The notes below the pieces were generated by a model. That model was given only the letters and a program-made list of their open reading frames with translations, searched no databases and was not told the DNA's origin. DNA of 64,000 bases from Ignavibacteriales bacterium (GTDB taxonomy: Bacteria > Bacteroidota > Ignavibacteria > Ignavibacteriales > Melioribacteraceae), in assembly GCA_026390795.1 (NCBI GenBank), contig JAPLFG010000003.1:1426001-1490000 (forward strand). The letters run 5' to 3'. The position numbers were made by a program, and so were the translations under genes. Each line of letters starts with the position of its first letter. Positions within the stretch are counted from its first letter, which is position 1. Shown piece after piece: positions 1 to 64,000 of the stretch.

Positions 1-2
1 CC

Positions 3-1070
3 GTTTCTCTTCATTCCCCGCTTTCTAAATTTGATGACGCGTTAAAAATTATGAGTGATATTGTATTGCGCCCCGATTTTCCTCAGAAGGAATTAGATAG
101 AAAGAAAAAAGACCGGTTGACATTGCTTATGCAAGCGCACGATCAGCCGACGGCAATAGCAAGCGCGGCTTTCAATCAAATTCTTTTTGGTAAAGAACAT
201 CCTTATGGAAGAATAACAAGTGAAAAAGAAATCAGAAGTTATTCTACGGATGATTTGAAAAACTTTTACAAAAAATATTTTGTAGCCAATAACGCGGTTG
301 TAATTGCTGTAGGCGACATTAAAAAAGAAGATCTCAAGAAAAAACTAGAGTCGGCTTTTGGTAAATGGCAAAAAGGAAGCGTTAAAGAAACCAAAGTCAA
401 AGAACCAACTCAAATAGCAAATCGAATTGTTTATCTTATTGATAAACCTGGCGCAGCACAGTCGGTTATCAATATCGGCAGAATAGGCGCCGCACGTTTA
501 ACAAACGATTACAATTCAATTGTTGTAATGAATACTCTTCTCGGCGGTTCATTTACATCACGCCTAAATCAAAACTTGCGTGAAAAAAATGGATATACAT
601 ACGGTGCGAATTCAAGATTTTTCTTTAGACCGGTTCCGGGAAGTTTTATCGCTACCTCATCGGTTCAAACCGCCGTTACAGATAAAGCTCTCACGGAATT
701 TTTTAATGAGCTGAATGGAATACGCGAACCGTTAACCGACCCAGATTTAAACCGCGCAAAGAATTTAGTTGCTCTTAGTTATCCCGGAAATTTTCAATCG
801 GTTTCAGAAATTGCCGGACAGCTTGAAGAAAAAGTTTTATACAATTTACCGGAAAATTATTTTGGAGAATTCATATCGAAAATATTAAGCTTAACCGGCA
901 AAGATGTGAACGATGCGGCTGTGAAATATATTGTTCCGGACCAGATGATAGTTGTGGTCGTTGGAGATAAAGCCAAAATCGAAGATGGAATAAAAAAACT
1001 AAATCTCGGAGAAATAAAAAATCTTTCCATTGACGACGTTCTGGGAGAAGTTCCGAAGCTTGATAAATAG
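3..1070 (+). CDS. M16 family zinc metallopeptidase, C-terminal part (5' end outside window)
   Basis: This is the C-terminal part of a pitrilysin/insulinase-clan (M16) peptidase, a family that degrades or processes peptides, usually in the periplasm in Gram-negatives. The frame is open from base 3; the codons before the ATG at 51 read on as M16-like sequence (SLHSPLSKFDDALKIM), so that ATG is internal and the true start, with the HxxEH zinc site, lies upstream. Visible are the end of the first M16 domain and the whole second domain, with the typical SRLNQNLREKNGYTYG stretch (around base 555-605) carrying the Arg and Tyr that bind substrate in this family. It ends in a Rho-independent terminator. 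Family assignment is firm; substrate is unknown. Confidence 0.93.
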   Translation, partial: VSLHSPLSKFDDALKIMSDIVLRPDFPQKELDRKKKDRLTLLMQAHDQPTAIASAAFNQILFGKEHPYGRITSEKEIRSYSTDDLKNFYKKYFVANNAVVIAVGDIKKEDLKKKLESAFGKWQKGSVKETKVKEPTQIANRIVYLIDKPGAAQSVINIGRIGAARLTNDYNSIVVMNTLLGGSFTSRLNQNLREKNGYTYGANSRFFFRPVPGSFIATSSVQTAVTDKALTEFFNELNGIREPLTDPDLNRAKNLVALSYPGNFQSVSEIAGQLEEKVLYNLPENYFGEFISKILSLTGKDVNDAAVKYIVPDQMIVVVVGDKAKIEDGIKKLNLGEIKNLSIDDVLGEVPKLDK

Positions 1071-1086
1071 AAAACATTTTTTTGTT

Positions 1087-1119
1087 AAACCCGCATTTTT
1101 TTATGCGGGTTTTCTTTTT
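1087..1119 (+). terminator. Rho-independent terminator after the M16 gene
   Basis: A 10-bp stem (AAACCCGCAT at 1087-1096 with ATGCGGGTTT at 1103-1112) closes a six-T loop and is followed by a T-rich tail. It lies 17 bases after the M16 stop codon and separates that gene from the hydrolase at 1140. Confidence 0.9.
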
Positions 1120-1139
1120 ATAAATTAAGAGGAATAGAG

Positions 1140-2594
1140 ATGAAGAATTTATTTTACGGTATGTTTATGTTCTTGACGGCTTTCTTTTTTGCGTTAGACA
1201 AAAGCATCAATGCACAAGAGGCTCAGAAAAAAGACGAGAAACAGTTCACAAGCTTGTGGGAAGGAAAACTAAAAATATCCACAGTCTCACTACGACTAGT
1301 TTTAAAAACATTCAATAATGAAGACGGATCACTTGGTGCCTATATTGATAGCCCCGATCAGGGTGCAAAAAATATTCCCGTCACAACTATTACGTTGACG
1401 GAAGACAGTCTAAAGTTTGCAGTTCAATCTATCGGTGCTTCTTACATTGGAAAAATTTATAAAGACAGTTTGTTGATAAAAGGAACATTTAAGCAGGGAG
1501 CGCTATCATTACCCTTTGAACTAAAAAAAATTGATAAGCTCACGGAAATAAAACGCCCTCAAGAACCGAAGAAACCGTATCCTTATAATGATGAAGAAGT
1601 CACATTCGAGAATAAATCTGCAAACATCACTCTTACGGGTTCATTTACTTTTCCTAAAGGAGAAGGAAAATTTCCAGCAGTTGTATTAGTTACTGGTTCC
1701 GGTCCTCAGGACCGAGATGAAACACTTGGCGGCGGGATTAATCACAAACCGTTTCTAGTTCTGTCGGATTATTTAACCAACAACGGAATCGCTGTTCTGC
1801 GTTATGATGATAGAGGCATTGGTAAATCGAAAGGAAATTTTGCAACAGCAACAACATTGGATTTTGCAACCGATGCACAGGCGGCGGTTGAATATTTAAA
1901 AACAAGGAAGGAAGTTGATGATAAAAAAATCGGAGTTGCCGGGCATAGCGAAGGTGGATTAATCGCGCCAATGGTTGCGGTGAATTCACACGATGTTAGC
2001 TATATAGTATTGCTCGCCGGTCCCGGTCTTCCGGGAAAAGAGATTCTTCTGCTTCAAGGGCGCTTGATCAGTAAAGCCAGCGATGGGAAAGATGAAGAAA
2101 TTGATAGGTCGATGAATCTAAACGAAAAAATTTACAATATAATTCTGTCTGAAGAAGATAACTCTTTGGCCGAGAAAAAAATAAAAACAGCATATGAAGA
2201 ATTTTACAACACACTGGACTCGGCTGAAAAAAAAGCAGCCGACACTCAGAAACCGATTGTTGAACAGAGTCTTAAACAATTAACAAGTCCCTGGTTCAGG
2301 TTTTTTATGAAATTTGATCCAAGGTCTACATTGGAAAGTGTCACCGTGCCGGTGCTTGCATTAAATGGAGAAAAAGATTTACAGGTACCGCCGAAAGAAG
2401 ATCTTGCCGAGATAGAAAAAGCTTTAAAAGCTGGCGGCAACAAAAATTTTAAAACTGTTTTAATGCCAAATCTAAATCATCTTTTCCAAACGGCTAAGAC
2501 CGGATCGCCTAACGAATATGGATCAATCGAAGAAACATTTTCGCCGGACGCGATGAAAATAATTAAAGACTGGATTTTAGATATAACGAAATAA
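1140..2594 (+). CDS. exported alpha/beta hydrolase (serine hydrolase)
   Basis: A 484-residue exported serine hydrolase of the alpha/beta-hydrolase fold. Residues 1-25 are a signal peptide ending near INAQ. Residues about 35-135 form a small beta-rich domain of the kind that precedes the hydrolase domain in many Bacteroidota esterases. The hydrolase domain starts near 155, with an oxyanion region GSGPQDRDE, the nucleophile elbow GHSEGG (Ser270), an acid candidate in NGEKDLQVP and the catalytic His in PNLNHLF. The start is preceded by GAGGAATAGAG. The gene stands alone, between a terminator and a 175-bp gap. The family is often annotated as a prolyl oligopeptidase-like or dienelactone hydrolase-like esterase; the substrate cannot be told from sequence. 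Confidence 0.9.
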   Translation: MKNLFYGMFMFLTAFFFALDKSINAQEAQKKDEKQFTSLWEGKLKISTVSLRLVLKTFNNEDGSLGAYIDSPDQGAKNIPVTTITLTEDSLKFAVQSIGASYIGKIYKDSLLIKGTFKQGALSLPFELKKIDKLTEIKRPQEPKKPYPYNDEEVTFENKSANITLTGSFTFPKGEGKFPAVVLVTGSGPQDRDETLGGGINHKPFLVLSDYLTNNGIAVLRYDDRGIGKSKGNFATATTLDFATDAQAAVEYLKTRKEVDDKKIGVAGHSEGGLIAPMVAVNSHDVSYIVLLAGPGLPGKEILLLQGRLISKASDGKDEEIDRSMNLNEKIYNIILSEEDNSLAEKKIKTAYEEFYNTLDSAEKKAADTQKPIVEQSLKQLTSPWFRFFMKFDPRSTLESVTVPVLALNGEKDLQVPPKEDLAEIEKALKAGGNKNFKTVLMPNLNHLFQTAKTGSPNEYGSIEETFSPDAMKIIKDWILDITK

Positions 2595-2606
2595 TATTGA
2601 ACCTCT

Positions 2607-2642
2607 TTTCCTTAATCCCTTCGATTGAAGGGATTAAGGGAA
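2607..2642. terminator. strong intergenic hairpin, possible terminator
   Basis: A 12-bp perfect stem (CCTTAATCCCTT with AAGGGATTAAGG) extends to about 15 bp with a wobble pair and has a 6-base loop. It begins 13 bases after the hydrolase stop codon. No clear T-tract follows on either strand, so it may slow rather than end transcription. Confidence 0.6.
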
Positions 2643-2769
2643 GAATCATTTCTAAAAAAATCGACCCTCAATTAACTACCGCTCAAAACAATTTATTATA
2701 TTCAAAAGTAATTCGGCTTCCTTCTGAAAATATCCGGTCAATCCATTAATCGTATAGAAAGGCGGACTA

Positions 2770-3978
2770 ATGGAGAATGTAACGCCATTAGCAACAAAAG
2801 ATTCCAATTCAATAAAAACAACTTCCGCAAAACGGATTGAATCAATAGATATTCTCCGCGGAATTGTAATGATAATTATGGCTCTCGATCATACGCGGGA
2901 TTTTATCTCTGTCGCTCACTTCAATCCGGTTGATCTTTCCTTAACAACACCGGCGTATTTTTTTACACGATGGATAACGCATTTCTGTGCGCCGGTATTT
3001 GTTTTTCTGGCAGGCACTTCCGCGTTTCTTTATGGTCAGCGGGGGAAAACGAAAAGAGAAGTATCAAGATTTTTAATAACGCGCGGATTGTGGCTGATGT
3101 TTTTAGAATTAACTATAGTTCGTTTCGGCTGGCAATTTAATTGGGAATATACATATTCGTGGGTGCAGGTCATCTGGGTCCTTGGAGTTTCGATGATTGT
3201 ACTCGCCGGGCTGATTCATTTTTCTATAAAGACAATTACTGCATTCGGTTTATCAATGATAATCATACACAATCTGTTTGATAAAATAACGCCGGACCAA
3301 CTTGGAATTTTTGGATGGAGCTGGCAGTTTCTGCATTACGGAGGATTAATTCAATTCGCCTCTAAGTATGAACACTTTGTGTCGTATCCGTTAATTCCGT
3401 GGATCGGTGTTATGGCTGTGGGCTATAGTTTTGGAACTATTATTTTGAAAGCACCGGAAGAAAGAAATAAAATTCTTTTTCGGCTTGGATTATCTATAAC
3501 AATCACCTTTTTAATTGTAAGGGGAATTAATATTTACGGCGATCCGCGACCGTGGACTTTTCAAAAGAATTTTCTTTTCACAATAATGTCATTCTTGAAT
3601 TGTGAAAAATATCCGCCCTCTCTTTCCTATTTATTGATGACGCTCGGCCCGGCAATTATTTCTCTTGTAGTTTTGGATAGAATTAAAGAGGGACTGAAAA
3701 AAATATTTTTGGTATTTGGAAGAACACCGCTTCTATTTTATTTGGTGCATGTTCCCGTGATTCATTTAGCTGCCGTAATCCTTGCGCTGATTCAAAATAG
3801 GAACATCGGTTTCATGTTTGATAATTCCGACTTCAGTGTTTGGCCTAATAATTACGGATTACCATTACCGGGTGTTTATATAATCTGGTTGTTGGTTGTT
3901 GTTGGAATGTACCCGTTATGCAAATGGTATGCTGATCTGAAGGGGAGAAGTAAAAATAAATGGTTGAGTTATTTGTGA
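2770..3978 (+). CDS. DUF1624 / heparan-alpha-glucosaminide N-acetyltransferase-like membrane protein
   Basis: A 402-residue polytopic membrane protein with about ten hydrophobic segments. Residues 20-60 contain RIESIDILRGIVMIIMALDH, the signature opening of the DUF1624 / HGSNAT_cat family, including a conserved His after the first membrane helix that is the acetyl acceptor candidate in the human lysosomal enzyme. These proteins are thought to move acyl groups across the membrane onto sugars or other acceptors; the bacterial acceptor is generally unknown. AAAGG lies just upstream of the ATG. The gene converges on the cytochrome gene at 4026, with a shared hairpin between them. The family call is strong; enzyme activity is inferred from the family only. 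Confidence 0.87.
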   Translation: MENVTPLATKDSNSIKTTSAKRIESIDILRGIVMIIMALDHTRDFISVAHFNPVDLSLTTPAYFFTRWITHFCAPVFVFLAGTSAFLYGQRGKTKREVSRFLITRGLWLMFLELTIVRFGWQFNWEYTYSWVQVIWVLGVSMIVLAGLIHFSIKTITAFGLSMIIIHNLFDKITPDQLGIFGWSWQFLHYGGLIQFASKYEHFVSYPLIPWIGVMAVGYSFGTIILKAPEERNKILFRLGLSITITFLIVRGINIYGDPRPWTFQKNFLFTIMSFLNCEKYPPSLSYLLMTLGPAIISLVVLDRIKEGLKKIFLVFGRTPLLFYLVHVPVIHLAAVILALIQNRNIGFMFDNSDFSVWPNNYGLPLPGVYIIWLLVVVGMYPLCKWYADLKGRSKNKWLSYL

Positions 3979-3987
3979 TTAATTGCA

Positions 3988-4017
3988 TCTCCGCCGAAAA
4001 TACTTTTCCGGCGGAGA
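3988..4017. terminator. hairpin between convergent genes
   Basis: A 9-bp GC-rich stem (TCTCCGCCG with CGGCGGAGA), extended by four A-T pairs past a bulge, lies exactly between two convergent genes. It can form on both transcripts, but neither side has a long T-tract directly after it. A bidirectional terminator is the simplest reading. Confidence 0.6.
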
Positions 4018-4025
4018 CAAAAAAA

Positions 4026-5009
4026 CTATTTATTGGGTGTGAACTTAACAATCGTACTAGAAACCGGTTTTAATGTTTTTAGATATTCATAGATGGCGCC
4101 AAGGTCTTCATTAGACATTCCGGCAAACATTGTCCACGGCATCGGGGTATTAAATTCTTCCCGTCCAACTTCCGAAGGCGGATATTTTTCCGGGTCCATT
4201 GATTTGAATCGATCAATGAAATCTTCTTTTGTCCAAGAACCGATTCCCGAATCTTTATCCGGAGTAATATTTGCAGATCTCACAACTCCTCCGGGAAATT
4301 GAAATGGAAATCCGCCGGCAAATTCTTTTCCAACAATTGGTTTCCCTTTTTCCATTTCGGTATGGCAATCACCGCAGCTTGCTATAGTAACTAAATATTT
4401 TCCGAAAGCAACCGGATTATTTTTATCTGGCTCGGGAGAGGGATCAAAAGACTTTGGCTGGATTGTCTTGATAATTAAATTTACCGGAAAATTGATTGAA
4501 CCCTCTTCTACTTCATTTTTAATTGGCTGTAAAGAACGAATGTATGCAACTATCGAATACAAATCTTCTTTTGTTAGATGATTGTAACCGAGGTAGGGCA
4601 TCAAAGGAAAAAGCGCGCTCCCATCCTTAGTAACGCCGCAGGTAATAGCCCGTATCAATTCACCGTCGGTTAAATTAGATATTCCGGCTGGAGTTATATT
4701 CTTTGCATAAATAGTACCCGGAACGCCAGCTGTTGACTCATCAAATTTTTCTCCACCTTTACCAAATGTTCCCGCCAAAATCGGTCCGGCATATTTAGAC
4801 CAATCGCGCGTGGAATGACAATCCATGCATACCGTAACGTGATGAGTGAGATATTTTCCGCGTTCCAATCTGGCAGAAGTCACTTCTACTTTTTCATTTG
4901 ACGGTGGATCAACTTTTGGGTAAGATGAATTAAAATAAATTATAAAAGCTATAATGAGTACGGCAACTCCCCCTATTACATATGCGAGAATTTTTAAAAA
5001 CTTCAGCAT
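4026..5009 (-). CDS. diheme c-type cytochrome, membrane anchored
   Basis: A 327-residue periplasmic electron carrier with two covalent heme sites. Residues 5-28 form an uncleaved-looking membrane anchor. The first CxxCH is in VCMDCHSTRDW (about residue 60), the second in SCGDCHTEM (about residue 210), so the protein is two cytochrome c domains in tandem. Candidate axial Met residues are in LMPYLGY and TPMPWTMFAGM. The arrangement resembles the cytochrome subunits of membrane-bound alcohol or sugar dehydrogenases, but no dehydrogenase gene is nearby. It is followed by the transporter gene upstream on the same strand, about 100 bp away. Electron donor and acceptor are unknown. Confidence 0.9.
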   Translation of the reverse strand: MLKFLKILAYVIGGVAVLIIAFIIYFNSSYPKVDPPSNEKVEVTSARLERGKYLTHHVTVCMDCHSTRDWSKYAGPILAGTFGKGGEKFDESTAGVPGTIYAKNITPAGISNLTDGELIRAITCGVTKDGSALFPLMPYLGYNHLTKEDLYSIVAYIRSLQPIKNEVEEGSINFPVNLIIKTIQPKSFDPSPEPDKNNPVAFGKYLVTIASCGDCHTEMEKGKPIVGKEFAGGFPFQFPGGVVRSANITPDKDSGIGSWTKEDFIDRFKSMDPEKYPPSEVGREEFNTPMPWTMFAGMSNEDLGAIYEYLKTLKPVSSTIVKFTPNK

Positions 5010-5110
5010 TCTTGTGATTCCTTTCTTATTAAATTAATTAAATGGATGGACTGTCTTTAATTTAATGGAATTTATTTAAAGTGAAAATAAAAAAATGAAG
5101 GGAAAGAAAA

Positions 5111-6034
5111 TTATTCTACGGCTTTACTGGATGCATGACTCTTAAATAATTCCCACGAGATATAAAAATTTTGAAAGAGGACATAAAATATTGGCCCAAG
5201 AGATGCAATGGGACTAACGAATGAAAGTGAAATCCAAATTGTAAATGCATTGTTCTTCTGTCCTAACGATTGACTTGCTTCTGCAGCAAATTCTTTTCCG
5301 CCAATAAACCAGCCCATTGTAAAAAATAAAAGGCAGAGCGCAGCAGATGTAAGAGAAATTAAAAGAACAATCGCAAGCTCACTTGCCAATCCGGAACGAA
5401 GGTACTGTGATGCTTCCGATGTTGCAATGTAAATGTTGATAATCAGAATATAGAATGATGAATCTTTCCAGCCGACTAATGCCTTCCATGCTTTGGGAAG
5501 AAATTTTTTTGTTAATTGTGCCGCGGCAAATGGAGCCGATAACGTGATGATAATCGGCAATAGAACTTGCCCAACAGAGATGTCGGAATTGCTATTCATC
5601 AATAATGGAAGTAAAAACGGAATCAGCAGAGCAATAACAATATTGTTAAGTAAAAGCGAAAATGAAACGAACGCTACATTCCCCTTTTTTAGACTGATGA
5701 TTACCGGTGCGGCAATTGCGGTTGGAGCTATCGCAGTTATGAATGCAGTTTGCGCAAGTACCAAGCTGACCGGTTTCAATAAAAAATAAACCAGTATTGA
5801 GCTGCCGATAATTGTTGCGAGAATTATAAAATGACTTTTTCTGATTATTTCTTTTTCTAAACGCGCATCTAAAAATGAAAAGAAGAGCATTGTCATTAAA
5901 AAGTATCTGATGAGAAAAGTGTAATTACTTCCGTATGGAAATAAAATGCCGGTTGTAATCGCGATTAGGAGAAGAATAGTTTTCATCAATAGAGAAAATT
6001 GTTGCCGCAAACTTAGCAATGTATAAAGCCGCAT
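5111..6034 (-). CDS. bile acid:sodium symporter (BASS/SBF)-type transporter
   Basis: A 307-residue integral membrane protein with about nine or ten hydrophobic helices. The segment SLGQKNNAFTIW near residue 255 resembles the conserved E/Q-x-x-x-Q-N region of SBF-like transporters, and ITAIAPTAIAAPVI near residue 100 matches the first broken-helix repeat. Transporters of this fold move organic anions together with sodium. The start at 6034 is preceded by AAGAG about ten bases upstream; an internal Met at residue 17 has no ribosome site. It is divergent from the efflux operon at 6216. Substrate unknown; the family assignment is moderately firm because the sequence is divergent. Confidence 0.75.
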   Translation of the reverse strand: MRLYTLLSLRQQFSLLMKTILLLIAITTGILFPYGSNYTFLIRYFLMTMLFFSFLDARLEKEIIRKSHFIILATIIGSSILVYFLLKPVSLVLAQTAFITAIAPTAIAAPVIISLKKGNVAFVSFSLLLNNIVIALLIPFLLPLLMNSNSDISVGQVLLPIIITLSAPFAAAQLTKKFLPKAWKALVGWKDSSFYILIINIYIATSEASQYLRSGLASELAIVLLISLTSAALCLLFFTMGWFIGGKEFAAEASQSLGQKNNAFTIWISLSFVSPIASLGPIFYVLFQNFYISWELFKSHASSKAVE

Positions 6035-6215
6035 TCAAACGCATAATCTCTTAATGTTATTTTCTGCTGAAAATAAATTTTAAAATTACAGCCACCAAGA
6101 ATTTAAACGGCATATAATTCCGTCTTAACATATTTTAACAGAGATAGAAGCCAGCTTATTCATATTTTTGTGGTCAAAATGTAAAGTGTAAATCAACTTT
6201 TTGGAATAATGCATT

Positions 6216-7298
6216 ATGAATAGTAAGTCGATTAAAAACATATCAATAGCAGGATTTGTAATTATAGTTTTAGGATTGCTTATAGTACCAAGATATTGCA
6301 GCAAAAAAGAAATTGGTGCTGCTGAAAATGGAGGCCGGCTCAGAGGAGGCGGCGCGATGATTGCGGTTACGGTGCAGATTGCAAAGCCATCTTCTTTCGA
6401 GAACACACTTCAGATTTCGGGATCGGTAATAAGCAATGAAGAAGTCGATCTTCGAATGGAAACATCCGGTAAAATAACGGCAATCAATTTTAAAGAAGGC
6501 GGAAAAGTTAATAAAGGCGACTTGCTTGTGAAAGTAAATGATGCAGATCTTCAAGCTCAATTGCAAAAAGCCGAGATCAGAAAAAAACTTGCGGAAGAGA
6601 AAGAATACCGCCAAAGAACTCTTCTTGAGAAAAAAGGAATCAGCCAGGAGACTTACGATACTGTGCTGAACGATTTAAACTCGGCTAAAGCAGATATTGA
6701 AAATTTAAAGGCACTTATTGCCAAAACAGAAATACGTGCACCTTTCAACGGAACTATCGGCTTGCGTTATGTCAGCGAAGGAAGTTATGTTTCATCAGCA
6801 ACGAGAATAGCAACTCTTCAAAATATAAATCCGGTTAAAATTAATTTTTCCGTTCCGCAGAGATATGCAACTGCAATCTCTATCGGAAATTTTATTTCGG
6901 TTAAATCCTCGGCTGGTAAAATGTATCAAGCTAAAATCTACGCAATCGAGCCGAAGATTGATCCGGCAACACGAGCATTGCAGGTTCGGGCAATCTGCTC
7001 GAATGACCGCGGCGAATTGATTCCAGGTTCTTACCTGGGAATTACACTTGCATTGAACGATGTTAAAAATGCAATTACAATTCCGACACAAGCATTGGCG
7101 CTCGATATCGGCGGTGAGAGCGTATTCCTTTACAAAAACGGGACGGCTGTTCCGCAAAGAGTCGTAAGCGGACTTCGGACGGAAGACGATGTTCAAATTG
7201 TAAGCGGACTTGCACTGGGCGATACAATCATTACCACGGGCGTAATGCAGCTCCGCCCAAAAGCTAAAGTAAGAATTATGAATGCAGAGAATAAATAG
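6216..7298 (+). CDS. RND efflux periplasmic adaptor (membrane fusion protein)
   Basis: A 360-residue HlyD/AcrA-type adaptor that links the inner-membrane pump to the outer-membrane channel. Residues 8-25 form an N-terminal membrane anchor. A lipoyl/barrel-sandwich half (GKITAINFKEGGKVNKGDLL, about residue 90) is followed by a short coiled-coil hairpin (about 110-160), the second lipoyl half (IRAPFNGTIGLRYVSEGSYV), the beta-barrel and a membrane-proximal domain ending QLRPKAKVRI. It is the first gene of a three-gene operon with the pump 71 bp downstream. No regulator gene lies beside it. The short hairpin suggests an MdtA/MexH-like adaptor. Substrate unknown. Confidence 0.95.
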   Translation: MNSKSIKNISIAGFVIIVLGLLIVPRYCSKKEIGAAENGGRLRGGGAMIAVTVQIAKPSSFENTLQISGSVISNEEVDLRMETSGKITAINFKEGGKVNKGDLLVKVNDADLQAQLQKAEIRKKLAEEKEYRQRTLLEKKGISQETYDTVLNDLNSAKADIENLKALIAKTEIRAPFNGTIGLRYVSEGSYVSSATRIATLQNINPVKINFSVPQRYATAISIGNFISVKSSAGKMYQAKIYAIEPKIDPATRALQVRAICSNDRGELIPGSYLGITLALNDVKNAITIPTQALALDIGGESVFLYKNGTAVPQRVVSGLRTEDDVQIVSGLALGDTIITTGVMQLRPKAKVRIMNAENK

Positions 7299-7369
7299 AA
7301 TTGATTTTAGATCAGCAGCTTTGAAAAGCTCGCCATCGAAACCAGAATGATAAAAACGAGAATTGAAAA

Positions 7370-10300
7370 ATGAGTCTTTCATCACTTAGTATACATCGAC
7401 CCGTACTATCAATTGTTATGTCTCTTACTATACTTTTACTTGGTATAATCGGATTTACATATTTAGGCGTTCGCGAGTATCCAAGTATCGATCCGCCAAT
7501 AATAACCGCAAGTGTTTCCTACACAGGCGCAAACGCAGATGTAATTGAATCTCAAATTACAGAACCGCTTGAAGCAAGCATAAATGGTATTCCCGGAATC
7601 CGTTCAATTACATCTACAAGCCGCGACGGCAGAAGTCAGATAACTGTTGAATTTAATGTTGATGTTGATCTGGAAAGTGCAGCGAATGATGTTCGAGACA
7701 GAGTTTCCCGTGCGGTTTCAAATTTACCTCCCGATGCCGATCCTCCTGTTGTTACAAAAGCGGATGCCGATGCAAGTCCCATTTTGTTCTTCACTTTAAA
7801 AAGCGATTCAAGAAATCTGCTTGAACTTTCCGATATAGCTCAAAATATTTTTCAAGAAAGACTGCAGACGATTCCGGGTGTAAGCCAGGTTTCAATTTTT
7901 GGCGAGAAGAGATATTCGATGCGTCTGTGGCTCGATCCTTATAAAATGGCTTCGTTAAAAGTTTCCGCCTCAGAAATTCGTTCTGCTCTTAATAGCGAAA
8001 ACGTCGAACTCCCTTCAGGAAGGATTGAGGGTACGAATACCGAAATGACAATTCGTACAAAAGGAAGAATGATTACGCCTGAAGAATTTAATAATCTTAT
8101 TATTAGAGAAGACCAGGGACAGTTCATTCGTCTTTCAGATATTGGTTATGCGCAATTGGGTCCAGAGAATGAATATTCGATTATAAAGCGGGATGGTATT
8201 CCGATGATCGGCGTGGTAATTACGCCTCAACCCGGTTCCAATCATATTGATATTGCGGATGACTGTTACAAAAGAGTTGAACAGATAAAGAAAGATATTC
8301 CATCAGACATTCAAGTTGATATCAGTTCCGATTCAACAAGATATATCCGTCAATCAATCGGCGAAGTTGAAGAGACAATCATTATTGCATTCATACTTGT
8401 TATAATAATCATATTTTTATTTTTGCGAGACTGGCGCACAACCATTATTCCCATTCTTGCAATTCCGATTTCTCTTATCGGAGCGTTTTTCATAATGTAC
8501 TTTATGAATTTTACGATCAACGTTCTGACTCTACTTGGGATTGTTCTTGCGATTGGACTTGTTGTTGATGACGCGATTGTGGTTCTTGAAAATATTTACA
8601 AGAAAATAGAAGACGGAATGGATCCGATGGAAGCCGGCATGAAAGGATCGGCGGAAATTTTCTTTGCAATTATTTCTACCACAGTTGCATTGGCTGTTGT
8701 ATTCCTTCCGATTATTTTTCTTCAAGGGTTAACCGGAAGATTGTTCCGAGAATTTGGAATTGTTATTGCGGGCTCGGTTATTATTTCTGCCTTTGTTGCT
8801 TTAACGCTGACACCGATGTTGAGTTCAAGAATAATTAAACGGCGCGCTCACCACAGCAAATTTTATCAGTTAACAGAACCTTTTTTTGTAAAATTTATTT
8901 CCGGCTATGAAAAAATATTATCGTCGTTTCTTAAAAAACGATGGCTTGGATTCGTAATAATGGGCGCAACTGTCGTTACCGCATTTGTAATACTTCCTTT
9001 GCTTCAAACAGAATTGGCACCGATCGAAGATAGAAACGAACTCCGCATCAATACTACAACTCTTGAAGGTTCGACATATAATTTCACATATAATTTTATG
9101 GATAAACTTTACAAGATTGTTGAAGATAAAGTGCCGGAGAAAGAATCGACGCTTATGGGAGTAGCAACGGGCGGGGGCGGCGGAACAAATAATTCCGGGT
9201 TCATTAGGATCATGCTAGTTGACCGCGATAAACGTACACGCTCTCAACAAGATATTTACGAAGATTTGACGAAGCAAGTCAACAGATTGAGCGATGGAAG
9301 AACATTTGTAGTTCAAGCGCAGACGATTGGAACGCAAAGAGGCGGCGGTCTGCCGGTTCAGTATGTTGTGCAATCGCCGACAATTGAAAAATTGCGGAAT
9401 ATCATTCCGAAATTTTTAGATGAAGCGAGAAAAGACCCGACATTTGCACAAGTGGATGTGAATTTAAAATTCAGTAAACCGGAACTTGCGCTTGAGATCG
9501 ACCGTTCGAAAGCGCGTGAACTTGGAGTAGCTGTTGTTGATATAGCACAAACATTGCAGCTTGGATTAAGCGGACAGCGTTACGGTTATTTTATTATGAA
9601 CGGAAAACAGTATCAGATAATCGGGCAAATAGCAAAAGAATACCGCGCAAAACCGCTCGACCTACAATCTCTTTATGTTAAATCGAGCAAAGGTGAATTG
9701 GTACAGCTTGATAATTTTATTACAGTTAAAACTCAGAGCAGCCCCCCGCAGCTTTACAGATTTAATCGTTATGTATCGGCAACATTTTCAGCGAGTTTGG
9801 CGCCCGGAAAGACCATCGGTGACGGTATAACAGCTATGGATAAAATATCAGAGAAAGTTTTGGATGAATCATTTGCAACCGCGCTTACCGGTGTATCAAA
9901 AGATTTTAAGGAAAGTTCTTCAAGTCTTCTTTTCACCTTTATTCTTGCGTTAACACTTTTATATTTAATTCTCGCCGCGCAGTTCGAAAGTTTCCGCGAT
10001 CCTTTCATTATTATGTTTACCGTTCCGCTTGCAATTGCCGGCGCTTTCATGTCGTTATTTATTTTCAATCAAACTATGAACATCTTTAGCGAAATTGGAT
10101 TAGTAATGTTAATAGGCCTTGTTACTAAAAACGGAATACTAATAGTTGAATTTGCGAATCAGAAAAAGGCGCAAGGACTTTCCGTAGTTGATGCCGTAAG
10201 AGAAGCAGCCGTTTTGCGTTTCCGTCCAATCTTGATGACGAGTCTTGCAACGATTCTTGGAACATTGCCGATTGCTCTTGCGCTTGGTGCGGGAGCCGAG

Positions 10301-10438
10301 AGCCGTGTGTCGATGGGTATTGCGGTTATTGGCGGATTAGCATTTTCAACAGTTCTAACCTTATTTGTTATTCCGGCTGTTTATACTTACTTCTCGGAAA
10401 AATCTAAAAGCGTTTCAAATGTAACAGAAGCAAAATAA
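7370..10438 (+). CDS. RND efflux transporter, HAE-1 (AcrB-like) family
   Basis: A 1022-residue proton-driven inner-membrane efflux pump, full length for the AcrB/MexB family. The N-terminus SIHRPVLSIVMSLTILLLG is the first transmembrane helix. The proton-relay Asp pair is in GLVVDDAIVV (Asp400, Asp401) in helix 4, and the partner Lys is in GLVTKNGILIVEF (Lys920) in helix 10, so the pump should be active. The large periplasmic porter loops lie at about 40-330 and 550-850. It sits between its adaptor and its TolC-type partner with short gaps, so the three are probably cotranscribed. A glycine run GGGGG near residue 605 is mildly unusual. Substrates cannot be inferred. Confidence 0.96.
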   Translation: MSLSSLSIHRPVLSIVMSLTILLLGIIGFTYLGVREYPSIDPPIITASVSYTGANADVIESQITEPLEASINGIPGIRSITSTSRDGRSQITVEFNVDVDLESAANDVRDRVSRAVSNLPPDADPPVVTKADADASPILFFTLKSDSRNLLELSDIAQNIFQERLQTIPGVSQVSIFGEKRYSMRLWLDPYKMASLKVSASEIRSALNSENVELPSGRIEGTNTEMTIRTKGRMITPEEFNNLIIREDQGQFIRLSDIGYAQLGPENEYSIIKRDGIPMIGVVITPQPGSNHIDIADDCYKRVEQIKKDIPSDIQVDISSDSTRYIRQSIGEVEETIIIAFILVIIIIFLFLRDWRTTIIPILAIPISLIGAFFIMYFMNFTINVLTLLGIVLAIGLVVDDAIVVLENIYKKIEDGMDPMEAGMKGSAEIFFAIISTTVALAVVFLPIIFLQGLTGRLFREFGIVIAGSVIISAFVALTLTPMLSSRIIKRRAHHSKFYQLTEPFFVKFISGYEKILSSFLKKRWLGFVIMGATVVTAFVILPLLQTELAPIEDRNELRINTTTLEGSTYNFTYNFMDKLYKIVEDKVPEKESTLMGVATGGGGGTNNSGFIRIMLVDRDKRTRSQQDIYEDLTKQVNRLSDGRTFVVQAQTIGTQRGGGLPVQYVVQSPTIEKLRNIIPKFLDEARKDPTFAQVDVNLKFSKPELALEIDRSKARELGVAVVDIAQTLQLGLSGQRYGYFIMNGKQYQIIGQIAKEYRAKPLDLQSLYVKSSKGELVQLDNFITVKTQSSPPQLYRFNRYVSATFSASLAPGKTIGDGITAMDKISEKVLDESFATALTGVSKDFKESSSSLLFTFILALTLLYLILAAQFESFRDPFIIMFTVPLAIAGAFMSLFIFNQTMNIFSEIGLVMLIGLVTKNGILIVEFANQKKAQGLSVVDAVREAAVLRFRPILMTSLATILGTLPIALALGAGAESRVSMGIAVIGGLAFSTVLTLFVIPAVYTYFSEKSKSVSNVTEAK

Positions 10439-10469
10439 ATTATTATTCAAAGCAGTAATGGAGATTTAA

Positions 10470-11780
10470 GTGAAGACCAAAGTTTTTTTAGCAGTTGGAT
10501 TTTTCTTTTTATCGGCGGCAATGTTATTTTCTCAGCAGAACCTTTCTCTGAACGACGCAATTAAAATAGCTCTCGAAAATAATTATGATATAAAACTTGC
10601 AAAGAGCGATGCTGAGATCAACAGCAATAATTTTTCTTTGGGTAACGCAGGCTTTTTACCAAGAGTGGATGTAACAGGAACTCAAACAAGAACTGTTACC
10701 AAAACCAAACAAGAATATTCTGACGGATCGAGCGTTGATGAAAATGAAGCCTCTTCGAATTCAACATATGCTAATATTGCTTTGAACTGGACTTTCTTTG
10801 ATGGATTCGGAATGTTCACATCATATTCAAAATTGAGAGAATACAAAGAACTTGGCGAGATAAGGCTTAGAAGCCAAGTGGAAAATTCTCTTTCAGACGT
10901 AATTCAAACTTACTATGATTTGGTTAGGCAGAAATATCTTTACCGTGTTGCAAAAGAAAGCATTACAATTTCCGAAGAGCGTGTTAAACTTGCAGAAGAA
11001 AAACTTTCCGTTGGTTCGGCGTCGCAGCTGGATGTTTTACGCGCAAAAGTAGATTTGAATTCCGATAAATCTAATTTGCTTGCCCAAGAAGTAATAATAA
11101 GCAGTTTAAAAGTTTCTCTAAATAAATTGCTTTCTCGTGATGTCGCACGCGATTTTGATGTGGACGATTCGATTGAAATAAAAACCGGATTATCATTCGA
11201 TCAATTGAAAGAAGCGGCATTAAAAAACAACACTGAAATTCTGCAATCGGAAAAGAATAGGAATCTTTCCTCTTACAATGTTGGTTTATCCAAAACAGAT
11301 TATTACCCTACTATAAGTTTGACAAGCGGATACACTTACCAGAAATCCCAGTCCGATGCTAATTTAGTTAAATCCAACAGAAGCTACGGCTACAATTACG
11401 GTTTAAATTTGTCATGGAATCTTTTCAACGGATTTACAACGCAACTTCAACTGGAGAATGCTTTAATCTCATTAGACAAAAGCGAGATCGAACTTCAGCA
11501 AAGCAAATCTCTTTTAGAATCGGATCTGCTTATTGCGTATAAAAATTACGAAAAGAATTTGGAGATATTGAAACTTGAAGACGAAAATGTTTCCGTTGCA
11601 AAAGAAAATTTAGACTTAGCTATTGATCAGCTGAATCTTGGCAGTCTATCACCGCTTGAATTTAGAGATGTTCAAAAAAATTATACTACTGCGCAAAGCA
11701 GACTTGCCTCTGCGCGGTTCACCGCAAAAATGAGTGAAAAAGATTTGCTGAAACTAAGCGGAATGCTTCTTTCGAAATAA
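10470..11780 (+). CDS. TolC-family outer membrane efflux channel
   Basis: A 436-residue outer-membrane factor that forms the exit duct of the RND system. Residues 1-21 are a signal peptide (FLSAAMLFSQ). Two repeats of the OEP domain follow, each with long heptad-rich helices (about 25-215 and 230-430), for example AEEKLSVGSASQLDVLRAKV and the matching AIDQLNLGSLSPLEFRDVQK, the paired LxxGxxxxL-D/E motif typical of TolC proteins. The start is GTG at 10470, six bases after GGAG; it is the last gene of the efflux operon, 31 bp after the pump. Confidence 0.95.
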   Translation: MKTKVFLAVGFFFLSAAMLFSQQNLSLNDAIKIALENNYDIKLAKSDAEINSNNFSLGNAGFLPRVDVTGTQTRTVTKTKQEYSDGSSVDENEASSNSTYANIALNWTFFDGFGMFTSYSKLREYKELGEIRLRSQVENSLSDVIQTYYDLVRQKYLYRVAKESITISEERVKLAEEKLSVGSASQLDVLRAKVDLNSDKSNLLAQEVIISSLKVSLNKLLSRDVARDFDVDDSIEIKTGLSFDQLKEAALKNNTEILQSEKNRNLSSYNVGLSKTDYYPTISLTSGYTYQKSQSDANLVKSNRSYGYNYGLNLSWNLFNGFTTQLQLENALISLDKSEIELQQSKSLLESDLLIAYKNYEKNLEILKLEDENVSVAKENLDLAIDQLNLGSLSPLEFRDVQKNYTTAQSRLASARFTAKMSEKDLLKLSGMLLSK

Positions 11781-11885
11781 AAAAATGATTCACACAAAGA
11801 CGTGAGTGGAATAATAAGAAAAACAGCCTTCGTCTCTGCATGAAAAATCCTCCAGCCACTTTTTACTGTTTATTATAGGGAACTT

Positions 11886-12503
11886 CTACAGAACAAAACC
11901 GAGTTCAACTGAAAAGCCCGCGCCGCTTAAATTTTTTTTGATTCCAACCAGTTCGTTGAAATCACCTAAAAAATGATATGATAATTTGGGACCAAACTTA
12001 AACCATGATGTTACAAATAGATCAATCCCGAATGAAGCTTCTCCACCGAAAACCGATTCGGAGAATGTCTCGGTTGTAAAAAGCGTTTTGACTCTCGTTC
12101 CGCTTCCCACATATTGTCCTAATGCTAAACCGGCATAAACTCTTCCAACCGAACCCAAAGCAAGTGCAGCTGGGTAATATCTCATACCGAATAAAATCGG
12201 CATAACAGCTTTAGTGTCAACGCCATTAAATCGAGTCGAAGCCCCAGCACCGAAAACCCCGGCTCCGAAAGAGAGAGCCCATTCTTCATCAAACCAGTAA
12301 CCGTAATTTATGCTTCCGATGAAACCGGTCTTGACTTCTACTCCGGATAAATTCGTTGAGGCAGATGTGGTTGAGTTTGTTTTGAATCCGCTTTCTACAA
12401 AAATTGTGTGCCTTCCCGCCAGTTTAATTTTTTCAATTTGAGCGGAAGATGTTGTCTGAAGTGCAAATAGAACAATGACCGAGAGAACTAAAAAGCTTCT
12501 CAT
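11886..12503 (-). CDS. small exported outer-membrane beta-barrel protein
   Basis: A 205-residue exported protein, probably an eight-stranded outer-membrane barrel. The ATG at 12503 is chosen because a perfect AGGAGG (12508-12513 on the complementary strand) lies four bases upstream and the protein then opens with a clean signal peptide (MRSFLVLSVIVLFALQTTSSAQ split as charged start, hydrophobic core and AQ cleavage site). A longer frame to 12551 has neither. Alternating hydrophobic strands rich in Gly and aromatics (GFIGSINYGYWFDEEWALSF, GMRYYPAAL, FKFGPKLSYHF) and a C-terminal VELGFVL strand support a barrel. It resembles OmpW/OmpA-like surface proteins only in fold. Function unknown; it converges with the tolC-type gene. 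Confidence 0.75.
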   Translation of the reverse strand: MRSFLVLSVIVLFALQTTSSAQIEKIKLAGRHTIFVESGFKTNSTTSASTNLSGVEVKTGFIGSINYGYWFDEEWALSFGAGVFGAGASTRFNGVDTKAVMPILFGMRYYPAALALGSVGRVYAGLALGQYVGSGTRVKTLFTTETFSESVFGGEASFGIDLFVTSWFKFGPKLSYHFLGDFNELVGIKKNLSGAGFSVELGFVL

Positions 12504-12668
12504 TTTTCCTCCTATCTTTATGTAAAATCTATTTAGTAAGATATTATGCAATAGAATAAAGAGGAGAATAAATTGAGAGTAAACCGGATTACAGATTAAT
12601 TATTTCCGTTGAAAAATTGCAAAGATTCCGTTGAGAATCAATACTAAAAAATGTTGCCTGTGATTTCT

Positions 12669-14486
12669 TTACTCGTGTACAATTTTCATTTTACAATCTT
12701 TACAATTAAAAACGAGTTTATACTTTTTGCCGCCGTTTGAAAGATAAAGCGGCTCATCCAACTTTTCATTTGAATCATTCGGGCAGTAACCAAGTTCTCC
12801 CTTGATGCAGTATTTGCAAGTCATTAATGTCTTGCCGGAAAAATTATTCTGAAGTTCAAAACCATCTTCTATTTCTTCAACGCCCAGTTCTTTATAAAAT
12901 TTTTCGGAAAGTTTATTAACAACATTTACTTTGTAATCAAGCGTGGATTTATTCAAACGATAATTCTCAATTCTCAATTCGCAATTCTCAATTTTATATT
13001 TCTTCGTTCGTTCCTTTTCAAGCAATTCCAAGACCGTTCGGCGCCATTCATTAATTTCTTTCACCGAAAAGAAAAGCGGCTCTTTGAAATTTACTTTTAC
13101 ATCCATCACATCAAATATAGTTTCACCCGATTTCGAAAATTGTTTCTTAATTATATCGACGGCTTTCGAGCCGCTCTTGGCAATAATTTTTTCTGTTTCG
13201 ATTATTTTCACGATCTTTAAACCGGCTTCATCAATTGCGGTAACGCGCAAACCGGTTTTCGTTTCATCTATCAAAATATTTATTTGAATCTTTCTTTCAC
13301 ATTCTTTCTTCAACTCGATTTCAAAAGCTTGGTCGTAGTTTCTATAAACAGCGGTGCCGACTTTAATTCCTTTCTTTTCTGAAGTGAGAATTGTATCTCC
13401 GCTTACTTGGTTAACATTCATTCCAACAAGCTCGCCCTCTTCATCAAAGAAACAGATGCCGTCGCCATTCACAATTGTTTCGTGTGTATCAATTGTAAAA
13501 CCGCTTTTATCAACTTGAGAAACAACCCCCAAATATTTTCCTTTTGATTTTGGCGAATCAATCGAAGAGATATTTTCATCTTTGCCGTCAATAAAATATG
13601 AAGTATAACCGCGGTTAAAAGTTCTTTCCGGATCCGGCTCGAATGGAATTATTGAATAACCCGAAGATGATCTTTCAAGTGAAGAATTGTGCTCGATGAT
13701 TGCGTCAAGTTTGTGCCGGTAGTATGAGGTGATGTTTTTTACATAACCAATATCTTTCAGCCGTCCCTCTATTTTAAAGGAAGTAATTCCCGCTTCTATT
13801 AGATCATTTAAATATGCGGAAAGATCAAGATCGCGGAGAGATAACAAATGTTTATCCTTAACGATTACTTTTCCGTTACGGTCAATTAATGTGTATTCCA
13901 TTCTGCACGGCTGTGCGCATTCGCCGCGGTTTGCGCTTCTTCCGGTTATTGCGTGACTCATGTAACATTGTCCGCTCAGACAAACGCAAAGAGCGCCGTG
14001 AATAAAAAATTCAAGTTCGGCATTTACAGATTTACGAATATCCTTAATCTGATCAAGCGATAACTCCCGCGCAAGAATAATTCTTTTGATTCCAATTTCA
14101 TCCAGGAGTTTGATTCTGTCTAATTCATAATTGTGTGTCTGTGTTGAAGCAAATAGTTGAATTGGGGGAATCTCCATTTCAAGCAGCGCCATATCTTGAA
14201 AAATAATTGCATCCACACCTATGCCGTAAAGTTTGGTAATTAAGTTGCGGACTTCTTCGAGCTCGTTATCGTAAATTATTGTATTGACGGTAACATAAAC
14301 CTTTACCCAAAATTTATGCGCATACTTTACAAGCATTGATATATCATCAACCGAATTACCCGCGGCACTGCGTGCGCCGAAATTCGGCCCGCCGATATAA
14401 ACCGCATCCGCGCCGCAATTAATTGCGGCTATACCGCACTCCAAATCTTTTGCGGGAGAGAGTAATTCTAATTTTGTTTTTTGCAT
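12669..14486 (-). CDS. peptidase U32 family protein, RlhA-like (23S rRNA hydroxylation factor)
   Basis: A 605-residue member of the U32 family. Despite the name, characterised members with this architecture (E. coli RlhA) take part in hydroxylating a 23S rRNA cytidine, while shorter ones (TrhP) act on tRNA. The N-terminal TIM-barrel begins LELLSPAKDLECGIAAINCG. The family signature FFIHGALCVCLSGQC, then GECAQPCRMEY (about residues 160-195), supplies the Cys cluster thought to hold an iron-sulfur centre. The length and C-terminal half fit the U32-plus-DUF3656 layout. The C-terminus adds two more Cys pairs (CKYC, CKDC) that may bind metal. An intergenic-type repeat is translated in frame near residue 500. 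It follows the dioxygenase gene by 18 bp. Confidence 0.85.
   Translation of the reverse strand: MQKTKLELLSPAKDLECGIAAINCGADAVYIGGPNFGARSAAGNSVDDISMLVKYAHKFWVKVYVTVNTIIYDNELEEVRNLITKLYGIGVDAIIFQDMALLEMEIPPIQLFASTQTHNYELDRIKLLDEIGIKRIILARELSLDQIKDIRKSVNAELEFFIHGALCVCLSGQCYMSHAITGRSANRGECAQPCRMEYTLIDRNGKVIVKDKHLLSLRDLDLSAYLNDLIEAGITSFKIEGRLKDIGYVKNITSYYRHKLDAIIEHNSSLERSSSGYSIIPFEPDPERTFNRGYTSYFIDGKDENISSIDSPKSKGKYLGVVSQVDKSGFTIDTHETIVNGDGICFFDEEGELVGMNVNQVSGDTILTSEKKGIKVGTAVYRNYDQAFEIELKKECERKIQINILIDETKTGLRVTAIDEAGLKIVKIIETEKIIAKSGSKAVDIIKKQFSKSGETIFDVMDVKVNFKEPLFFSVKEINEWRRTVLELLEKERTKKYKIENCELRIENYRLNKSTLDYKVNVVNKLSEKFYKELGVEEIEDGFELQNNFSGKTLMTCKYCIKGELGYCPNDSNEKLDEPLYLSNGGKKYKLVFNCKDCKMKIVHE
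12961..12994. repeat. AATTGAGAATTGCG-type repeat inside a coding sequence
   Basis: Four units of a 9-10 base word (AATTCTCAA / AATTCGCAA on the + strand) lie head to tail here. Read on the minus strand they encode ENCELRIENYRL within the U32-family protein. Such words are common between genes in this bacterial group, as I recall; here the copy is in frame with no stop codon, so the reading frame survived the insertion or expansion. Confidence 0.7.
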
Positions 14487-14504
14487 AAAGCTGTTTTAAA
14501 CTTT

Positions 14505-15287
14505 CTAACCAATTATTAATGACCGCATCGACACGGAACCAAGATCCATTTTCTCCGTAAAGAATTTTATCTCTTCATCTTTAGAGACGCATCCAAGCAC
14601 ATAGAGTAGCGGATAATAATGATCGGGTGTCGGTATTGAAAGCAGCGCTTCCTTTCCAAGATTGGAATACTCAATTAAACTTTCGAATTCTCTTTTTTCA
14701 ATCAATCGTTTTGAATTATAATCAAAATCTTGAGCCCACTCGTAGGAATTATTGTCGGGTCTCATCAAACGTAAATTATGTACAATATTTCCGCTTCCGA
14801 TAATTAAAACACCTTTAGAACGGAGGGCGCTAAGTTTTTTTCCAATTTCGAAATGATATTTTGGTGGCATTGCGTAATTAATGCTCAATTGATATGTCGG
14901 AATCCTTGCATCGGGAAACATTCTGCACAATACAGACCATGTTCCGTGATCCAACCCCCAGCCCATATCTAACTTTGCATTTTGATCAATTAACAATTGC
15001 GAAGTCTCTTCGGCAAATTTAGGCGAGCCGGGTGCGGGATATTTTATTTCATACAACTCTTTGGGAAATCCGTAGAAATCATAAATTGTTTTTGGCTTCT
15101 CCATCGCGGTAACCGCCAGTTCGTTTACGAACCAATGAGCGGAGATACATAAAACCGCTTTCGGTTCCGGCAGCTCACTTCCGATTTTTTGCCATGCTCT
15201 CGAAAATTCATTCTCTTCGATTGCATTCATAGGTGAACCATGCCCGATGAAGAGAACGGGAAACTTGCTTTCTTCTTTTGAGCCCAT
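14505..15287 (-). CDS. ygiD: class III extradiol ring-cleavage dioxygenase, DODA type (YgiD-like)
   Basis: A 260-residue iron- or zinc-dependent enzyme of the LigB/DODA family; E. coli YgiD opens the ring of L-DOPA. The metal ligands are visible: His16 in FIGHGSP, His51 in ISAHWFV and the later His residues in GSGNIVHN and TPDHYYPL. The length matches the family (about 260). The Gly-His-Gly-Ser opening and the WGLDHGTW loop are typical. It is the first of a close pair with the U32 gene (18-bp gap), so the two are probably cotranscribed. The natural substrate here is uncertain; it may be another catecholic compound. Confidence 0.9.
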   Translation of the reverse strand: MGSKEESKFPVLFIGHGSPMNAIEENEFSRAWQKIGSELPEPKAVLCISAHWFVNELAVTAMEKPKTIYDFYGFPKELYEIKYPAPGSPKFAEETSQLLIDQNAKLDMGWGLDHGTWSVLCRMFPDARIPTYQLSINYAMPPKYHFEIGKKLSALRSKGVLIIGSGNIVHNLRLMRPDNNSYEWAQDFDYNSKRLIEKREFESLIEYSNLGKEALLSIPTPDHYYPLLYVLGCVSKDEEIKFFTEKMDLGSVSMRSLIIG

Positions 15288-15349
15288 GTATTACTTTCGG
15301 TTTAGTATGAAGTAAAGATAATAATTGAAATGAGAATTGAGAAGCATGA

Positions 15350-15907
15350 TTAATTATTATGGTAGAACTCAACTAATTTACAAACAGTTGTCCAATTTCT
15401 GGTTGTTGCTGGAATCCCGAACTCTTTCTCTACAAAATTGTTCGGAAAACCAAATCTTCCGTTTATCTCCACAGTTAAAGAATAAATTTCCTTTTTTTTG
15501 ATTTCGATTATTTCAACATCTTTCTTTTGGGATATATGCGGAAGTTTAGGATTCTTTTTCAATTCTTCTTTTAAAAAACTAACATACAATTTTGTGCTTA
15601 GTGCAGTTTTAATTTTATTGAACGGATTGAGTTTAACAATTGCTTCCACCTCTTCAATTGTTCTGATGAACACAAGCACATCATTGCCAAGAATTTGGTG
15701 AAGCGACTGTTCTAATATTTTTGTAATTGCACTTTCAATTTTGTCGGTAGATTCAAAATAAATATTTCCGCTTTGAATGTAAGTCCGGACATTTTCAAAT
15801 TTCAGAGATTCGAATAATTGTTTCAGGTCATTCATTTTGATTAAATTTTTACCGCCGACATTTATTCCGCGAAGCAAGGCAATATATTTTATCTTTTCAT
15901 TCTTCAT
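15350..15907 (-). CDS. DUF1697 family protein
   Basis: A 185-residue cytoplasmic protein of the DUF1697 family, recognised by IALLRGINVGGKNLIKMNDL at the start, then TYIQSGNIYFES, and a C-terminal ATTRNWTTVCKL. The function of the family is unknown. The ATG at 15907 overlaps the end of the upstream gene by 11 bases, which suggests translational coupling; a frame extension to a TTG at 15931 would add eight residues with no family similarity. No strong ribosome site precedes it, consistent with coupling. Confidence 0.85.
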   Translation of the reverse strand: MKNEKIKYIALLRGINVGGKNLIKMNDLKQLFESLKFENVRTYIQSGNIYFESTDKIESAITKILEQSLHQILGNDVLVFIRTIEEVEAIVKLNPFNKIKTALSTKLYVSFLKEELKKNPKLPHISQKKDVEIIEIKKKEIYSLTVEINGRFGFPNNFVEKEFGIPATTRNWTTVCKLVEFYHNN

Positions 15908-16763
15908 ACAGAGAAGGCTTGTTGTACTCAATATCGGTTACTTCCAATTTTATGTACTCAAAATCTCCGGATTTGAATTTCCACATTGCCATTCCTTTAT
16001 AAGGAATCAAAATATTATTTATTCTTTTGTAAGCTTCAATTGGAGTAGCCCATTTTTCTAATTTGAATTTGCCGTCTCCAACATCGCAATAACGGTCTGC
16101 GGTCATTGTAACAAGCGCACCTTTATCATTGAAAACAAAAATAGCCGAAGCGGTCACATCACCCCAAGTCATTATTGCTCTAGAAGAATTTTTATCTACC
16201 GTTTCCCAGTTTATGTAATAACTTAACGCCGCTGAAGGAAACCACATCATTTCATTTAAAAACCGGAGAAGAGTTCCCTGATCAATTTTATTCACTTTTG
16301 CGTCGGCAACAGTAACAATAGATGCCAGCTTAATCAGCATATTCCCTTTCCCCTCGAAGTATCTATCTCTTCCTGTTACGTAGAAAAACGGAGCCATTTT
16401 CATTTTCACATGCCAGATAAAAGCAGGTTCATTAACCGTATAGTATTCTTCCGCATCGAACGGCATCCAATCTTTATCTTCTTTCATTCTGAAAAAACCT
16501 TTTTGTTTTAACCGAACGCTAACAACCTTTTCTTTTCCGATCACCTCGGAATATCTCAGCCATCTTCTCACAGGCTCTGGAAGACTTTTTACATCCGCCT
16601 CTGTTACAATTTGTGGACGCACATCTTTTACTTTGTTAAACATCTCATTTGTTTCTTCGGCAACTTTCTTGCGAAGATTATTTTCACTTATTGTTTCAGC
16701 GATGAAAAAAGAGACTAACATTACAGCAAGAAACATTAGAATGAAGAAGATGGTTTTTCTCAT
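15897..16763 (-). CDS. DUF6544/DUF6920-like membrane-anchored protein
   Basis: A 288-residue protein with one N-terminal membrane helix (TIFFILMFLAVMLVSFFIA) and a large exported domain. The domain opens with SLPEPVRRWLRYSEVIG and has WMPFDAEEYY and FIWHVKMKMAPF, then GSLV-like and WATPIEAYK segments. This pattern is that of a family usually named DUF6544 or DUF6920, with no known function, often thought to be a lipid-binding beta-rich fold. Its 3' end overlaps the DUF1697 gene by 11 bases, so the two form an operon. The gap upstream (216 bp) holds only short repeats. Confidence 0.7.
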   Translation of the reverse strand: MRKTIFFILMFLAVMLVSFFIAETISENNLRKKVAEETNEMFNKVKDVRPQIVTEADVKSLPEPVRRWLRYSEVIGKEKVVSVRLKQKGFFRMKEDKDWMPFDAEEYYTVNEPAFIWHVKMKMAPFFYVTGRDRYFEGKGNMLIKLASIVTVADAKVNKIDQGTLLRFLNEMMWFPSAALSYYINWETVDKNSSRAIMTWGDVTASAIFVFNDKGALVTMTADRYCDVGDGKFKLEKWATPIEAYKRINNILIPYKGMAMWKFKSGDFEYIKLEVTDIEYNKPSLYEE

Positions 16764-16878
16764 ATTATTATTTTCCCAATCGATGATTAGCGTTGATCAT
16801 TAAGAAGAGAAACACAAAAAAGTTTATTGCTCAAATTGAGAAGATGCATTTAAAAATCAATAGTAAACTAATATAATC

Positions 16879-16919
16879 GCAAGATCACGAGCAAGATCAT
16901 GATCATGAGCAAGATCAAG
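16879..16919. repeat. short GAGCAAGATCATGA direct and inverted repeats
   Basis: Between the DUF6544-like gene and the TonB-like gene the sequence runs through GCAAGATCACGAGCAAGATC, then ATGATCATGAGCAAGATCA: two direct copies of GAGCAAGATCA around a small palindrome (ATGATCAT). A related word (ATCTTGCTCTTGTTCTTACTC) occurs in the gap at 57163-57185. The rest of this 216-bp gap shows no gene or clear signal. Confidence 0.55.
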
Positions 16920-16979
16920 GCTCTGCGTAAAATTAAGAAACCAATAACCAAACACTAATCACCAGTAACTTTTGCCGCT

Positions 16980-17681
16980 TTAATTAAATTTGTACGTTTT
17001 CTCAATCCAGTACTGAACTTGCCTCCCTTCAATCTTTACCGGTTCCCATCTGGATTTATATGCGGCGTCAACCGTATTCATAAGGCAAGACTCATCACCG
17101 GATGTATTATAAATTACTTTGTGCTCTTTTACAAATCCATCGGTGCCGATTTTTAAAACTAAAATAATTGTTCCTTTAACTCCGTCCGTATTTTGCGGAA
17201 CAACTTCAAGAATCTGCCTCGGAACAAATGGAAGTGATTTGTAACCGATTCCATCACCCGAACCGTCTCCAATTCCCTTCCCCGTTCCGCTGCCGAACCC
17301 GCTACCGCTTCCCGATCCCATTCCGCTTCCGCCGGAAAGAGAATCTTTCGAGTCAATTAGATTTGTCACATTTCCAAAATCAATATCCGTTGGCTCTGAA
17401 ACAGGAACAGGTATTCCAGAAATTGTTTTTTTAGAAGAAAAATTTTTTCCCGTTCCCTCAGTTCCATTGCCTGATGAACCGCCACCGCCGACGATCTCTA
17501 CTTTGCCGATATTAACAGTAGTAAGTTTTACGATGTATGTGTTTTCGAAATAATAGCCGGTTGGTTCGGCAGTCGATTGCGGCAAGTAAAATAATATCAA
17601 CAGTATAGTCGTATGAAAGAAAATACTGATGATTATTCCGCTCGTAAAATTTTTACGGTATTTTTCTCGCCAAGTGTTCAT
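16980..17681 (-). CDS. TonB-like energy-transducer protein with Gly/Ser-rich linker
   Basis: A 233-residue inner-membrane-anchored protein. Residues 14-34 form one membrane helix (IIISIFFHTTILLILFYL). The middle (about 115-150) is a low-complexity Gly/Ser linker of GSGSG and GKGIGDGSGDGIG type, where classical TonB has a Pro-rich spacer. The C-terminal 80 residues (GTIILVLKIGTDGFVKEHKV ... EGRQVQYWIEKTYKF) match the TonB C-terminal domain, which touches the TonB box of outer-membrane receptors. No ExbB/ExbD genes are near. It is the last gene of the envelope cluster, 38 bp after the CsgG-like lipoprotein. It could serve the CarboxypepD-domain proteins next to it rather than classical nutrient receptors; that is inference. 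Confidence 0.78.
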   Translation of the reverse strand: MNTWREKYRKNFTSGIIISIFFHTTILLILFYLPQSTAEPTGYYFENTYIVKLTTVNIGKVEIVGGGGSSGNGTEGTGKNFSSKKTISGIPVPVSEPTDIDFGNVTNLIDSKDSLSGGSGMGSGSGSGFGSGTGKGIGDGSGDGIGYKSLPFVPRQILEVVPQNTDGVKGTIILVLKIGTDGFVKEHKVIYNTSGDESCLMNTVDAAYKSRWEPVKIEGRQVQYWIEKTYKFN

Positions 17682-17719
17682 TCAATCTTTCCGATATTCT
17701 CGTTATCTATCAAAATCTT

Positions 17720-18277
17720 TTAATGAGGCGATAACTTCCGTGCAATTTTATCTGCAATAAAAGCCGGTGTTACGGACCCGCTTGTATTCGATTGTGCCGG
17801 AGATTTAAACCATGCCCGACCTATAATTTCACCCGATTTAATTTCAACAACCTGGGCTTCACAATTATTAATGTAATTATTAAAACCCCCGGAACTACCG
17901 CCTGACCCCATTAATTCTGCGCTTGAAATACCCCGTTCCATTGTAATTTTTCCAATAATAATTGCGTCCACACTTTTTAGTTTGTTAATAGCGAGGGCGT
18001 AATTGTTAATGATTTCTTCCTCTTTCAAACCTTGTGCTGTAATAATTTTATTAACTTCAGCTCGATCCATAATCGTGTATCCGAAATCCGAAAGTTTGTC
18101 TGTCAATTCCTTCGAAAAGGTAACTCCGACCTCTTTATTGACACAATCAAATGGCAAGATGGCATAAGTAATGTTAGCTGAAAAACGATCCTTCTCTCTG
18201 ACCGAGTTATCAACTGATGTACATTGCAAAATAAGAATAAGAAAAAGTGCCGGATAGATATACTTGAACATTTTCAT
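17720..18277 (-). CDS. CsgG-like / TolB-N-like lipoprotein
   Basis: A 185-residue lipoprotein: hydrophobic signal then the lipobox LILQC (Cys19). The body has the alternating pattern of CsgG/TolB-N-like domains: ITYAILPFDC, then FSKELTDKLSDFGYTIMDRAEVNKII, then VDAIIIGKITMERG and CEAQVVEIKSGEIIGRAWF. In curli systems CsgG oligomers form an outer-membrane pore; smaller relatives like this one are common and of unknown role. A Gly/Ser loop (GSGGSSGGFNNY) interrupts the fold. The start has AGGAGGG seven bases upstream. It sits between the TonB-like gene and three CarboxypepD paralogues. Confidence 0.7.
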   Translation of the reverse strand: MKMFKYIYPALFLILILQCTSVDNSVREKDRFSANITYAILPFDCVNKEVGVTFSKELTDKLSDFGYTIMDRAEVNKIITAQGLKEEEIINNYALAINKLKSVDAIIIGKITMERGISSAELMGSGGSSGGFNNYINNCEAQVVEIKSGEIIGRAWFKSPAQSNTSGSVTPAFIADKIARKLSPH

Positions 18278-18341
18278 TTCACACCCTCCTGATTAAAATG
18301 ATAAATTGTTGTTTCTCTCGTTACTCCTTTTATACAGTGAA

Positions 18342-19391
18342 TTATTTCTCTTCCGGTTTCCAAAAGCGCGGAAGCATTGTGGCGATTCCCTCGTGAGCGA
18401 ATGCACCGCGCAATATAAATTCATCCGGATTAATTAAAAAACCGGATGGGTCGAATTCAGTGATTCCGGCTGTTAGACAGATTCTTGAAGAAGTTTGCTT
18501 TCCTAAATCCCAATATTTTACCAACAGGCAATCGTTTACATTAAGGAAATATTTCTGATGAACAGAATCCACTTGAATAATCTCATTCGCTCTTTTTACC
18601 AATTGGCCATCGACGTAGAGTTCAAATCCCTCATCTCTGAATTTATAATTGTTTATAGCAAGTGATGATAATAATTGAGCAAGCGAACCGAGATAAACAT
18701 CTTTTCGGGCGGATAAATATTCTTCGGCAGAGTCGGCGGTTGTAGCAGTAAGTTCAGTAAATGAAGGATAGATCTGATAACTGGTCCCCATGTTGTTTAT
18801 ATCATAAGTAAAATTTTTGAGAACACATTCAATTTTATATCCAAGCGCATTGTTCCGAATGATAATTGGTTCTCTTGCTGTAGCCGTAAGTTTTGAACCT
18901 TCTTCTTTGAAATCAATTTGATACGGATTTTTGATAACACATTTCTTAGCGTAAATATTGCTGCCGAACAACATTTTCTTAAAAATCTCAAGCTGGTCCA
19001 ACCACTTTTGAGGAATCTCACCTTGAACTTCAATCTGTTTGAATTCGTAAGTAGTTCTTTCCAGACTGAAGTTAACAACCTTATTCTGACTCTTAGTTAG
19101 ATCAACGGCGATAACATTAGACTCGTAACCAACCATTGAAGCGACGAGAATATAATTTCCGCCGGGAATCTTGCCAATTTTATAAATACCATTTAAATCT
19201 GTTGTCGCGCCAATCGTGGTTTGCGATAGAAAAACATTTACATACGTCAGCGGTTCATTTGTCTTTGCGTCCGTAACTTTTCCTTCAAGCGTATAAAAAT
19301 TTTGGGAGAAGGATTCGGAAGCAAAAAGTAAAAGAAAAATGAAGAATGCTTTCGAAAAATCTCTAAATAAAAATTTTATCGGCTGATTCAT
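18342..19391 (-). CDS. CarboxypepD_reg-like domain protein, paralogue A
   Basis: A 349-residue exported protein with signal peptide (AFFIFLLLFASESFSQ) and one carboxypeptidase-regulatory-like beta-sandwich (about 33-115: GKVTDAKTNEPLTYVNVFLS, GIYKIGKIPGGNYILVASMVG). The remaining 230 residues are a second, unnamed domain seen in many Bacteroidota exported proteins: FKKMLFGSNIYAKKC, then PIIIRNNALGYKIECVL, then DVYLGSLAQLLSSL and a C-terminal GFLINPDEFILRGAFAHEG. It has no barrel, so it is not itself a TonB receptor. It is one of three tandem paralogues; it is more divergent than the other two. Two Cys are kept in all three. Function unknown, likely cell surface or periplasm. Confidence 0.8.
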   Translation of the reverse strand: MNQPIKFLFRDFSKAFFIFLLLFASESFSQNFYTLEGKVTDAKTNEPLTYVNVFLSQTTIGATTDLNGIYKIGKIPGGNYILVASMVGYESNVIAVDLTKSQNKVVNFSLERTTYEFKQIEVQGEIPQKWLDQLEIFKKMLFGSNIYAKKCVIKNPYQIDFKEEGSKLTATAREPIIIRNNALGYKIECVLKNFTYDINNMGTSYQIYPSFTELTATTADSAEEYLSARKDVYLGSLAQLLSSLAINNYKFRDEGFELYVDGQLVKRANEIIQVDSVHQKYFLNVNDCLLVKYWDLGKQTSSRICLTAGITEFDPSGFLINPDEFILRGAFAHEGIATMLPRFWKPEEK

Positions 19392-19481
19392 AATTGCCTC
19401 AAAATATCACTATGCCAATTAAGTTCTCTATGAATGATCTTTGTTTATCAAATGTTTTAAAATCGAATATCATTCGTCAAT

Positions 19482-20561
19482 TTATTCCAACCATTCCAGA
19501 TAAGAGATATCCATTGGAAGCAGATCGGCAACGCCATGTTTAGCAAATTCACCCGCCACCTGGATAGACATTGGATCGATAGCATAACCGCCGGGATCTA
19601 AATAAGAAAACCCAGACGGTACAGGTATGAAAGATTGTTCGTCAGTCAATAAATTTTTTACGTACAAAAAATCTCTGAATTTGAGATAAAATAACCCGCT
19701 TTCACTATCCATGTAAAAAAATTTTTCGCCTGGGTTTACCAATTTATATTCATTATTGATCTTTGCATTATATGAGTTTGTGCTATAATCCCAGCCTATT
19801 CCTTTCGCGTGCATTAAATACAATAAGAATCTGCTTAGTGAACTTTTAAATGCAAGTTTCCTGTTTTCAATCCACTTTTCTTTTTGATCGTCATTTATCG
19901 GAGCCATCTCTGTAAACCTTGGATTGAATTCATAATTAAGTTCGCCTCTTGTATCATTGCATAAAAAATGGATCAGAAGACACGCCACTTTATATCCTAG
20001 AGCATTATTGATAACAACAATCGGTTTAGAGCAGACAGCATTAACATAAGGTTCATACTTTTCAGTGAAAGTAATATCGTCTATGTTTTCTATTTGACAC
20101 TCATCACTGAAATCTGTACGCCCAAGAAAATATTTTTTGAAAATTTCTTTGTATTCTTTTTGCTTCTTTAAATACGCGGCGTATTCGTCCGATTGTAATG
20201 AAACCGTAATTGCGTTCAATTCTATTGGCTGATTTTCCAACGAAAAATTCTTTTGAATAATAGAACTTTCGTGGATCTCAATATTTTGGTGAATCGGTTT
20301 GTACCCGACCATAGAAACTACAATTATGAAATGACCGATCGGTAATTTTGCTATTTTATAATTACCGCTCTTATCGCTTGACGTGCCTGTTGTTGTGCCG
20401 GATAAATAAACACTTACGCCGGGCAGTCCTTCTTTTGTGATTGAATCAATAACTCTACCTGAGATAGATGTTAATTCTGCAGTTTGCGATAACCGGATTG
20501 AACTCGTTGAAATTATTATGAGAAAGAGATAAAAGAAATTTAAAGGTAATTTTTTAATCAT
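19482..20561 (-). CDS. CarboxypepD_reg-like domain protein, paralogue B
   Basis: A 359-residue exported protein of the same two-domain layout as its neighbours. A signal peptide is followed by the regulatory beta-sandwich (about 30-115: ISGRVIDSITKEGLPGVSVY, GNYKIAKLPIGHFIIVVSMV) and the second domain with FKKYFLGRTDFSDECQIEN, then PIVVINNALGYKVACLLI and a C-terminal YAIDPMSIQVAGEFAKHGVA. It is closest to paralogue C, so the pair arose by a recent duplication. A clean AGGAGG lies upstream of the ATG. The conserved Cys pair (in DECQIEN and VACLL) may form a disulfide; this copy has an extra Cys in HFLCND. Function unknown. Confidence 0.8.
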   Translation of the reverse strand: MIKKLPLNFFYLFLIIISTSSIRLSQTAELTSISGRVIDSITKEGLPGVSVYLSGTTTGTSSDKSGNYKIAKLPIGHFIIVVSMVGYKPIHQNIEIHESSIIQKNFSLENQPIELNAITVSLQSDEYAAYLKKQKEYKEIFKKYFLGRTDFSDECQIENIDDITFTEKYEPYVNAVCSKPIVVINNALGYKVACLLIHFLCNDTRGELNYEFNPRFTEMAPINDDQKEKWIENRKLAFKSSLSRFLLYLMHAKGIGWDYSTNSYNAKINNEYKLVNPGEKFFYMDSESGLFYLKFRDFLYVKNLLTDEQSFIPVPSGFSYLDPGGYAIDPMSIQVAGEFAKHGVADLLPMDISYLEWLE

Positions 20562-20724
20562 AAATTCCTCCTATTACGAATAATTCTCTCGCTTTGATTT
20601 GCACGTTTCAAGAATTCTAAATCATACTTAACAAACGACATATTTTGTGTTTGATTTTATACAGATCGCAAAAAGATATAACAATATTCTAAAGATTGAA
20701 ACTCCTCAAAAAAAACTTAACACT

Positions 20725-21816
20725 CTATTCCACCCTTTCAATGTATGAATTATCGATAGGTAACATGTTGGCAAGTCCATGTTTGGCAAAAACGCCAGAT
20801 ACCTGCAAAGATCTCGGATCGATTGGATATCCATCCTTACCGATATATGCGGTACCGAAGGGCAAATAGACAAACGATTGCTCGTCTGTTAAAAAATTAT
20901 TTACAAATAAGAATCCTTTGAATTTGAGAAAGTGTAACCCGCTTAATGTATCAATGAACACGATCTTGTCATTGCTGTCTACCAGACTTGAAAGTGAGAT
21001 TCCTTTTGGAAGCTTAGTCGCGCCCGTTACAGCATATCCGTAATTATTCAAAAGCACATTTGACTGCAGCCGACTTAGCATAAAACGTCTAAGCGAGCTG
21101 TTGAACGCTGATTTTCTGTTTTCCTTCCATTTTAGATTTTGATTTTCATCTTTCGGAATTAACTCTGTAAATTTTGGATAAAACTCACAATTGACTCCCT
21201 CTTGATTAGTATTAAATATAAAAGTAAGAAGCACACATTCTATTCTATAGCCAAGAGCTTTGTTGATTACAATAATTGGATTTGGGCATTCAGCTTGAAT
21301 ATTTGGCTCGAACTTTTTACTGAAAATGATCTCCTCAATATTTTCGATCTGGCATTCGTTGCTCAATTCGGTTTGACCTAGAAAATACTTTTTAAAAATA
21401 TCCCGGTAATTTTTCTGCTCTCTTAAGAGATCATCATACACATCAGACTGATCTTGAACGACAATTGCGTTCATCTCTATCGGTTTATTTTCAAGAAAAA
21501 AATTCTTTAGAATATTTGAGCTGCCGCTAATTTCCAAATTTTGAACGAGCGGTTTATACCCGATCATCGAAACAACAATTATATATTTGCCTGCCGGAAT
21601 TTTACCGATCTTATAATTACCGTTTTTATCGCTCGATATACCAATTGTAGTTCCGGATAAATAAACACTTACACCCGGCAGTGTTTCTTTAGTAACGGAA
21701 TCGAATATTTTTCCGGATATTGTACCAAGGTCGGTGGATTGAGATAAACCGGTAGAGCTTGTGACCGTTACAATGATAATGATATAAACAAAAATAGAAT
21801 GTAGTTTCTTTATCAT
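20725..21816 (-). CDS. CarboxypepD_reg-like domain protein, paralogue C
   Basis: A 363-residue exported protein, the first of the three paralogues in transcription order. It has a signal peptide, the regulatory sandwich (ISGKIFDSVTKETLPGVSVY, NYKIGKIPAGKYIIVVSMIG) and the second domain (FKKYFLGQTELSNECQIEN, PIIVINKALGYRIECVLL, FNSSLRRFMLSRL, LFVNNFLTDEQSFVYLPFG, YPIDPRSLQVSGVFAKHGLA). It lies 47 bp after the DUF4249-like gene. In Bacteroidota, DUF4249 lipoproteins are often paired with CarboxypepD/TonB-receptor proteins, and here the receptor partner seems replaced by these barrel-less forms. Function unknown. Confidence 0.8.
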   Translation of the reverse strand: MIKKLHSIFVYIIIIVTVTSSTGLSQSTDLGTISGKIFDSVTKETLPGVSVYLSGTTIGISSDKNGNYKIGKIPAGKYIIVVSMIGYKPLVQNLEISGSSNILKNFFLENKPIEMNAIVVQDQSDVYDDLLREQKNYRDIFKKYFLGQTELSNECQIENIEEIIFSKKFEPNIQAECPNPIIVINKALGYRIECVLLTFIFNTNQEGVNCEFYPKFTELIPKDENQNLKWKENRKSAFNSSLRRFMLSRLQSNVLLNNYGYAVTGATKLPKGISLSSLVDSNDKIVFIDTLSGLHFLKFKGFLFVNNFLTDEQSFVYLPFGTAYIGKDGYPIDPRSLQVSGVFAKHGLANMLPIDNSYIERVE

Positions 21817-21863
21817 GATTTTCTTTCTTAACAGATAGATTTGTATCCGTTACAGCTTATTTA

Positions 21864-22856
21864 TCAATAATATCTATATCCAAATGATTCTATATAGCCC
21901 GGAGTTATATATATGCCAACTTGTAAAGAGCTAAGCGTTCCGAAGATACCAAATCCGCCGTCGATATTGGAATAATTGGGTTGAACAACTCTTACAGAGA
22001 ATTCTTCATTAAAAACTTTGTTCGATGCGTAATAAGTTGCTAAATCTTTATCGAGCGCGAATAAACGGAATACCATACAATCGATTATATAATTTTCTTT
22101 ATGCGGATCTCCATTTGAAATTTCCCGAAGAGTTTTTTCAACGGCAAGAGCATCAAAGTAGTATTCAGTTATATTTTTCGCTATTGATGGGTATTTCGGA
22201 TAATCTTCATTAGAGCCGGCTATATACCTGGTGGGGACCTCCTTCTCGTATACTGTTTTCACACCGCTCTCAATCTTAAAATATTTTATTGTAAGTCTGG
22301 GAACAAAGTACATGTTTTCCATATTATTTCTCATATCTAATCGATTCCATTTAAGAACCAAAGTGCCCTCGTAGACGGTCGAAGGAAGCGGAAACAAAAA
22401 ACTGTTTGCATCCAGAAAATCAGCGGATAAAGAATAAGTTGTTGAATTTGATTTCAGAACTTTGCCATCCGGCATTATGGCTTCAATACTTATTTTACTG
22501 TTCGATTCCGGTTTGAATCCTTTGATATAATAATAATTACCCGGAGTGTTGTGTGCGGAATCGCTGGGTCGTGTGACTGAGGTATCCCTAAAGAAAAAAA
22601 TTTCTCCCGTGCGCAGGTAAGTTAATTTTATTTTCGCGCCTTTTATGAAAGGATCGATTGTATTTGGTATTTGACGGATTCCCTCAGCATCGTAAGAACG
22701 CGTAATTGTTGCAACCTGAATTGAAGTATCGCCCCTTATAACACAGTTTAAAGCGTAAACATCATGGAAAGCCGTTTTTGGATTGACACTGTCATCACAA
22801 GAATAAATAGAGACTGTAAGCAAGAAGATGAATAATATTGAACCGATGTTTTTCAT
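21864..22856 (-). CDS. DUF4249-like lipoprotein
   Basis: A 330-residue lipoprotein with a signal ending in the lipobox SIYSC (Cys20) followed by DDS, an outer-membrane-type sorting context. The body begins with FHDVYALNCVIRGDTSIQVATI and IKGAKIKLTYLRTGEIFFF, the pattern of DUF4249 proteins, which are surface or periplasmic lipoproteins usually paired with TonB-dependent receptors. An AAGG lies just before the ATG. Only 15 bp separate it from the GWxTD gene, so they are cotranscribed. The match to DUF4249 is by pattern and is good at the N-terminus, weaker at the C-terminus. Confidence 0.7.
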   Translation of the reverse strand: MKNIGSILFIFLLTVSIYSCDDSVNPKTAFHDVYALNCVIRGDTSIQVATITRSYDAEGIRQIPNTIDPFIKGAKIKLTYLRTGEIFFFRDTSVTRPSDSAHNTPGNYYYIKGFKPESNSKISIEAIMPDGKVLKSNSTTYSLSADFLDANSFLFPLPSTVYEGTLVLKWNRLDMRNNMENMYFVPRLTIKYFKIESGVKTVYEKEVPTRYIAGSNEDYPKYPSIAKNITEYYFDALAVEKTLREISNGDPHKENYIIDCMVFRLFALDKDLATYYASNKVFNEEFSVRVVQPNYSNIDGGFGIFGTLSSLQVGIYITPGYIESFGYRYY

Positions 22857-22871
22857 AAAGGACCTTAAAAT

Positions 22872-25055
22872 TTACTGCCAGTTTATTTCTGTTTGACTGC
22901 TCACTTCCTTTCCTGTTGCATTCTCTTTTATAGAAACCGTAATTAAATATTCTCCGGGTTCGTACTTGCTCATATCAAGCTGAAGATACATTTGCGGATC
23001 TTTCTCTTGTGTCTGATACTTTGATGTAAGTGCTACTTTCTTTCCTTCTTTATCCAAACCAACTACACTTAAAATTGAATTTAAAACTCCGCCTTCTTCC
23101 TTTTTCTGAATTGTTATCTTCTGTTCAAAGTCGGTTAGATTATTAGTGCTCGGTTTTAGATTGTAGATTTCGTAATAGAGATAAAGTTTATCTTCTTTGC
23201 CGAATGTTTTTGCTGGATTTGGAAGAACCGAGATCTCCTTTCGTTTTATGCTACCGATAATTTCTCTACTGGTTTCAACATTTGTAGCCAGAACAACATC
23301 GCCCAAAGCCAATTCATTACTGCTAAAGTTGCGTACGTTATATTTACCGTGATAAGAGGTTACTCCCTTATCTTTCTTCCTTATCATCTCCAATGCAAGA
23401 TTGCCGGTTTGTGGATATAGAGTCATTTCTAAAGTATTAACCAAATATTCTTGGGATTGATTTAATGATGTGCAAGTTTTTCTATAATCAAATTTCTTGT
23501 TAAAGTTGTTATCAAACATGAAAAGCCCGACATCATAACCATCAGCAAATTTTTCTTTTGATGTTGTAGAATCTAAAAAGTTAACACCATAAGCAACAAA
23601 AACATCTGTTTGAGTTTTGTTAGTTGATGCGAACTGATAAGCTTTGTAGCTTAAATCAAAAACCGGTCCTTCGAACTTGGGAATATATTCGTCTGGCTTA
23701 GTCTGTCTTAAGCTAATTACTTCATCGTGCGTATTCATCGGCACAATTGCCGTCCATGGTTGAGCAAACATATAATTATTGATCCTTGTGGGATCGATAA
23801 ATGCTAAAACCTTATTCCCATAATCCCAAACTTCTGTTGGAGGTTGGCCATAGAATTCTTCTACCAATTGAAAAAGATAACGATACTTGTCTAAAGGTTG
23901 TCCATACCGGATTAAAACCTCGCCGCGGTCGGTTTTCCAACCGACAATCTTATAATGAACGTTACTGAAAAATATATTTGCGTATGCAACACGATAATAG
24001 TGTTCAAGTAAACGAACATTTTCTTTGGACAGATTTAACGGGTTGCTTTTATCCCAATACTTTTCGATATACTTTTCCAACTGCGACCGACTCAAAGTAT
24101 TTAATTCATCATCAAATTTGGGCTTCAAGATTAATTTTGCAGAATTAAAAGTAAAATTTTCTTTTTCTTCAAAACCCATTAATGAGATAGCGTTTTCAAA
24201 CTCTTCGGAGGATTTATCGAACTGTTTCGTCATATAGTAAAGCATTGCTAAATAGAGATGTGCGTCTTTGCTCAGATTTTTATTTTGTATGGAGTTCCAA
24301 ATAGGAATAGCTTTTTCCGGCGTATTATTATAAATGTGAAGTTTACTTAATTCACAATAACTTTTTTCTAAGTTCGGATCCTGTTTTATTGCTTCAAATA
24401 AATATTTTTCCGCCGCATCAAAACCTTCCTTCGCATAACCTTCATATTCTAAGACGACAAAATTACCACGAGTGTTATCAAACTCATTTTGAGTTTCATA
24501 AAGAAGAGAACTTCTTCCCCGAAACATGGTTGCTCTCTGAACCGGGTTAAGCGCTCTGTTTTTCACTGTCTTAACTTCCCCCCTGTGATACTTTAAAAAT
24601 TCTTCTACATTTAGTCTACCAAGATTATAGAGTGCTTCTGCATTTTTAGGATCAAGCTCAAGAATTTTTTTGTATTGATTAAAAGCACGTTCACGGTCAA
24701 TTTGATTTAATCTACTTACATAAAAAAGTTCTTCGCGAACGGATGCCAGCAATAATGGATATTCCACATTATTCGGATCAAGCATAATTGCCCGATCTAA
24801 GTATTCTGCTGCTTCATTTAAATTAGCATCAGTCTTTTTACGGGATATAAGTTTTGCCAACTCAAAATATGATTGTGCATCATTCTCTTGTTTAACTGAT
24901 TCTTTTAAAAGAGTAATTGCCGAAATAGTGTCTTTCTTCTGTAATGCTTCGAGAGCTTTTAAATATGGCTCTGTTTTTGTCGTATCGGTTTGTGCTGTTG
25001 ATGAGAGATGAGAAGTTAAAAATAATGCGGTTAAAATTATGACAAATGTTTTCAT
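22872..25055 (-). CDS. TPR-repeat GWxTD-domain exported protein
   Basis: A 727-residue exported protein. After a signal peptide (FLTSHLSSTAQ) come TPR helices (about 25-300), for example AAEYLDRAIMLDPNNVEYPL, YKKILELDPKNAEALYNLGR and AEKYLFEAIKQDPNLEKSY. The second part (about 345-500) has VGWKTDRGEVLIRYGQP, the motif that names the GWxTD domain, then PTEVWDYGNKVLAF. A beta-rich C-terminus follows (YLQLDMSKYEPGEYLITVSI). GWxTD proteins occur in Bacteroidota, Ignavibacteriota and Acidobacteriota; their function is not known. It leads the envelope cluster and is separated from clpB by 148 bp. AGGGG precedes the start. Confidence 0.85.
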   Translation of the reverse strand: MKTFVIILTALFLTSHLSSTAQTDTTKTEPYLKALEALQKKDTISAITLLKESVKQENDAQSYFELAKLISRKKTDANLNEAAEYLDRAIMLDPNNVEYPLLLASVREELFYVSRLNQIDRERAFNQYKKILELDPKNAEALYNLGRLNVEEFLKYHRGEVKTVKNRALNPVQRATMFRGRSSLLYETQNEFDNTRGNFVVLEYEGYAKEGFDAAEKYLFEAIKQDPNLEKSYCELSKLHIYNNTPEKAIPIWNSIQNKNLSKDAHLYLAMLYYMTKQFDKSSEEFENAISLMGFEEKENFTFNSAKLILKPKFDDELNTLSRSQLEKYIEKYWDKSNPLNLSKENVRLLEHYYRVAYANIFFSNVHYKIVGWKTDRGEVLIRYGQPLDKYRYLFQLVEEFYGQPPTEVWDYGNKVLAFIDPTRINNYMFAQPWTAIVPMNTHDEVISLRQTKPDEYIPKFEGPVFDLSYKAYQFASTNKTQTDVFVAYGVNFLDSTTSKEKFADGYDVGLFMFDNNFNKKFDYRKTCTSLNQSQEYLVNTLEMTLYPQTGNLALEMIRKKDKGVTSYHGKYNVRNFSSNELALGDVVLATNVETSREIIGSIKRKEISVLPNPAKTFGKEDKLYLYYEIYNLKPSTNNLTDFEQKITIQKKEEGGVLNSILSVVGLDKEGKKVALTSKYQTQEKDPQMYLQLDMSKYEPGEYLITVSIKENATGKEVSSQTEINWQ

Positions 25056-25105
25056 AGCTACCCCTACTATGTTTGCTTAAAACTTAACATTTGAATATAA
25101 ACAAA

Positions 25106-25128
25106 GCGGTGCAATAAAAAATGCACCG
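25106..25128 (-). terminator. weak terminator after clpB
   Basis: On the minus strand a 7-bp stem (CGGTGCA with TGCACCG) with an 8-base T-rich loop is followed by CTTTGTTT. It lies about 75 bases after the clpB stop and upstream of the GWxTD gene. It is the best candidate for ending the clpB transcript, though the tail is imperfect. Confidence 0.5.
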
Positions 25129-25203
25129 TCAGAAAAGGTCACCCTTGGTGGGAGATTGAAAAATATAACTAGTTAGTAAAATAGTTAACAAACCGTATAA
25201 GAA

Positions 25204-27822
25204 TTATTTTTTTGAGAATTCTAACTTCCCTGCTCCTGGGTAACGGACTACAATTGTATCGCCCGATTCATATTTATTCATCAGCAATTCAGAGGAAAGA
25301 GGATTGACAATAAATTTTTGAATCGTACGTTTCAATGGACGGGCACCGTATGTTGCATCATAACCATGCTGAAGAAGAAAATCGATTGAGTCTTCGTCAA
25401 TTTCAAACCCGATATTTTTTTCTACGAGCATCTTCCCCACTCTCTGCAGTTGAATTGCTATAATTTGTTTTAACTCACTCTTAAGCAATGGTTTGAATAA
25501 AATTACTTCATCAATACGATTTAAAAATTCCGGACGAATTGTTTGTCTGAGCAATTGCGTAAGACTAGAGCGTAATTCACCCATTATATTTTCAAAATTT
25601 GTTTCGTCCATCGTCATCAATTTTTCTTGGATTAAATGCGAGCCAAGGTTAGATGTCATTATTATAATTGTATTTTTGAAGTCAACCGTTCTCCCCTGGT
25701 TATCTGTAAGCCGTCCGTCATCTAAAACTTGCAGTAATATATTAAAAACATCCGGATGAGCTTTTTCAATTTCATCAAGCAGCACAACAGAATATGGCTT
25801 ACGCCGAACGGCTTCTGTTAATTGACCCCCTTCATCATATCCGACATATCCCGGAGGCGCTCCAATTAAACGCGATACGGAGAACTTTTCCATATACTCG
25901 CTCATATCAATTCGTATCATTGCGTGTTCATCGTTGAATAAAAATTCCGCAAGCGCACGTGCAAGTTCGGTCTTCCCCACTCCGGTTGTGCCGATAAAAA
26001 TAAATGAACCTATGGGACGGTGTGCGTCCTGCAATCCCGCACGAGATCTTCTGATTGCGTTTGCTACGGCGGCAACTGCATCGTCCTGCCCGATCACTCT
26101 TTTGTGAAGTTCTTCTTCAAGTCTAATTAGTTTTGCGCGCTCGCTCTCAAGCATCCGGCTAACCGGAATTCCAGTCCATTTGGCAACTACTTCCGCAACG
26201 TCTTCCGCATCAACTTCTTCTTTCAGCATCTTGGTATTTCTTTGAATCGCATTAAGTTCTTCAGATTCTTTTTTCATGTTGCGTTCAAGATCATTTATCA
26301 CTCCGTAACGAATTTCCGCAACCTTACCAAGATTTCCTTCACGCTCAAATCGTTCGGCATCTGATTTAGCTTTTTCAATATCGCTTTTCATCGATCTGAT
26401 TTTTTGAATCTTCTCTCTCTCAAGCTGCCAATGACTCTTCAGCCTATTGCGTTCTTCTTCAAGCTCACTTAATTCTTTCTGAAGTTCTTCAAGCCGTAAC
26501 GCTGAGTCAGAATCTTTTTCTCGTTTTAATGCTTCTCTTTCGATTTCAAGTTGTTTGACTTTTCTTTCAACTGCATCAAGTTCTTCCGGCATCGAATCAA
26601 TTTCAATTCTTAACTTCGATGCAGATTCATCAATCAAATCAATTGCTTTGTCGGGAAGAAAGCGATCTGTTATATAACGGTTTGATAATTGTACTGCCGC
26701 CACAATTGCGCCGTCCGTAATTCGCACGCCATGATGAACTTCGTACCTTTCTTTGAGTCCACGTAAAATAGAAATTGAATCTTCTTCATTTGGTTCGGAA
26801 ACAAGTACAGGCTGAAATCTTCTTTCGAGCGCCGCATCTTTTTCAATATATTTTCTGTATTCATCAAGTGTCGTAGCACCGATAGCGTGTAATTCACCTC
26901 TAGCCAAAGCTGGTTTTAAAATGTTTGCGGCATCCATAGAGCCCTCTGCCCTTCCCGCTCCCACAAGAAGATGAAGTTCATCAATAAATAAAATTATTTC
27001 TCCCGCAGATTCTTGGACCTCTTTTACAACAGCCTTCACTCGCTCTTCGAACTGTCCGCGGAATTGTGTTCCTGCAACTAACGCTCCCATATCAAGTGCG
27101 ATAATTCTTTTTGTCTTCAATGTTTCGGGAACATCGCCGCTGATTATTCTGTGAGCGATCCCTTCCGCGATTGCAGTTTTACCAACTCCCGGTTCGCCGA
27201 TTAATACCGGATTATTTTTAGTTCGCCTTGAAAGAACCTGAAGCACTCGCCGGATTTCTTCATCTCGTCCTATCACAGGATCAAGTTTATTCGACCGCGC
27301 GAGTTCGTTTAAATCCCTTCCGTATTTTTGAAGCGCTTGATAAGTATCTTCCGGATTTTGTGAAGTAACGCGTTGGTTGCCTCGTATCTCTTTCAGTGCT
27401 GAGAGTATAATATTTTTGTCAATTCCATTTTCATTTAAAAGTTTTCCAGCCGCACTTTTGTCTCCACTAAGTGCCAGCAGCAGATGTTCATTTGAAACAT
27501 ATTCATCTTTTAATGTTTTTGTTTCTTCGGAAGATTTGTCAAATAATTTTGATGTGTTGATTGAAAGTTGTTGATTCCCAATTCCACTCCCCGAGACTTT
27601 CGGTAGCCGTTCGAGCAACTCACCAATTTTAATTCTCATTTGATTTATGTTCGCGCCGGATTTCTGAATTATAGAAACCGCAACGTTTGATTGATCTTGC
27701 AGAATTGCCGCCAATAAATGTTCCGGCTCAACAATTTGATTATTGTAATTCTGCGCAATCTCAATTGCGTTCTTTACAGTTTCCTGAGCCTTTACCGTGA
27801 ATTTGTTAAAATTAAATTCCAT
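25204..27822 (-). CDS. clpB: ATP-dependent disaggregase ClpB
   Basis: The hexameric AAA+ chaperone that, with DnaK, pulls apart aggregated proteins after heat stress. All parts are present in 872 residues: the paired Clp N-terminal repeats (about 10-145), the first ATPase domain with Walker [14 protein letters not shown] and Walker [11 protein letters not shown], the coiled-coil middle domain (about 400-530, very rich in Glu/Lys) that distinguishes ClpB from ClpA/ClpC, and the second ATPase domain with [14 protein letters not shown] and [11 protein letters not shown]. It is divergent from mnmE. GAGG lies eight bases upstream of the ATG. No CIRCE element (the inverted repeat bound by HrcA) is seen in its upstream region. 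Confidence 0.98.
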
Positions 27823-28059
27823 ATCGATGCCTCAAAATTTCCTATTCTAATTTACTTCTCATACAAACGATATTCTAAAAAGTTTCTAGTTAGTATTAAA
27901 ATATTATGAATTAGTAAATAACTAGGTAGTAATATAAAAAACGTAACACTTTCCCTCGCTCGTAGAATCTATTCTCATGTTTGAGTGTAACTGCCAATTA
28001 CATTAATTTAGTTCCCCCGTTATGCAAACTCTTTTTTGTAATTTAATCTGAAAGAATTG
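27823..28059. other. AT-rich divergent intergenic region (clpB | mnmE)
   Basis: The longest gap in the window, 237 bases, between two divergent gene sets. It must hold promoters for both clpB and mnmE. It contains an inverted repeat with arms CTAGTTA (27886-27892) and TAACTAG (27919-27925), and a related palindrome TAACTAGTTA lies on the other side of clpB at 25166-25175. One degenerate DnaA-box-like word (TTATGCAAA, 28020-28028) is present. I see no clear promoter hexamers, RNA gene or riboswitch in it. Confidence 0.5.
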
Positions 28060-29415
28060 ATGCAGCATGATAATGATACTATAGTGGCATTAGCAACACC
28101 GGCTGGTTCAGGCGCCATTTCTGTAATCCGTGTAAGCGGTCCGCAAAGCTTTATGTCCGTTGATAAAATCTTCCGAGGTAAATCAAAACTTACCGATTGC
28201 CATTCACATACTATTCATTACGGAAAAATTTATGACACAAAAGAGAATATAATCGATGACGTACTTGTTTCATTATTTAAATGTCCGCATTCATATACCG
28301 GTGAAGATTCGATTGAGATCAGCACACATGGCAGTTCTTTAATCACCGAAAAAATAATTTATACTCTTGTTGAATTTGACGTTAGATTGGCGGAACCGGG
28401 TGAGTTTACAAAACGTGCATTCTTAAACGGTAAATTGGATTTAACTCAAGCCGAAGCTGTGGCAGATATAATAAATTCACGTACCGAAGCATCTCTGCGT
28501 GGTGCGAGGAATCAACTGGATGGACTATTATCACAAAAAGTTGATTGGATGAGAGAAATTCTAATAAACACGTCATCGCTGATAGAACTTGAACTCGATT
28601 TTGCTGAAGAAGATATTGAATTTCTTTCTGTCAATCAGATTCTGCAAAACATTGATACAATTGAAAAAGAAATTGATGCTTTATTGAAAACGTATTCTTT
28701 TGGTCGTGTTATAAAAGACGGCGTGAATGTTGCTTTGGTAGGAAAAACAAATGTAGGGAAGTCGTCTCTCCTAAATTATCTCTTAAAAGAAGCCAGAGCT
28801 ATTGTTAGCGAAATTCCCGGAACTACCAGAGATATAATCCGGGAAGATCTTTCAATCGACGGAATTCTGTTTAAACTTTTTGATACAGCCGGAATAAGAG
28901 TAACTGAAGATATTCTAGAAAAAGAGGGAATCATTCGAAGCCGGGAAGCAGTTAAAAATGCAGATATCGTTCTTTTTATGAATGATGTCATTTCCGGATT
29001 CTCTGCCGATCTTTACAATCAATTATTAGAAATAACCAAAAAAGAAAGAATTATAATTGTGGCGAATAAAATTGACCTTCTCAAGGAAAATAATTTTGAG
29101 GCGGATGTGGAAATTTCTTCATTAACCGGAAAAGGAATTGAAGATTTATTCACAATAATGAAAGAGAGGGCAGTCGGTTCTCAAAATTATACAGAAAAGA
29201 CAGCAATTATTTCGAGTCTTCGTCACCATAACGCGTTAAATTCAGCTAAAGAAAATCTCATTAACGCAAGAAATTCAATCAATAAAAAATTAACCGGCGA
29301 GTATATTGCTCTTGATTTAAGGAATGCCGAGATAGCACTTGCCGAAATAATCGGGAAAGTGACATCAGATGATGTTTTGAATAACATTTTTGCAAAATTT
29401 TGCATAGGAAAGTAA
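28060..29415 (+). CDS. mnmE: tRNA uridine-5-carboxymethylaminomethyl modification GTPase MnmE
   Basis: With MnmG, this GTPase adds the (carboxymethyl)aminomethyl group to U34 of certain tRNAs. The 451-residue protein starts QHDNDTIVALATPAGSGAIS, the formyl-THF-binding N-terminal domain; the G domain is inserted in the helical domain with G1 VGKTNVGKSSLL, switch GTTRDI, G3 DTAGI and G4 NKID. The C-terminus ends FCIGK, the conserved C(I/L)GK motif. The ATG at 28060 directly follows a TTG that would add one residue; GAAAG lies five to ten bases upstream. It is the first gene of mnmE-mnmG-rsmG. Confidence 0.98.
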   Translation: MQHDNDTIVALATPAGSGAISVIRVSGPQSFMSVDKIFRGKSKLTDCHSHTIHYGKIYDTKENIIDDVLVSLFKCPHSYTGEDSIEISTHGSSLITEKIIYTLVEFDVRLAEPGEFTKRAFLNGKLDLTQAEAVADIINSRTEASLRGARNQLDGLLSQKVDWMREILINTSSLIELELDFAEEDIEFLSVNQILQNIDTIEKEIDALLKTYSFGRVIKDGVNVALVGKTNVGKSSLLNYLLKEARAIVSEIPGTTRDIIREDLSIDGILFKLFDTAGIRVTEDILEKEGIIRSREAVKNADIVLFMNDVISGFSADLYNQLLEITKKERIIIVANKIDLLKENNFEADVEISSLTGKGIEDLFTIMKERAVGSQNYTEKTAIISSLRHHNALNSAKENLINARNSINKKLTGEYIALDLRNAEIALAEIIGKVTSDDVLNNIFAKFCIGK

Positions 29416-29431
29416 TATTTCACGTGAAACC
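29416..29431. other. parS-like site 1
   Basis: The 16-mer TATTTCACGTGAAACC matches 14 of 16 positions of the bacterial parS consensus TGTTTCACGTGAAACA and contains the perfect 12-bp palindrome TTTCACGTGAAA (29418-29429). It begins directly after the mnmE stop codon. ParB binds such sites to organise the origin region. ParA and ParB genes are not in the window. Confidence 0.7.
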
Positions 29432-29471
29432 CACAAAACCGAGGCAGAAAAGAATCACTCATTAGTTAGAT

Positions 29472-29487
29472 TATTTCACGTGGAACA
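29472..29487. other. parS-like site 2
   Basis: The 16-mer TATTTCACGTGGAACA matches 14 of 16 positions of the parS consensus, with one change inside the core (A to G). It is 56 bases from site 1, about 11 bases upstream of the mnmG start codon. Two related sites in one 83-bp gap make chance unlikely. Confidence 0.65.
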
Positions 29488-29498
29488 GAAAGGTATAA

Positions 29499-31376
29499 AT
29501 GAGAAGTTTTGATATTATTGTTGTCGGCGCCGGTCATGCCGGAATAGAAGCCGCATCAGCCGCAGTCAAAATGGGGTGCTCAGTAGCCCTTATTACAATG
29601 GATAAAAATGCGATTGGTAGGCTATCATGCAATCCGGCGGTAGGAGGCAGCGCAAAAGGTCATCTGGTTCATGAACTTGATGCTCTCGGCGGTATGATGG
29701 GATTAATTGCCGACAAATCCGGTATTCAATTCCGTATTTTAAATAAAACTAAAGGTCCGGCAGTCTGGGCCGGAAGATGTCAATCAGACAGAAAATTATA
29801 CTCCGAAGAGGCGGGACATGTCATTTTCACAACACCAAATCTGGAATTAATAGAAGACTCTCTTTTGGAAGTATATGAAGAAGGAAAAAAAATCTCGGGA
29901 GTTAAGACTCTTAAAGGGGAGGAGCTAAAGTGTAAGGCACTGATTCTCTGTTCCGGCACTTTTTTGAATGGATTGATGCATACAGGATTAAAATCCACAA
30001 AAGGAGGAAGGTACGGAGAACAAGCTTCTGAAGGTCTAACAGAATCATTTTTAAGAATGGGATTTATATCGGGCAGATTAAAAACCGGGACACCACCGCG
30101 ACTTAGAAAAAATTCTATCAACTGGGAAATACTTGAAGAGCAGCCGGGTGATGAATTTCCACAACCATTTTCTTTGAGAACAGACAAAACTAAATTTCCA
30201 TTTCTTCAACAGGTTAGTTGCCATATCACATATACTGATAAGACCGTTCATAAAATTTTGGAAAAAGGGTTTAATCAGTCACCTTTATTCACGGGTGTAA
30301 TAGAAGGCATCGGTCCGAGGTATTGCCCATCAATCGAAGATAAAATCGTTAGATTTGCTGACAAAGAGAGGCATCAATTATTTCTTGAACCGGAAGGATT
30401 GGATTCGGATCTAATTTATCTAAATGGATTTTCATCATCATTACCGGCGGAAATTCAATTCGAGGCATTGCAAAAAATTAAAGGACTTGAAAACGCGGAG
30501 ATGGTTCGACCGGCTTACGCAGTTGAGTACGATTATTTTCCTCCTTATCAAGTTGATCTAACTTTAGAAACAAAACTTATTGAAGGACTTTATTTTGCCG
30601 GACAAATAAATGGAACTTCAGGATACGAAGAAGCCGCTGGACAAGGGCTTATTGCCGGAATTAATGCCGCATTAAAAATTCAGAAGAGACCGGAATTCGT
30701 ATTGAAGCGGAGTGAAGCTTATATCGGTGTTTTGATTGATGATCTAGTGCGTAAATCAACAAACGAACCATATAGAATGTTTACTTCAATGGCTGAGTAT
30801 AGACTAGTATTACGACAGGATAATGCAGACAGAAGACTTCTTCATAAGGGATTTGAATTCGGTTTGATATCTAAAGAATTGTTCGATTCATTGAAGAAAA
30901 GGGAAGTGATGATCGTTGCTCAGAAAGATTTTATCTCAACAAAGAAAGTCCTTCCTAAACAGATTAATGGACTTCTGGAATTGAAAAAGCTTGCGCTGAT
31001 TGATAATTCAGAAACGATAGAAAAATTAGTAAAGAGACCGGAACTGACTTTGGCTGAGATCTTAAAATTCATCGAAAATGAAAAAGAAAACTGGACACAA
31101 GAATTATTGAACAATGAAACTGTTTTAGAACAGATCGAAATAGAAATAAAATTTGACGGATATATAAAGCGTCAGGAAGAATTGATCGCGAAAACGGAAA
31201 AACTGGAGAACGCAAACATTCCATTAAATTTCAACTATACTAGTTTGAAAGCACTTTCCACAGAGGCAATAGAGAAATTAAATAAAATAAAACCGCGTTC
31301 AATAGGACAGGCAAGCAGAATTTCCGGAGTTACTCCTTCTGATATTTCTATTTTATTAGTATATTTGAAGAGCTAA
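29499..31376 (+). CDS. mnmG: tRNA uridine-5-carboxymethylaminomethyl modification FAD enzyme MnmG
   Basis: The FAD-dependent partner of MnmE in U34 tRNA modification. The 625-residue length is normal. The FAD fingerprint is [21 protein letters not shown] at the start (GxGxxG), followed by the signature [20 protein letters not shown] and, later, [12 protein letters not shown] and LKTGTPPRL. The C-terminal helical domain ends [18 protein letters not shown], the family's GxAxRIxGvtPaDi motif that meets MnmE. AAAGG lies seven bases before the ATG, immediately after a parS-like site. Confidence 0.98.
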
Positions 31377-31391
31377 AACAGAGGGCTTTTG

Positions 31392-32072
31392 TTGGATCTT
31401 CAAGAGCAGTACTTACGTGAACTGAAAATGCTCTTCTGGGAAAATAGTCTAAACCCGGATGAATATCAGTTAGAGAGACTAGCTCATTTTGCGCTTCTTG
31501 TTACTCAAAAGAATACAAAACTCAATTTAATTTCCCGCAGAGATGTTCTTAAAATCATTGAAAATCATATTTTTATCTCTTCGTTGATTGCGGAATTTCT
31601 CCCAAGCCGGGTATCGAAATTTTTAGATATTGGAACCGGAGGCGGTTTTCCCGGAATACCATTAGCAATAACCCGTCCTGCCATGAGGGGAGTTTTAGCA
31701 GATTCGACCGCTAAAAAAATTGATGCTGTTAGAGAGTTTATCAATAAACTGAAACTCAATAATATTGTCGCAGAAAATTTTCGCGTTGAAAGTGATGACT
31801 TCAAACAGAAATATGCCGATACGTTTGATTTAGTTGTTAGCCGGGCAACAGTTCCGTTGGTAATTTTATTTCGCTACTCGCTTCCATTAATTAAAGAGAA
31901 GGCATACATTGCCGCAGTTAAAGGCGGCGATTTGATGGATGAATTCAAGACCACTGAATTGAAATACAAAGCTCATATTAAAAAATCAACAATTTTTGAA
32001 TTATCATATAAACCATCCAACCTTAGAAATGAGAAGGGGAAGAAGTTGATTCTCATTGAGATCAACAAATAA
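31392..32072 (+). CDS. rsmG: 16S rRNA (guanine527-N7)-methyltransferase RsmG
   Basis: Methylates G527 of 16S rRNA using S-adenosylmethionine. The Rossmann-fold signature LDIGTGGGFPGIPLAI (about residue 80), ADSTAKKIDAVREF and VVSRATVPL are those of RsmG. Two adjacent TTG codons (31389, 31392) can start it; the second is preferred because GAGGG ends six bases before it. An ATG at 31428 would shorten the N-terminus and lacks a ribosome site. The gene follows mnmG by about 15 bases, in the common mnmE-mnmG-rsmG order. Confidence 0.95.
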   Translation: MDLQEQYLRELKMLFWENSLNPDEYQLERLAHFALLVTQKNTKLNLISRRDVLKIIENHIFISSLIAEFLPSRVSKFLDIGTGGGFPGIPLAITRPAMRGVLADSTAKKIDAVREFINKLKLNNIVAENFRVESDDFKQKYADTFDLVVSRATVPLVILFRYSLPLIKEKAYIAAVKGGDLMDEFKTTELKYKAHIKKSTIFELSYKPSNLRNEKGKKLILIEINK

Positions 32073-32230
32073 TTCCTTTACACATCAGATTTTTCTTAGT
32101 AACTTTTTCTGAACCATTAAAAGAATAAAGTTATATTTGTTTAAATGATTTCCAATTTGAATTAACTATTTCATCAAACGAGAACATCAAAATTAACCTT
32201 ATTTTTTGCGGTTAAAGGTGGTGTACAAAA

Positions 32231-33352
32231 ATGATAACTCCATCCGAAAAATTTTTACGATACTTACCAAGCAGAGACGTTGTATTTGTTTTAGGCGCAG
32301 GTGCTTCACATCCCGATGGTGTTCCTCTCCAGAGAGATATGTTGCCGATGATTATTTCAGGCGGAATTGAAGAGATTGAAAACTCGGAAATAGGTAAGAT
32401 TGTTATAGAGTTTATTAAAGATAATTTTGAGTTTAACAGTGCGACTAATCAATACCCGCAGCTTGAGGCAGTTTTCGGCTTTATCGATTATTTTATTCAA
32501 CAGAACGAAAGCTTGAATGCAAAATACTCTAACGAAAAAATAAGAGACATTAAAGAATACTTAATTAAACTGATTCATTACATTGTTAATCTTCAAACCG
32601 ACAAACGAAGTCACTACTACCATCTTTTTTGGAAAACTATTCAAAAAAACAATTCGAACATTTCAATTATCACTTTAAATTACGACACTCTTCTTGAGCA
32701 AGCTTTTGATTTTTTATTTAAAAGTCACGGTTACATTGATTATTGCATTCCATTAATGAACTATGAACGATTGCCCGAAATGAACAATTTCAATTTTTGG
32801 ATAAATCCGCGAGAACCGGTTTCAATTAGCGAGAATGAAAATCCGATTCCGATTAAAATTGTGAAAGTACACGGCAGTCTTAACTGGAAATATTGCAATT
32901 GCTGCAACCAAACTTTACTTACACCTTGGGACCGATCGATTGACTTGAAAAAGGGAAAGTTTCTAGGTTATACATTTCCGGAAAAGGTGGAATACGAGTT
33001 TGTTTGTCCGCTGGATGGAACGGAGTTTCGCACGCTTATTATGCCTCCGACATATCTGAAAACCATTCATCATCCCATTATTTCTCAATTAATGAGCGAG
33101 GCGTCGAGAGAAATACGCGCAACGAAAAAAATTGTTTTCATTGGGTATTCTCTTTCCAGCTCGGATGTTCATATAAAAGCGTTATTTAAAAAGCAGATTA
33201 CATCCGATAAAGAAATTATAGTAGTAAATCCAAAACGTAAAGAATCTTTAGAGCTTAATTATAAATCACTCACAAATAATGTCCGATTTATCTACTCATC
33301 ATTCGAAGATTTTGTAAATGATGAAAATCAGTTGAATTCGATCCTTTCATAA
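32231..33352 (+). CDS. SIR2-like NAD-binding domain protein
   Basis: A 373-residue protein with a SIR2-like Rossmann fold. The NAD loop is VLGAGASHPDG (residues 20-30), the Asn/Asp pair is in TLNYD (Asn150, Asp152), the active-site His is in KVHGSLNW (His214) and the closing strand is VFIGYSLSSSDVHI (303-315). A Cys set (Cys222, 224, 225 and 259) sits where sirtuins hold a zinc, but spacing is unusual. The family includes deacylases and NAD-degrading effectors of antiphage defence. No recognised defence partner sits beside it. It lies 158 bp after rsmG, where parA would be in many genomes. GGTG lies upstream of the ATG. Whether it deacylates proteins or depletes NAD cannot be told. Confidence 0.82.
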   Translation: MITPSEKFLRYLPSRDVVFVLGAGASHPDGVPLQRDMLPMIISGGIEEIENSEIGKIVIEFIKDNFEFNSATNQYPQLEAVFGFIDYFIQQNESLNAKYSNEKIRDIKEYLIKLIHYIVNLQTDKRSHYYHLFWKTIQKNNSNISIITLNYDTLLEQAFDFLFKSHGYIDYCIPLMNYERLPEMNNFNFWINPREPVSISENENPIPIKIVKVHGSLNWKYCNCCNQTLLTPWDRSIDLKKGKFLGYTFPEKVEYEFVCPLDGTEFRTLIMPPTYLKTIHHPIISQLMSEASREIRATKKIVFIGYSLSSSDVHIKALFKKQITSDKEIIVVNPKRKESLELNYKSLTNNVRFIYSSFEDFVNDENQLNSILS

Positions 33353-33388
33353 TTTTATTGCATTATTCCATTTCATGCTCTATCTTTA

Positions 33389-33409
33389 TACTACATTATC
33401 AATGTAGTA
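33389..33409. promoter_or_regulatory. palindromic operator upstream of the padR-type gene
   Basis: A perfect palindrome of two 9-base arms, TACTACATT and AATGTAGTA, with a 3-base spacer. The outer ends touch the ribosome site AGGAA of the PadR-type gene, whose ATG is at 33421. PadR proteins commonly bind ATGT/ACAT-containing palindromes at their own promoters, so this is probably an autoregulatory operator. A weak promoter (TTGCAT at 33358, TATCTT at 33381, 17-base spacer) would place the operator over the transcription start. Confidence 0.7.
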
Positions 33410-33420
33410 GGAAATTACAT

Positions 33421-34002
33421 ATGCTTTCAAAATTAGCTGCGTTAATACTGGGCGTTGTGTCCGAAAGAGAGAGAAATCCATATGAAATCACAAAAATGCT
33501 TGAACAATTAAATACAAGAAAATTATTACCGCTCGCCGATTCTACAGTATATGCAACTATCAATAATTTGAAGAAACAAGGATTGATTATCGGTCGGACA
33601 GAACGAACTGGAAATTTGCCTGAAAAGACAATTTACTCAATAACTCCGGAAGGTGAATTCGAATTTCATGAATCAATAACCAGTTTTTTAGAAGATGATG
33701 TAAATTCTCCCTCGAATTTTGATATTGGCATTCTTCTTATGCATAATTTGAGCAAACCGGAAATCTTAATGAAATTGAAAAAAAAATTGGAAAGGCTTGA
33801 AAGCAATTCTTATACAATAAGAAAACAGATATTGAGCTTCGAAATGGATTCTACAAAAGTTGCATTTACTAGTCTTTCAATGCTTAAACACAGGATGCAT
33901 TTAATTGAAGCGGAACTAAAAACAATTCGCGAATTGATAAAAGAATTGAATGTAAGACAGACAATATCAGATTTGTCGCCTTTCGATATGAGAATGTTTT
34001 AA
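33421..34002 (+). CDS. PadR family transcriptional regulator
   Basis: A 193-residue PadR-type repressor. The N-terminal winged helix has KLAALILGVVSERERNPYEI, LADSTVYATINNLKKQGLI and KTIYSITPEGEFEFHES; the C-terminal half is a long helical dimerisation domain (KKLERLESNSYTIRKQI ...). This matches the longer, Vir-type PadR class (PF03551 plus PF10400). The ATG at 33421 is chosen because AGGAA lies just upstream and the helix begins at once; a frame reaching back to 33358 would run through the operator and is rejected. What it controls is unknown: candidates are itself and the SIR2-like gene 68 bp upstream or the small secreted protein downstream. Confidence 0.88.
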   Translation: MLSKLAALILGVVSERERNPYEITKMLEQLNTRKLLPLADSTVYATINNLKKQGLIIGRTERTGNLPEKTIYSITPEGEFEFHESITSFLEDDVNSPSNFDIGILLMHNLSKPEILMKLKKKLERLESNSYTIRKQILSFEMDSTKVAFTSLSMLKHRMHLIEAELKTIRELIKELNVRQTISDLSPFDMRMF

Positions 34003-34197
34003 CCACTTCTAAAAATTCATTTGAGTTAACTATTTATTTTATACCTCGGTTTAGTTCTTATTAATAAAAATGAAAATTCATTTCTTGTAGATTACCATCC
34101 CTTTTACTTTTTCAATCTGATATTAGCAATTCTTTTAAACCCGATATCCTCTTATAAGTGTCTATAAAGTAGGAACAAAAAAACTTACGGAGGATCT

Positions 34198-34521
34198 ATG
34201 AAAAAAGTAAAGATGTTTCTTCTACTAACAGCAATGGTTGCATTGGTCGTTCAAGCACAAACAGCAACACCTAAAATAAATCAAAAACAAAAAGAGCAGC
34301 AGGTAAGAATCAAACAAGGAGTAAAAACGGGAGAGCTGACGACCAAAGAAACCCGGAAGCTGGAAAAGCAACAATTGAAGATTCGGCACGATAAGAAAAT
34401 TGCAAAATCGGACGGAGTTGTAACCAAACAGGAGCGCCGCCAATTATTAAATGAACAACAGCGCGCAGGTAAAAATATTTTGAGAAAAAAACATAACAGC
34501 AGAGTTAATAACTCTCGGTAA
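34198..34521 (+). CDS. small exported basic protein with two degenerate EF-hand-like repeats
   Basis: A 107-residue exported protein with signal peptide (MFLLLTAMVALVVQAQ) and a very Lys/Gln/Arg-rich mature part. Two related motifs stand out: KTGELTTKETRKL (about 45-57) and SDGVVTKQERRQL (about 74-86), both with G-x-(L/V)-T-x-x-E spacing like the second half of an EF-hand loop but lacking the first two Asp ligands. AGGA lies six bases before the ATG and a good terminator follows. I recognise this as a small exported family seen in several Gram-negatives, with no known function. Calcium binding is doubtful. Confidence 0.75.
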   Translation: MKKVKMFLLLTAMVALVVQAQTATPKINQKQKEQQVRIKQGVKTGELTTKETRKLEKQQLKIRHDKKIAKSDGVVTKQERRQLLNEQQRAGKNILRKKHNSRVNNSR

Positions 34522-34543
34522 AAAGTCCCCATACAAACCCCTC

Positions 34544-34581
34544 GAATCCATCCTTTCGTAGCCGGGGGATGGATTCTTTTT
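34544..34581 (+). terminator. Rho-independent terminator
   Basis: A 10-bp stem (GAATCCATCC with GGATGGATTC), a 13-base loop and a five-T tail. It lies 23 bases after the small exported protein's stop codon and makes that gene a single unit. Confidence 0.88.
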
Positions 34582-34730
34582 ATCCCAGTATAAGATTCAA
34601 TAATTTGCAACGCATCTCAATTAAAATTACTTTTGAATTAGTTTTTGTCGGGAATAATAGGAACAAAACCGACCGAATAATTTTAAGAAATAAATTATTA
34701 TCAAAACTTTTCAATAATTAGGTAAATGTT

Positions 34731-35198
34731 ATGAAATTAAGCAACAAGGCTTTTCTTTTATTTGTTGGTATGTTAATCGCTAACAATTTTGTTCCGGCAC
34801 AGTCCAATGAAGTACTTGCAATAAAGAATGAAATTAATAAATGGATGAAATCTTACAATCAGAAAGATTTAAATAACTCCGTTGCAATCTTTGCTGAAGA
34901 TTATATCGGTTTGTACTATGGACATCCCGATCAAACTTCAAAAACAATTAGAGATGAGAACGAAGTAGTTTTTAAAAATAAATATCTGAAAGCGACTTTA
35001 AGTATGGAGGCGGATGAAATAGTGACAAGCGGTGATCTTGCATATGTAAACATTAAACAAAAATGGGCATTCAAACCGTCGGTCTCAAAAACACCGCAAA
35101 TTGCTTTTGAAAAAGGGATATTAATTTTCAAAAAACAAAACGACGGCAAGTGGAAGATTACCCGTTCATCAACATTTCCGGTAAACGCCGCGAAATAA
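34731..35198 (+). CDS. exported SnoaL/NTF2-like domain protein
   Basis: A 155-residue protein with a signal peptide (FLLFVGMLIANNFVPAQ) and one NTF2-like (DUF4440/SnoaL) cone-shaped domain: IKNEINKWMKSYNQKDLNN, then FAEDYIGLYYG, and beta strands LSMEADEIVTSGDLAYVNI and GKWKITRSSTFP at the end. Such domains bind small molecules or act as stand-alone enzymes or chaperone-like proteins; the role here is unknown. It is followed by a DinB-family gene 49 bp away, perhaps in the same unit. There is no strong ribosome site (AGGTAAATGTT region). Confidence 0.8.
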   Translation: MKLSNKAFLLFVGMLIANNFVPAQSNEVLAIKNEINKWMKSYNQKDLNNSVAIFAEDYIGLYYGHPDQTSKTIRDENEVVFKNKYLKATLSMEADEIVTSGDLAYVNIKQKWAFKPSVSKTPQIAFEKGILIFKKQNDGKWKITRSSTFPVNAAK

Positions 35199-35247
35199 AA
35201 TTAATTGAGACATCTAAAAATTTTTGTGATACAGAGAAAAAAGTAAA

Positions 35248-35727
35248 TTGACTCGAGCAAAGAAGCTATCAGATGAATTGTACAATTCGATTTTTGGAGA
35301 CCCTTGGTACGGCTCTTCTGCAACTGATATTTTGAGAGAGATTTCCATCGAGCAAGCATTTAGAAAACCAATTCCATCTGCACATAGTATAATCGAATTA
35401 ACACTTCACATAACCGCGTGGACTGAAGAGATTCTCAGCCGTTTCAATGGAAACAAGCCTTCAGAGCCTCAAATTGGCGATTGGCCAACTCCAGAAAATT
35501 ACACTGAAAAATATTGGGTCACGGTAAAACAAAACTTATTTGATGCAACAAATAAATTGATTTCCGTTCTCAAAAAATTTCCCGAAGAACAACTGGACAC
35601 CATTATAGGTGGTGAAAGAAACGTTTCATTGGGCACCGGCTTTTCCCTTGAAGGATTAATCTTGGGGCTTGTTGAGCATAATTCATATCACTTGGGGCAA
35701 ATTTCTTTACTAAAAAAATTCTTTTGA
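35248..35727 (+). CDS. DinB family protein
   Basis: A 159-residue four-helix-bundle protein of the DinB/YfiT superfamily, which are metal-binding proteins; some are thiol S-transferases using bacillithiol or related thiols. The three-His metal site is visible: His54 (LTLHITAW), His144 and His148 (VEHNSYHLGQ). The start is TTG at 35248, as no ATG or in-frame GTG is available upstream; the ribosome site is weak. Substrate unknown. It is not evidence for damage-inducible expression. Confidence 0.88.
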   Translation: MTRAKKLSDELYNSIFGDPWYGSSATDILREISIEQAFRKPIPSAHSIIELTLHITAWTEEILSRFNGNKPSEPQIGDWPTPENYTEKYWVTVKQNLFDATNKLISVLKKFPEEQLDTIIGGERNVSLGTGFSLEGLILGLVEHNSYHLGQISLLKKFF

Positions 35728-35769
35728 TAAAGTAACAAAAGGGAAGTTCAAACGTCTACTTGTTGCACG

Positions 35770-35804
35770 ATACAATAAATGTTTCCGACTATCGTTTATT
35801 GTAT
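35770..35804. repeat. perfect AT-rich inverted repeat
   Basis: Arms ATACAATAAA and TTTATTGTAT pair perfectly, extended inward by a G-T and a G-C pair to about 12 bp, with an 11-base loop. It lies between the DinB gene and the barrel protein at 35863. It has no T-tract, so it is either a weak terminator or an operator for the downstream gene. Confidence 0.5.
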
Positions 35805-35862
35805 TGAATAAACTGAAGGATTTGTCATTATTTCATTCATTAATCTAAATACAAGGGGTAGT

Positions 35863-37143
35863 ATGCGGCATAGAATCATCCAATCAATTTTCTTTTTCCT
35901 TTTTATCTCAACGTCATTCTCATTTGCACAAAATGACCAATCGATTAGAAAGGAAAACGCTCCAAATCTTTTTATTGATTGCGGCTACTGCGACATTAAT
36001 TTTGTAAAAGAGCAAATTCCGATTGTTAATTATGTGCGCGACAGGAAAGATGCCGATATTCATGTTCTTTATACTTCTCAGAGTACCGGTTCGGGAGGAA
36101 CAAGCTATATATTACTATTTATCGGTCTAAATAAATTTGCGGGGATTGATGACACCGTAAAATATATGGTCAATAAAACAGATTCGGATGATCAATCGCG
36201 AATCAAAATGGTAAAGGCGCTTAAAATGGGATTGGTCCGGTATCTCTCCAAGACACCCGCTGCAGATCAGATGGAGATCTCTTTTCCAAAACAACAGCAG
36301 GCGGCTGAACAACCGAAAGACGATTGGGACTACTGGGTTTTCAAATTAAGCTCGAACGGAAATTTTAACGGCGAGAAAAATTATAACAGCAAATCTATTT
36401 ACAGTTCAATCTCGGCGAATAGAACCACGGAAGATATGAAACTAAGTATTTCTCTTTCTAGCGACTATAGTGAAAGCAATTATTATTATGATACTGAGAC
36501 AATAACGAATATTACCAGAAGCCAATATGCGAATGCTTCTTTTATAAAAGCGATAGATAATAAATGGTCTTGGGGTATTTGGGGTAGCGCTTATACTTCT
36601 ACATACGACAATATCAATTTCAGTTATTCATTTGCACCGGGTATTGAGTATAACGTTTTTCCTTATTCGGAATCGAACATACATCAACTTAGAATTTACT
36701 ATAAAGTATATCATACTTTTAACAGATACGTTGATGAAACATTATATTTTAAAAGGAAAGAAGATTTATGGCGGCATTCATTAAATGCCTCGTTTTCTTT
36801 AATTGAACCTTGGGGGAGTTTAAGTTTTGGACCGAATGTAGAAAACTATTTAGATGATTTTACCAATATCAGTTATGGTGTTTTTAGTTCTGCCAGTTTA
36901 AGATTGTTTAAAGGTTTTTCGCTCAGCTTTTATTTTAATTATTACAAGGTCGGCAAACAAATAACACTGCCGCTTGAGGGAGCTTCACTTGAAGAAGTTT
37001 TATTAAGAAGAAGGCAACTTGAGACAACATATAATTATTACGCTTACTTCGGTATATCATATTCGTTCGGTTCTATATTTAATAATTTTATAAATCCGCG
37101 TTTCGGCGGCGGCGGCGGTTCAACAATTATAATAAGCGATTAA
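35863..37143 (+). CDS. exported protein with a conserved N-terminal domain and an outer-membrane barrel
   Basis: A 426-residue protein with a signal peptide (FFFLFISTSFSFAQ). Residues about 28-150 form a mixed domain with LFIDCGYCDINFVKEQIPIV, YVRDRKDADIHVLYTSQ and FIGLNKFAGIDDTVKYMV. Residues 165-426 are amphipathic strands typical of a beta barrel (NYNSKSIYSSISANRTTE, WSWGIWGSAYTSTYDNINF, GSLSFGPNVENYLDDF), finishing with a Gly run (FGGGGGS). I recall similar two-part proteins in Acidobacteriota and Ignavibacteriota genomes but no name or function. The N-terminal part looks like a periplasmic plug or CsgG-like fold. Surface location is likely. Confidence 0.7.
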   Translation: MRHRIIQSIFFFLFISTSFSFAQNDQSIRKENAPNLFIDCGYCDINFVKEQIPIVNYVRDRKDADIHVLYTSQSTGSGGTSYILLFIGLNKFAGIDDTVKYMVNKTDSDDQSRIKMVKALKMGLVRYLSKTPAADQMEISFPKQQQAAEQPKDDWDYWVFKLSSNGNFNGEKNYNSKSIYSSISANRTTEDMKLSISLSSDYSESNYYYDTETITNITRSQYANASFIKAIDNKWSWGIWGSAYTSTYDNINFSYSFAPGIEYNVFPYSESNIHQLRIYYKVYHTFNRYVDETLYFKRKEDLWRHSLNASFSLIEPWGSLSFGPNVENYLDDFTNISYGVFSSASLRLFKGFSLSFYFNYYKVGKQITLPLEGASLEEVLLRRRQLETTYNYYAYFGISYSFGSIFNNFINPRFGGGGGSTIIISD

Positions 37144-37153
37144 TTAATTCATC

Positions 37154-37177
37154 ATGCGGTGTTCTCAAACACCGCAT
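37154..37177 (+). terminator. hairpin after the barrel protein gene
   Basis: A perfect 10-bp stem (ATGCGGTGTT with AACACCGCAT) with a CTCA tetraloop, starting 10 bases after the stop codon. The T-tract is poor. An open frame running through it toward the next gene is therefore not a coding sequence. Confidence 0.6.
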
Positions 37178-37258
37178 TGGATGGTTATTTTCAATCCCTC
37201 CCTCATTATAGTAAGGACGGTAAAAAATATTTTCTTGATCTGTATAAAAGGAAATTTT

Positions 37259-37549
37259 ATGAAAATATTAGCAATCGAAAAAGAAGTAGGCGGGAAAACA
37301 AAAGAACAATTTAAAATATACCTTAAACCCGAGGCGCAAAGAGTTTGGGACCTTTACCAAACTGGTATCATCCGCGAAATCTATTTTAGTAAACCTCTTC
37401 ACAACGCCCTCATAATTCTTGAGTGTACAAACGAAAATGAAGCGAGAGAAATATTAAACACATTGCCATTAGTTGAAGTAAATCTAATCGACTTTGATAT
37501 TATCCCCTTAGTTCCGTACGATGGCTTTTCTCGCTTGTTCGAAAACTGA
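37259..37549 (+). CDS. YCII / muconolactone-isomerase-like small protein
   Basis: A 96-residue cytoplasmic protein with the ferredoxin-like dimeric alpha/beta-barrel pattern: MKILAIEKEVGGKTKEQFK, then IIREIYFSKPLHNALIILEC, ENEAREILNTLPLVE and NLIDFDIIPLVPY. This is the pattern of muconolactone delta-isomerase-like proteins in the YCII superfamily; no catabolic genes are near, so function is unknown. The ATG at 37259 is chosen because AAGGA is seven bases upstream and the fold starts there. The region upstream holds the hairpin of the preceding gene. Confidence 0.78.
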   Translation: MKILAIEKEVGGKTKEQFKIYLKPEAQRVWDLYQTGIIREIYFSKPLHNALIILECTNENEAREILNTLPLVEVNLIDFDIIPLVPYDGFSRLFEN

Positions 37550-37652
37550 TTTTGTATATAAATCGAATACTCTAAAGCATGTCAATTATAATTTTTATCC
37601 CCACTTTTATCCTTAGTTAGATATTTTTGAATGCCATAATAGAAGGATCAAT

Positions 37653-38498
37653 ATGAAAAGTTACCTTAAGTTTTTTCTCTTCTTTCTTCTCACCGGCGTT
37701 AGTCTAACTGCTCAGAATAAGACGAACGATTCAACAGTTGAAAAATATTTGCCGAAGCTCGAAAAAATTTTTGAGCTTCATGAGAAGGTAAAACAAATCC
37801 ATCCCGTACTTCAAAATGTTTATCCCGTTGCAATTGCAGAGGAAGGACAATACTACATTTTTGAACCCGACACAAATAACAGATACCGTTTTGTAAAAAA
37901 AGCCGCAACTACATCACTGGTACCAAAGGGAATAAGAGCCGCGTTCCCGCTTCCGGAAAATGATAATAAAATGACATGCGTCGTCACCGGAGAAGTCTTT
38001 GACTCAATGGACGGCTACGCAATTATTTTTCATGAATTCGTTCATTGCGCCGTCTTTGCGGCAATTGAAATGATACTGAAGGACAATTTGGAAATCTATA
38101 AACGCGCGATGGAACAGAAAGACTGGATGTGGGAATTGAATTACGCGTTTCCATATTCAAAAAAAGAATTTACGGAACCCTATGCAGCTCTCCTTTCGAT
38201 GTTGAATAAGAACGACTTGAATGATGTAAAAGATATTCGCGAAACGATAAAAGAGCAATTAAGCAAAGATGAATATTCTTACATGACTTGGGTTGAATGG
38301 AAAGAAGGATTTGCGCGCTGGGTTGAAAATAAAATCAGAGATAAATTCGGAATAAAGGAAAATCATGCTGGAGGAATTGAACCGTTCGATAGAGTAACGT
38401 TTTATGAAGGCGGTTCCCGGTTGATCGAACTGATTTACAAGACAGATCCAAAAACGGTTCTGGATTTGGAAAAGCTTTATGCATTTATCAACTCATGA
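37653..38498 (+). CDS. exported protein with HExxH zinc-protease motif
   Basis: A 281-residue exported protein, signal peptide FFLLTGVSLTAQ. It contains IIFHEFVHCAVF (His127, Glu128, His131), the HExxH zinc and catalytic motif, and WKEGFARWVENK, the EGFAxxxE pattern that supplies the third zinc ligand (Glu218) in gluzincin peptidases. This spacing (87 residues) is larger than in M1 peptidases. I do not recognise the family. The middle is Lys/Glu rich with Trp (KDWMWELNYAFPY). AGAAGGA lies five bases before the ATG. It is followed 27 bp later by the AlkD-like gene. Protease function is inferred from motif only. Confidence 0.75.
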   Translation: MKSYLKFFLFFLLTGVSLTAQNKTNDSTVEKYLPKLEKIFELHEKVKQIHPVLQNVYPVAIAEEGQYYIFEPDTNNRYRFVKKAATTSLVPKGIRAAFPLPENDNKMTCVVTGEVFDSMDGYAIIFHEFVHCAVFAAIEMILKDNLEIYKRAMEQKDWMWELNYAFPYSKKEFTEPYAALLSMLNKNDLNDVKDIRETIKEQLSKDEYSYMTWVEWKEGFARWVENKIRDKFGIKENHAGGIEPFDRVTFYEGGSRLIELIYKTDPKTVLDLEKLYAFINS

Positions 38499-38525
38499 TT
38501 CAATAAACAAATTTATGGTATTACA

Positions 38526-39197
38526 ATGACGGCTGCGGAATTAATCATAGAATTAAAAAAACATTACAATCAAAAAAATGTTGACGGAATGGCACGCTTC
38601 GGAATTGTTTCTACAAATGCGTTTGGCATTAGTGCACCGATGATCAAATCGATAGCAAAGAAGATTGGGAAAAATCATGAACTTGCTCTCGAACTATGGA
38701 ATACCGGATATTACGATGCACGTGTTATTGCTTTTTTGATTGACGATCCGAAACTAGTTACAAAAACTCAGATGAATAGCTGGATATGCGATTTTGATTC
38801 ATGGGCAATCTGTGACGGAACATGCTGCTACCTATTTAGAAAAACTCCTTTTGCATTCGAAAAAATTTTGGAATGGGCAGATAGAAAAGAAGAATTTGTC
38901 CGCCGCACTGCATTTTCGTTAATCGCATATATCGCCGTTCACGATAAGAAGAGAGACGATAAGGAGTTCCTTCAATTTTTCCCACTCATCAAGAAATATT
39001 CCGTTGATGAAAGAAATTTTGTTAAGAAAGCTGTTAACTGGGCATTGCGCCAGATTGGAAAACGAAGTAATTTCCTCAACAAAGAAGCACTTAAACTTGC
39101 TAAAGAAATTAAAACTATCGATTCAAAATCTGCACGATGGATTGCCAGTGATGCAATTAGAGAATTGAAAAATCCAAAAATATTGGCAAGACTATAA
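38526..39197 (+). CDS. DNA alkylation repair protein, AlkD-like
   Basis: A 223-residue HEAT-repeat DNA glycosylase-like protein that in characterised members removes N3- and N7-alkyl purines. Two key residues of AlkD are visible in CDFDSWAICDGTC (Trp93 and Asp97) and a later aromatic in KKAVNWALRQIGKRS. Helical repeats are seen throughout: IAKKIGKNHELALELWNTG, ARVIAFLIDDPKLV, FVRRTAFSLIAYIAVHDK. The length fits (about 220-235). The ATG directly follows ATTACA with no clear ribosome site. It probably belongs to one unit with the zincin-like gene. No other repair gene is adjacent. Confidence 0.9.
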   Translation: MTAAELIIELKKHYNQKNVDGMARFGIVSTNAFGISAPMIKSIAKKIGKNHELALELWNTGYYDARVIAFLIDDPKLVTKTQMNSWICDFDSWAICDGTCCYLFRKTPFAFEKILEWADRKEEFVRRTAFSLIAYIAVHDKKRDDKEFLQFFPLIKKYSVDERNFVKKAVNWALRQIGKRSNFLNKEALKLAKEIKTIDSKSARWIASDAIRELKNPKILARL

Positions 39198-39232
39198 AGA
39201 TAGCGGTTAAAAATTAAAGGAGAGATATTATT

Positions 39233-41890
39233 ATGATTCAATGTAGACTAACTCTTAAGTATAAAATGTTTTTGCTTATTCTTTTATCCGGCTTTCTTCA
39301 ACTCACAATTGCACAGACCCTAATCAAATCAACTTCGCCGGAAGAAAGAATGAAGATGTATGAAAAACATCTTGAGATGAAAGAGAACTCAATATTCAAA
39401 AATCTGAATTGGCAATTTATCGGTCCGACTAATATAAGCGGAAGAATGACTGATGTTGAAGTCGTCCGTCCAAAAGGAAAGAACTATATAATATATGCCG
39501 CCGGTGCAACGGGCGGGGTCTGGAAAACTACAAATGAAGGGACAACCTGGGAACCAATTTTTGAAAACGGTCCGTCAACTTCAATTGGAGACATAACTCT
39601 CGCTCCTTCAAATCAAAATATAGTTTGGATCGGAACAGGAGAGGCAAATATTTTCAGAAGCTCTAACGCAGGCGCGGGAGTGTTTAAATCAATTGATGCC
39701 GGCAAAACTTGGAAACAGATGGGATTAATTGGTACAAACACAATTCCGAGAATCGTAATCAATCCTATAAATCCGGATATAGTTTACGCTGCGGCATCCG
39801 GACACGAATGGACAGATAACGAAGAACGTGGTTTATACAAAACTGAAAACGGCGGAAAAACCTGGGATAAAGTTTTTTACAAAAATGGAAAGACGGGAGT
39901 TATTGATCTGGCGATGGATCCATCTGATCCAAATACGCTTTATTTATCCACTTGGCAGCGTGTCCGTGAAAAATGGAATGACCCGAGAACTAAAAATGAC
40001 TATAACGGAAGCAGTATTTATAAATCAACAGACGCCGGAAAAACCTGGAATGAAATTTCTATAGGATTGCCGGAAGCTAAATTCAGAGGAAGAATTGGAA
40101 TTGATGTTTCAAGATCGAACCCGGATGTAGTTTATGCTTTCGTTGATAACTATGAAATTCTACGCGAGAATGATGATGCTGAGAACGTTGATTCTTACGG
40201 ACGACCAAAAGGCGGTGTGATTAAAGGCGCAACGGTTTTCAGAAGCGATGATAAAGGAAACACATGGAAACAGACAAGTGTGTTGGATGAATATATGGAA
40301 ACATTGTCGGCTACTTACGGATGGGTTTTTGGGCAGATTAGAGTAGATCCTAAAAATGAAAATAAAATTTATGTGATGGGATTAGGTTTGAATGTATCTG
40401 AAGACGGTGGAAAAACTTTTAAAGAGCTCGAAGGAATGCACGGCGATCATCACGGTTTGTGGATTGATCCCGACAACACGAACTATCTTGTAAATGTTAA
40501 CGACGGCGGATTAGCAATTTCTTACGACGGTGGAAAAGAATGGAGAACATTCGCTAATAATATGCCGTTAGTTCAGTTTTTCAACGTCGCAGCTGATATG
40601 TCGGAACCATTTAAAGTTTACGGCTCGATCCAGGATCATGGAAGCTTTAAAGGGATTGTTGATTTATCACAAGGCAGAGATAAAATTCCGGCGCAGAATT
40701 TTGAGCAAGCGCCCGGCGGCGAGGGAAGTAATCATGCAATCGATCCGACAAATCCAGATATAGTTTATTCAGCCGGATTTTATGGAACGCTTACAAGATC
40801 AGACATGAAAACGGGCGAATCAAAAAACATTATTCCTAAAGCTGAAAAAGGGGAATCAACAATGCGCGGTCAATGGCTTGCCCCGTTTATTATTTCTCCT
40901 CATAGCCCCAGCACGCTTTATATCGGGTTCCAATATTTATTCAAAACTACTGACCGCGGAGAAACATGGCAGAGGATAAGTCCCGATCTTACATATAATG
41001 ATCCGAACAAGAGCGGTGATATTCCGTATCAAACTATTTTTTCGATTTCAGAATCTCCTTTGAAAGCGGGATTAATTTATGCGGGAACAGATGACGGCAG
41101 AGTTCATGTAACAAAAGATGACGGCAAAACGTGGAAGGAAATTGTAAACGGATTGCCGTATGGAAAATGGGTTTCGGAATTAGTTGCTTCTGCTTATGAT
41201 GAGAATACTGTTTACATGTCGCAGAACGGAAAACGCGACGACGACTTTCTGCCGTATCTCTGGAAATCAACAGATAATGGCGAGACGTGGCAGAGCATTG
41301 TAAACAATTTACCAACCGGACCGATAAACGTAATTAAAGAAGATCCGAAGAATAAAAACATTCTCTACGTTGGAAATGATTTTGGTGTTTACGTTTCTTT
41401 GAACGGCGGAAAATTCTGGTATTCACTGCCGGGAAAATTACCAACAACTTATGTGCACGATCTTGTAATTCATCCGCGCGATAATATAATCGTAGCCGCA
41501 ACCCACGGGAGAGGATTGTATGCGCTTGATGTTGAGTATCTGCAAAATTTAAATGAAGATGATCTTAATAAAGATGCATTTTTTATTTCGGCAACAAAAG
41601 GAACGCTTCCGCAATATCCAAAATATAGATGGTCGCAGCCGGACCCGGTAAGATTCGGTTATTATCTGAAAACAAAAACGGATAGTGTAAAGATTGAGGT
41701 GGTGGATTCGAAAAATGTGAAAGTGAACGAGTTCAAAGGAACGGGAGACGAAGGATTAAATTTTGCGGAATGGAATTTAACAACAGACGCAAAAGAGAAA
41801 ACTTATGTTGAACCGGGCGAGTACACTTTGATCATTGAATCGGAACATATTTTTTACAAAGTAAAAGTTGAAAAACCAGATAAGAGATAA
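39233..41890 (+). CDS. exported BNR/VPS10-type beta-propeller protein
   Basis: An 885-residue exported protein, signal peptide LLILLSGFLQLTIAQ. It has at least eleven Asp-box repeats (S-x-D-x-G-x-T-W): TTNEGTTW, SIDAGKTW, TENGGKTW, STDAGKTW, SDDKGNTW, SEDGGKTF, SYDGGKEW, TTDRGETW, TKDDGKTW, STDNGETW, SLNGGKFW. This is the propeller of sortilin/VPS10 and BNR-type glycosyl hydrolase-like proteins; the number of repeats fits two propellers. The last 100 residues form a beta sandwich (VEVVDSKNVKVNEFKGTGDE, YVEPGEYTLIIESE). Such proteins are common in Bacteroidota; enzyme activity has not been shown for most of them. AGGAGAG lies upstream. Confidence 0.9.
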   Translation: MIQCRLTLKYKMFLLILLSGFLQLTIAQTLIKSTSPEERMKMYEKHLEMKENSIFKNLNWQFIGPTNISGRMTDVEVVRPKGKNYIIYAAGATGGVWKTTNEGTTWEPIFENGPSTSIGDITLAPSNQNIVWIGTGEANIFRSSNAGAGVFKSIDAGKTWKQMGLIGTNTIPRIVINPINPDIVYAAASGHEWTDNEERGLYKTENGGKTWDKVFYKNGKTGVIDLAMDPSDPNTLYLSTWQRVREKWNDPRTKNDYNGSSIYKSTDAGKTWNEISIGLPEAKFRGRIGIDVSRSNPDVVYAFVDNYEILRENDDAENVDSYGRPKGGVIKGATVFRSDDKGNTWKQTSVLDEYMETLSATYGWVFGQIRVDPKNENKIYVMGLGLNVSEDGGKTFKELEGMHGDHHGLWIDPDNTNYLVNVNDGGLAISYDGGKEWRTFANNMPLVQFFNVAADMSEPFKVYGSIQDHGSFKGIVDLSQGRDKIPAQNFEQAPGGEGSNHAIDPTNPDIVYSAGFYGTLTRSDMKTGESKNIIPKAEKGESTMRGQWLAPFIISPHSPSTLYIGFQYLFKTTDRGETWQRISPDLTYNDPNKSGDIPYQTIFSISESPLKAGLIYAGTDDGRVHVTKDDGKTWKEIVNGLPYGKWVSELVASAYDENTVYMSQNGKRDDDFLPYLWKSTDNGETWQSIVNNLPTGPINVIKEDPKNKNILYVGNDFGVYVSLNGGKFWYSLPGKLPTTYVHDLVIHPRDNIIVAATHGRGLYALDVEYLQNLNEDDLNKDAFFISATKGTLPQYPKYRWSQPDPVRFGYYLKTKTDSVKIEVVDSKNVKVNEFKGTGDEGLNFAEWNLTTDAKEKTYVEPGEYTLIIESEHIFYKVKVEKPDKR

Positions 41891-41900
41891 AAAATTAAAA

Positions 41901-41980
41901 AATAGAACGCGGATTTTTATGATGATGATGATTTGTTATGATTTAAAATCATAAACAATCATGATAATCTGCGTTCTATT
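41901..41980. repeat. 80-bp imperfect palindrome (long hairpin)
   Basis: Outer arms AATAGAACGCGGATT and AATCTGCGTTCTATT and inner arms around TTGTTATGATTT / AAATCATAAACAA pair over most of the length, with a few ATG-repeat bulges. A T-rich tail follows on the + strand. It sits between two convergent genes, so it may serve as terminator. The ATGATG and GCGGATT / ATCTGCG words recall the intergenic palindromes common in Bacteroidota genomes. Confidence 0.7.
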
Positions 41981-42020
41981 ATTTTTTCTGTTTTTTTACA
42001 AATGTAAAATGGTCATTGTT

Positions 42021-42281
42021 CTATTGACCGATCTCCAATTCAACTAATTTAGACGACACGCCAGGAAGTACAGAAAGTTTGCGCGCGATCTCCTGATTCT
42101 GCTCATCTGTACCGACCATTTCTAAAATTAATAATCCCGTGTCCGAACAATTTTCTAAAACGCCGTCATGAATTCCCAGACGCGTTTTGATTAAACAACC
42201 CCAGCCGGTTAGTATCTGTTGAACTTTTACAGCTTCCTCTTTTCTCTTTCCGATCAATATTAATAGAATGGTTTTCTTCAT
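42021..42281 (-). CDS. small ACT-like domain protein (TM1266-type)
   Basis: An 86-residue cytoplasmic protein with the ferredoxin-like pattern of ACT domains: KKTILLILIGKRKEEAVKVQ, CLIKTRLGIHDG, LLILEMVG and ARKLSVLPGVSSKLVELEI. It resembles the TM1266 family, annotated as putative iron-only hydrogenase regulators, where the KTRLGI and LPGV parts are typical. No hydrogenase gene is in the window. It is the only minus-strand gene between 28 kb and the right end. GGAG lies eight bases before the ATG. Its role is uncertain. Confidence 0.65.
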   Translation of the reverse strand: MKKTILLILIGKRKEEAVKVQQILTGWGCLIKTRLGIHDGVLENCSDTGLLILEMVGTDEQNQEIARKLSVLPGVSSKLVELEIGQ

Positions 42282-42386
42282 AAAATGGCTCCAAAGTTGA
42301 AAATTCTATCAATAAATTAGAAAAATACAATTTCGTCCACAATGCCGTATAAAGGCAAAAATATATTGATAAACGATAAATTTATC

Positions 42387-42415
42387 TTGACAAACAGAAT
42401 TTCGTAATTTATATT
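42387..42415 (+). promoter_or_regulatory. near-consensus sigma-70 promoter
   Basis: A perfect -35 TTGACA (42387-42392), a 17-base spacer and a -10 TATATT (42410-42415; one change from TATAAT). The DUF2975 operon starts at 42442 with AAGGAGGAGG just upstream. The 27-base leader has no room for long control elements. This is a canonical sigma-70 site, unlike the TTTG / TAnnTTTG sites of classical Bacteroidetes. Confidence 0.8.
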
Positions 42416-42441
42416 GCCTTCAGCTAAAAGGAGGAGGTAAT

Positions 42442-43017
42442 ATGAAATCGCTAAAAGAAAATTTCTTAGTAAAAACTGTTTATGCTTATTTAGATCTATT
42501 CTACAAAGCATTTCCTTTTTTCTTTATTCTTTTTTATCTGCCGCAAATGTTAGTACCGCCATCGCATTCAAATATAAGTTCTCTCGATGTTTTTGGCTTT
42601 TTCAAGTTCATGGATCAAATCAAAGAGATAACCATGCTTCATAAGGTTTTAATTGTCGGTGTAAATATAATTATTGCAAGCGGAGTTTTTCTCTCGCTAA
42701 AAAAACCTACAAAGTTTATTAAGAATACTTTTGAGGGAAATCCTTTTTGTGAAGAGAATGGCAGACATCTAAAATTTGTTGGAATCTTATTGGCGATTTA
42801 TACATTGTTGATTCATATCGTTGTTGGAATTTCTATTATTTGGCTTAAACAAGTTGATGTACTTGTCACATCCACAACAAAATTATTGTTACAAATTGCT
42901 TCATTGCTAAGCGTATTCTTCAATCCATACTTTGTTCTAGGCTTATTCGTAATGGTTCTTGGAGAAATAATTCTTCATGGAGCGGCAATTAAACAAGAAA
43001 ACGATTTAACCGTGTGA
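42442..43017 (+). CDS. DUF2975 membrane protein, copy 1
   Basis: A 191-residue inner-membrane protein with four hydrophobic helices: FPFFFILFYLPQMLV, ILTKVLIVG-like VGVNIIIASGVFLSL, VGILLAIYTLLIHIVVGI and YFVLGLFVMVLGEIIL. This is the DUF2975 pattern; the family has no known biochemical function, and members are usually encoded with a small Xre-type regulator, as here. It is translated from a perfect ribosome site. Its C-terminus IKQENDLTV is identical to the end of the next gene, showing that the two arose by duplication. Confidence 0.85.
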   Translation: MKSLKENFLVKTVYAYLDLFYKAFPFFFILFYLPQMLVPPSHSNISSLDVFGFFKFMDQIKEITMLHKVLIVGVNIIIASGVFLSLKKPTKFIKNTFEGNPFCEENGRHLKFVGILLAIYTLLIHIVVGISIIWLKQVDVLVTSTTKLLLQIASLLSVFFNPYFVLGLFVMVLGEIILHGAAIKQENDLTV

Positions 43018-43025
43018 GGCGAGAA

Positions 43026-43616
43026 ATGGAAAAATCTAATGAAACAAAAATTGTTAAGTATATCCATTACTATTTGAAAGGATTTACATATCTAACGCCT
43101 TTGATGTTTTTCGCCGGTTATGTTGGAATTATTTTACAGTTTATTAAAAATGGAGAATTAATTGGAGCTAGATTCTCGATTTTTGGTGTCAGTTTTATTA
43201 GAATTCCAAAGGAAATAATATTTGGTAAAACAGGTGATGCTTTAATTGTTCTTCTATTCGCCCTCATCTTATTTCTACTTTTTATGTTGGTTTTGTATTA
43301 CGCTTTAAAATTTGTTAAGAACGTGTTAAATGAAAAGCTACTAGTTGAGCAAAATGGTATACTCTTAAAAATTATAGGTCAGTTAATAAGCGGCTTTGCT
43401 ATTATTAGTTTCCTTAATGAACTTTTCTTAAGTTTTTCAGCATTTAATCGAATATTAAATACTTGGCAATTTATTAAATCTCTCCTCGTTCTTTTTCCAA
43501 CGCTATTATTGGTTTTATTACAACCGGTCTTCGTTTTAGGAGTGTTTTTTATTTTGCTAGGAGAAATTCTTATTAGAGCATCAATAGTAAAACAAGAAAA
43601 TGATTTAACTGTGTGA
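43026..43616 (+). CDS. DUF2975-like membrane protein, copy 2
   Basis: A 196-residue four-helix membrane protein related to copy 1: TPLMFFAGYVGIILQF, ALIVLLFALILFLLFMLVLYY, ISGFAIISFLNELFL and PVFVLGVFFILLGEILI, ending VKQENDLTV. The ATG at 43026 is preferred, because GAGG sits seven bases before it and the GTG at 43014 overlaps the stop of copy 1 and has none. The middle is much diverged from copy 1, so the two may form a hetero-oligomer. Function unknown. Confidence 0.8.
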   Translation: MEKSNETKIVKYIHYYLKGFTYLTPLMFFAGYVGIILQFIKNGELIGARFSIFGVSFIRIPKEIIFGKTGDALIVLLFALILFLLFMLVLYYALKFVKNVLNEKLLVEQNGILLKIIGQLISGFAIISFLNELFLSFSAFNRILNTWQFIKSLLVLFPTLLLVLLQPVFVLGVFFILLGEILIRASIVKQENDLTV

Positions 43617-43623
43617 GGACATT

Positions 43624-43839
43624 ATGATACGTGTAAACTTAGATGTAATGATGGCGAAGAGGAAAATGTCTCTCACGGAACTTGCCGAGAAAGTCGGTAT
43701 AACAATGGCAAATCTTTCTGTGCTAAAAACGGAGAAGGCACGCGCAATCCGCTTCTCAACTCTGGAATCAATCTGCAAAGTACTGGATTGCCAGCCGGGA
43801 GATATATTGGAATTCATTCCGGATAAAAATCCGGAGTGA
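43624..43839 (+). CDS. small Xre/Cro-type HTH regulator (YozG-like)
   Basis: A 71-residue DNA-binding protein that is nearly all helix-turn-helix: DVMMAKRKMSLTELAEKVGI, TMANLSVLKTEKARAI and FSTLESICKVLDCQPGDILE. This matches the small Cro-like regulators (HTH_26, YozG type) found beside DUF2975 genes. The ATG follows GAGG and lies eight bases after the copy 2 stop, so all three are cotranscribed. It probably binds the promoter of its own operon; an alternative is a role in sensing a membrane signal through its DUF2975 partners. Confidence 0.9.
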   Translation: MIRVNLDVMMAKRKMSLTELAEKVGITMANLSVLKTEKARAIRFSTLESICKVLDCQPGDILEFIPDKNPE

Positions 43840-43996
43840 TTTATTCATTGCAATTTAAACAGAATTATCGGAACTTTAGCACAGTTGGTTACAATTACTG
43901 GTTAAAAGAAATAATCTTTTTCTATATAGATTTGCTCATTAAGTAGTAATATCTTTTTGCAAATAACTAACTCAAAAATATTTATGGGGGACTTGT

Positions 43997-46408
43997 ATGA
44001 AACTCCACACAGCATTCCTATTACTTTTGTTAACAGCGTTTAACTTTTTATCTGCTCAAAAAGAATCAGAAAATTTTAAAATATCCGGTGCCGTTGCCGA
44101 TCTCTTTACGAACAAACCGTTAGTCGGCGCTTCTGTTATTATTATTTCCAAATCATCCGGCACTCAACTCAAGGGAACTAAAGCCGACGAGAAAGGTAAC
44201 TTTGAGATAGACAAAATTCCAGAAAGCAAAGTGCGCGTAAAATTTTCAATGATCGGTTATCAAACTCAAATAATTGATTCTGTCGCCCTTGATCAGTCAT
44301 CAAGACTCGGGCTTATAAAGCTTATGCCTACCACAATTGAACTGACGGAGATAGTTGTCAAATCGGTGAAGCCGATGATTGAATTCCATGCCGACAAACA
44401 GGTAATTAATATGGACCGGCTTCCGGGCAACTCGGGCTCTCTTACAGATGCGTTAAAAAATTCAGGACTGGTGGAAGTTGATCCGGCGACAAATAAAGTA
44501 TCGGTACGTGGACAGAGTTTAAAAATTCAAATGGACGGACATGAATACCCGATGCCCGCCGAGATGCTTGGACAACTTCCGGCATCCATGATTGATCAGG
44601 TTGAAGTTATTCTCGCGCCAGGCGCCAAAGAGAGCGCAGAAGGTGGGACTTACATTCTGAATCTCATTACCAAAAAAGAAACCTTCAGTAATTTCAGCGG
44701 GATGATATCTTTAAGTCTAACTTCAAATAAAAATTCATTTGGAGGCACTTATTTTAATTATAAAGCGGATAAACTGAATGTCTTCGGTCAGGCATACGGC
44801 AGTTATTTCGGCAACAGCATTTCAAATACAAACGAAAGATATGTTTACAGCAGCCCGAGCATGTATTATCAAAACACCGCCGGGGAAGGAAAAAACAAAT
44901 ATTACGGAGGTTATTTCAAATTCGGGTTCGATTATGATTTCGACGCAAACAATTCCGCCACTTTTTTCGTCAATTATAACGGCTACAAATACAAGTCCGA
45001 AAACAACGGAAATTCGTTTGTAAATAATGATAATAATGTTTTTGAATACAGCTACAATAGATTAAACAATAATAACGGGACAAATAATGATCTTTCTTTC
45101 TATGGATTTTATAAGAAGAAATTCGAGACTAAAGGAAATGAATTAACTTTTGACGCGATGTATACAATTTACGGCAATCCTACAGACGCCAAGATGAATC
45201 TGGGATACAGCAACAAAATAAATATGCCGCAGCTGCAGAACAGCAACACAGATGTTAATGCAAGAACGTTAATATTGAAAACCGACTATGTGCTGCCAAT
45301 TGATAAAAACAAACTGGAAGCCGGATACAATTTTACATACCGCACAAGAAATAACGATTACAACGTGCTTGATTATTCGTATCGGTTTTCCGAATGGCAG
45401 GATAGTTTGCAATTGAGCAATCTCTTCCGGTATAAGGAAGCTATTAACGCTGTTTATGCTTCTTATGCTCAGAAGTTAGGCGATTTCGATGCAAAGTTCG
45501 GATTGCGAGCTGAAAACCTTTCAACTGAAGGAAATCAGATTACTCAGAATATAAATTTTAAAGAGAATTTTTTGAGCTTCTTCCCGAATCTGAATCTTTC
45601 TTATAAATTGAGCGATATGTTTCAGCTTGGGTTTAATGCTTTCAGAAGGGTGACGTATCCGCAGATTTACTATATCAATCCTTTCCGTCAGTATCAGGGA
45701 CCGAATAGCTTCTCTGCTGGAAATCCAAAAATAAAACCGAACTATGTAAATTCCTACGCGTTGAATTTGTCGCAATATATTAGTCTTTATTATACATATA
45801 CAACCGGCAACATTACTTATGCAACATCCACGGAAAACGACAGCGTTCTGATTTCAAGTTACATCAATCTTAACAATCAGGATACATATGGCTTTTCACT
45901 TACTCTCCCTTATTATAATACTCCTATGATGCCGTTTCATCTTCCAGATTTTATTAGCTCCTGGTATGTTTCTTTCAATTACCGTTATTCAAAGCAGACG
46001 GGGCAGTATTTATCCGAAGATCTCTCGCTGACAGATAAAAGCTACACCCTCAACACCTATCTAGGAATAAAACTACCGTTTGATGTAGACGCAAACATAT
46101 CTCTATACTACACACCTAAAACAACAAACCGGCGGATGATAAGAAGCGAGATGAAATACCTATCGATCTATTTAAGCAAGAACTTCATGGATCGTAAGAT
46201 TAGAATTTATCTTATCGCAAGCGATTTATTAAATGCACAAGGGGGAAGCAACGAAACTATCGGCGGCAGCTATTATACCAGAAATACATATAAAGTACTT
46301 AACAGCCGCACTATAGGTATCGGCATTTCATATTTGTTTAACGATTATAAAGAGAGGCGCGATAGAACCATAGATGATGGCAGAGACGCAGGCAACCGAG
46401 GGTTTTAA
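43997..46408 (+). CDS. TonB-dependent receptor-like outer membrane protein (CarboxypepD_reg plus OMP_b-brl_3 barrel)
   Basis: An 803-residue outer-membrane protein. A signal peptide (LLLLLTAFNFLSAQ) is followed by a CarboxypepD_reg-like sandwich (about 30-105: SGAVADLFTNKPLVGASVII, GNFEIDKIPESKVRVKFSMI), a plug domain (about 120-225: DALKNSGLVEVDPATNKVSV, MDGHEYPMPAEMLGQL) and a long barrel full of Asn, Tyr and aromatic strands (LNVFGQAYGSYFGNS, YYGGYFKFGFDYDF). No TonB box could be set apart with certainty. The layout fits the SusC-like/OMP_b-brl_3 family, which imports large ligands or is involved in surface transport. A GGGGGA ribosome site precedes the start. Ligand unknown. Confidence 0.9.
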   Translation: MKLHTAFLLLLLTAFNFLSAQKESENFKISGAVADLFTNKPLVGASVIIISKSSGTQLKGTKADEKGNFEIDKIPESKVRVKFSMIGYQTQIIDSVALDQSSRLGLIKLMPTTIELTEIVVKSVKPMIEFHADKQVINMDRLPGNSGSLTDALKNSGLVEVDPATNKVSVRGQSLKIQMDGHEYPMPAEMLGQLPASMIDQVEVILAPGAKESAEGGTYILNLITKKETFSNFSGMISLSLTSNKNSFGGTYFNYKADKLNVFGQAYGSYFGNSISNTNERYVYSSPSMYYQNTAGEGKNKYYGGYFKFGFDYDFDANNSATFFVNYNGYKYKSENNGNSFVNNDNNVFEYSYNRLNNNNGTNNDLSFYGFYKKKFETKGNELTFDAMYTIYGNPTDAKMNLGYSNKINMPQLQNSNTDVNARTLILKTDYVLPIDKNKLEAGYNFTYRTRNNDYNVLDYSYRFSEWQDSLQLSNLFRYKEAINAVYASYAQKLGDFDAKFGLRAENLSTEGNQITQNINFKENFLSFFPNLNLSYKLSDMFQLGFNAFRRVTYPQIYYINPFRQYQGPNSFSAGNPKIKPNYVNSYALNLSQYISLYYTYTTGNITYATSTENDSVLISSYINLNNQDTYGFSLTLPYYNTPMMPFHLPDFISSWYVSFNYRYSKQTGQYLSEDLSLTDKSYTLNTYLGIKLPFDVDANISLYYTPKTTNRRMIRSEMKYLSIYLSKNFMDRKIRIYLIASDLLNAQGGSNETIGGSYYTRNTYKVLNSRTIGIGISYLFNDYKERRDRTIDDGRDAGNRGF

Positions 46409-46542
46409 TATCGAAAAAACTTACACAAGTTACACGGGAAAAAGCTTACAAAACAATTTGTAATTCTTTTTCCCGTTCTTCTTAATTTTGCACTTCAATT
46501 TTAACAATCATTGTTCATTCTTAAAAAGGTATCGAGATACAA

Positions 46543-46905
46543 ATGATAAATTACATTGTAAATCTTCCGGTAATCGTCCGTACATCTTTTCTTCTTATTC
46601 TTTCCAACATGTTCATGACGTTCGCCTGGTACGGGCACTTAAAAAATTTGTCGGACAAGAAATGGTATATAGCGGCATTTATCAGTTGGGGCATTGCGCT
46701 ATTCGAATATCTTCTTCAAGTTCCGGCAAATAGAATCGGCTATTCGGAATTAAATCTCTCCCAGTTAAAAATAATACAAGAAGTAATCACACTTTCTATA
46801 TTTGTTCCTTTCGCCATGATCTACATGCGCCAGCCGTTCAAGATGGATTATATCTGGGCAGGCTTATGTTTAATAGGCGCAGTTTATTTCATTTTCCGGT
46901 CATAA
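46543..46905 (+). CDS. DUF486 (DMT superfamily) membrane protein
   Basis: A 120-residue membrane protein with four helices: VRTSFLLILSNMFMTFAWY, KWYIAAFISWGIALFEYLLQ, VITLSIFVPFAMIYM and YIWAGLCLIGAVYFIF. The words VPANRIGY and QLKIIQEVITL match the DUF486 family, related to drug/metabolite transporters but with half the usual number of helices. Such short proteins may act as dimers. Substrate unknown. It is followed 72 bp later by the serine hydrolase gene. Confidence 0.9.
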   Translation: MINYIVNLPVIVRTSFLLILSNMFMTFAWYGHLKNLSDKKWYIAAFISWGIALFEYLLQVPANRIGYSELNLSQLKIIQEVITLSIFVPFAMIYMRQPFKMDYIWAGLCLIGAVYFIFRS

Positions 46906-46977
46906 ATAAATTTGCTAAGTGTAACTTTGTTGGTAAATGCGGCATCTAAACGAGCAACAATCATTAAAGGAAAGTAT

Positions 46978-48708
46978 ATGAAAAAATTTGGGATAATGAT
47001 ATTAATAGTTTTCTCCGTTTTCTCTCAATCATTACTTTATAGTCAAACCAAAGCCGAAAAAATTGATCAGCTCATCTCAAAGTATAATGAGTACCGTTAT
47101 TTCAACGGCAGCGCTCTAGTTGCGGATAATTTTGATGTTGTTCTCAAAAAAGGTTACGGCTTCGCAAATATGGAGTGGAATATTCCGAACGCGCCGGATA
47201 CGAAGCACCGGCTTGGCTCAATAACAAAGCAGTTTACATCCATGCTTATTATGCAGCTTGTTGAAAAAGGTAAAATCAAACTTGATGGAAAGCTGACAGA
47301 TTATTTACCTTACTACCGCAAGGACACGGGTGACAAAGTAACTATTGAAATGCTGCTGACGCATACATCTGGAATTCCAAACTATACCGGCGAACCGGAT
47401 TTTTTCAAGAAGGTCAGCCGGAATTTTTATACTCCCGAAGATTTTGTAAAAGAACATTGCAGCGGCGATCTTGAATTTGAACCTGGCAAAAGTTTTGAAT
47501 ACGACAACTCTGGATACTTTATTCTCGGCGCCATCATCGAAAAGATCACTGGAAAGAGTTATGAAGAAGTTCTTAAAGAAAATATTTTTGAGCCGCTTGG
47601 AATGACGAACTCGGGCTATGATTTATCTGAACCGATATTGTTGAAACGCGCCTCCGGTTATGAAAAAACATTAACAGGATACAGGAATACTTCATTTATT
47701 GATATGTCTTTGCCGTATGCGGCGGGTTCGCTTTATTCGACGGTTGAAAATCTTTTTATATGGGATAAAGCGCTTCAAACGGAAAAACTTCTTCCCAAGA
47801 AATTTATGGACGAGATATTCAAGCCGAGAGTTGACGCCTTCGGAGGAAAGTATGCGTTTGGATGGAGACTTACAAAGAAGAAAATCGGTGATGCCGAATT
47901 TGATGTAATTACACACGGCGGCGGCATCAACGGATTCAATACAATTAATTATTTCATACCGAAGAATGGACAGTTCGTAATTCTGTTCAGCAACGCAGGC
48001 GGTGCACCGTTAGATGAGATGACAAATAAAATAATTGATATACTAAATGGACAAGAAGTAAAGATGCCGGCTCAATCGCTTGCAGAGAATCTGGCATCTG
48101 CAATTAAAGAAGAGGGACTTAAAACTGCGCTTGAGCAATTCAAAAAAATGAAAGAGGAAAAAGATCTTTTCGTTCTGAACGAAAGAGAAATGAACCAGCT
48201 CGGTTATTCTTTAATGGGTGAAAACAAACTCGACGAAGCTTTGGCTGTTTTCAAATTGAATATGGAAGAGTTTTCGAAATCCTCAAATGTATACGATAGT
48301 TACGGAGAAGCGTTGCTTAAAAAAGGGAATAAAGAAGAAGCCATTGTTAATTACAAAAAATCGCTGGAATTAAATCCGAGAAACAACGATGCGGTTAAAA
48401 TGTTGAAGGAGCTGGGCGTTAGTGTGGAGGAGCCGAAAGAAGTAAAAGTCACTGCGGAAATATTAAAACAATACATAGGTAAATACCAGCTTGCGCCTAG
48501 TTTTATGATGACCGTATCGGTTGAAGGCGAACAGATTTTTGTGCAGGCAACGGGTCAAGGAAAAGCGGAGATATTCCCATTGGCAGATGACAAGTTTTAT
48601 CCGAAAGTCGTTGATGCCCAGATAAAATTTGTAAAAGAGAATGGAATAGTTACTCAACTGATTCTATTCCAGAATGGGAAAGAGATGCCCGCCAAAAAAA
48701 TAGAATAG
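46978..48708 (+). CDS. serine hydrolase, beta-lactamase (class C/penicillin-binding) family with TPR tail
   Basis: A 576-residue exported serine hydrolase. The ATG at 46978 is chosen because AAAGGAAAG lies just upstream and the signal peptide (MILIVFSVFSQSLLYSQ) starts there; a frame to 46912 has no support. The beta-lactamase-type domain carries the SxxK site SITK (Ser81, Lys84), the YxN-like EYDNSGY and the HGG box THGGGINGF. After residue 380 come a TPR-like part (AIVNYKKSLELNPRNNDAVK) and a small beta domain (EILKQYIGKYQLAPSFM, like DUF3471). It is likely an esterase or D-amino peptidase, not a resistance enzyme. A terminator follows. Confidence 0.9.
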   Translation: MKKFGIMILIVFSVFSQSLLYSQTKAEKIDQLISKYNEYRYFNGSALVADNFDVVLKKGYGFANMEWNIPNAPDTKHRLGSITKQFTSMLIMQLVEKGKIKLDGKLTDYLPYYRKDTGDKVTIEMLLTHTSGIPNYTGEPDFFKKVSRNFYTPEDFVKEHCSGDLEFEPGKSFEYDNSGYFILGAIIEKITGKSYEEVLKENIFEPLGMTNSGYDLSEPILLKRASGYEKTLTGYRNTSFIDMSLPYAAGSLYSTVENLFIWDKALQTEKLLPKKFMDEIFKPRVDAFGGKYAFGWRLTKKKIGDAEFDVITHGGGINGFNTINYFIPKNGQFVILFSNAGGAPLDEMTNKIIDILNGQEVKMPAQSLAENLASAIKEEGLKTALEQFKKMKEEKDLFVLNEREMNQLGYSLMGENKLDEALAVFKLNMEEFSKSSNVYDSYGEALLKKGNKEEAIVNYKKSLELNPRNNDAVKMLKELGVSVEEPKEVKVTAEILKQYIGKYQLAPSFMMTVSVEGEQIFVQATGQGKAEIFPLADDKFYPKVVDAQIKFVKENGIVTQLILFQNGKEMPAKKIE

Positions 48709-48733
48709 TATTTACTCGTATTTAGAATAAGAG

Positions 48734-48760
48734 CCCGATTTTACACAAATCGGGTTTTTT
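48734..48760 (+). terminator. Rho-independent terminator before the arg operon
   Basis: An 8-bp stem (CCCGATTT with AAATCGGG), 5-base loop and six-T tail. It ends the serine hydrolase transcript and isolates it from the arginine operon. Confidence 0.9.
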
Positions 48761-48776
48761 ATTATTCTTTTTGTAT

Positions 48777-48810
48777 TTGCATAATTATGCATAATCTTGT
48801 ATAATTATGC
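48777..48810 (+). promoter_or_regulatory. argR-argG-argH promoter with two ARG boxes
   Basis: A palindrome GCATAATTATGC (48779-48790) and a second copy GTATAATTATGC (48799-48810) stand 20 bases apart, centre to centre, the spacing expected of paired ArgR operator boxes. The -35 hexamer TTGCAT (48777-48782) overlaps the first and the -10 TATAAT (48800-48805) the second, with a 17-base spacer. ArgR bound here would block RNA polymerase: this predicts arginine-dependent autoregulation. Confidence 0.8.
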
Positions 48811-48832
48811 CCCAATTTTATGGAGATGTTCC

Positions 48833-49294
48833 ATGAGCAAAAAAATAGAATACATTCACAAACGTCATGCATTGATTAAAAGCCTTATTTCATCGCAAGA
48901 AATATTTAACCAGACACAGCTTGTTAAAGCGATGAAGCAAAAGGGAATTAAGTCAACACAGGCAACGCTTTCGCGTGATTTGACCGAACTCGGTGTTGTG
49001 CGCATCCCGACTGAGAATGGATTGATTTACAGATTAAGCGCTACCGGTGATGAAACTGCTTTAAAATATCGCGTAGCGGAAGAAATTATCTCTGTAGTTG
49101 GAAATGAAACTGTGGTTGTTATAAAAACTTATCCCGGTCGCGCGCAAGGCGTAGCTGTTTTTATTGATAAACAAAATAATCTTGATGCACTTGGTACAAT
49201 AGGCGGGGACGATACAATTATTGTAATTCCCAAATCAGTTAAAAAAATCAAAAAAACAATTGAACAGATAAAAATAATTTTAGGAATAAAATAA
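48833..49294 (+). CDS. argR: arginine repressor ArgR
   Basis: A 153-residue arginine-sensing regulator. The N-terminal winged helix has [19 protein letters not shown] and [19 protein letters not shown], the ArgR recognition helix; the C-terminal oligomerisation domain has [18 protein letters not shown] and [16 protein letters not shown], with the Asp-Asp pair of the arginine-binding site. The ATG at 48833 has TGGAGA seven bases upstream; a longer frame from 48797 would start inside the ARG box. Its stop codon overlaps the argG start by one base (TAATG). Confidence 0.97.
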
Positions 49295-50541
49295 TGGCTC
49301 AAAATAAAATTGTAGTTGCTTATTCGGGAGGATTAGATACATCGGTAATGGTTAAATGGCTCAAAGATAATTATGATGCCGAGATTATTACTTTTACAGG
49401 AAATCTGGGACAGACAAAAGAACTTGTTGGTCTTGAAGAAAAAGCGTTAAACTCCGGCGCTTCAAAAGTGTATATAAAAGATTTGACCAAAGAGTTTTTG
49501 GAAGAATATGCATTCCCCGCTCTTAAAGCAGGAGCAATGTATGAAGAAGCTTATCCGATGGCTTGTTCTTTAGGTAGACCGTTACTTGCTAAAACTCTTG
49601 TTGAGATTGCAAGGAAAGAAGGGGCGAATATGGTGGCTCACGGCTGTACAGGAAAAGGAAATGATCAAGTTCGTTTTGAAGTTTCTGTTGGCGCTTTGGC
49701 TCCTGATCTCAAAAATTTAGCACCGTTAAGAACGTGGGAATTTAAAAGCCGTGACGAAGAAATTGATTACGCAAAGGCAAACAATATTCCCGTTACGGTT
49801 ACAAAAGATAATCCTTATTCGATAGATGATAATATCTGGGGAACGGCAATTGAATGCGGCGTTCTCGAGGATCCGATGGTAGAACCACCGGCAGATGCTT
49901 ACTTACATACAGTTGCGCCGGAGAATGCGCCGGATAAATTTGAGCAAGTAACAATCGAATTTGAAAAAGGAATTCCAGTCGCAGTAAATGGAAATGAAAT
50001 GGATAGTGTTACACTTGTAACATTGTTAAATGAAATCGGCGGTCGGAACGCGGTTGGAAGAATTGATCTTATTGAAAACAGATTGGTCGGAATTAAATCC
50101 AGAGAGGTTTACGAAACTCCAGGTGCAACAATTTTACATTTTGCCCACAAAGAGTTAGAAAGGCTAACGCTTGAAAAATCAGTTGCGCACTATAAAACAT
50201 TGGTCGCTCAAGAGTATTCCAACTTAATCTATAACGGCTTATGGTTTTCTCCTCTTCGAGAAGCTCTTCAGGCATTTGTAGATAAAACACAAGAGCGTGT
50301 TTCCGGAATTGTAAAGATTAAACTGTACAAAGGAACTGTCCGGGTCGTTGGAAGATCATCGGCTTATTCTCTTTATGATCCGGCACTTGCAACTTATACA
50401 GCAGAAGACCAATTTGACCATACGGCTTCCGAAGGTTTTATAAAAATTTACGGATTACCGCTCAAAACATATAACCGGGTTGAACAGAAAGTAAAAGCAG
50501 AAACTAAAAAATTGCGAATTGCGAATGGCACTTTGGGATAG
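49294..50541 (+). CDS. argG: argininosuccinate synthase
   Basis: Joins citrulline and aspartate with ATP, the seventh step of arginine synthesis. The 415-residue protein has the N-type ATP pyrophosphatase loop [17 protein letters not shown], the citrulline/aspartate contacts [16 protein letters not shown] and the later YSIDDNIWG and [14 protein letters not shown]. Its start overlaps the argR stop by one base and its end overlaps argH by 17 bases, so the three are translationally coupled. Confidence 0.98.
50510..50530. repeat. ATTGCGAATTGCGAAT repeat at the argG/argH overlap
   Basis: The overlap of argG and argH is made of the words AATTGCGAATTGCGAATGG, one and a half units of the same word family seen at 12961-12994. 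It encodes KKLRIANG at the end of ArgG and contains the argH start codon. A repeat expansion may have created the overlap; this is inference. Confidence 0.45.
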
Positions 50542-51901
50542 CAGGTTCAAGAAGTCTTTAGCTGATGTTGCATTGAAATTTTCCTCCTCGATAGATGTTG
50601 ACGGAAAATTTTTCAATGAAGATATTGACGGAAGCAAAGCTCACGTTCAAATGCTGATGAAAACGAAAATTGTTTCATCCGCCGATGGTAAAGCTATATT
50701 AAAAGAGCTTGAAGAGATACGAAAAGAAATTTCATCCGGGAAAATTAAATTTTCGTGGCGGGATGAGGATATTCATTCTTTAATTGAGGGGCAACTGGTA
50801 AAGAAGATCGGCGAGCGCGGCAAGCGGCTGCACACTGCGCGTTCGCGGAACGATCAGGTTGCTCTTGACGAACGGTTATACATGTGTAAAGAAATTGTGC
50901 AGCTAGTAAGGTTAACTCGCACTCTTCAAAAAACTTTATTGAAGAAAGCTCAGATACACAAGGATACAATCATTTCAGGCTACACGCACTTGCAGCGTGC
51001 GCAGCCGCTTTTGTTTGGGCATCATCTGCTTGCATATATTTCAATGCTAAACCGTGACGTAGAAAGATTGAACGATTGTTCTAAACGCGCAAACATGGCG
51101 CCTTTAGGCGCCGCCGCGCTCGCCGGTACTTCACTGCCAATCGACAGAAATTACTCCTCCAAACTTTTAGGAATGGATGGAGTGATTATAAATTCGCTTG
51201 ACGCCGTCAGCGACCGCGATGTGATGATAGAACTCATAAGCACATCCTCTATTATAATGATGCATCTTAGCAGATTGAGCGAAGAGCTTGTACTTTGGAG
51301 TTCACAAGAATTTTCTTTCGCGCAATTTGACGATTCGTTTTCTACCGGAAGCAGCTTGATGCCGCAGAAGAAAAATCCAGATATAGCCGAACTTATTCGC
51401 GGAAAAGTTGGACGAGTTTACGGATCTCTTTTTGGTCTTCTCACAATTATGAAAGCGTTACCGCTCGCTTACAACCGCGATATGCAGGAAGACAAAGTTC
51501 ATCTGCTTCAAGCATTAGACACAACAAAAGATTGTCTGCAATTAACTTCCGAACTATTGAAAAAAACTAATTTCAGAAAAGACAGATTTGAAAAAGAACT
51601 TGACAGTGATTTGATCCTTTCAACCGATCTTGTTGATTATCTGGTTCGTAAGAATGTACCGTTTAGAAAAGCTCACAACATTGTTGGTGGTGTTGTTGCC
51701 GTTTGTGTTGATCAATGCAAAAAATTGAATGAGCTGACTCTCCTTGAATACAAACGGATCTCTCCGAAGTTTGAAAATGATATTTATAAATTACTTACAG
51801 CACGCTCAAGCATCCGAAATAAAAAATCTCAAGGCGGCACTTCGCCAAAAGAAGTTGAAAAACAGATTAGATTCTGGCAAAAAGTTTTAAAAAACGCCTA
51901 A
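50525..51901 (+). CDS. argH: argininosuccinate lyase
   Basis: Splits argininosuccinate to arginine and fumarate, the last step of the pathway. The 458-residue protein opens [19 protein letters not shown], like the MxLWGGRF start of the family, and has the signature [19 protein letters not shown] with the catalytic Ser, and [16 protein letters not shown]. The ATG at 50525 is chosen over the TTG at 50519 because family members start at this point. It starts 17 bases inside argG. No other arginine genes (argB, C, D, F, J) are in the window. Confidence 0.98.
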
Positions 51902-52002
51902 TTATTACTATTCAATCAATATTTTTTTAATTTTCTCACCAACAATCTCCGATTCATCTCGTCTAAATATTGCCAATATTTTAAATATCTAAAGGAATAG
52001 TC

Positions 52003-54045
52003 ATGTCTAAAAGAACAATTTCAATTTTTGCAATCATCATTTTTTCTGTCTTTACTTTTACAGCAATCGCACAGGATTCATCAACAAAAAAAGTTGGTTT
52101 TGATTTAAATAATCTTGACCGCTCTGTTTCACCGGTACAAAATTTTTATAAATATGCAATCGGGGGCTGGTTAAAAAACAATCCGATTCCGGATGATCAA
52201 ACTCGATGGGGTGCATTCTCAATTCTTGCCGAAGAGAACAATAAGCAGCTTAGAAAAATTATTGATCAGGTTTCGACAAACAGGAACTGGCCTAAAGGTT
52301 CCGCAGAACAAAAGATCGGGGATTTTTATGCAACCGGAATGGATTCTGCAAGAATTGAAAGAGATGGTTACAAACCAATTCTGCCGGATCTAAAAGCAAT
52401 TGATGCGCTTCAGAATAAAAAAGATTTAATAAAACATTTAGCAGAGATGCATCTAAGCGGCACAGGCGCTCTCTTTAATTTTTTCGTGAGAGATGATGCA
52501 AAGAAAAGCAGCGTAATGGCACCGTACCTTTATCAAGGCGGACTCGGCTTGCCGGATGTTGAATACTATACAAAAGATGATAACCGCTCGAAAGAGATTC
52601 GCGATAAGTATCTTCAGCATGTTGCCAACATGTTCAAATTGACTAATGTTGACGCTGAAGCGGCCTCTAATTATGCTCAAACAATTCTGAATGTTGAGAC
52701 ACAGCTTGCTAAAGCATCTAACACCCGGGTGGAAAATAGAGATCCGGAAAAAAATTATAACAAGATGACAATAAACAATCTGAAACAAATTGCAGGCGGT
52801 TTTGATTGGGATTCGTATTTCCAGAATATGGGAGTAGAAGGAATCAACCTGATTGTAGTTGCTCAGCCAAAATTTATAACTGCAATGTCGAATATGATTG
52901 ATCAAGTTTCTCTGAAAGATTGGAAAATTTATTTGAAATGGAATGTTATCAGGGATGCTGCAGGCGCACTAAGTTCCCCGTTTGTTAATGAACGGTTTGA
53001 TTTTACACAGAGATATTTAGCCGGCGCAAAAGCAATGCAGCCTAGATGGAAAAGAATTATTGGTGCGGTCAATGGTACTATGGGTGAGTTGCTAGGGCAA
53101 ATTTATGTGAAAGAATATTTTCCTCCGGAAGCAAAAGCCCGGGCACAAAAAATTGTTAGTAGTCTACTTGTCGCAATGGGTGAAAGTATAAAAGGATTGG
53201 AGTGGATGAGTGATGCAACGAAACAACAAGCATTGTTCAAATTAAGTAAGTTCGGAGTGAAAATAGGTTATCCCGATAAATGGAAAGATTACAGTGCATT
53301 AGATATCGAACGAGATTCTTACGTGAAAAATTTAGAAAGAGCAAGTAAATGGGCGCGGCAAGTAAATCTTGCTAAAATAGGTAAACCTGTAGAAAAAGCT
53401 GAATGGGGAATGACTCCTCAAACAGTTAATGCTTCTTACAATCCAACAAGAAATGACATTACTTTTCCGGCAGCAATTCTTCAACCGCCGTTCTTCAATC
53501 AATATGCCGACGATGCAATTAATTACGGCGCAATGGGCGCAGTTATTGGTCATGAAATTTCTCATGGATTCGATGATCAAGGAAGAAAATATGATGCAGA
53601 TGGTAATATTAAAGATTGGTGGACAAAAGAGGATGCCGATAAATTCAAAGTACGCGCACAGAAATTGGTTAATGAATACAACAATTTCGTTGTCGTTGAT
53701 ACATTCAAAGTAAATGGCTCTCTTACATTAGGAGAGAACATTGGAGATCTAGGCGGATTAACAATCTCCTTTGAAGCGTTCAAGAATACCGACCAATACA
53801 AGAAGGGAGAAATGATTGACGGGTTTACTCCGGCTCAAAGATTTTTCTTTGGATGGGCTCAGGTTTGGGCAACTAACACACGTCCGGAAACAATGAAATT
53901 ATTGGTTAAGACGGATGTTCACTCTCCAAGCGAACAAAGAGTTATCGGTCCCCTACAGAATTTACCAGAATTTTTTAAGGCATTTGATGTTAAACCCGGC
54001 GACCCGATGAGAAGTCCGGATGATAAGATTGTAAAGATCTGGTAA
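52003..54045 (+). CDS. M13 family zinc metallopeptidase (neprilysin/PepO-like)
   Basis: A 680-residue exported metallopeptidase that cuts small peptides. Signal peptide: IIIFSVFTFTAIAQ. The C-terminal catalytic part has the zinc site VIGHEISHGFDDQGR (His517, Glu518, His521), the third ligand in GENIGDLGG (Glu578, Asp582), and NASYNPTRNDITFPAAILQ, the M13 substrate-binding motif. The N-terminal domain LDRSVSPVQNFYKYAIGGW is typical. No cofactor gene is near. Likely a periplasmic peptide-degrading enzyme. It is a single-gene unit with a strong terminator. Confidence 0.97.
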   Translation: MSKRTISIFAIIIFSVFTFTAIAQDSSTKKVGFDLNNLDRSVSPVQNFYKYAIGGWLKNNPIPDDQTRWGAFSILAEENNKQLRKIIDQVSTNRNWPKGSAEQKIGDFYATGMDSARIERDGYKPILPDLKAIDALQNKKDLIKHLAEMHLSGTGALFNFFVRDDAKKSSVMAPYLYQGGLGLPDVEYYTKDDNRSKEIRDKYLQHVANMFKLTNVDAEAASNYAQTILNVETQLAKASNTRVENRDPEKNYNKMTINNLKQIAGGFDWDSYFQNMGVEGINLIVVAQPKFITAMSNMIDQVSLKDWKIYLKWNVIRDAAGALSSPFVNERFDFTQRYLAGAKAMQPRWKRIIGAVNGTMGELLGQIYVKEYFPPEAKARAQKIVSSLLVAMGESIKGLEWMSDATKQQALFKLSKFGVKIGYPDKWKDYSALDIERDSYVKNLERASKWARQVNLAKIGKPVEKAEWGMTPQTVNASYNPTRNDITFPAAILQPPFFNQYADDAINYGAMGAVIGHEISHGFDDQGRKYDADGNIKDWWTKEDADKFKVRAQKLVNEYNNFVVVDTFKVNGSLTLGENIGDLGGLTISFEAFKNTDQYKKGEMIDGFTPAQRFFFGWAQVWATNTRPETMKLLVKTDVHSPSEQRVIGPLQNLPEFFKAFDVKPGDPMRSPDDKIVKIW

Positions 54046-54055
54046 TTATTTTTTT

Positions 54056-54087
54056 ACGGAGCGGTTTTATCCGCTCCGTTTTTTTTA
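54056..54087 (+). terminator. Rho-independent terminator after the M13 gene
   Basis: A 9-bp stem (ACGGAGCGG with CCGCTCCGT), six-base loop and eight-T tail, 11 bases after the stop codon. A textbook terminator. Confidence 0.93.
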
Positions 54088-54185
54088 ATGATTCCTTAGC
54101 AAAAATCGAAGCATTAATAAAACATTGATGTTCTACAATCCTTAATGGTATTGACTTAAGCTTAATAAGCAACTGGAAAACGATT

Positions 54186-55670
54186 ATGATTAAATGGTTA
54201 ATCCAACATAACTGGTTGTCATTAAAAAGATCACCCGATTTTCAGCGCAAAGTAGTAGTTAATATTTTTTTCGGACTAATGTTCTCTATACTTTTTTTAG
54301 AATTCCTTTTGCTTGGCTACTTCCTAAATAAAATTCTTAAGGATACTTATCCAACACTCAACCCGCTTGATGTTTTTAACGGAGCTCTAATATTCTATTT
54401 CGGAATTGAATTTATGCTGCGGCTTTTTTTTCAAAAGCTCCGCTCGGTAGTAGGAAAACATTATCTTCTTCTTAATACAGACAGAAAAATAATCACGCAT
54501 TTTATTCTTTTTAAAACTTTCGGGACAACACTTAACATTCTGCCTCTTTTAATTATTATTCCGTTTTTCTTTACCGGAGTTTTAAATACTTATTCCGCAA
54601 TCTCTTCTAGTGCGTGGTTTATTTCGATCCTTTCCCTTATTATCTTCAACTGCTACTTTACCAATTATATAAAAATGAGTTTTTTCAAAAATTCATTAAT
54701 AGCCTCGATTACTGCCGCAGTTATTATCATTTTGGTCTTTCTTGAAAAAATGAATTTCATCTCTTTCTCGGCTTTTAGCACTGAGGTGTTCGGATCAATC
54801 ATTACGTATCCATATCTGGTGTTTATTCCCGTTTTAGCGGTAGTTTTAATTTATATAATCAATTATACTTTTTTGTTTGAGAATCTATATCTGGAAAATT
54901 TGGAAGTTGAAAAAAAGAACCGATCTGTTAAAGAGAGTTTTACATTTTTAAAAGGATTCGGAGATATAGGCAATCTCATTTCGCTGGATCTTAAATTAAT
55001 GATGAGAAACAAGCGCGCTAAAATAACTCTTTGGATGCCTGCATTGTTTATTTTTTACGGTCTCCTGATTTACCCGAACGGGAGACAAGCTGCAGGCACC
55101 AGCGAAGGCGATTTTATGATGATCTTTGTAGGCACATTCATCACCGGTTTTTTTATCATGTCATACGGATTAACTGTCTTCAGTTATGAGAGCAAACATT
55201 TCGGATTGGTAAATACAAACAATATAAACATGTTCACTTACCTGAAATCGAAGTACTACTTTATGCTGCTCATGAGCACCCCAATTTATCTGGTGTCGAT
55301 TTTTTACGTTTATTATGGAATTAATATATTAATTATAAACAGTCTGATGTTTGTCTTTAATATCGGAGTAACATCCTTTTTCTTTCTATTTCTTGCAACA
55401 TTTAATAAAATTAAATTTGATCTTGGAGCAGATATATTCAGCTGGCAGGGAAAAGGAAGCAATCAATTCCTTGCGGTAATAATGCTCATGCTTATGGTGG
55501 CGGTTATCTATGTACCCATTAAAATGTTAATAAGCAGTCAGGCAGGATTTTTAACAATGGCAATTATGGGTTTGCTGGGATTTATTTTTCATAATCAGAT
55601 TTTGAACTTACTTCTAAAACAATTTCAAAGAAGAAAATATATAATGTCGGAAGGCTTCAGACAGACTTAA
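54186..55670 (+). CDS. DUF5687-type ABC exporter permease
   Basis: A 494-residue inner-membrane protein with about eleven helices and the N-terminal pattern IKWLIQHNWLSLKRSPDFQR of DUF5687 proteins, which occur with an ATPase as a two-gene exporter in Bacteroidota. Helices include VVNIFFGLMFSILFLEFLLL, TLNILPLLIIIPFFF and LAVIMLMLMVAVIYVPIKML. The ATPase gene follows by 24 bp. The substrate is unknown; no substrate-specific neighbours are seen. Confidence 0.85.
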   Translation: MIKWLIQHNWLSLKRSPDFQRKVVVNIFFGLMFSILFLEFLLLGYFLNKILKDTYPTLNPLDVFNGALIFYFGIEFMLRLFFQKLRSVVGKHYLLLNTDRKIITHFILFKTFGTTLNILPLLIIIPFFFTGVLNTYSAISSSAWFISILSLIIFNCYFTNYIKMSFFKNSLIASITAAVIIILVFLEKMNFISFSAFSTEVFGSIITYPYLVFIPVLAVVLIYIINYTFLFENLYLENLEVEKKNRSVKESFTFLKGFGDIGNLISLDLKLMMRNKRAKITLWMPALFIFYGLLIYPNGRQAAGTSEGDFMMIFVGTFITGFFIMSYGLTVFSYESKHFGLVNTNNINMFTYLKSKYYFMLLMSTPIYLVSIFYVYYGINILIINSLMFVFNIGVTSFFFLFLATFNKIKFDLGADIFSWQGKGSNQFLAVIMLMLMVAVIYVPIKMLISSQAGFLTMAIMGLLGFIFHNQILNLLLKQFQRRKYIMSEGFRQT

Positions 55671-55694
55671 CTAGAATAATTTAGAGATAAAAAA

Positions 55695-56396
55695 ATGATT
55701 GAAGCAAACCATCTTGCAAAGGTTTACGGTAAAACAACAGTTCTGGATATTCCCGTATTGAAAATTGCTAAAGGCGAAAGTTTTGGGCTGGTGGGGAATA
55801 ACGGTGCGGGAAAAACTACATTTTTTAGTCTGGTGCTGGATATAATTAAGGCAACCGAGGGTTCCGTTCGTTCAAAAGAGCATGAAGTAAAACTGAGCGA
55901 TCATTGGAAGAAATATACCGGTTCCTACCTTGACGAAAGTTTTATAATAGATTTTCTTCTGCCGGAAGAGTATTTTGAATTTATCGGCGGTTTACATGGA
56001 TTTACAAAAGATGATGTAAAGCTGAAGATTCAGCAATATGCGGATTTTTTTAACGGCGAGATTCTGGGCAAAAAGAAATTTATAAGAGAGATGTCAAAGG
56101 GGAATCAGAAAAAAGTTGGAATTGTGGGGTCGCTTCTGCCTGATCCGGAAGTTGTAATACTGGATGAACCATTTCCGCATCTTGATCCTTCCTCTGTAAT
56201 TAGACTCAAACGAATTTTAAAAGAACTGAATGATAAAGGGGCTACTCTTCTAATTTCCAGCCACGATCTAAATCATGTTACAGAAGTATGCAAAAGAATT
56301 GTGCTGCTAGATAGAGGAAAGATAATTAAAGATATAAAGACGGGAGAAGATACTCTCAAGGAATTGGAAAACTATTTTGCCGTTAACGCGGACTGA
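55695..56396 (+). CDS. ABC transporter ATP-binding protein (partner of DUF5687 permease)
   Basis: A 233-residue ATPase subunit. Walker A GNNGAGKTTFFSLV, signature MSKGNQKKVGIV, Walker B VVILDEPFPHLDP and the switch His in LISSHDLNHV are all present. The signature is MSKGNQ rather than LSGGQ, as common in this exporter class. Its close spacing to the DUF5687 gene (24 bp) shows they work together as an exporter. Confidence 0.93.
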   Translation: MIEANHLAKVYGKTTVLDIPVLKIAKGESFGLVGNNGAGKTTFFSLVLDIIKATEGSVRSKEHEVKLSDHWKKYTGSYLDESFIIDFLLPEEYFEFIGGLHGFTKDDVKLKIQQYADFFNGEILGKKKFIREMSKGNQKKVGIVGSLLPDPEVVILDEPFPHLDPSSVIRLKRILKELNDKGATLLISSHDLNHVTEVCKRIVLLDRGKIIKDIKTGEDTLKELENYFAVNAD

Positions 56397-56446
56397 AAAT
56401 AATTTATAATAAATTTTATTTTGCAAACAGAAAAAAGAAAAACCAA

Positions 56447-57136
56447 ATGAAAACTATTGGACTAATCGGCGGTACGGGATGGGTTTCAACAGTTGAGTAC
56501 TACAAAATTATTAATGAAGAAGTTAACAGAAGACTTGGGGGATTGGAAGCGGCAAAATGCATCTTAGTCTCGCTCAATTACGGCGAAGTTGATGTCTTCA
56601 ACAAAAAAAATGATTCAGAAGGAGTCTTTTCGTTGATCAGCAATGCCGCCGATAAACTAATTGGCGCCGGTGTTGATTGCATTTTGCTTTGCGCCAATAC
56701 AATGCATCAATTCGCACAACGACTTGAATTGAAAATAAATGTTCCTCTAATTCACATAGCGCAGGCAACAGGAATAGAGATTAGAAACATGGGATTAAAA
56801 AAAGTCGGTTTGCTCGGTACAAAACAAACAATGGAAATGGACTTTTATAAATCGAAATTGAATGAAGCAAATATTAATGTTTTAATTCCGCGAATTGAAG
56901 ACCGCGATTTTATTCAAACGACTATCTCGGAAGAACTTCTACACAATATTTTTAAAGAGGAATCAAGACTGCGTTTTATAAAAATTATTGAACAGTTAAA
57001 AACAAACGGCGCCGAAGGAATAGTTTTAGGCTGCACTGAAATTCCATTACTTATAAAACAAGAGCATTCCGGACTCCCATTGTTCAATACTCTTGAAATT
57101 CACTCGATGGCAGCTGTAGATTTTGCGTTGAGTTGA
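56447..57136 (+). CDS. aspartate/glutamate racemase family protein
   Basis: A 229-residue cofactor-free amino-acid racemase. The two catalytic Cys are visible: Cys82 in LLCANTMHQ and the second in VLGCTEIPLLI; the phosphate-like binding loop is IGLIGGTGWVSTVEYYKII. It could racemise aspartate, glutamate or a related acid, supplying D-amino acids for peptidoglycan or other uses. It lies between two ABC systems but with 50 and about 95 bp gaps. The substrate is not clear from sequence. Confidence 0.9.
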   Translation: MKTIGLIGGTGWVSTVEYYKIINEEVNRRLGGLEAAKCILVSLNYGEVDVFNKKNDSEGVFSLISNAADKLIGAGVDCILLCANTMHQFAQRLELKINVPLIHIAQATGIEIRNMGLKKVGLLGTKQTMEMDFYKSKLNEANINVLIPRIEDRDFIQTTISEELLHNIFKEESRLRFIKIIEQLKTNGAEGIVLGCTEIPLLIKQEHSGLPLFNTLEIHSMAAVDFALS

Positions 57137-57162
57137 AAAATTTCTTTCCGATTCTTTCTATT

Positions 57163-57191
57163 AATCTTGCTCTTGTTCTTACTCTTATTTT
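57163..57191. repeat. CTTGCTCTTGTTCTTACTC tandem-like word
   Basis: The gap between the racemase and the ABC ATPase runs through ATCTTGCTCTTGTTCTTACT, related in reverse orientation to the GAGCAAGATCA words at 16879-16919. The rest of this 95-bp gap is AT-rich with no clear signals. Confidence 0.4.
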
Positions 57192-57231
57192 ATATTTAAC
57201 AAAACAATAATTCACATAAATGAGGGAATTA

Positions 57232-58164
57232 ATGTACGCACTCCAAGTTAAAAATCTAACCAAGACTTTCGATAAACTGGTCGCGGTTGATAACGCATCG
57301 TTTGAGGTGCCCGAAGGTTCAATCTTCGGACTCATCGGACGAAACGGCGCCGGTAAAACAACCACCATCAGAATGATGATGAATATATATCTTCCCGATT
57401 CCGGCGAGGTTGTCTTACGCGGAGTTAAAGTCGGCCAGGAATTCAAAAATCAAGTCGGTTACTTACCGGAAGAACGCGGATTATATCAAAAAATGAAAGT
57501 GATCGATATCCTTCTTTATTTTGCCGAGATCAAAGGAAAAGCGGGGCGGGATGTTCATAAAAGAGCAGATGAATATCTCAAACGGTTTGAATTATACGAC
57601 CGGCGGTTATCTAAGATCGAAGATCTATCAAAGGGTAATCAGCAAAAGGTACAATTCATTGCTACAATTTTACACGATCCCGAATTTATAATTCTGGATG
57701 AACCGTTCTCCGGTCTCGATCCGATCAATACAAATTTATTGAGAGAAATAATTCTTGAGATGAAACAGAAAGGAAAGATCATAATTTTTTCTACTCACTT
57801 AATGGATTTTGCGGAGAAGATGTGCGACCATATTGTTATGATCGATCATGGAAAAATAATTTTGAAAGGATCGCTCAATGAAGTGAAATCAAAATACGCA
57901 CAAAAGAACGTAAGCTTAACATATGAAGGCGATATCTCTTTTCTAAATGGGAATCCGATTGTTGATAAGGTTGCCAATTATGGAAACACAACCGGCATAA
58001 GATTGAAAGAAGCGAATCAAGCCCAGCAATTATTAAAAATGTTGATTGATAGAAATGTAACGGTCAAGAAATTTGATGCGAACGATATTTCGCTGCAGGA
58101 AATTTTTATTGAGCTCGCCGGGCATGAAGACGGAACAAATGGTAAGGAGGTGCGCAATGTTTAA
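57232..58164 (+). CDS. ABC exporter ATP-binding protein (NatA-like)
   Basis: A 310-residue ATPase of the Nat/Gld class. Walker A GRNGAGKTTTIRM, signature LSKGNQQKVQ, Walker B FIILDEPFSGLDP and switch FSTHLMDFAEKM are present; a C-terminal DUF4162-like tail follows (YEGDISFLNGNPIVDKVANY). The ATG at 57232 is preferred: GAGGG lies five bases before it, whereas the ATG at 57220 has no such site. The permease start overlaps its end by eight bases. Substrate unknown (sodium in NatAB of Bacillus). Confidence 0.92.
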   Translation: MYALQVKNLTKTFDKLVAVDNASFEVPEGSIFGLIGRNGAGKTTTIRMMMNIYLPDSGEVVLRGVKVGQEFKNQVGYLPEERGLYQKMKVIDILLYFAEIKGKAGRDVHKRADEYLKRFELYDRRLSKIEDLSKGNQQKVQFIATILHDPEFIILDEPFSGLDPINTNLLREIILEMKQKGKIIIFSTHLMDFAEKMCDHIVMIDHGKIILKGSLNEVKSKYAQKNVSLTYEGDISFLNGNPIVDKVANYGNTTGIRLKEANQAQQLLKMLIDRNVTVKKFDANDISLQEIFIELAGHEDGTNGKEVRNV

Positions 58165-59419
58165 TTATAGAATTCTTGGAATTGTAAAGCGCGAGTTAAA
58201 GGAAAAACTCTTTTCCAAATCTTTTATCTTAACAACAGTTTTGTTCCCGGTCTTTTTGTTTGTAGTTGTTGGAATTCAAGCGCTCCTTCACATGGATGAG
58301 GCATATTCAAAAATAAGTATTGTTGCAGAAGAACAAAAATTGACGGATGCCTTCCAGAATGAATTAGCAAAATCCGATTTGATGAAAAACGGCAAGTACG
58401 ATTTTAGCTTTTATACAATGACCCGTGACGAACTTAAACAATTATTAGAAACGAATAAGAAACAATTGCTAGATGGTAAAATTACCGGAATTATTTATGT
58501 CCCGGCATCTGCAATGAAGGATAAAAAGTTGGAGTATTATTCAAAGTCGCCGACAAATCTTTCTTTAACCCGCAGATTAGAAGGACCAATCAATAAAGTT
58601 TTGATTGATACTTATTTTAACAACAGATCTCTCTCTGCAGACGAGTTGGATTTTGCCCGGAAGGGAATTGATTTCAACGGATTCAAAATTTCGAAAGATG
58701 ATAACATAAAAGAGGAGGGATTCGGTAGTTTAATTCTTTCTTATGTCTTCGCTTTTCTGCTTTATATTAGTCTTCTTATGAGCGGACAGATGATGCTTCA
58801 ATCAGTAATTCAAGAGAAAGCAAACAGAATTGTAGAAGTAATTCTTTCTTCAGTCAGTTCAAAAGAATTAATGACCGGAAAGATAGTTGGTTCTGCGGTC
58901 ACAGCTTTAATGCAAATGTCCATTTGGCTTGCCGCAATTGTAGCCGTAGCTTCATCTGCAATATTTGCTCTTCCTCCGGAAGTGGTTGTAAGCATCAGTA
59001 CAACTCAAGTAGTATTTCTGCTTGTAAACTTTGGAGTTGGATTAGTTTTATTCCTTAGCTTATTTGGAATGGTCGGGTCAATTTTCGATAATCCGCAAGA
59101 TGCGCAAAGCGGAATGTGGCCTATAATGATGCTCATTATGATTCCATTCTTCATCGCAATTTCTATGATGGAAAATCCTAATAGTCCGGTTGGAAATGTT
59201 ACAGCACTTCTTCCTTTCACTTCTATTATGGTTATGCCGGTTAAAATGACGATTGTTGAAGTTCCTCTTTGGCAATTGATATTCAGCATAGTGATCAACA
59301 TAGCGGCAATCTTTTTTGTCTTTCCTGTTGCAGGTAAAATTTATCGCGTTGGAATTTTACGAACAGGTAAAAAACCGAAATGGTCTGAAGTTGTTAAGTG
59401 GTTGAAATATAAATATTGA
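58157..59419 (+). CDS. ABC-2 type exporter permease (NatB-like)
   Basis: A 420-residue membrane subunit. The N-terminus MFNYRILGIVKRELKEKLFSKSF is followed by one helix, a periplasmic domain (about 40-195) and five C-terminal helices (LSYVFAFLLYISLLMSGQMM, AVTALMQMSIWLAAIVAVAS, and others) with the conserved VIQEKANRIVEVILSSVSSKEL motif. The ATG at 58157 has a perfect AAGGAGGT and overlaps the ATPase by eight bases; a longer frame from 58073 lacks these features. A strong terminator follows. It works with the ATPase before it. Confidence 0.93.
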   Translation: MFNYRILGIVKRELKEKLFSKSFILTTVLFPVFLFVVVGIQALLHMDEAYSKISIVAEEQKLTDAFQNELAKSDLMKNGKYDFSFYTMTRDELKQLLETNKKQLLDGKITGIIYVPASAMKDKKLEYYSKSPTNLSLTRRLEGPINKVLIDTYFNNRSLSADELDFARKGIDFNGFKISKDDNIKEEGFGSLILSYVFAFLLYISLLMSGQMMLQSVIQEKANRIVEVILSSVSSKELMTGKIVGSAVTALMQMSIWLAAIVAVASSAIFALPPEVVVSISTTQVVFLLVNFGVGLVLFLSLFGMVGSIFDNPQDAQSGMWPIMMLIMIPFFIAISMMENPNSPVGNVTALLPFTSIMVMPVKMTIVEVPLWQLIFSIVINIAAIFFVFPVAGKIYRVGILRTGKKPKWSEVVKWLKYKY

Positions 59420-59429
59420 TCTAATAATA

Positions 59430-59460
59430 ACGAGGCGGTCGAATGACCGCCTCGTTTTTT
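59430..59460 (+). terminator. Rho-independent terminator after the ABC exporter
   Basis: An 11-bp stem (ACGAGGCGGTC with GACCGCCTCGT), GAAT loop and six Ts, 11 bases after the permease stop codon. A frame that opens inside this hairpin is not coding. Confidence 0.95.
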
Positions 59461-59493
59461 GTACAATGCCGGCTAACCGGATCAAATTATAAT

Positions 59494-59814
59494 ATGACTG
59501 AACAAGAATTATACCCTTCGCTTGTAGAAAAACTTAACAAAGATTTTTCTCTTGCTGGTAATTCACTTCCCGCATTAGACAATCTTTCACTTATCAGAGA
59601 ACATCTGATCAAAAAAGTGACCGAGTTGATTTCCAGAGATTACGACCGCTTTCTAAATAATCTTTACCGCATTGACGTGAATGAAAAAAAAGTTAGCGAA
59701 ATTCTCCATTCAAAAGACCGGACAACAATTCCCGAGAAACTAGCGGATCTAATTATTGAACGCCAATTGCTGAGAGTTAAAACGCAAATGCTCTACCGAG
59801 AAGGAAAATTTTAA
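59494..59814 (+). CDS. small conserved hypothetical protein
   Basis: A 106-residue cytoplasmic protein, mostly helical, with no named domain: TEQELYPSLVEKLNKDFSLAG, LSLIREHLIKKVTELISRDY and KVSEILHSKDRTTIPEKLAD. The C-terminal IIERQLLRVKTQMLYREGKF resembles small conserved proteins of Bacteroidota. The ATG at 59494 is the first start outside the terminator of the gene before it. No good ribosome site precedes it. Function unknown. Confidence 0.65.
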   Translation: MTEQELYPSLVEKLNKDFSLAGNSLPALDNLSLIREHLIKKVTELISRDYDRFLNNLYRIDVNEKKVSEILHSKDRTTIPEKLADLIIERQLLRVKTQMLYREGKF

Positions 59815-59915
59815 GACCCTGGTTAGTTGCCTAATTAGTAATTCTTTCCTTTCAAGCCGGAATTTTTCTGATTATTTTTGAGCTGGCTACTATAAAATAT
59901 TTATTGTGATCTCTA

Positions 59916-60845
59916 ATGATAAAACGATTTTTCAAAAAATATCCGGTCATCGATTATTTAGCTATTGCTTTCGGTTCGGCGATGATGGCAATCGGCATTG
60001 GGGTTTTTCTTGTTGATGCCAAAGTTGTGCCCGGCGGCGTGAGCGGACTTGCGATGGCAATTCATTATCTCACCGGACTTTCAGTTGGCATGCTGATCTG
60101 GATTTTCAACATTCCTCTTTTTTTGTGGGGATTGAAGGAACTAGGAAAACAATTCGGTGCGCGAACGTTTTTTGGCTTCACTCTGAATTCTTTATTTATT
60201 GATCTGTTCCGCGGTGACGTTCCCGGCTTTAATTACATACGCCTTCAGGATTCCGCAACAATTCAAGATTTGTACAAAAACGATTTTCTATTTCTGATTT
60301 TAATCGGTTCTGTTTTGATCGGCGTCGGACTCGGAATAATTTTCAAGTTCAAGGGAACAACCGCCGGTTCGGATATCATCGCTTCAATTTTGCATAAACG
60401 ATACGGCATTAAACCTGGTCACGCAATCATGTTCACGGATTTTTTTGTAATTGCAATGGCGGGATTGATCATTGAATTTAAAAATCTTTCTCCGGATAGA
60501 CCGGCGCTGGTTCTTACGTTTTATGCGCTCTTCCTTTTATTTATTTCATCAAGATTGATCGATGTTATAATTGACGGATTTGATTACGCACGCGCGGCAT
60601 ATATTATCTCCGATAAATTTATTGAAATCTCTGAAGCGATTATGAAAAATCTCGGACGCGGTGTAACAGCTGTTGATACACGCGGAGTTTATAAAAACAT
60701 TGAACGTGAAATGCTTCTTACCGTAGTTCCGCTCCGTGAAGTAACTAAGCTGGTAGATGTTGTAAAAGAAGTAGATCCGCACGCGTTTGTAATTATTTAT
60801 AATGTACACGAAGTTCTTGGCGAAGGATTTAGAAGAAGAATCTAA
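59916..60845 (+). CDS. YitT family membrane protein
   Basis: A 309-residue protein with five or six N-terminal helices (DYLAIAFGSAMMAIGIGVFL, VPGGVSGLAMAIHYLTGL, FLFLILIGSVLIGVGLGIIF, GTTAGSDIIASILHKRYGI) and a C-terminal cytoplasmic DUF2179 domain (about 230-305: YIISDKFIEISEAIMKNLG, GRGVTAVDTRGVYKNIEREM). This is the complete YitT layout. The family is broad and its substrate unknown; the DUF2179 domain may be regulatory. No clear ribosome site. It stands alone. Confidence 0.92.
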   Translation: MIKRFFKKYPVIDYLAIAFGSAMMAIGIGVFLVDAKVVPGGVSGLAMAIHYLTGLSVGMLIWIFNIPLFLWGLKELGKQFGARTFFGFTLNSLFIDLFRGDVPGFNYIRLQDSATIQDLYKNDFLFLILIGSVLIGVGLGIIFKFKGTTAGSDIIASILHKRYGIKPGHAIMFTDFFVIAMAGLIIEFKNLSPDRPALVLTFYALFLLFISSRLIDVIIDGFDYARAAYIISDKFIEISEAIMKNLGRGVTAVDTRGVYKNIEREMLLTVVPLREVTKLVDVVKEVDPHAFVIIYNVHEVLGEGFRRRI

Positions 60846-60901
60846 GATTGTTTTGAATAGATTGATTCCTAAAAATATTTTTCTAATAAATTGATACCAT
60901 T

Positions 60902-61900
60902 ATGAACCCGCCAAATCAATATCTAAAACCGGAAGAAATTCGTAACCTGGCAAATTCATTTCAACAAAGCAGAATATTGCTTACCGCAATAGAGCTTGAT
61001 CTATTTACGATTCTGAATAAACAGATGCTGCCCTCAAGAGAGGTTGCGCAAAAAATTAATTGCGACGAACGGGCTACCGACCGGTTGATGAATGCGCTTG
61101 TTGCGCTCGAGTTTCTTCGCAAGGCTAAAGGAAAATTTTACAATTCGGATAATGCTGCGCAATTTTTAGTTAAGGGTAAACCGGAATTTATGGGAGGACT
61201 TTTCCATTCACTGGGTTTATGGAATACCTGGAGCTCGTTAACAGAATCGGTGAAAGCTGGAACAACCGCTGCTGAAGATAAACCATCTTCCGGAGGAATT
61301 GATTGGCTGGAATCGTTTATTGCCGCAATGCATTACCGCGGTGTTAAAGAAGCAAAGATAACTGCTATGCTGCTCGAGCTTTCTAATACTAAGAAAATGC
61401 TCGATGTCGGCGGAGGTTCGGGTGCGTTTTCGATGGAGTTTATCAAACAGAATCCGAGTATGTCGGCTGTATTGTTTGATCTTCCAGAAGTTATTCCAAT
61501 TACTACCCGTTATGTTGAACAAGAAAAGATGAATGATAAAATATCTTACTTAAGCGGCAATTATCTTTTTGACGATTTTGGAAATGGATACGATTTAATT
61601 TTTCTCTCTGCAATTGTACACATCAATGGCTTTGATGAAAATAATAATCTTATTAAAAAATGTTATGACTCACTTAATGTCGGCGGACAAATAATTATTA
61701 AAGATTGGGTGATGAATGAAGATAGAACTGAACCGGCGGGAGGTGCGTTCTTCGCGCTGAATATGCTTGTCGGAACAGAGCGTGGAGATACTTACACGGA
61801 AGCGGAAATGAGAAATTGGTTCACGAATGCAGGCATTAATAAAATTGAGAGAAAAAATACAAGCTTCGGTTCTTCACTTATGATCGGACACAAGGAATAA
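60902..61900 (+). CDS. SAM-dependent O-methyltransferase, class I (acetylserotonin type)
   Basis: A 332-residue small-molecule methyltransferase. The N-terminal winged-helix dimerisation domain is EIRNLANSFQQSRILLTAIE and AQKINCDERATDRLMNALVA; the catalytic domain has the SAM loop MLDVGGGSGAFSMEFIK, FDLPEVIPITTRYV and the later IIKDWVMNEDRTEP with GGAFFALNMLVGTERGD. This matches plant-type and bacterial acetylserotonin/hydroxyneurosporene O-methyltransferases. The substrate is unknown; no pigment or antibiotic cluster is nearby. An unknown lipoprotein follows after six bases. Confidence 0.93.
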   Translation: MNPPNQYLKPEEIRNLANSFQQSRILLTAIELDLFTILNKQMLPSREVAQKINCDERATDRLMNALVALEFLRKAKGKFYNSDNAAQFLVKGKPEFMGGLFHSLGLWNTWSSLTESVKAGTTAAEDKPSSGGIDWLESFIAAMHYRGVKEAKITAMLLELSNTKKMLDVGGGSGAFSMEFIKQNPSMSAVLFDLPEVIPITTRYVEQEKMNDKISYLSGNYLFDDFGNGYDLIFLSAIVHINGFDENNNLIKKCYDSLNVGGQIIIKDWVMNEDRTEPAGGAFFALNMLVGTERGDTYTEAEMRNWFTNAGINKIERKNTSFGSSLMIGHKE

Positions 61901-61906
61901 TCGAGC

Positions 61907-62932
61907 ATGAAACAATTATTAAATAATACATTCATCGCTTTGCTCGTGATTTTAATTTCTTCATGCAGCCACAAAAAAGATATTCCGGAAACTCTCCAGA
62001 ACAAATTTGAAGTGCGATCTATTTCAAATGATTTCTCGGTGCCGGCTATAAATCTAAACGAAAGACATCTTAAAGAAATTTTAATTCTTTTGCATAATAA
62101 ATTCGCGGCAGCCGAGATAAAAGAATATTTCAAGCTTAGCGATAACGATTATAATTTATGCATTAACGATCTTTTTGGTGAAGGATTAATTAGAGTAACA
62201 TCCAATGGTGAATTTGCGCCTTCTTGTGTGGTGATTAATTTCGAAGATGGGAATAAAATTAAAATAACTGCCGATTCGCTTGGTAAAGAAATGAGTCTTA
62301 TTGCAATTGACCGGCTGGCAAAGATTAAAGAAGCATGTCAAAAAATACCGGCATTCAAAAATATTTCATTTGATGCGGCATCACTTTTTATACTTGGAAA
62401 TGTAGTTCATAATTATTGGCAAATGCCGAATGTTGCAGATAAATTCATTAAAGCGGACCCGACTCACCGCGGTGCCAATAGATATTACCTGACGATCCTA
62501 GAAAATAAAATTGATAACAATTCTGAACCGTTCGACCTTTTCTCGAATAGATTTCAATTGAGCGGGAATTATATTTTCGGTTGTTACGGAAATAGATTCG
62601 CGAAATCAGATTCATTAATTAAACGCGCAGAGTTGGATAAATTGTTGAATGATAAAAATTCAGCAGTGCCTGTGTTAAACGCAAAAGATCAAAAAATGTT
62701 GAGCGATCTTGCATCAATTATTTCGCGGGACTTGATAAACTATCTTGAGCGGAACCGAACTCTCTTTGTGAAGTTGTACCTCAATTCTATTTATAAAGAT
62801 CAAACATCTTTCCGGGAATGGTTTGCATGGTTTTATCAATTCATTATTACACAAACGACTAAGACATTAATTGAAAAAGGATTTATAAAACCTCCCCCGA
62901 CTGAATATTCAGAGTTTATTTTTACAAAGTAA
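61907..62932 (+). CDS. unknown lipoprotein with winged-helix-like N-terminus
   Basis: A 341-residue protein with a lipobox (LVILISSCSHKKD, Cys near residue 21). After it comes a stretch that looks like a winged helix (NERHLKEILILLHNKFAAAE, IKEYFKLSDNDYNLCINDL, LFGEGLIRVTSNGEFAPS), odd in an exported protein. The rest is helical with Trp and Tyr (FREWFAWFYQFIITQTTKTL). I do not recognise a family. It is six bases after the methyltransferase, so it is cotranscribed. AAGGA sits at the end of that gene. Function unknown. Confidence 0.7.
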   Translation: MKQLLNNTFIALLVILISSCSHKKDIPETLQNKFEVRSISNDFSVPAINLNERHLKEILILLHNKFAAAEIKEYFKLSDNDYNLCINDLFGEGLIRVTSNGEFAPSCVVINFEDGNKIKITADSLGKEMSLIAIDRLAKIKEACQKIPAFKNISFDAASLFILGNVVHNYWQMPNVADKFIKADPTHRGANRYYLTILENKIDNNSEPFDLFSNRFQLSGNYIFGCYGNRFAKSDSLIKRAELDKLLNDKNSAVPVLNAKDQKMLSDLASIISRDLINYLERNRTLFVKLYLNSIYKDQTSFREWFAWFYQFIITQTTKTLIEKGFIKPPPTEYSEFIFTK

Positions 62933-63070
62933 ATTGAGAAGGCGAATGTTTTCGTCCCTTATTTTTCTGGGCAACTACTATCAATCAATTTTGAAATCAA
63001 TCTAACTACCTACTTGATTATTCAGCTGGCTTCATATATCATCACAATGTAAAAAAAAGGATGCGGTAGC

Positions 63071-63937
63071 ATGGACAATGAAAAGTTTAGAGTTCAAAAA
63101 GACGAGAAAATAAATCTTTCAAAATACGATACCGATTACACCGGTAAACTTGAATCGAAAGAAGAAGGTGAAGAATTACTTGAAAAAAATATCAGAAAAA
63201 TGGCGGAGCTTCAAGAAAGGTTATATGCGCAGGATAAATATTCGCTCCTCATTATATTTCAGGCAATGGATGCCGCAGGTAAAGACAGCGCTATTAAACA
63301 TGTGATGAGCGGACTGAATCCGCAAGGAACGCAAGTCTTCAGTTTTAAACAGCCTTCAACGGAAGAACTTAATCATGATTATATGTGGCGGACGAGCAAA
63401 TCATTGCCGGAACGGGGACGCATTGGAATTTTTAACCGGTCATACTACGAAGAAGTATTAATTGTACGTGTCCACGATTTGATAAAATCGCAAAAAATTC
63501 CGGCTGAATTTATAACCAATAATATATGGGAAGATCGATTCGATCAAATCCGGAATTTTGAAAAATATCTTTATGAAAACGGAACGTACATTATAAAATT
63601 CTATTTAAACATTTCGAAAAAGGAACAAGCAAAAAGATTTTTAGAAAGAATTGATGACCCTTCTAAAAATTGGAAATTCTCCGCCGGCGATTTAACAGAA
63701 CGAGATTATTGGAACAACTATATGAAATGTTACGAAGATGCAATCAGCGCCACCAGTACTAAGTTCGCGCCATGGTATATAATTCCGGCAGATAAAAAAT
63801 GGTTTACACGGCTTGCAATATCCGAGGTGATAATTGAAACAATGAAAAGCATGGATTTAAAATATCCCGAAGTAAGTGAAGAGCAAAAGAAAAGTTTAGA
63901 AGTGTGTAAAGAAAAATTGCTGAATAGCAATTCGTGA
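63071..63937 (+). CDS. polyphosphate kinase 2 family (PPK2) protein
   Basis: A 288-residue kinase that uses polyphosphate to make nucleoside di- or triphosphates. Walker A is MDAAGKDSAIKHV, the lid and Walker B region are WRTSKSLPERGRIGIFNRSYYEEVLIVRVH, and the C-terminal part carries KEQAKRFLERIDDPSKNWKF and APWYIIPADKKWFTRLAISE. The length matches the class that phosphorylates nucleoside mono- or diphosphates (about 270-300). AAAGGA lies about nine bases upstream. Class (I, II or III) cannot be fixed from sequence. Confidence 0.94.
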   Translation: MDNEKFRVQKDEKINLSKYDTDYTGKLESKEEGEELLEKNIRKMAELQERLYAQDKYSLLIIFQAMDAAGKDSAIKHVMSGLNPQGTQVFSFKQPSTEELNHDYMWRTSKSLPERGRIGIFNRSYYEEVLIVRVHDLIKSQKIPAEFITNNIWEDRFDQIRNFEKYLYENGTYIIKFYLNISKKEQAKRFLERIDDPSKNWKFSAGDLTERDYWNNYMKCYEDAISATSTKFAPWYIIPADKKWFTRLAISEVIIETMKSMDLKYPEVSEEQKKSLEVCKEKLLNSNS

Positions 63938-64000
63938 TTTAAGATGCTCGATAAATATTTCTAATTCCGCTACCGAGCACCTTGATTCCTTAGTTTACTT

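Follow-up and report, generated by a model that had tools for sequence, protein, structure and literature searches.

The minus-strand cluster at positions 16980-25055 of the window (the whole stretch of 64,000 nucleotides that was analysed) comprises seven ORFs in the ORF list of the window. In the order of transcription they encode a GWxTD protein (727 aa, 22872..25055), a DUF4249 lipoprotein (330 aa, 21864..22856), three CarboxypepD (CPD) proteins, CPD1 (363 aa, 20725..21816), CPD2 (359 aa, 19482..20561) and CPD3 (349 aa, 18342..19391), a short CsgG-like predicted lipoprotein (185 aa, 17720..18277), and a TonB-like protein (233 aa, 16980..17681). The gaps between them are 15, 47, 163, 90, 64, and 38 bp. 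The layout described in the first-pass annotation, seven genes on one strand with gaps of 15 to 163 bp, was thereby confirmed, and its domain labels were each backed by Pfam matches above the cut-off. None of the seven proteins was a TonB-dependent receptor (TBDR) according to Pfam, as had been noted before, and neither ExbB nor ExbD was found among them. Export signals were assessed by eye, without a predictor.

Upstream of the cluster, at a distance of 148 bp, lies a clpB-like gene on the same strand (25204..27822). One terminator-like hairpin (25107..25128, minus strand) is situated within that gap; the number of terminator-like sites was not above chance (three found, 8.8 expected from shuffles). 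A DUF6544 protein assigned by Pfam (15897..16763, minus strand) follows downstream. Both flanking genes served as syntenic anchors and were considered to be outside the module. The cluster genes resembled the neighbouring genes in both GC and GC3, therefore composition shows no sign of a recent import. Among named relatives, Melioribacter-like Ignavibacteria were the closest.

The GWxTD protein matched GWxTD_dom (PF20094) with 33.2 bits against a Pfam cut-off of 26.9, and TIGR04514 with 69 bits against 28. It consists of an N-terminal signal (by eye), a TPR array at residues ~29-300, the GWxTD domain at ~305-412, and an Ig-like beta-sandwich region at ~465-727. The AF2 model had a pLDDT of 84, and the match list of its fold comparison was filled by TPRs. 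While the protein shares the domain with the GWxTD family, it differs by its additional TPR and Ig-like parts and by the gene linkage to TonB. Our literature search found no paper that names GWxTD.

The last gene encodes, as previously described, a TonB-like protein with a Gly-rich linker, in which TonB_C (PF03544) was matched with 28.0 bits (cut-off 24.6). Its N-terminal TM segment contains SxxxH, read as SIFFH, which corresponds to S16/H20 of E. coli TonB. Seven of 16 members of the TonB subfamily had SxxxH and one had AxxxH, six loci being left out of this count as duplicate contigs, and the motif was missing from all eight short members (197-216 aa). The TonB which is encoded next to ExbB/ExbD-like genes in the same genome (L233, by eye) also has SxxxH. 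Compared with Pfam TonB_C, two of ten subfamily members were above the cut-off, seven were below, and one gave no match. The cluster TonB homologue appears dedicated to one system, as are the system-specific paralogues HasB and FusB, but it adjoins barrel-less proteins, and its receptor would be encoded elsewhere.

The CsgG-like protein was only just above the cut-off (PF03783, 23.5 bits vs 20.8, profile positions 30-160 of 210). The curli partners of CsgG, csgA/B/E/F, were not present among the Pfam matches of the cluster. A single-sequence profile, run on the window and on L005, L006, and L089-L207, matched the window only, and the gene was rejected as a core member on finding no counterpart in the loci of those relatives. 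Genes of 149 aa that occupy a comparable position in L090 and L092 were unrelated to it; they are IS200-like transposases, by Pfam in L090 and by similarity in L092.

The CPD proteins and their C-terminal domain

All three CPD proteins matched CarbopepD_reg_2 with 78-84 bits (Pfam cut-off 32.2), and CPD2 and CPD3 are paralogues of CPD1 with 54-55% and 34% identity, respectively. The CarboxypepD domain covers only about the first third of each protein, and the remaining ~230 residues form a common domain with no Pfam family. This domain was absent from the earlier description of the cluster. Neither a Plug nor a beta-barrel match was found by Pfam in CPD1-3 (349-363 aa), and the structure model predicts a mixture of helices and strands for the C-terminal part. 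No known family could be assigned to this domain: no Pfam family was common to its 30 members, and comparison with PDB sequences gave nothing convincing, the best E value being 1.3. PDB fold comparisons were filled by the N-terminal part and barely probed the C-terminal part, therefore we do not propose that its fold is new. CPD proteins were found in at least 89 of the 296 genomes of the phylum sample, which is a lower bound because at most nine candidates were scored per genome.

The modelled N-terminal domain of CPD1 superposes on the SusC-type N-terminal extension (NTE) of BT3090 (9hfj; Z 12.6, rmsd 1.8, 80 aligned). Folds of this kind are common, and many unrelated proteins were matched in the fold comparison, several of them better than the SusC NTE. 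After the NTE, CPD1 carries the segment IEMNAIVVQ in the register of VEMQAIVVQ, INMNEIVV, and VKMNDVVV from TBDRs of its own genome and with the same pattern; this TonB-box-like match is short and degenerate. The three TBDRs of the DUF4249 type in this genome have the less typical IQMKTIE, IQFQAIE, and IQMKTVE in the same register. In Bt1763 the Ton box VDEVVV comes after the NTE, according to an extract of PMC7782687. CPD1-3 are similar to the SusCD-type transporters (BT1763, BT3090) in having an NTE fold and then a Ton-box-like segment, but where those have plug and barrel, CPD1-3 have no such match and carry the ~230-residue domain instead. They are not receptors.

Recurrence of the gene families in related genomes

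The sample consisted of 57 relatives, with the own genome (G000) counted in, and 29 long GWxTD genes were taken from it as the matches with E below about 1e-60, weaker ones being excluded. Thirteen of the 37 matches to the CPD C-terminal domain were within 5 kb of a long GWxTD gene, whereas 0.13 were expected under uniform placement. Likewise, nine of 18 TonB-subfamily matches were within 5 kb of CPD or GWxTD, against 0.16 expected under the same assumption. All three families were found together in six of the 57 genomes (G000, G001, G003, G006, G019, and G023), while 24 of the 37 CPD matches and 18 of the 29 GWxTD genes had no partner of the other family within 5 kb. TonB-subfamily members above 200 bits, a threshold picked post hoc, were accompanied by CPD in nine of ten genomes, compared with CPD in 11 of the 47 others, kinship being ignored. 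Among 79 named GWxTD loci, 14 had a TonB gene within 5 kb, at least six of these being contigs of genomes already among the 57; ten of the 14 pairs were on the same strand and spaced by -13 to +28 bp. CPD and GWxTD were joined in a single ORF in three genomes (L095, 1045 aa; L096, 1026 aa; L256, 1027 aa), and the fusion in L256 was adjoined by a TonB gene. Two weaker fusions (L250 and L251) had no GWxTD domain by Pfam. We consider the GWxTD-CPD-TonB association well supported.

Conservation of gene order in close relatives, proposed as a check in the first-pass annotation, gave a mixed picture: GWxTD, CPD, and TonB tend to occur together, but gene order and copy number vary, and the DUF4249 and CsgG-like genes, which differ between loci, are not constant members. 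The slot downstream of clpB is variable as well. In G005 it retains only CPD3, and in G006 CPD3 occupies it with the remaining genes on a different contig. Of 37 regions hand-picked from the phylum search, four had CPD together with GWxTD or TonB, and L252 is perhaps a fifth.

The DUF4249 lipoprotein and candidate receptors

The DUF4249 lipoprotein was only just above the cut-off (PF14054, 30.2 bits vs 28.5), and its Cys20 was invariant across 11 aligned sequences. A 2023 preprint by Price et al. whose topic is lids is cited in PMC11003636. Three TBDRs of the own genome clearly belong to the DUF4249 subfamily, and each is directly followed by its own DUF4249 gene; the one in the window is the fourth in the genome and an orphan, with no TBDR among the cluster proteins. 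In the clusters of two relatives, DUF4249 directly follows an NTE-bearing TBDR. DUF4249 is proposed as a TBDR partner in an extract of PMC11003636. The same extract describes the pair BT2172-BT2173 of Bacteroides thetaiotaomicron, to which the cluster appears similar by its DUF4249 lipoprotein, but the window has no TBDR and the DUF4249 gene is flanked by GWxTD, CPD, and TonB genes. By title or abstract, no paper in our literature search describes this seven-gene cluster.

Eighteen of the 79 loci have a TBDR no more than 2 kb away from GWxTD. The ~300-aa protein between the two gave DUF4249 with E ≤ 0.006 in seven of eight cases tested, one of the eight passing the curated cut-off, and our custom DUF4249 profile gave no match to any lipoprotein of the Rhodothermales type. 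In Rhodothermales and other Bacteroidota a TBDR, a DUF4249-like lipoprotein and GWxTD occur in this order, and judged by it the DUF4249-GWxTD pair of the window resembles such an operon lacking its TBDR.

The first profile of the DUF4249-type TBDR subfamily included the three TBDRs of the own genome and was therefore rerun without them. With the final profile these three scored 675-1078 bits, and the unpaired TBDRs C3:1350432 and C3:772769 scored 220 and 184 bits; no DUF4249 was found in the surrounding 13-16 kb of either. The receptor at 43997, named earlier as an example of a distant partner, scored 35 bits (44 with the earlier profile), the lowest among the own-genome matches listed, and its barrel is OMP_b-brl_3. 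It falls outside the subfamily and was rejected. The earlier idea of a ligand-handling system using a distant receptor thus fits the orphan fourth DUF4249, but not with that receptor. G000:C3:933918-936146 is the better candidate, and C3:1350432 or C3:772769 are candidate alternatives.

Proposed mechanism and alternatives

We hold with moderate confidence that the cluster belongs to a TonB-dependent uptake system of the lid type, of which it would supply the TonB side and an orphan lid. From the domain content, the recurrence and fusions, the TBDR-DUF4249-like-GWxTD order elsewhere, and the orphan DUF4249, we infer the following course of ligand handling. The TonB-like protein would be seated in the inner membrane, span the periplasm and recognise CPD1-3, exported proteins in which the new domain would replace the plug and barrel of a receptor behind the NTE and the TonB-box-like segment. 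The GWxTD/TPR/Ig protein may act as a scaffold which holds CPD1-3 at the outer membrane. The DUF4249 lipoprotein would cap a TBDR from another locus, G000:C3:933918-936146 being the most probable one. A bolder reading, that TonB proteins here act on barrel-less partners, i.e., exported proteins displaying an NTE and a Ton box, we regard as unlikely, if attractive. Such partners would be CPD1-3 and, in relatives, an NTE-Plug protein of 257-266 aa without a barrel as well as large NTE-CPD-MG2-Plug proteins. If it were true, the Ton motor would pull a periplasmic or outer-membrane-attached assembly on a GWxTD scaffold and not a receptor plug.

The cluster genes could also be periplasmic accessories of a lid-type TBDR, engaged in ligand binding or processing, with the TonB-like protein driving an ordinary TBDR and CPD1-3 never touching TonB. 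The NTE would then be a common Ig-like module, as the better matches of unrelated proteins suggest. The proposed partnership of DUF4249 with TBDRs agrees with this, as does the distribution of CPD, which is far wider than the association, few being near GWxTD or TonB. However, the TonB-box-like segment is kept in CPDs at the TBDR register, and CPD accompanies the TonB subfamily more often than it occurs in other genomes, kinship ignored. We find these accessories possible but somewhat doubtful. A role in sensing, where NTE proteins and TonB would relay the state of the outer membrane inward in the manner of STN domains or BlaR1-type sensors, is suggested by a BlaR1-type M56 peptidase among the CPD genes of one close relative (L089:6567-8063). 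Such a role is improbable, since an M56 gene adjoining CPDs was identified in that locus only, Pfam found no M56, sigma/anti-sigma or kinase domain in the seven proteins, and an extract of PMC7782687 keeps the NTE apart from STN signalling. Finally, the variable slot that follows clpB may have gathered envelope genes by chance. Its content changes from one relative to the next (G005 and G006), IS200-like transposase genes lie inside the clusters L090 and L092, and the CsgG-like and DUF4249 genes are inconstant; the same families nevertheless meet again at other sites and in other genomes, fusions included, and we give chance the lowest probability of all.

Under the uptake system that we prefer, the GWxTD domain and the undescribed CPD domain would gain a functional context, TonB-dependent envelope transport. 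As to the role of the SusC NTE, an extract of PMC7782687 suggests that it may confer specificity among TonB orthologues; the cluster, with free-standing NTE/Ton-box-like proteins beside their own TonB gene, offers a natural test.

Gene cluster and its recurrence in relatives

The cluster at 16980-25055 is real, and its core recurs in relatives. Seven ORFs on the minus strand, separated by 15-163 bp, encode in transcription order a GWxTD/TPR protein, a DUF4249 lipoprotein, three CarboxypepD paralogues (CPD1-3), a short, predicted lipoprotein of CsgG-like type and a TonB-like protein; ORFs and domain matches bear out the seven same-strand envelope genes of the first-pass annotation. The cluster is bordered by a clpB-like gene 148 bp upstream, with a single terminator-like hairpin in that gap, and by a DUF6544 gene 216 bp downstream. 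As had been noted, none of the seven proteins is a TonB-dependent receptor (TBDR). In the GWxTD protein, TPRs and the GWxTD domain are accompanied by a beta-sandwich region at the C-terminus; the TonB-like protein carries an SxxxH transmembrane segment, the previously reported Gly-rich linker and TonB_C. Nine TonB_C matches were found in the own genome, and a TonB subfamily profile, built with the window protein included, recovered only that protein there at E <= 1e-10. The closest matches among named genomes were Melioribacter-like Ignavibacteria. Our literature search found no description of such a cluster, in agreement with its earlier label as undescribed.

The relatives sample comprised 57 genomes, own genome included. 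Here 13 of 37 matches to the CPD C-terminal domain had at least one of the 29 long GWxTD genes no more than 5 kb away, against 0.13 if placement were uniform, and 11 of these 29 genes had a CPD within that distance. Likewise, 9 of 18 TonB-subfamily matches were within 5 kb of GWxTD or CPD (expectation 0.16). All three occurred together in the own genome (G000) and in G001, G003, G006, G019 and G023. Among 79 named GWxTD loci, a TonB gene was present within 5 kb in 14 and a CPD in 6. A single ORF joins CPD and GWxTD in loci L095, L096 and L256; the case is less certain for L250 and L251. Gene order was kept only in part. This core recurs, but the content of the clpB-side slot varies within the genus: GWxTD, CPD3 and TonB between clpB and DUF6544 in G001; TonB, GWxTD and three CPDs in G003; CPD3 alone in G005; and CPD3 in G006, with the rest of the set on a different contig. 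In the wider phylum sample CPDs are common, with 89 or more of the 296 genomes encoding them. GWxTD or TonB accompanied them in 4 of 37 regions chosen by hand from the phylum list, a selection that favoured long ORFs and in which ORF picking yielded no CPD in L252, L266 and L272.

CPD proteins and a Ton-box-like segment

CPD1-3 share an N-terminal CarbopepD_reg_2 domain followed by a C-terminal domain of ~230 residues, which matched no Pfam family. The cluster is the sole site of full-length CPDs in the own genome; the remaining 33 of 36 matches cover only the part corresponding to the SusC-type N-terminal extension (NTE), in ORFs of >=713 aa. In the predicted CPD1 structure (pLDDT 87) the N-terminal part resembled the SusC NTE domain (9hfj; Z 12.6, rmsd 1.8, 80 aligned), with carboxypeptidase transthyretin-like domains scoring equally or better. 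A lower-confidence stretch after the NTE reads IEMNAIVVQ in CPD1 and IELNAITVS in CPD2. Own-genome TBDRs have, for example, INMNEIVV, VEMQAIVVQ and VKMNDVVV at the equivalent register, and the three of DUF4249 type IQMKTIE, IQFQAIE and IQMKTVE. In Bt1763, the NTE is succeeded by the Ton box VDEVVV (PMC7782687).

Candidate partner receptor and proposed mechanism

The clusters with GWxTD and TonB in G011 (L091) and G006 (L090) also hold a TBDR and a DUF4249 gene. Of the 79 named loci, 18 had a TBDR no more than 2 kb from GWxTD; by record title, the majority of the 18 are Rhodothermales or unplaced Bacteroidota. Nine of the 18 were read ORF by ORF, and in 8 of these the TBDR and a GWxTD gene enclose a ~300-aa protein (for L182 the frame chosen was an overlapping one). 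Of 8 such proteins tested, 7 gave a weak DUF4249 match, but the DUF4249 profile built in this analysis recovered none of them.

In the own genome, the match to the DUF4249-type subfamily spans the length of three TBDRs, and behind each of these stands a DUF4249 gene of its own. With these three left out of the profile they scored 675-1078 bits, the next two, both unpaired, 220 and 184, and the receptor at 43997, previously offered as an example of a distant partner, 35; we rejected it on this ground. The window DUF4249 is the fourth in the genome, nearest to the protein at C3:932938 (51%) and its sister in an 11-sequence tree (support 0.90). The TBDR beside the latter, C3:933918-936146, is 70% identical to that of the G011 cluster and, judged from sequence, is the likeliest partner receptor.

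The cluster is a variation on TonB/TBDR-lid systems and not a kind of its own. The TonB-like protein would draw energy from ExbB/ExbD encoded elsewhere (candidates at own-genome locus L233) and engage the CPDs and a distant TBDR through their NTE/Ton-box parts, while the GWxTD protein would scaffold at the outer membrane and DUF4249 serve as lid. The His of SxxxH is missing from 8 of 16 proteins of the TonB subfamily, and one more has AxxxH, which speaks against a simple motor reading.

Barrel-less proteins and other observations

GWxTD/TonB clusters of three close relatives encode proteins of 257-266 aa that match the NTE and the TBDR Plug but have no barrel (L090:15793-16566, L091:4608-5399, L092:10247-11047); the window cluster has none. 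Distant genomes encode large proteins with NTE, CPD domain, in some cases MG2, and a Plug close to the C-terminus (L253:3649-7182, L254:2548-6204, L257:4836-8453, L248:4839-7589), where ~105-108 residues beyond the Plug leave no room for a barrel. In L255:3850-5979 a histone-deacetylase-like domain, NTE and CPD domain share a single ORF, and in a close relative a BlaR1-type M56 peptidase gene (L089:6567-8063) is flanked by CPD genes. Further GWxTD genes that have neither CPD nor TonB beside them adjoin a CBM9/DUF5916 protein on the opposite strand (L005:10703-12877, L108:9790-11940, L117:5080-7266, L118:4611-6746, L122:4583-6733, L145:7678-9828); a DUF5916 gene is likewise present after the cluster in L092 and next to CPD3 in L100. 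Relatives' clusters contain IS200-like transposase genes, assigned by Pfam at L090:5825-6274 and by similarity to that gene at L092:11558-12007. In the window, a putative SIR2-family protein (32231-33352, recognized by eye) directly after an rsmG-like gene is possibly a defence gene.
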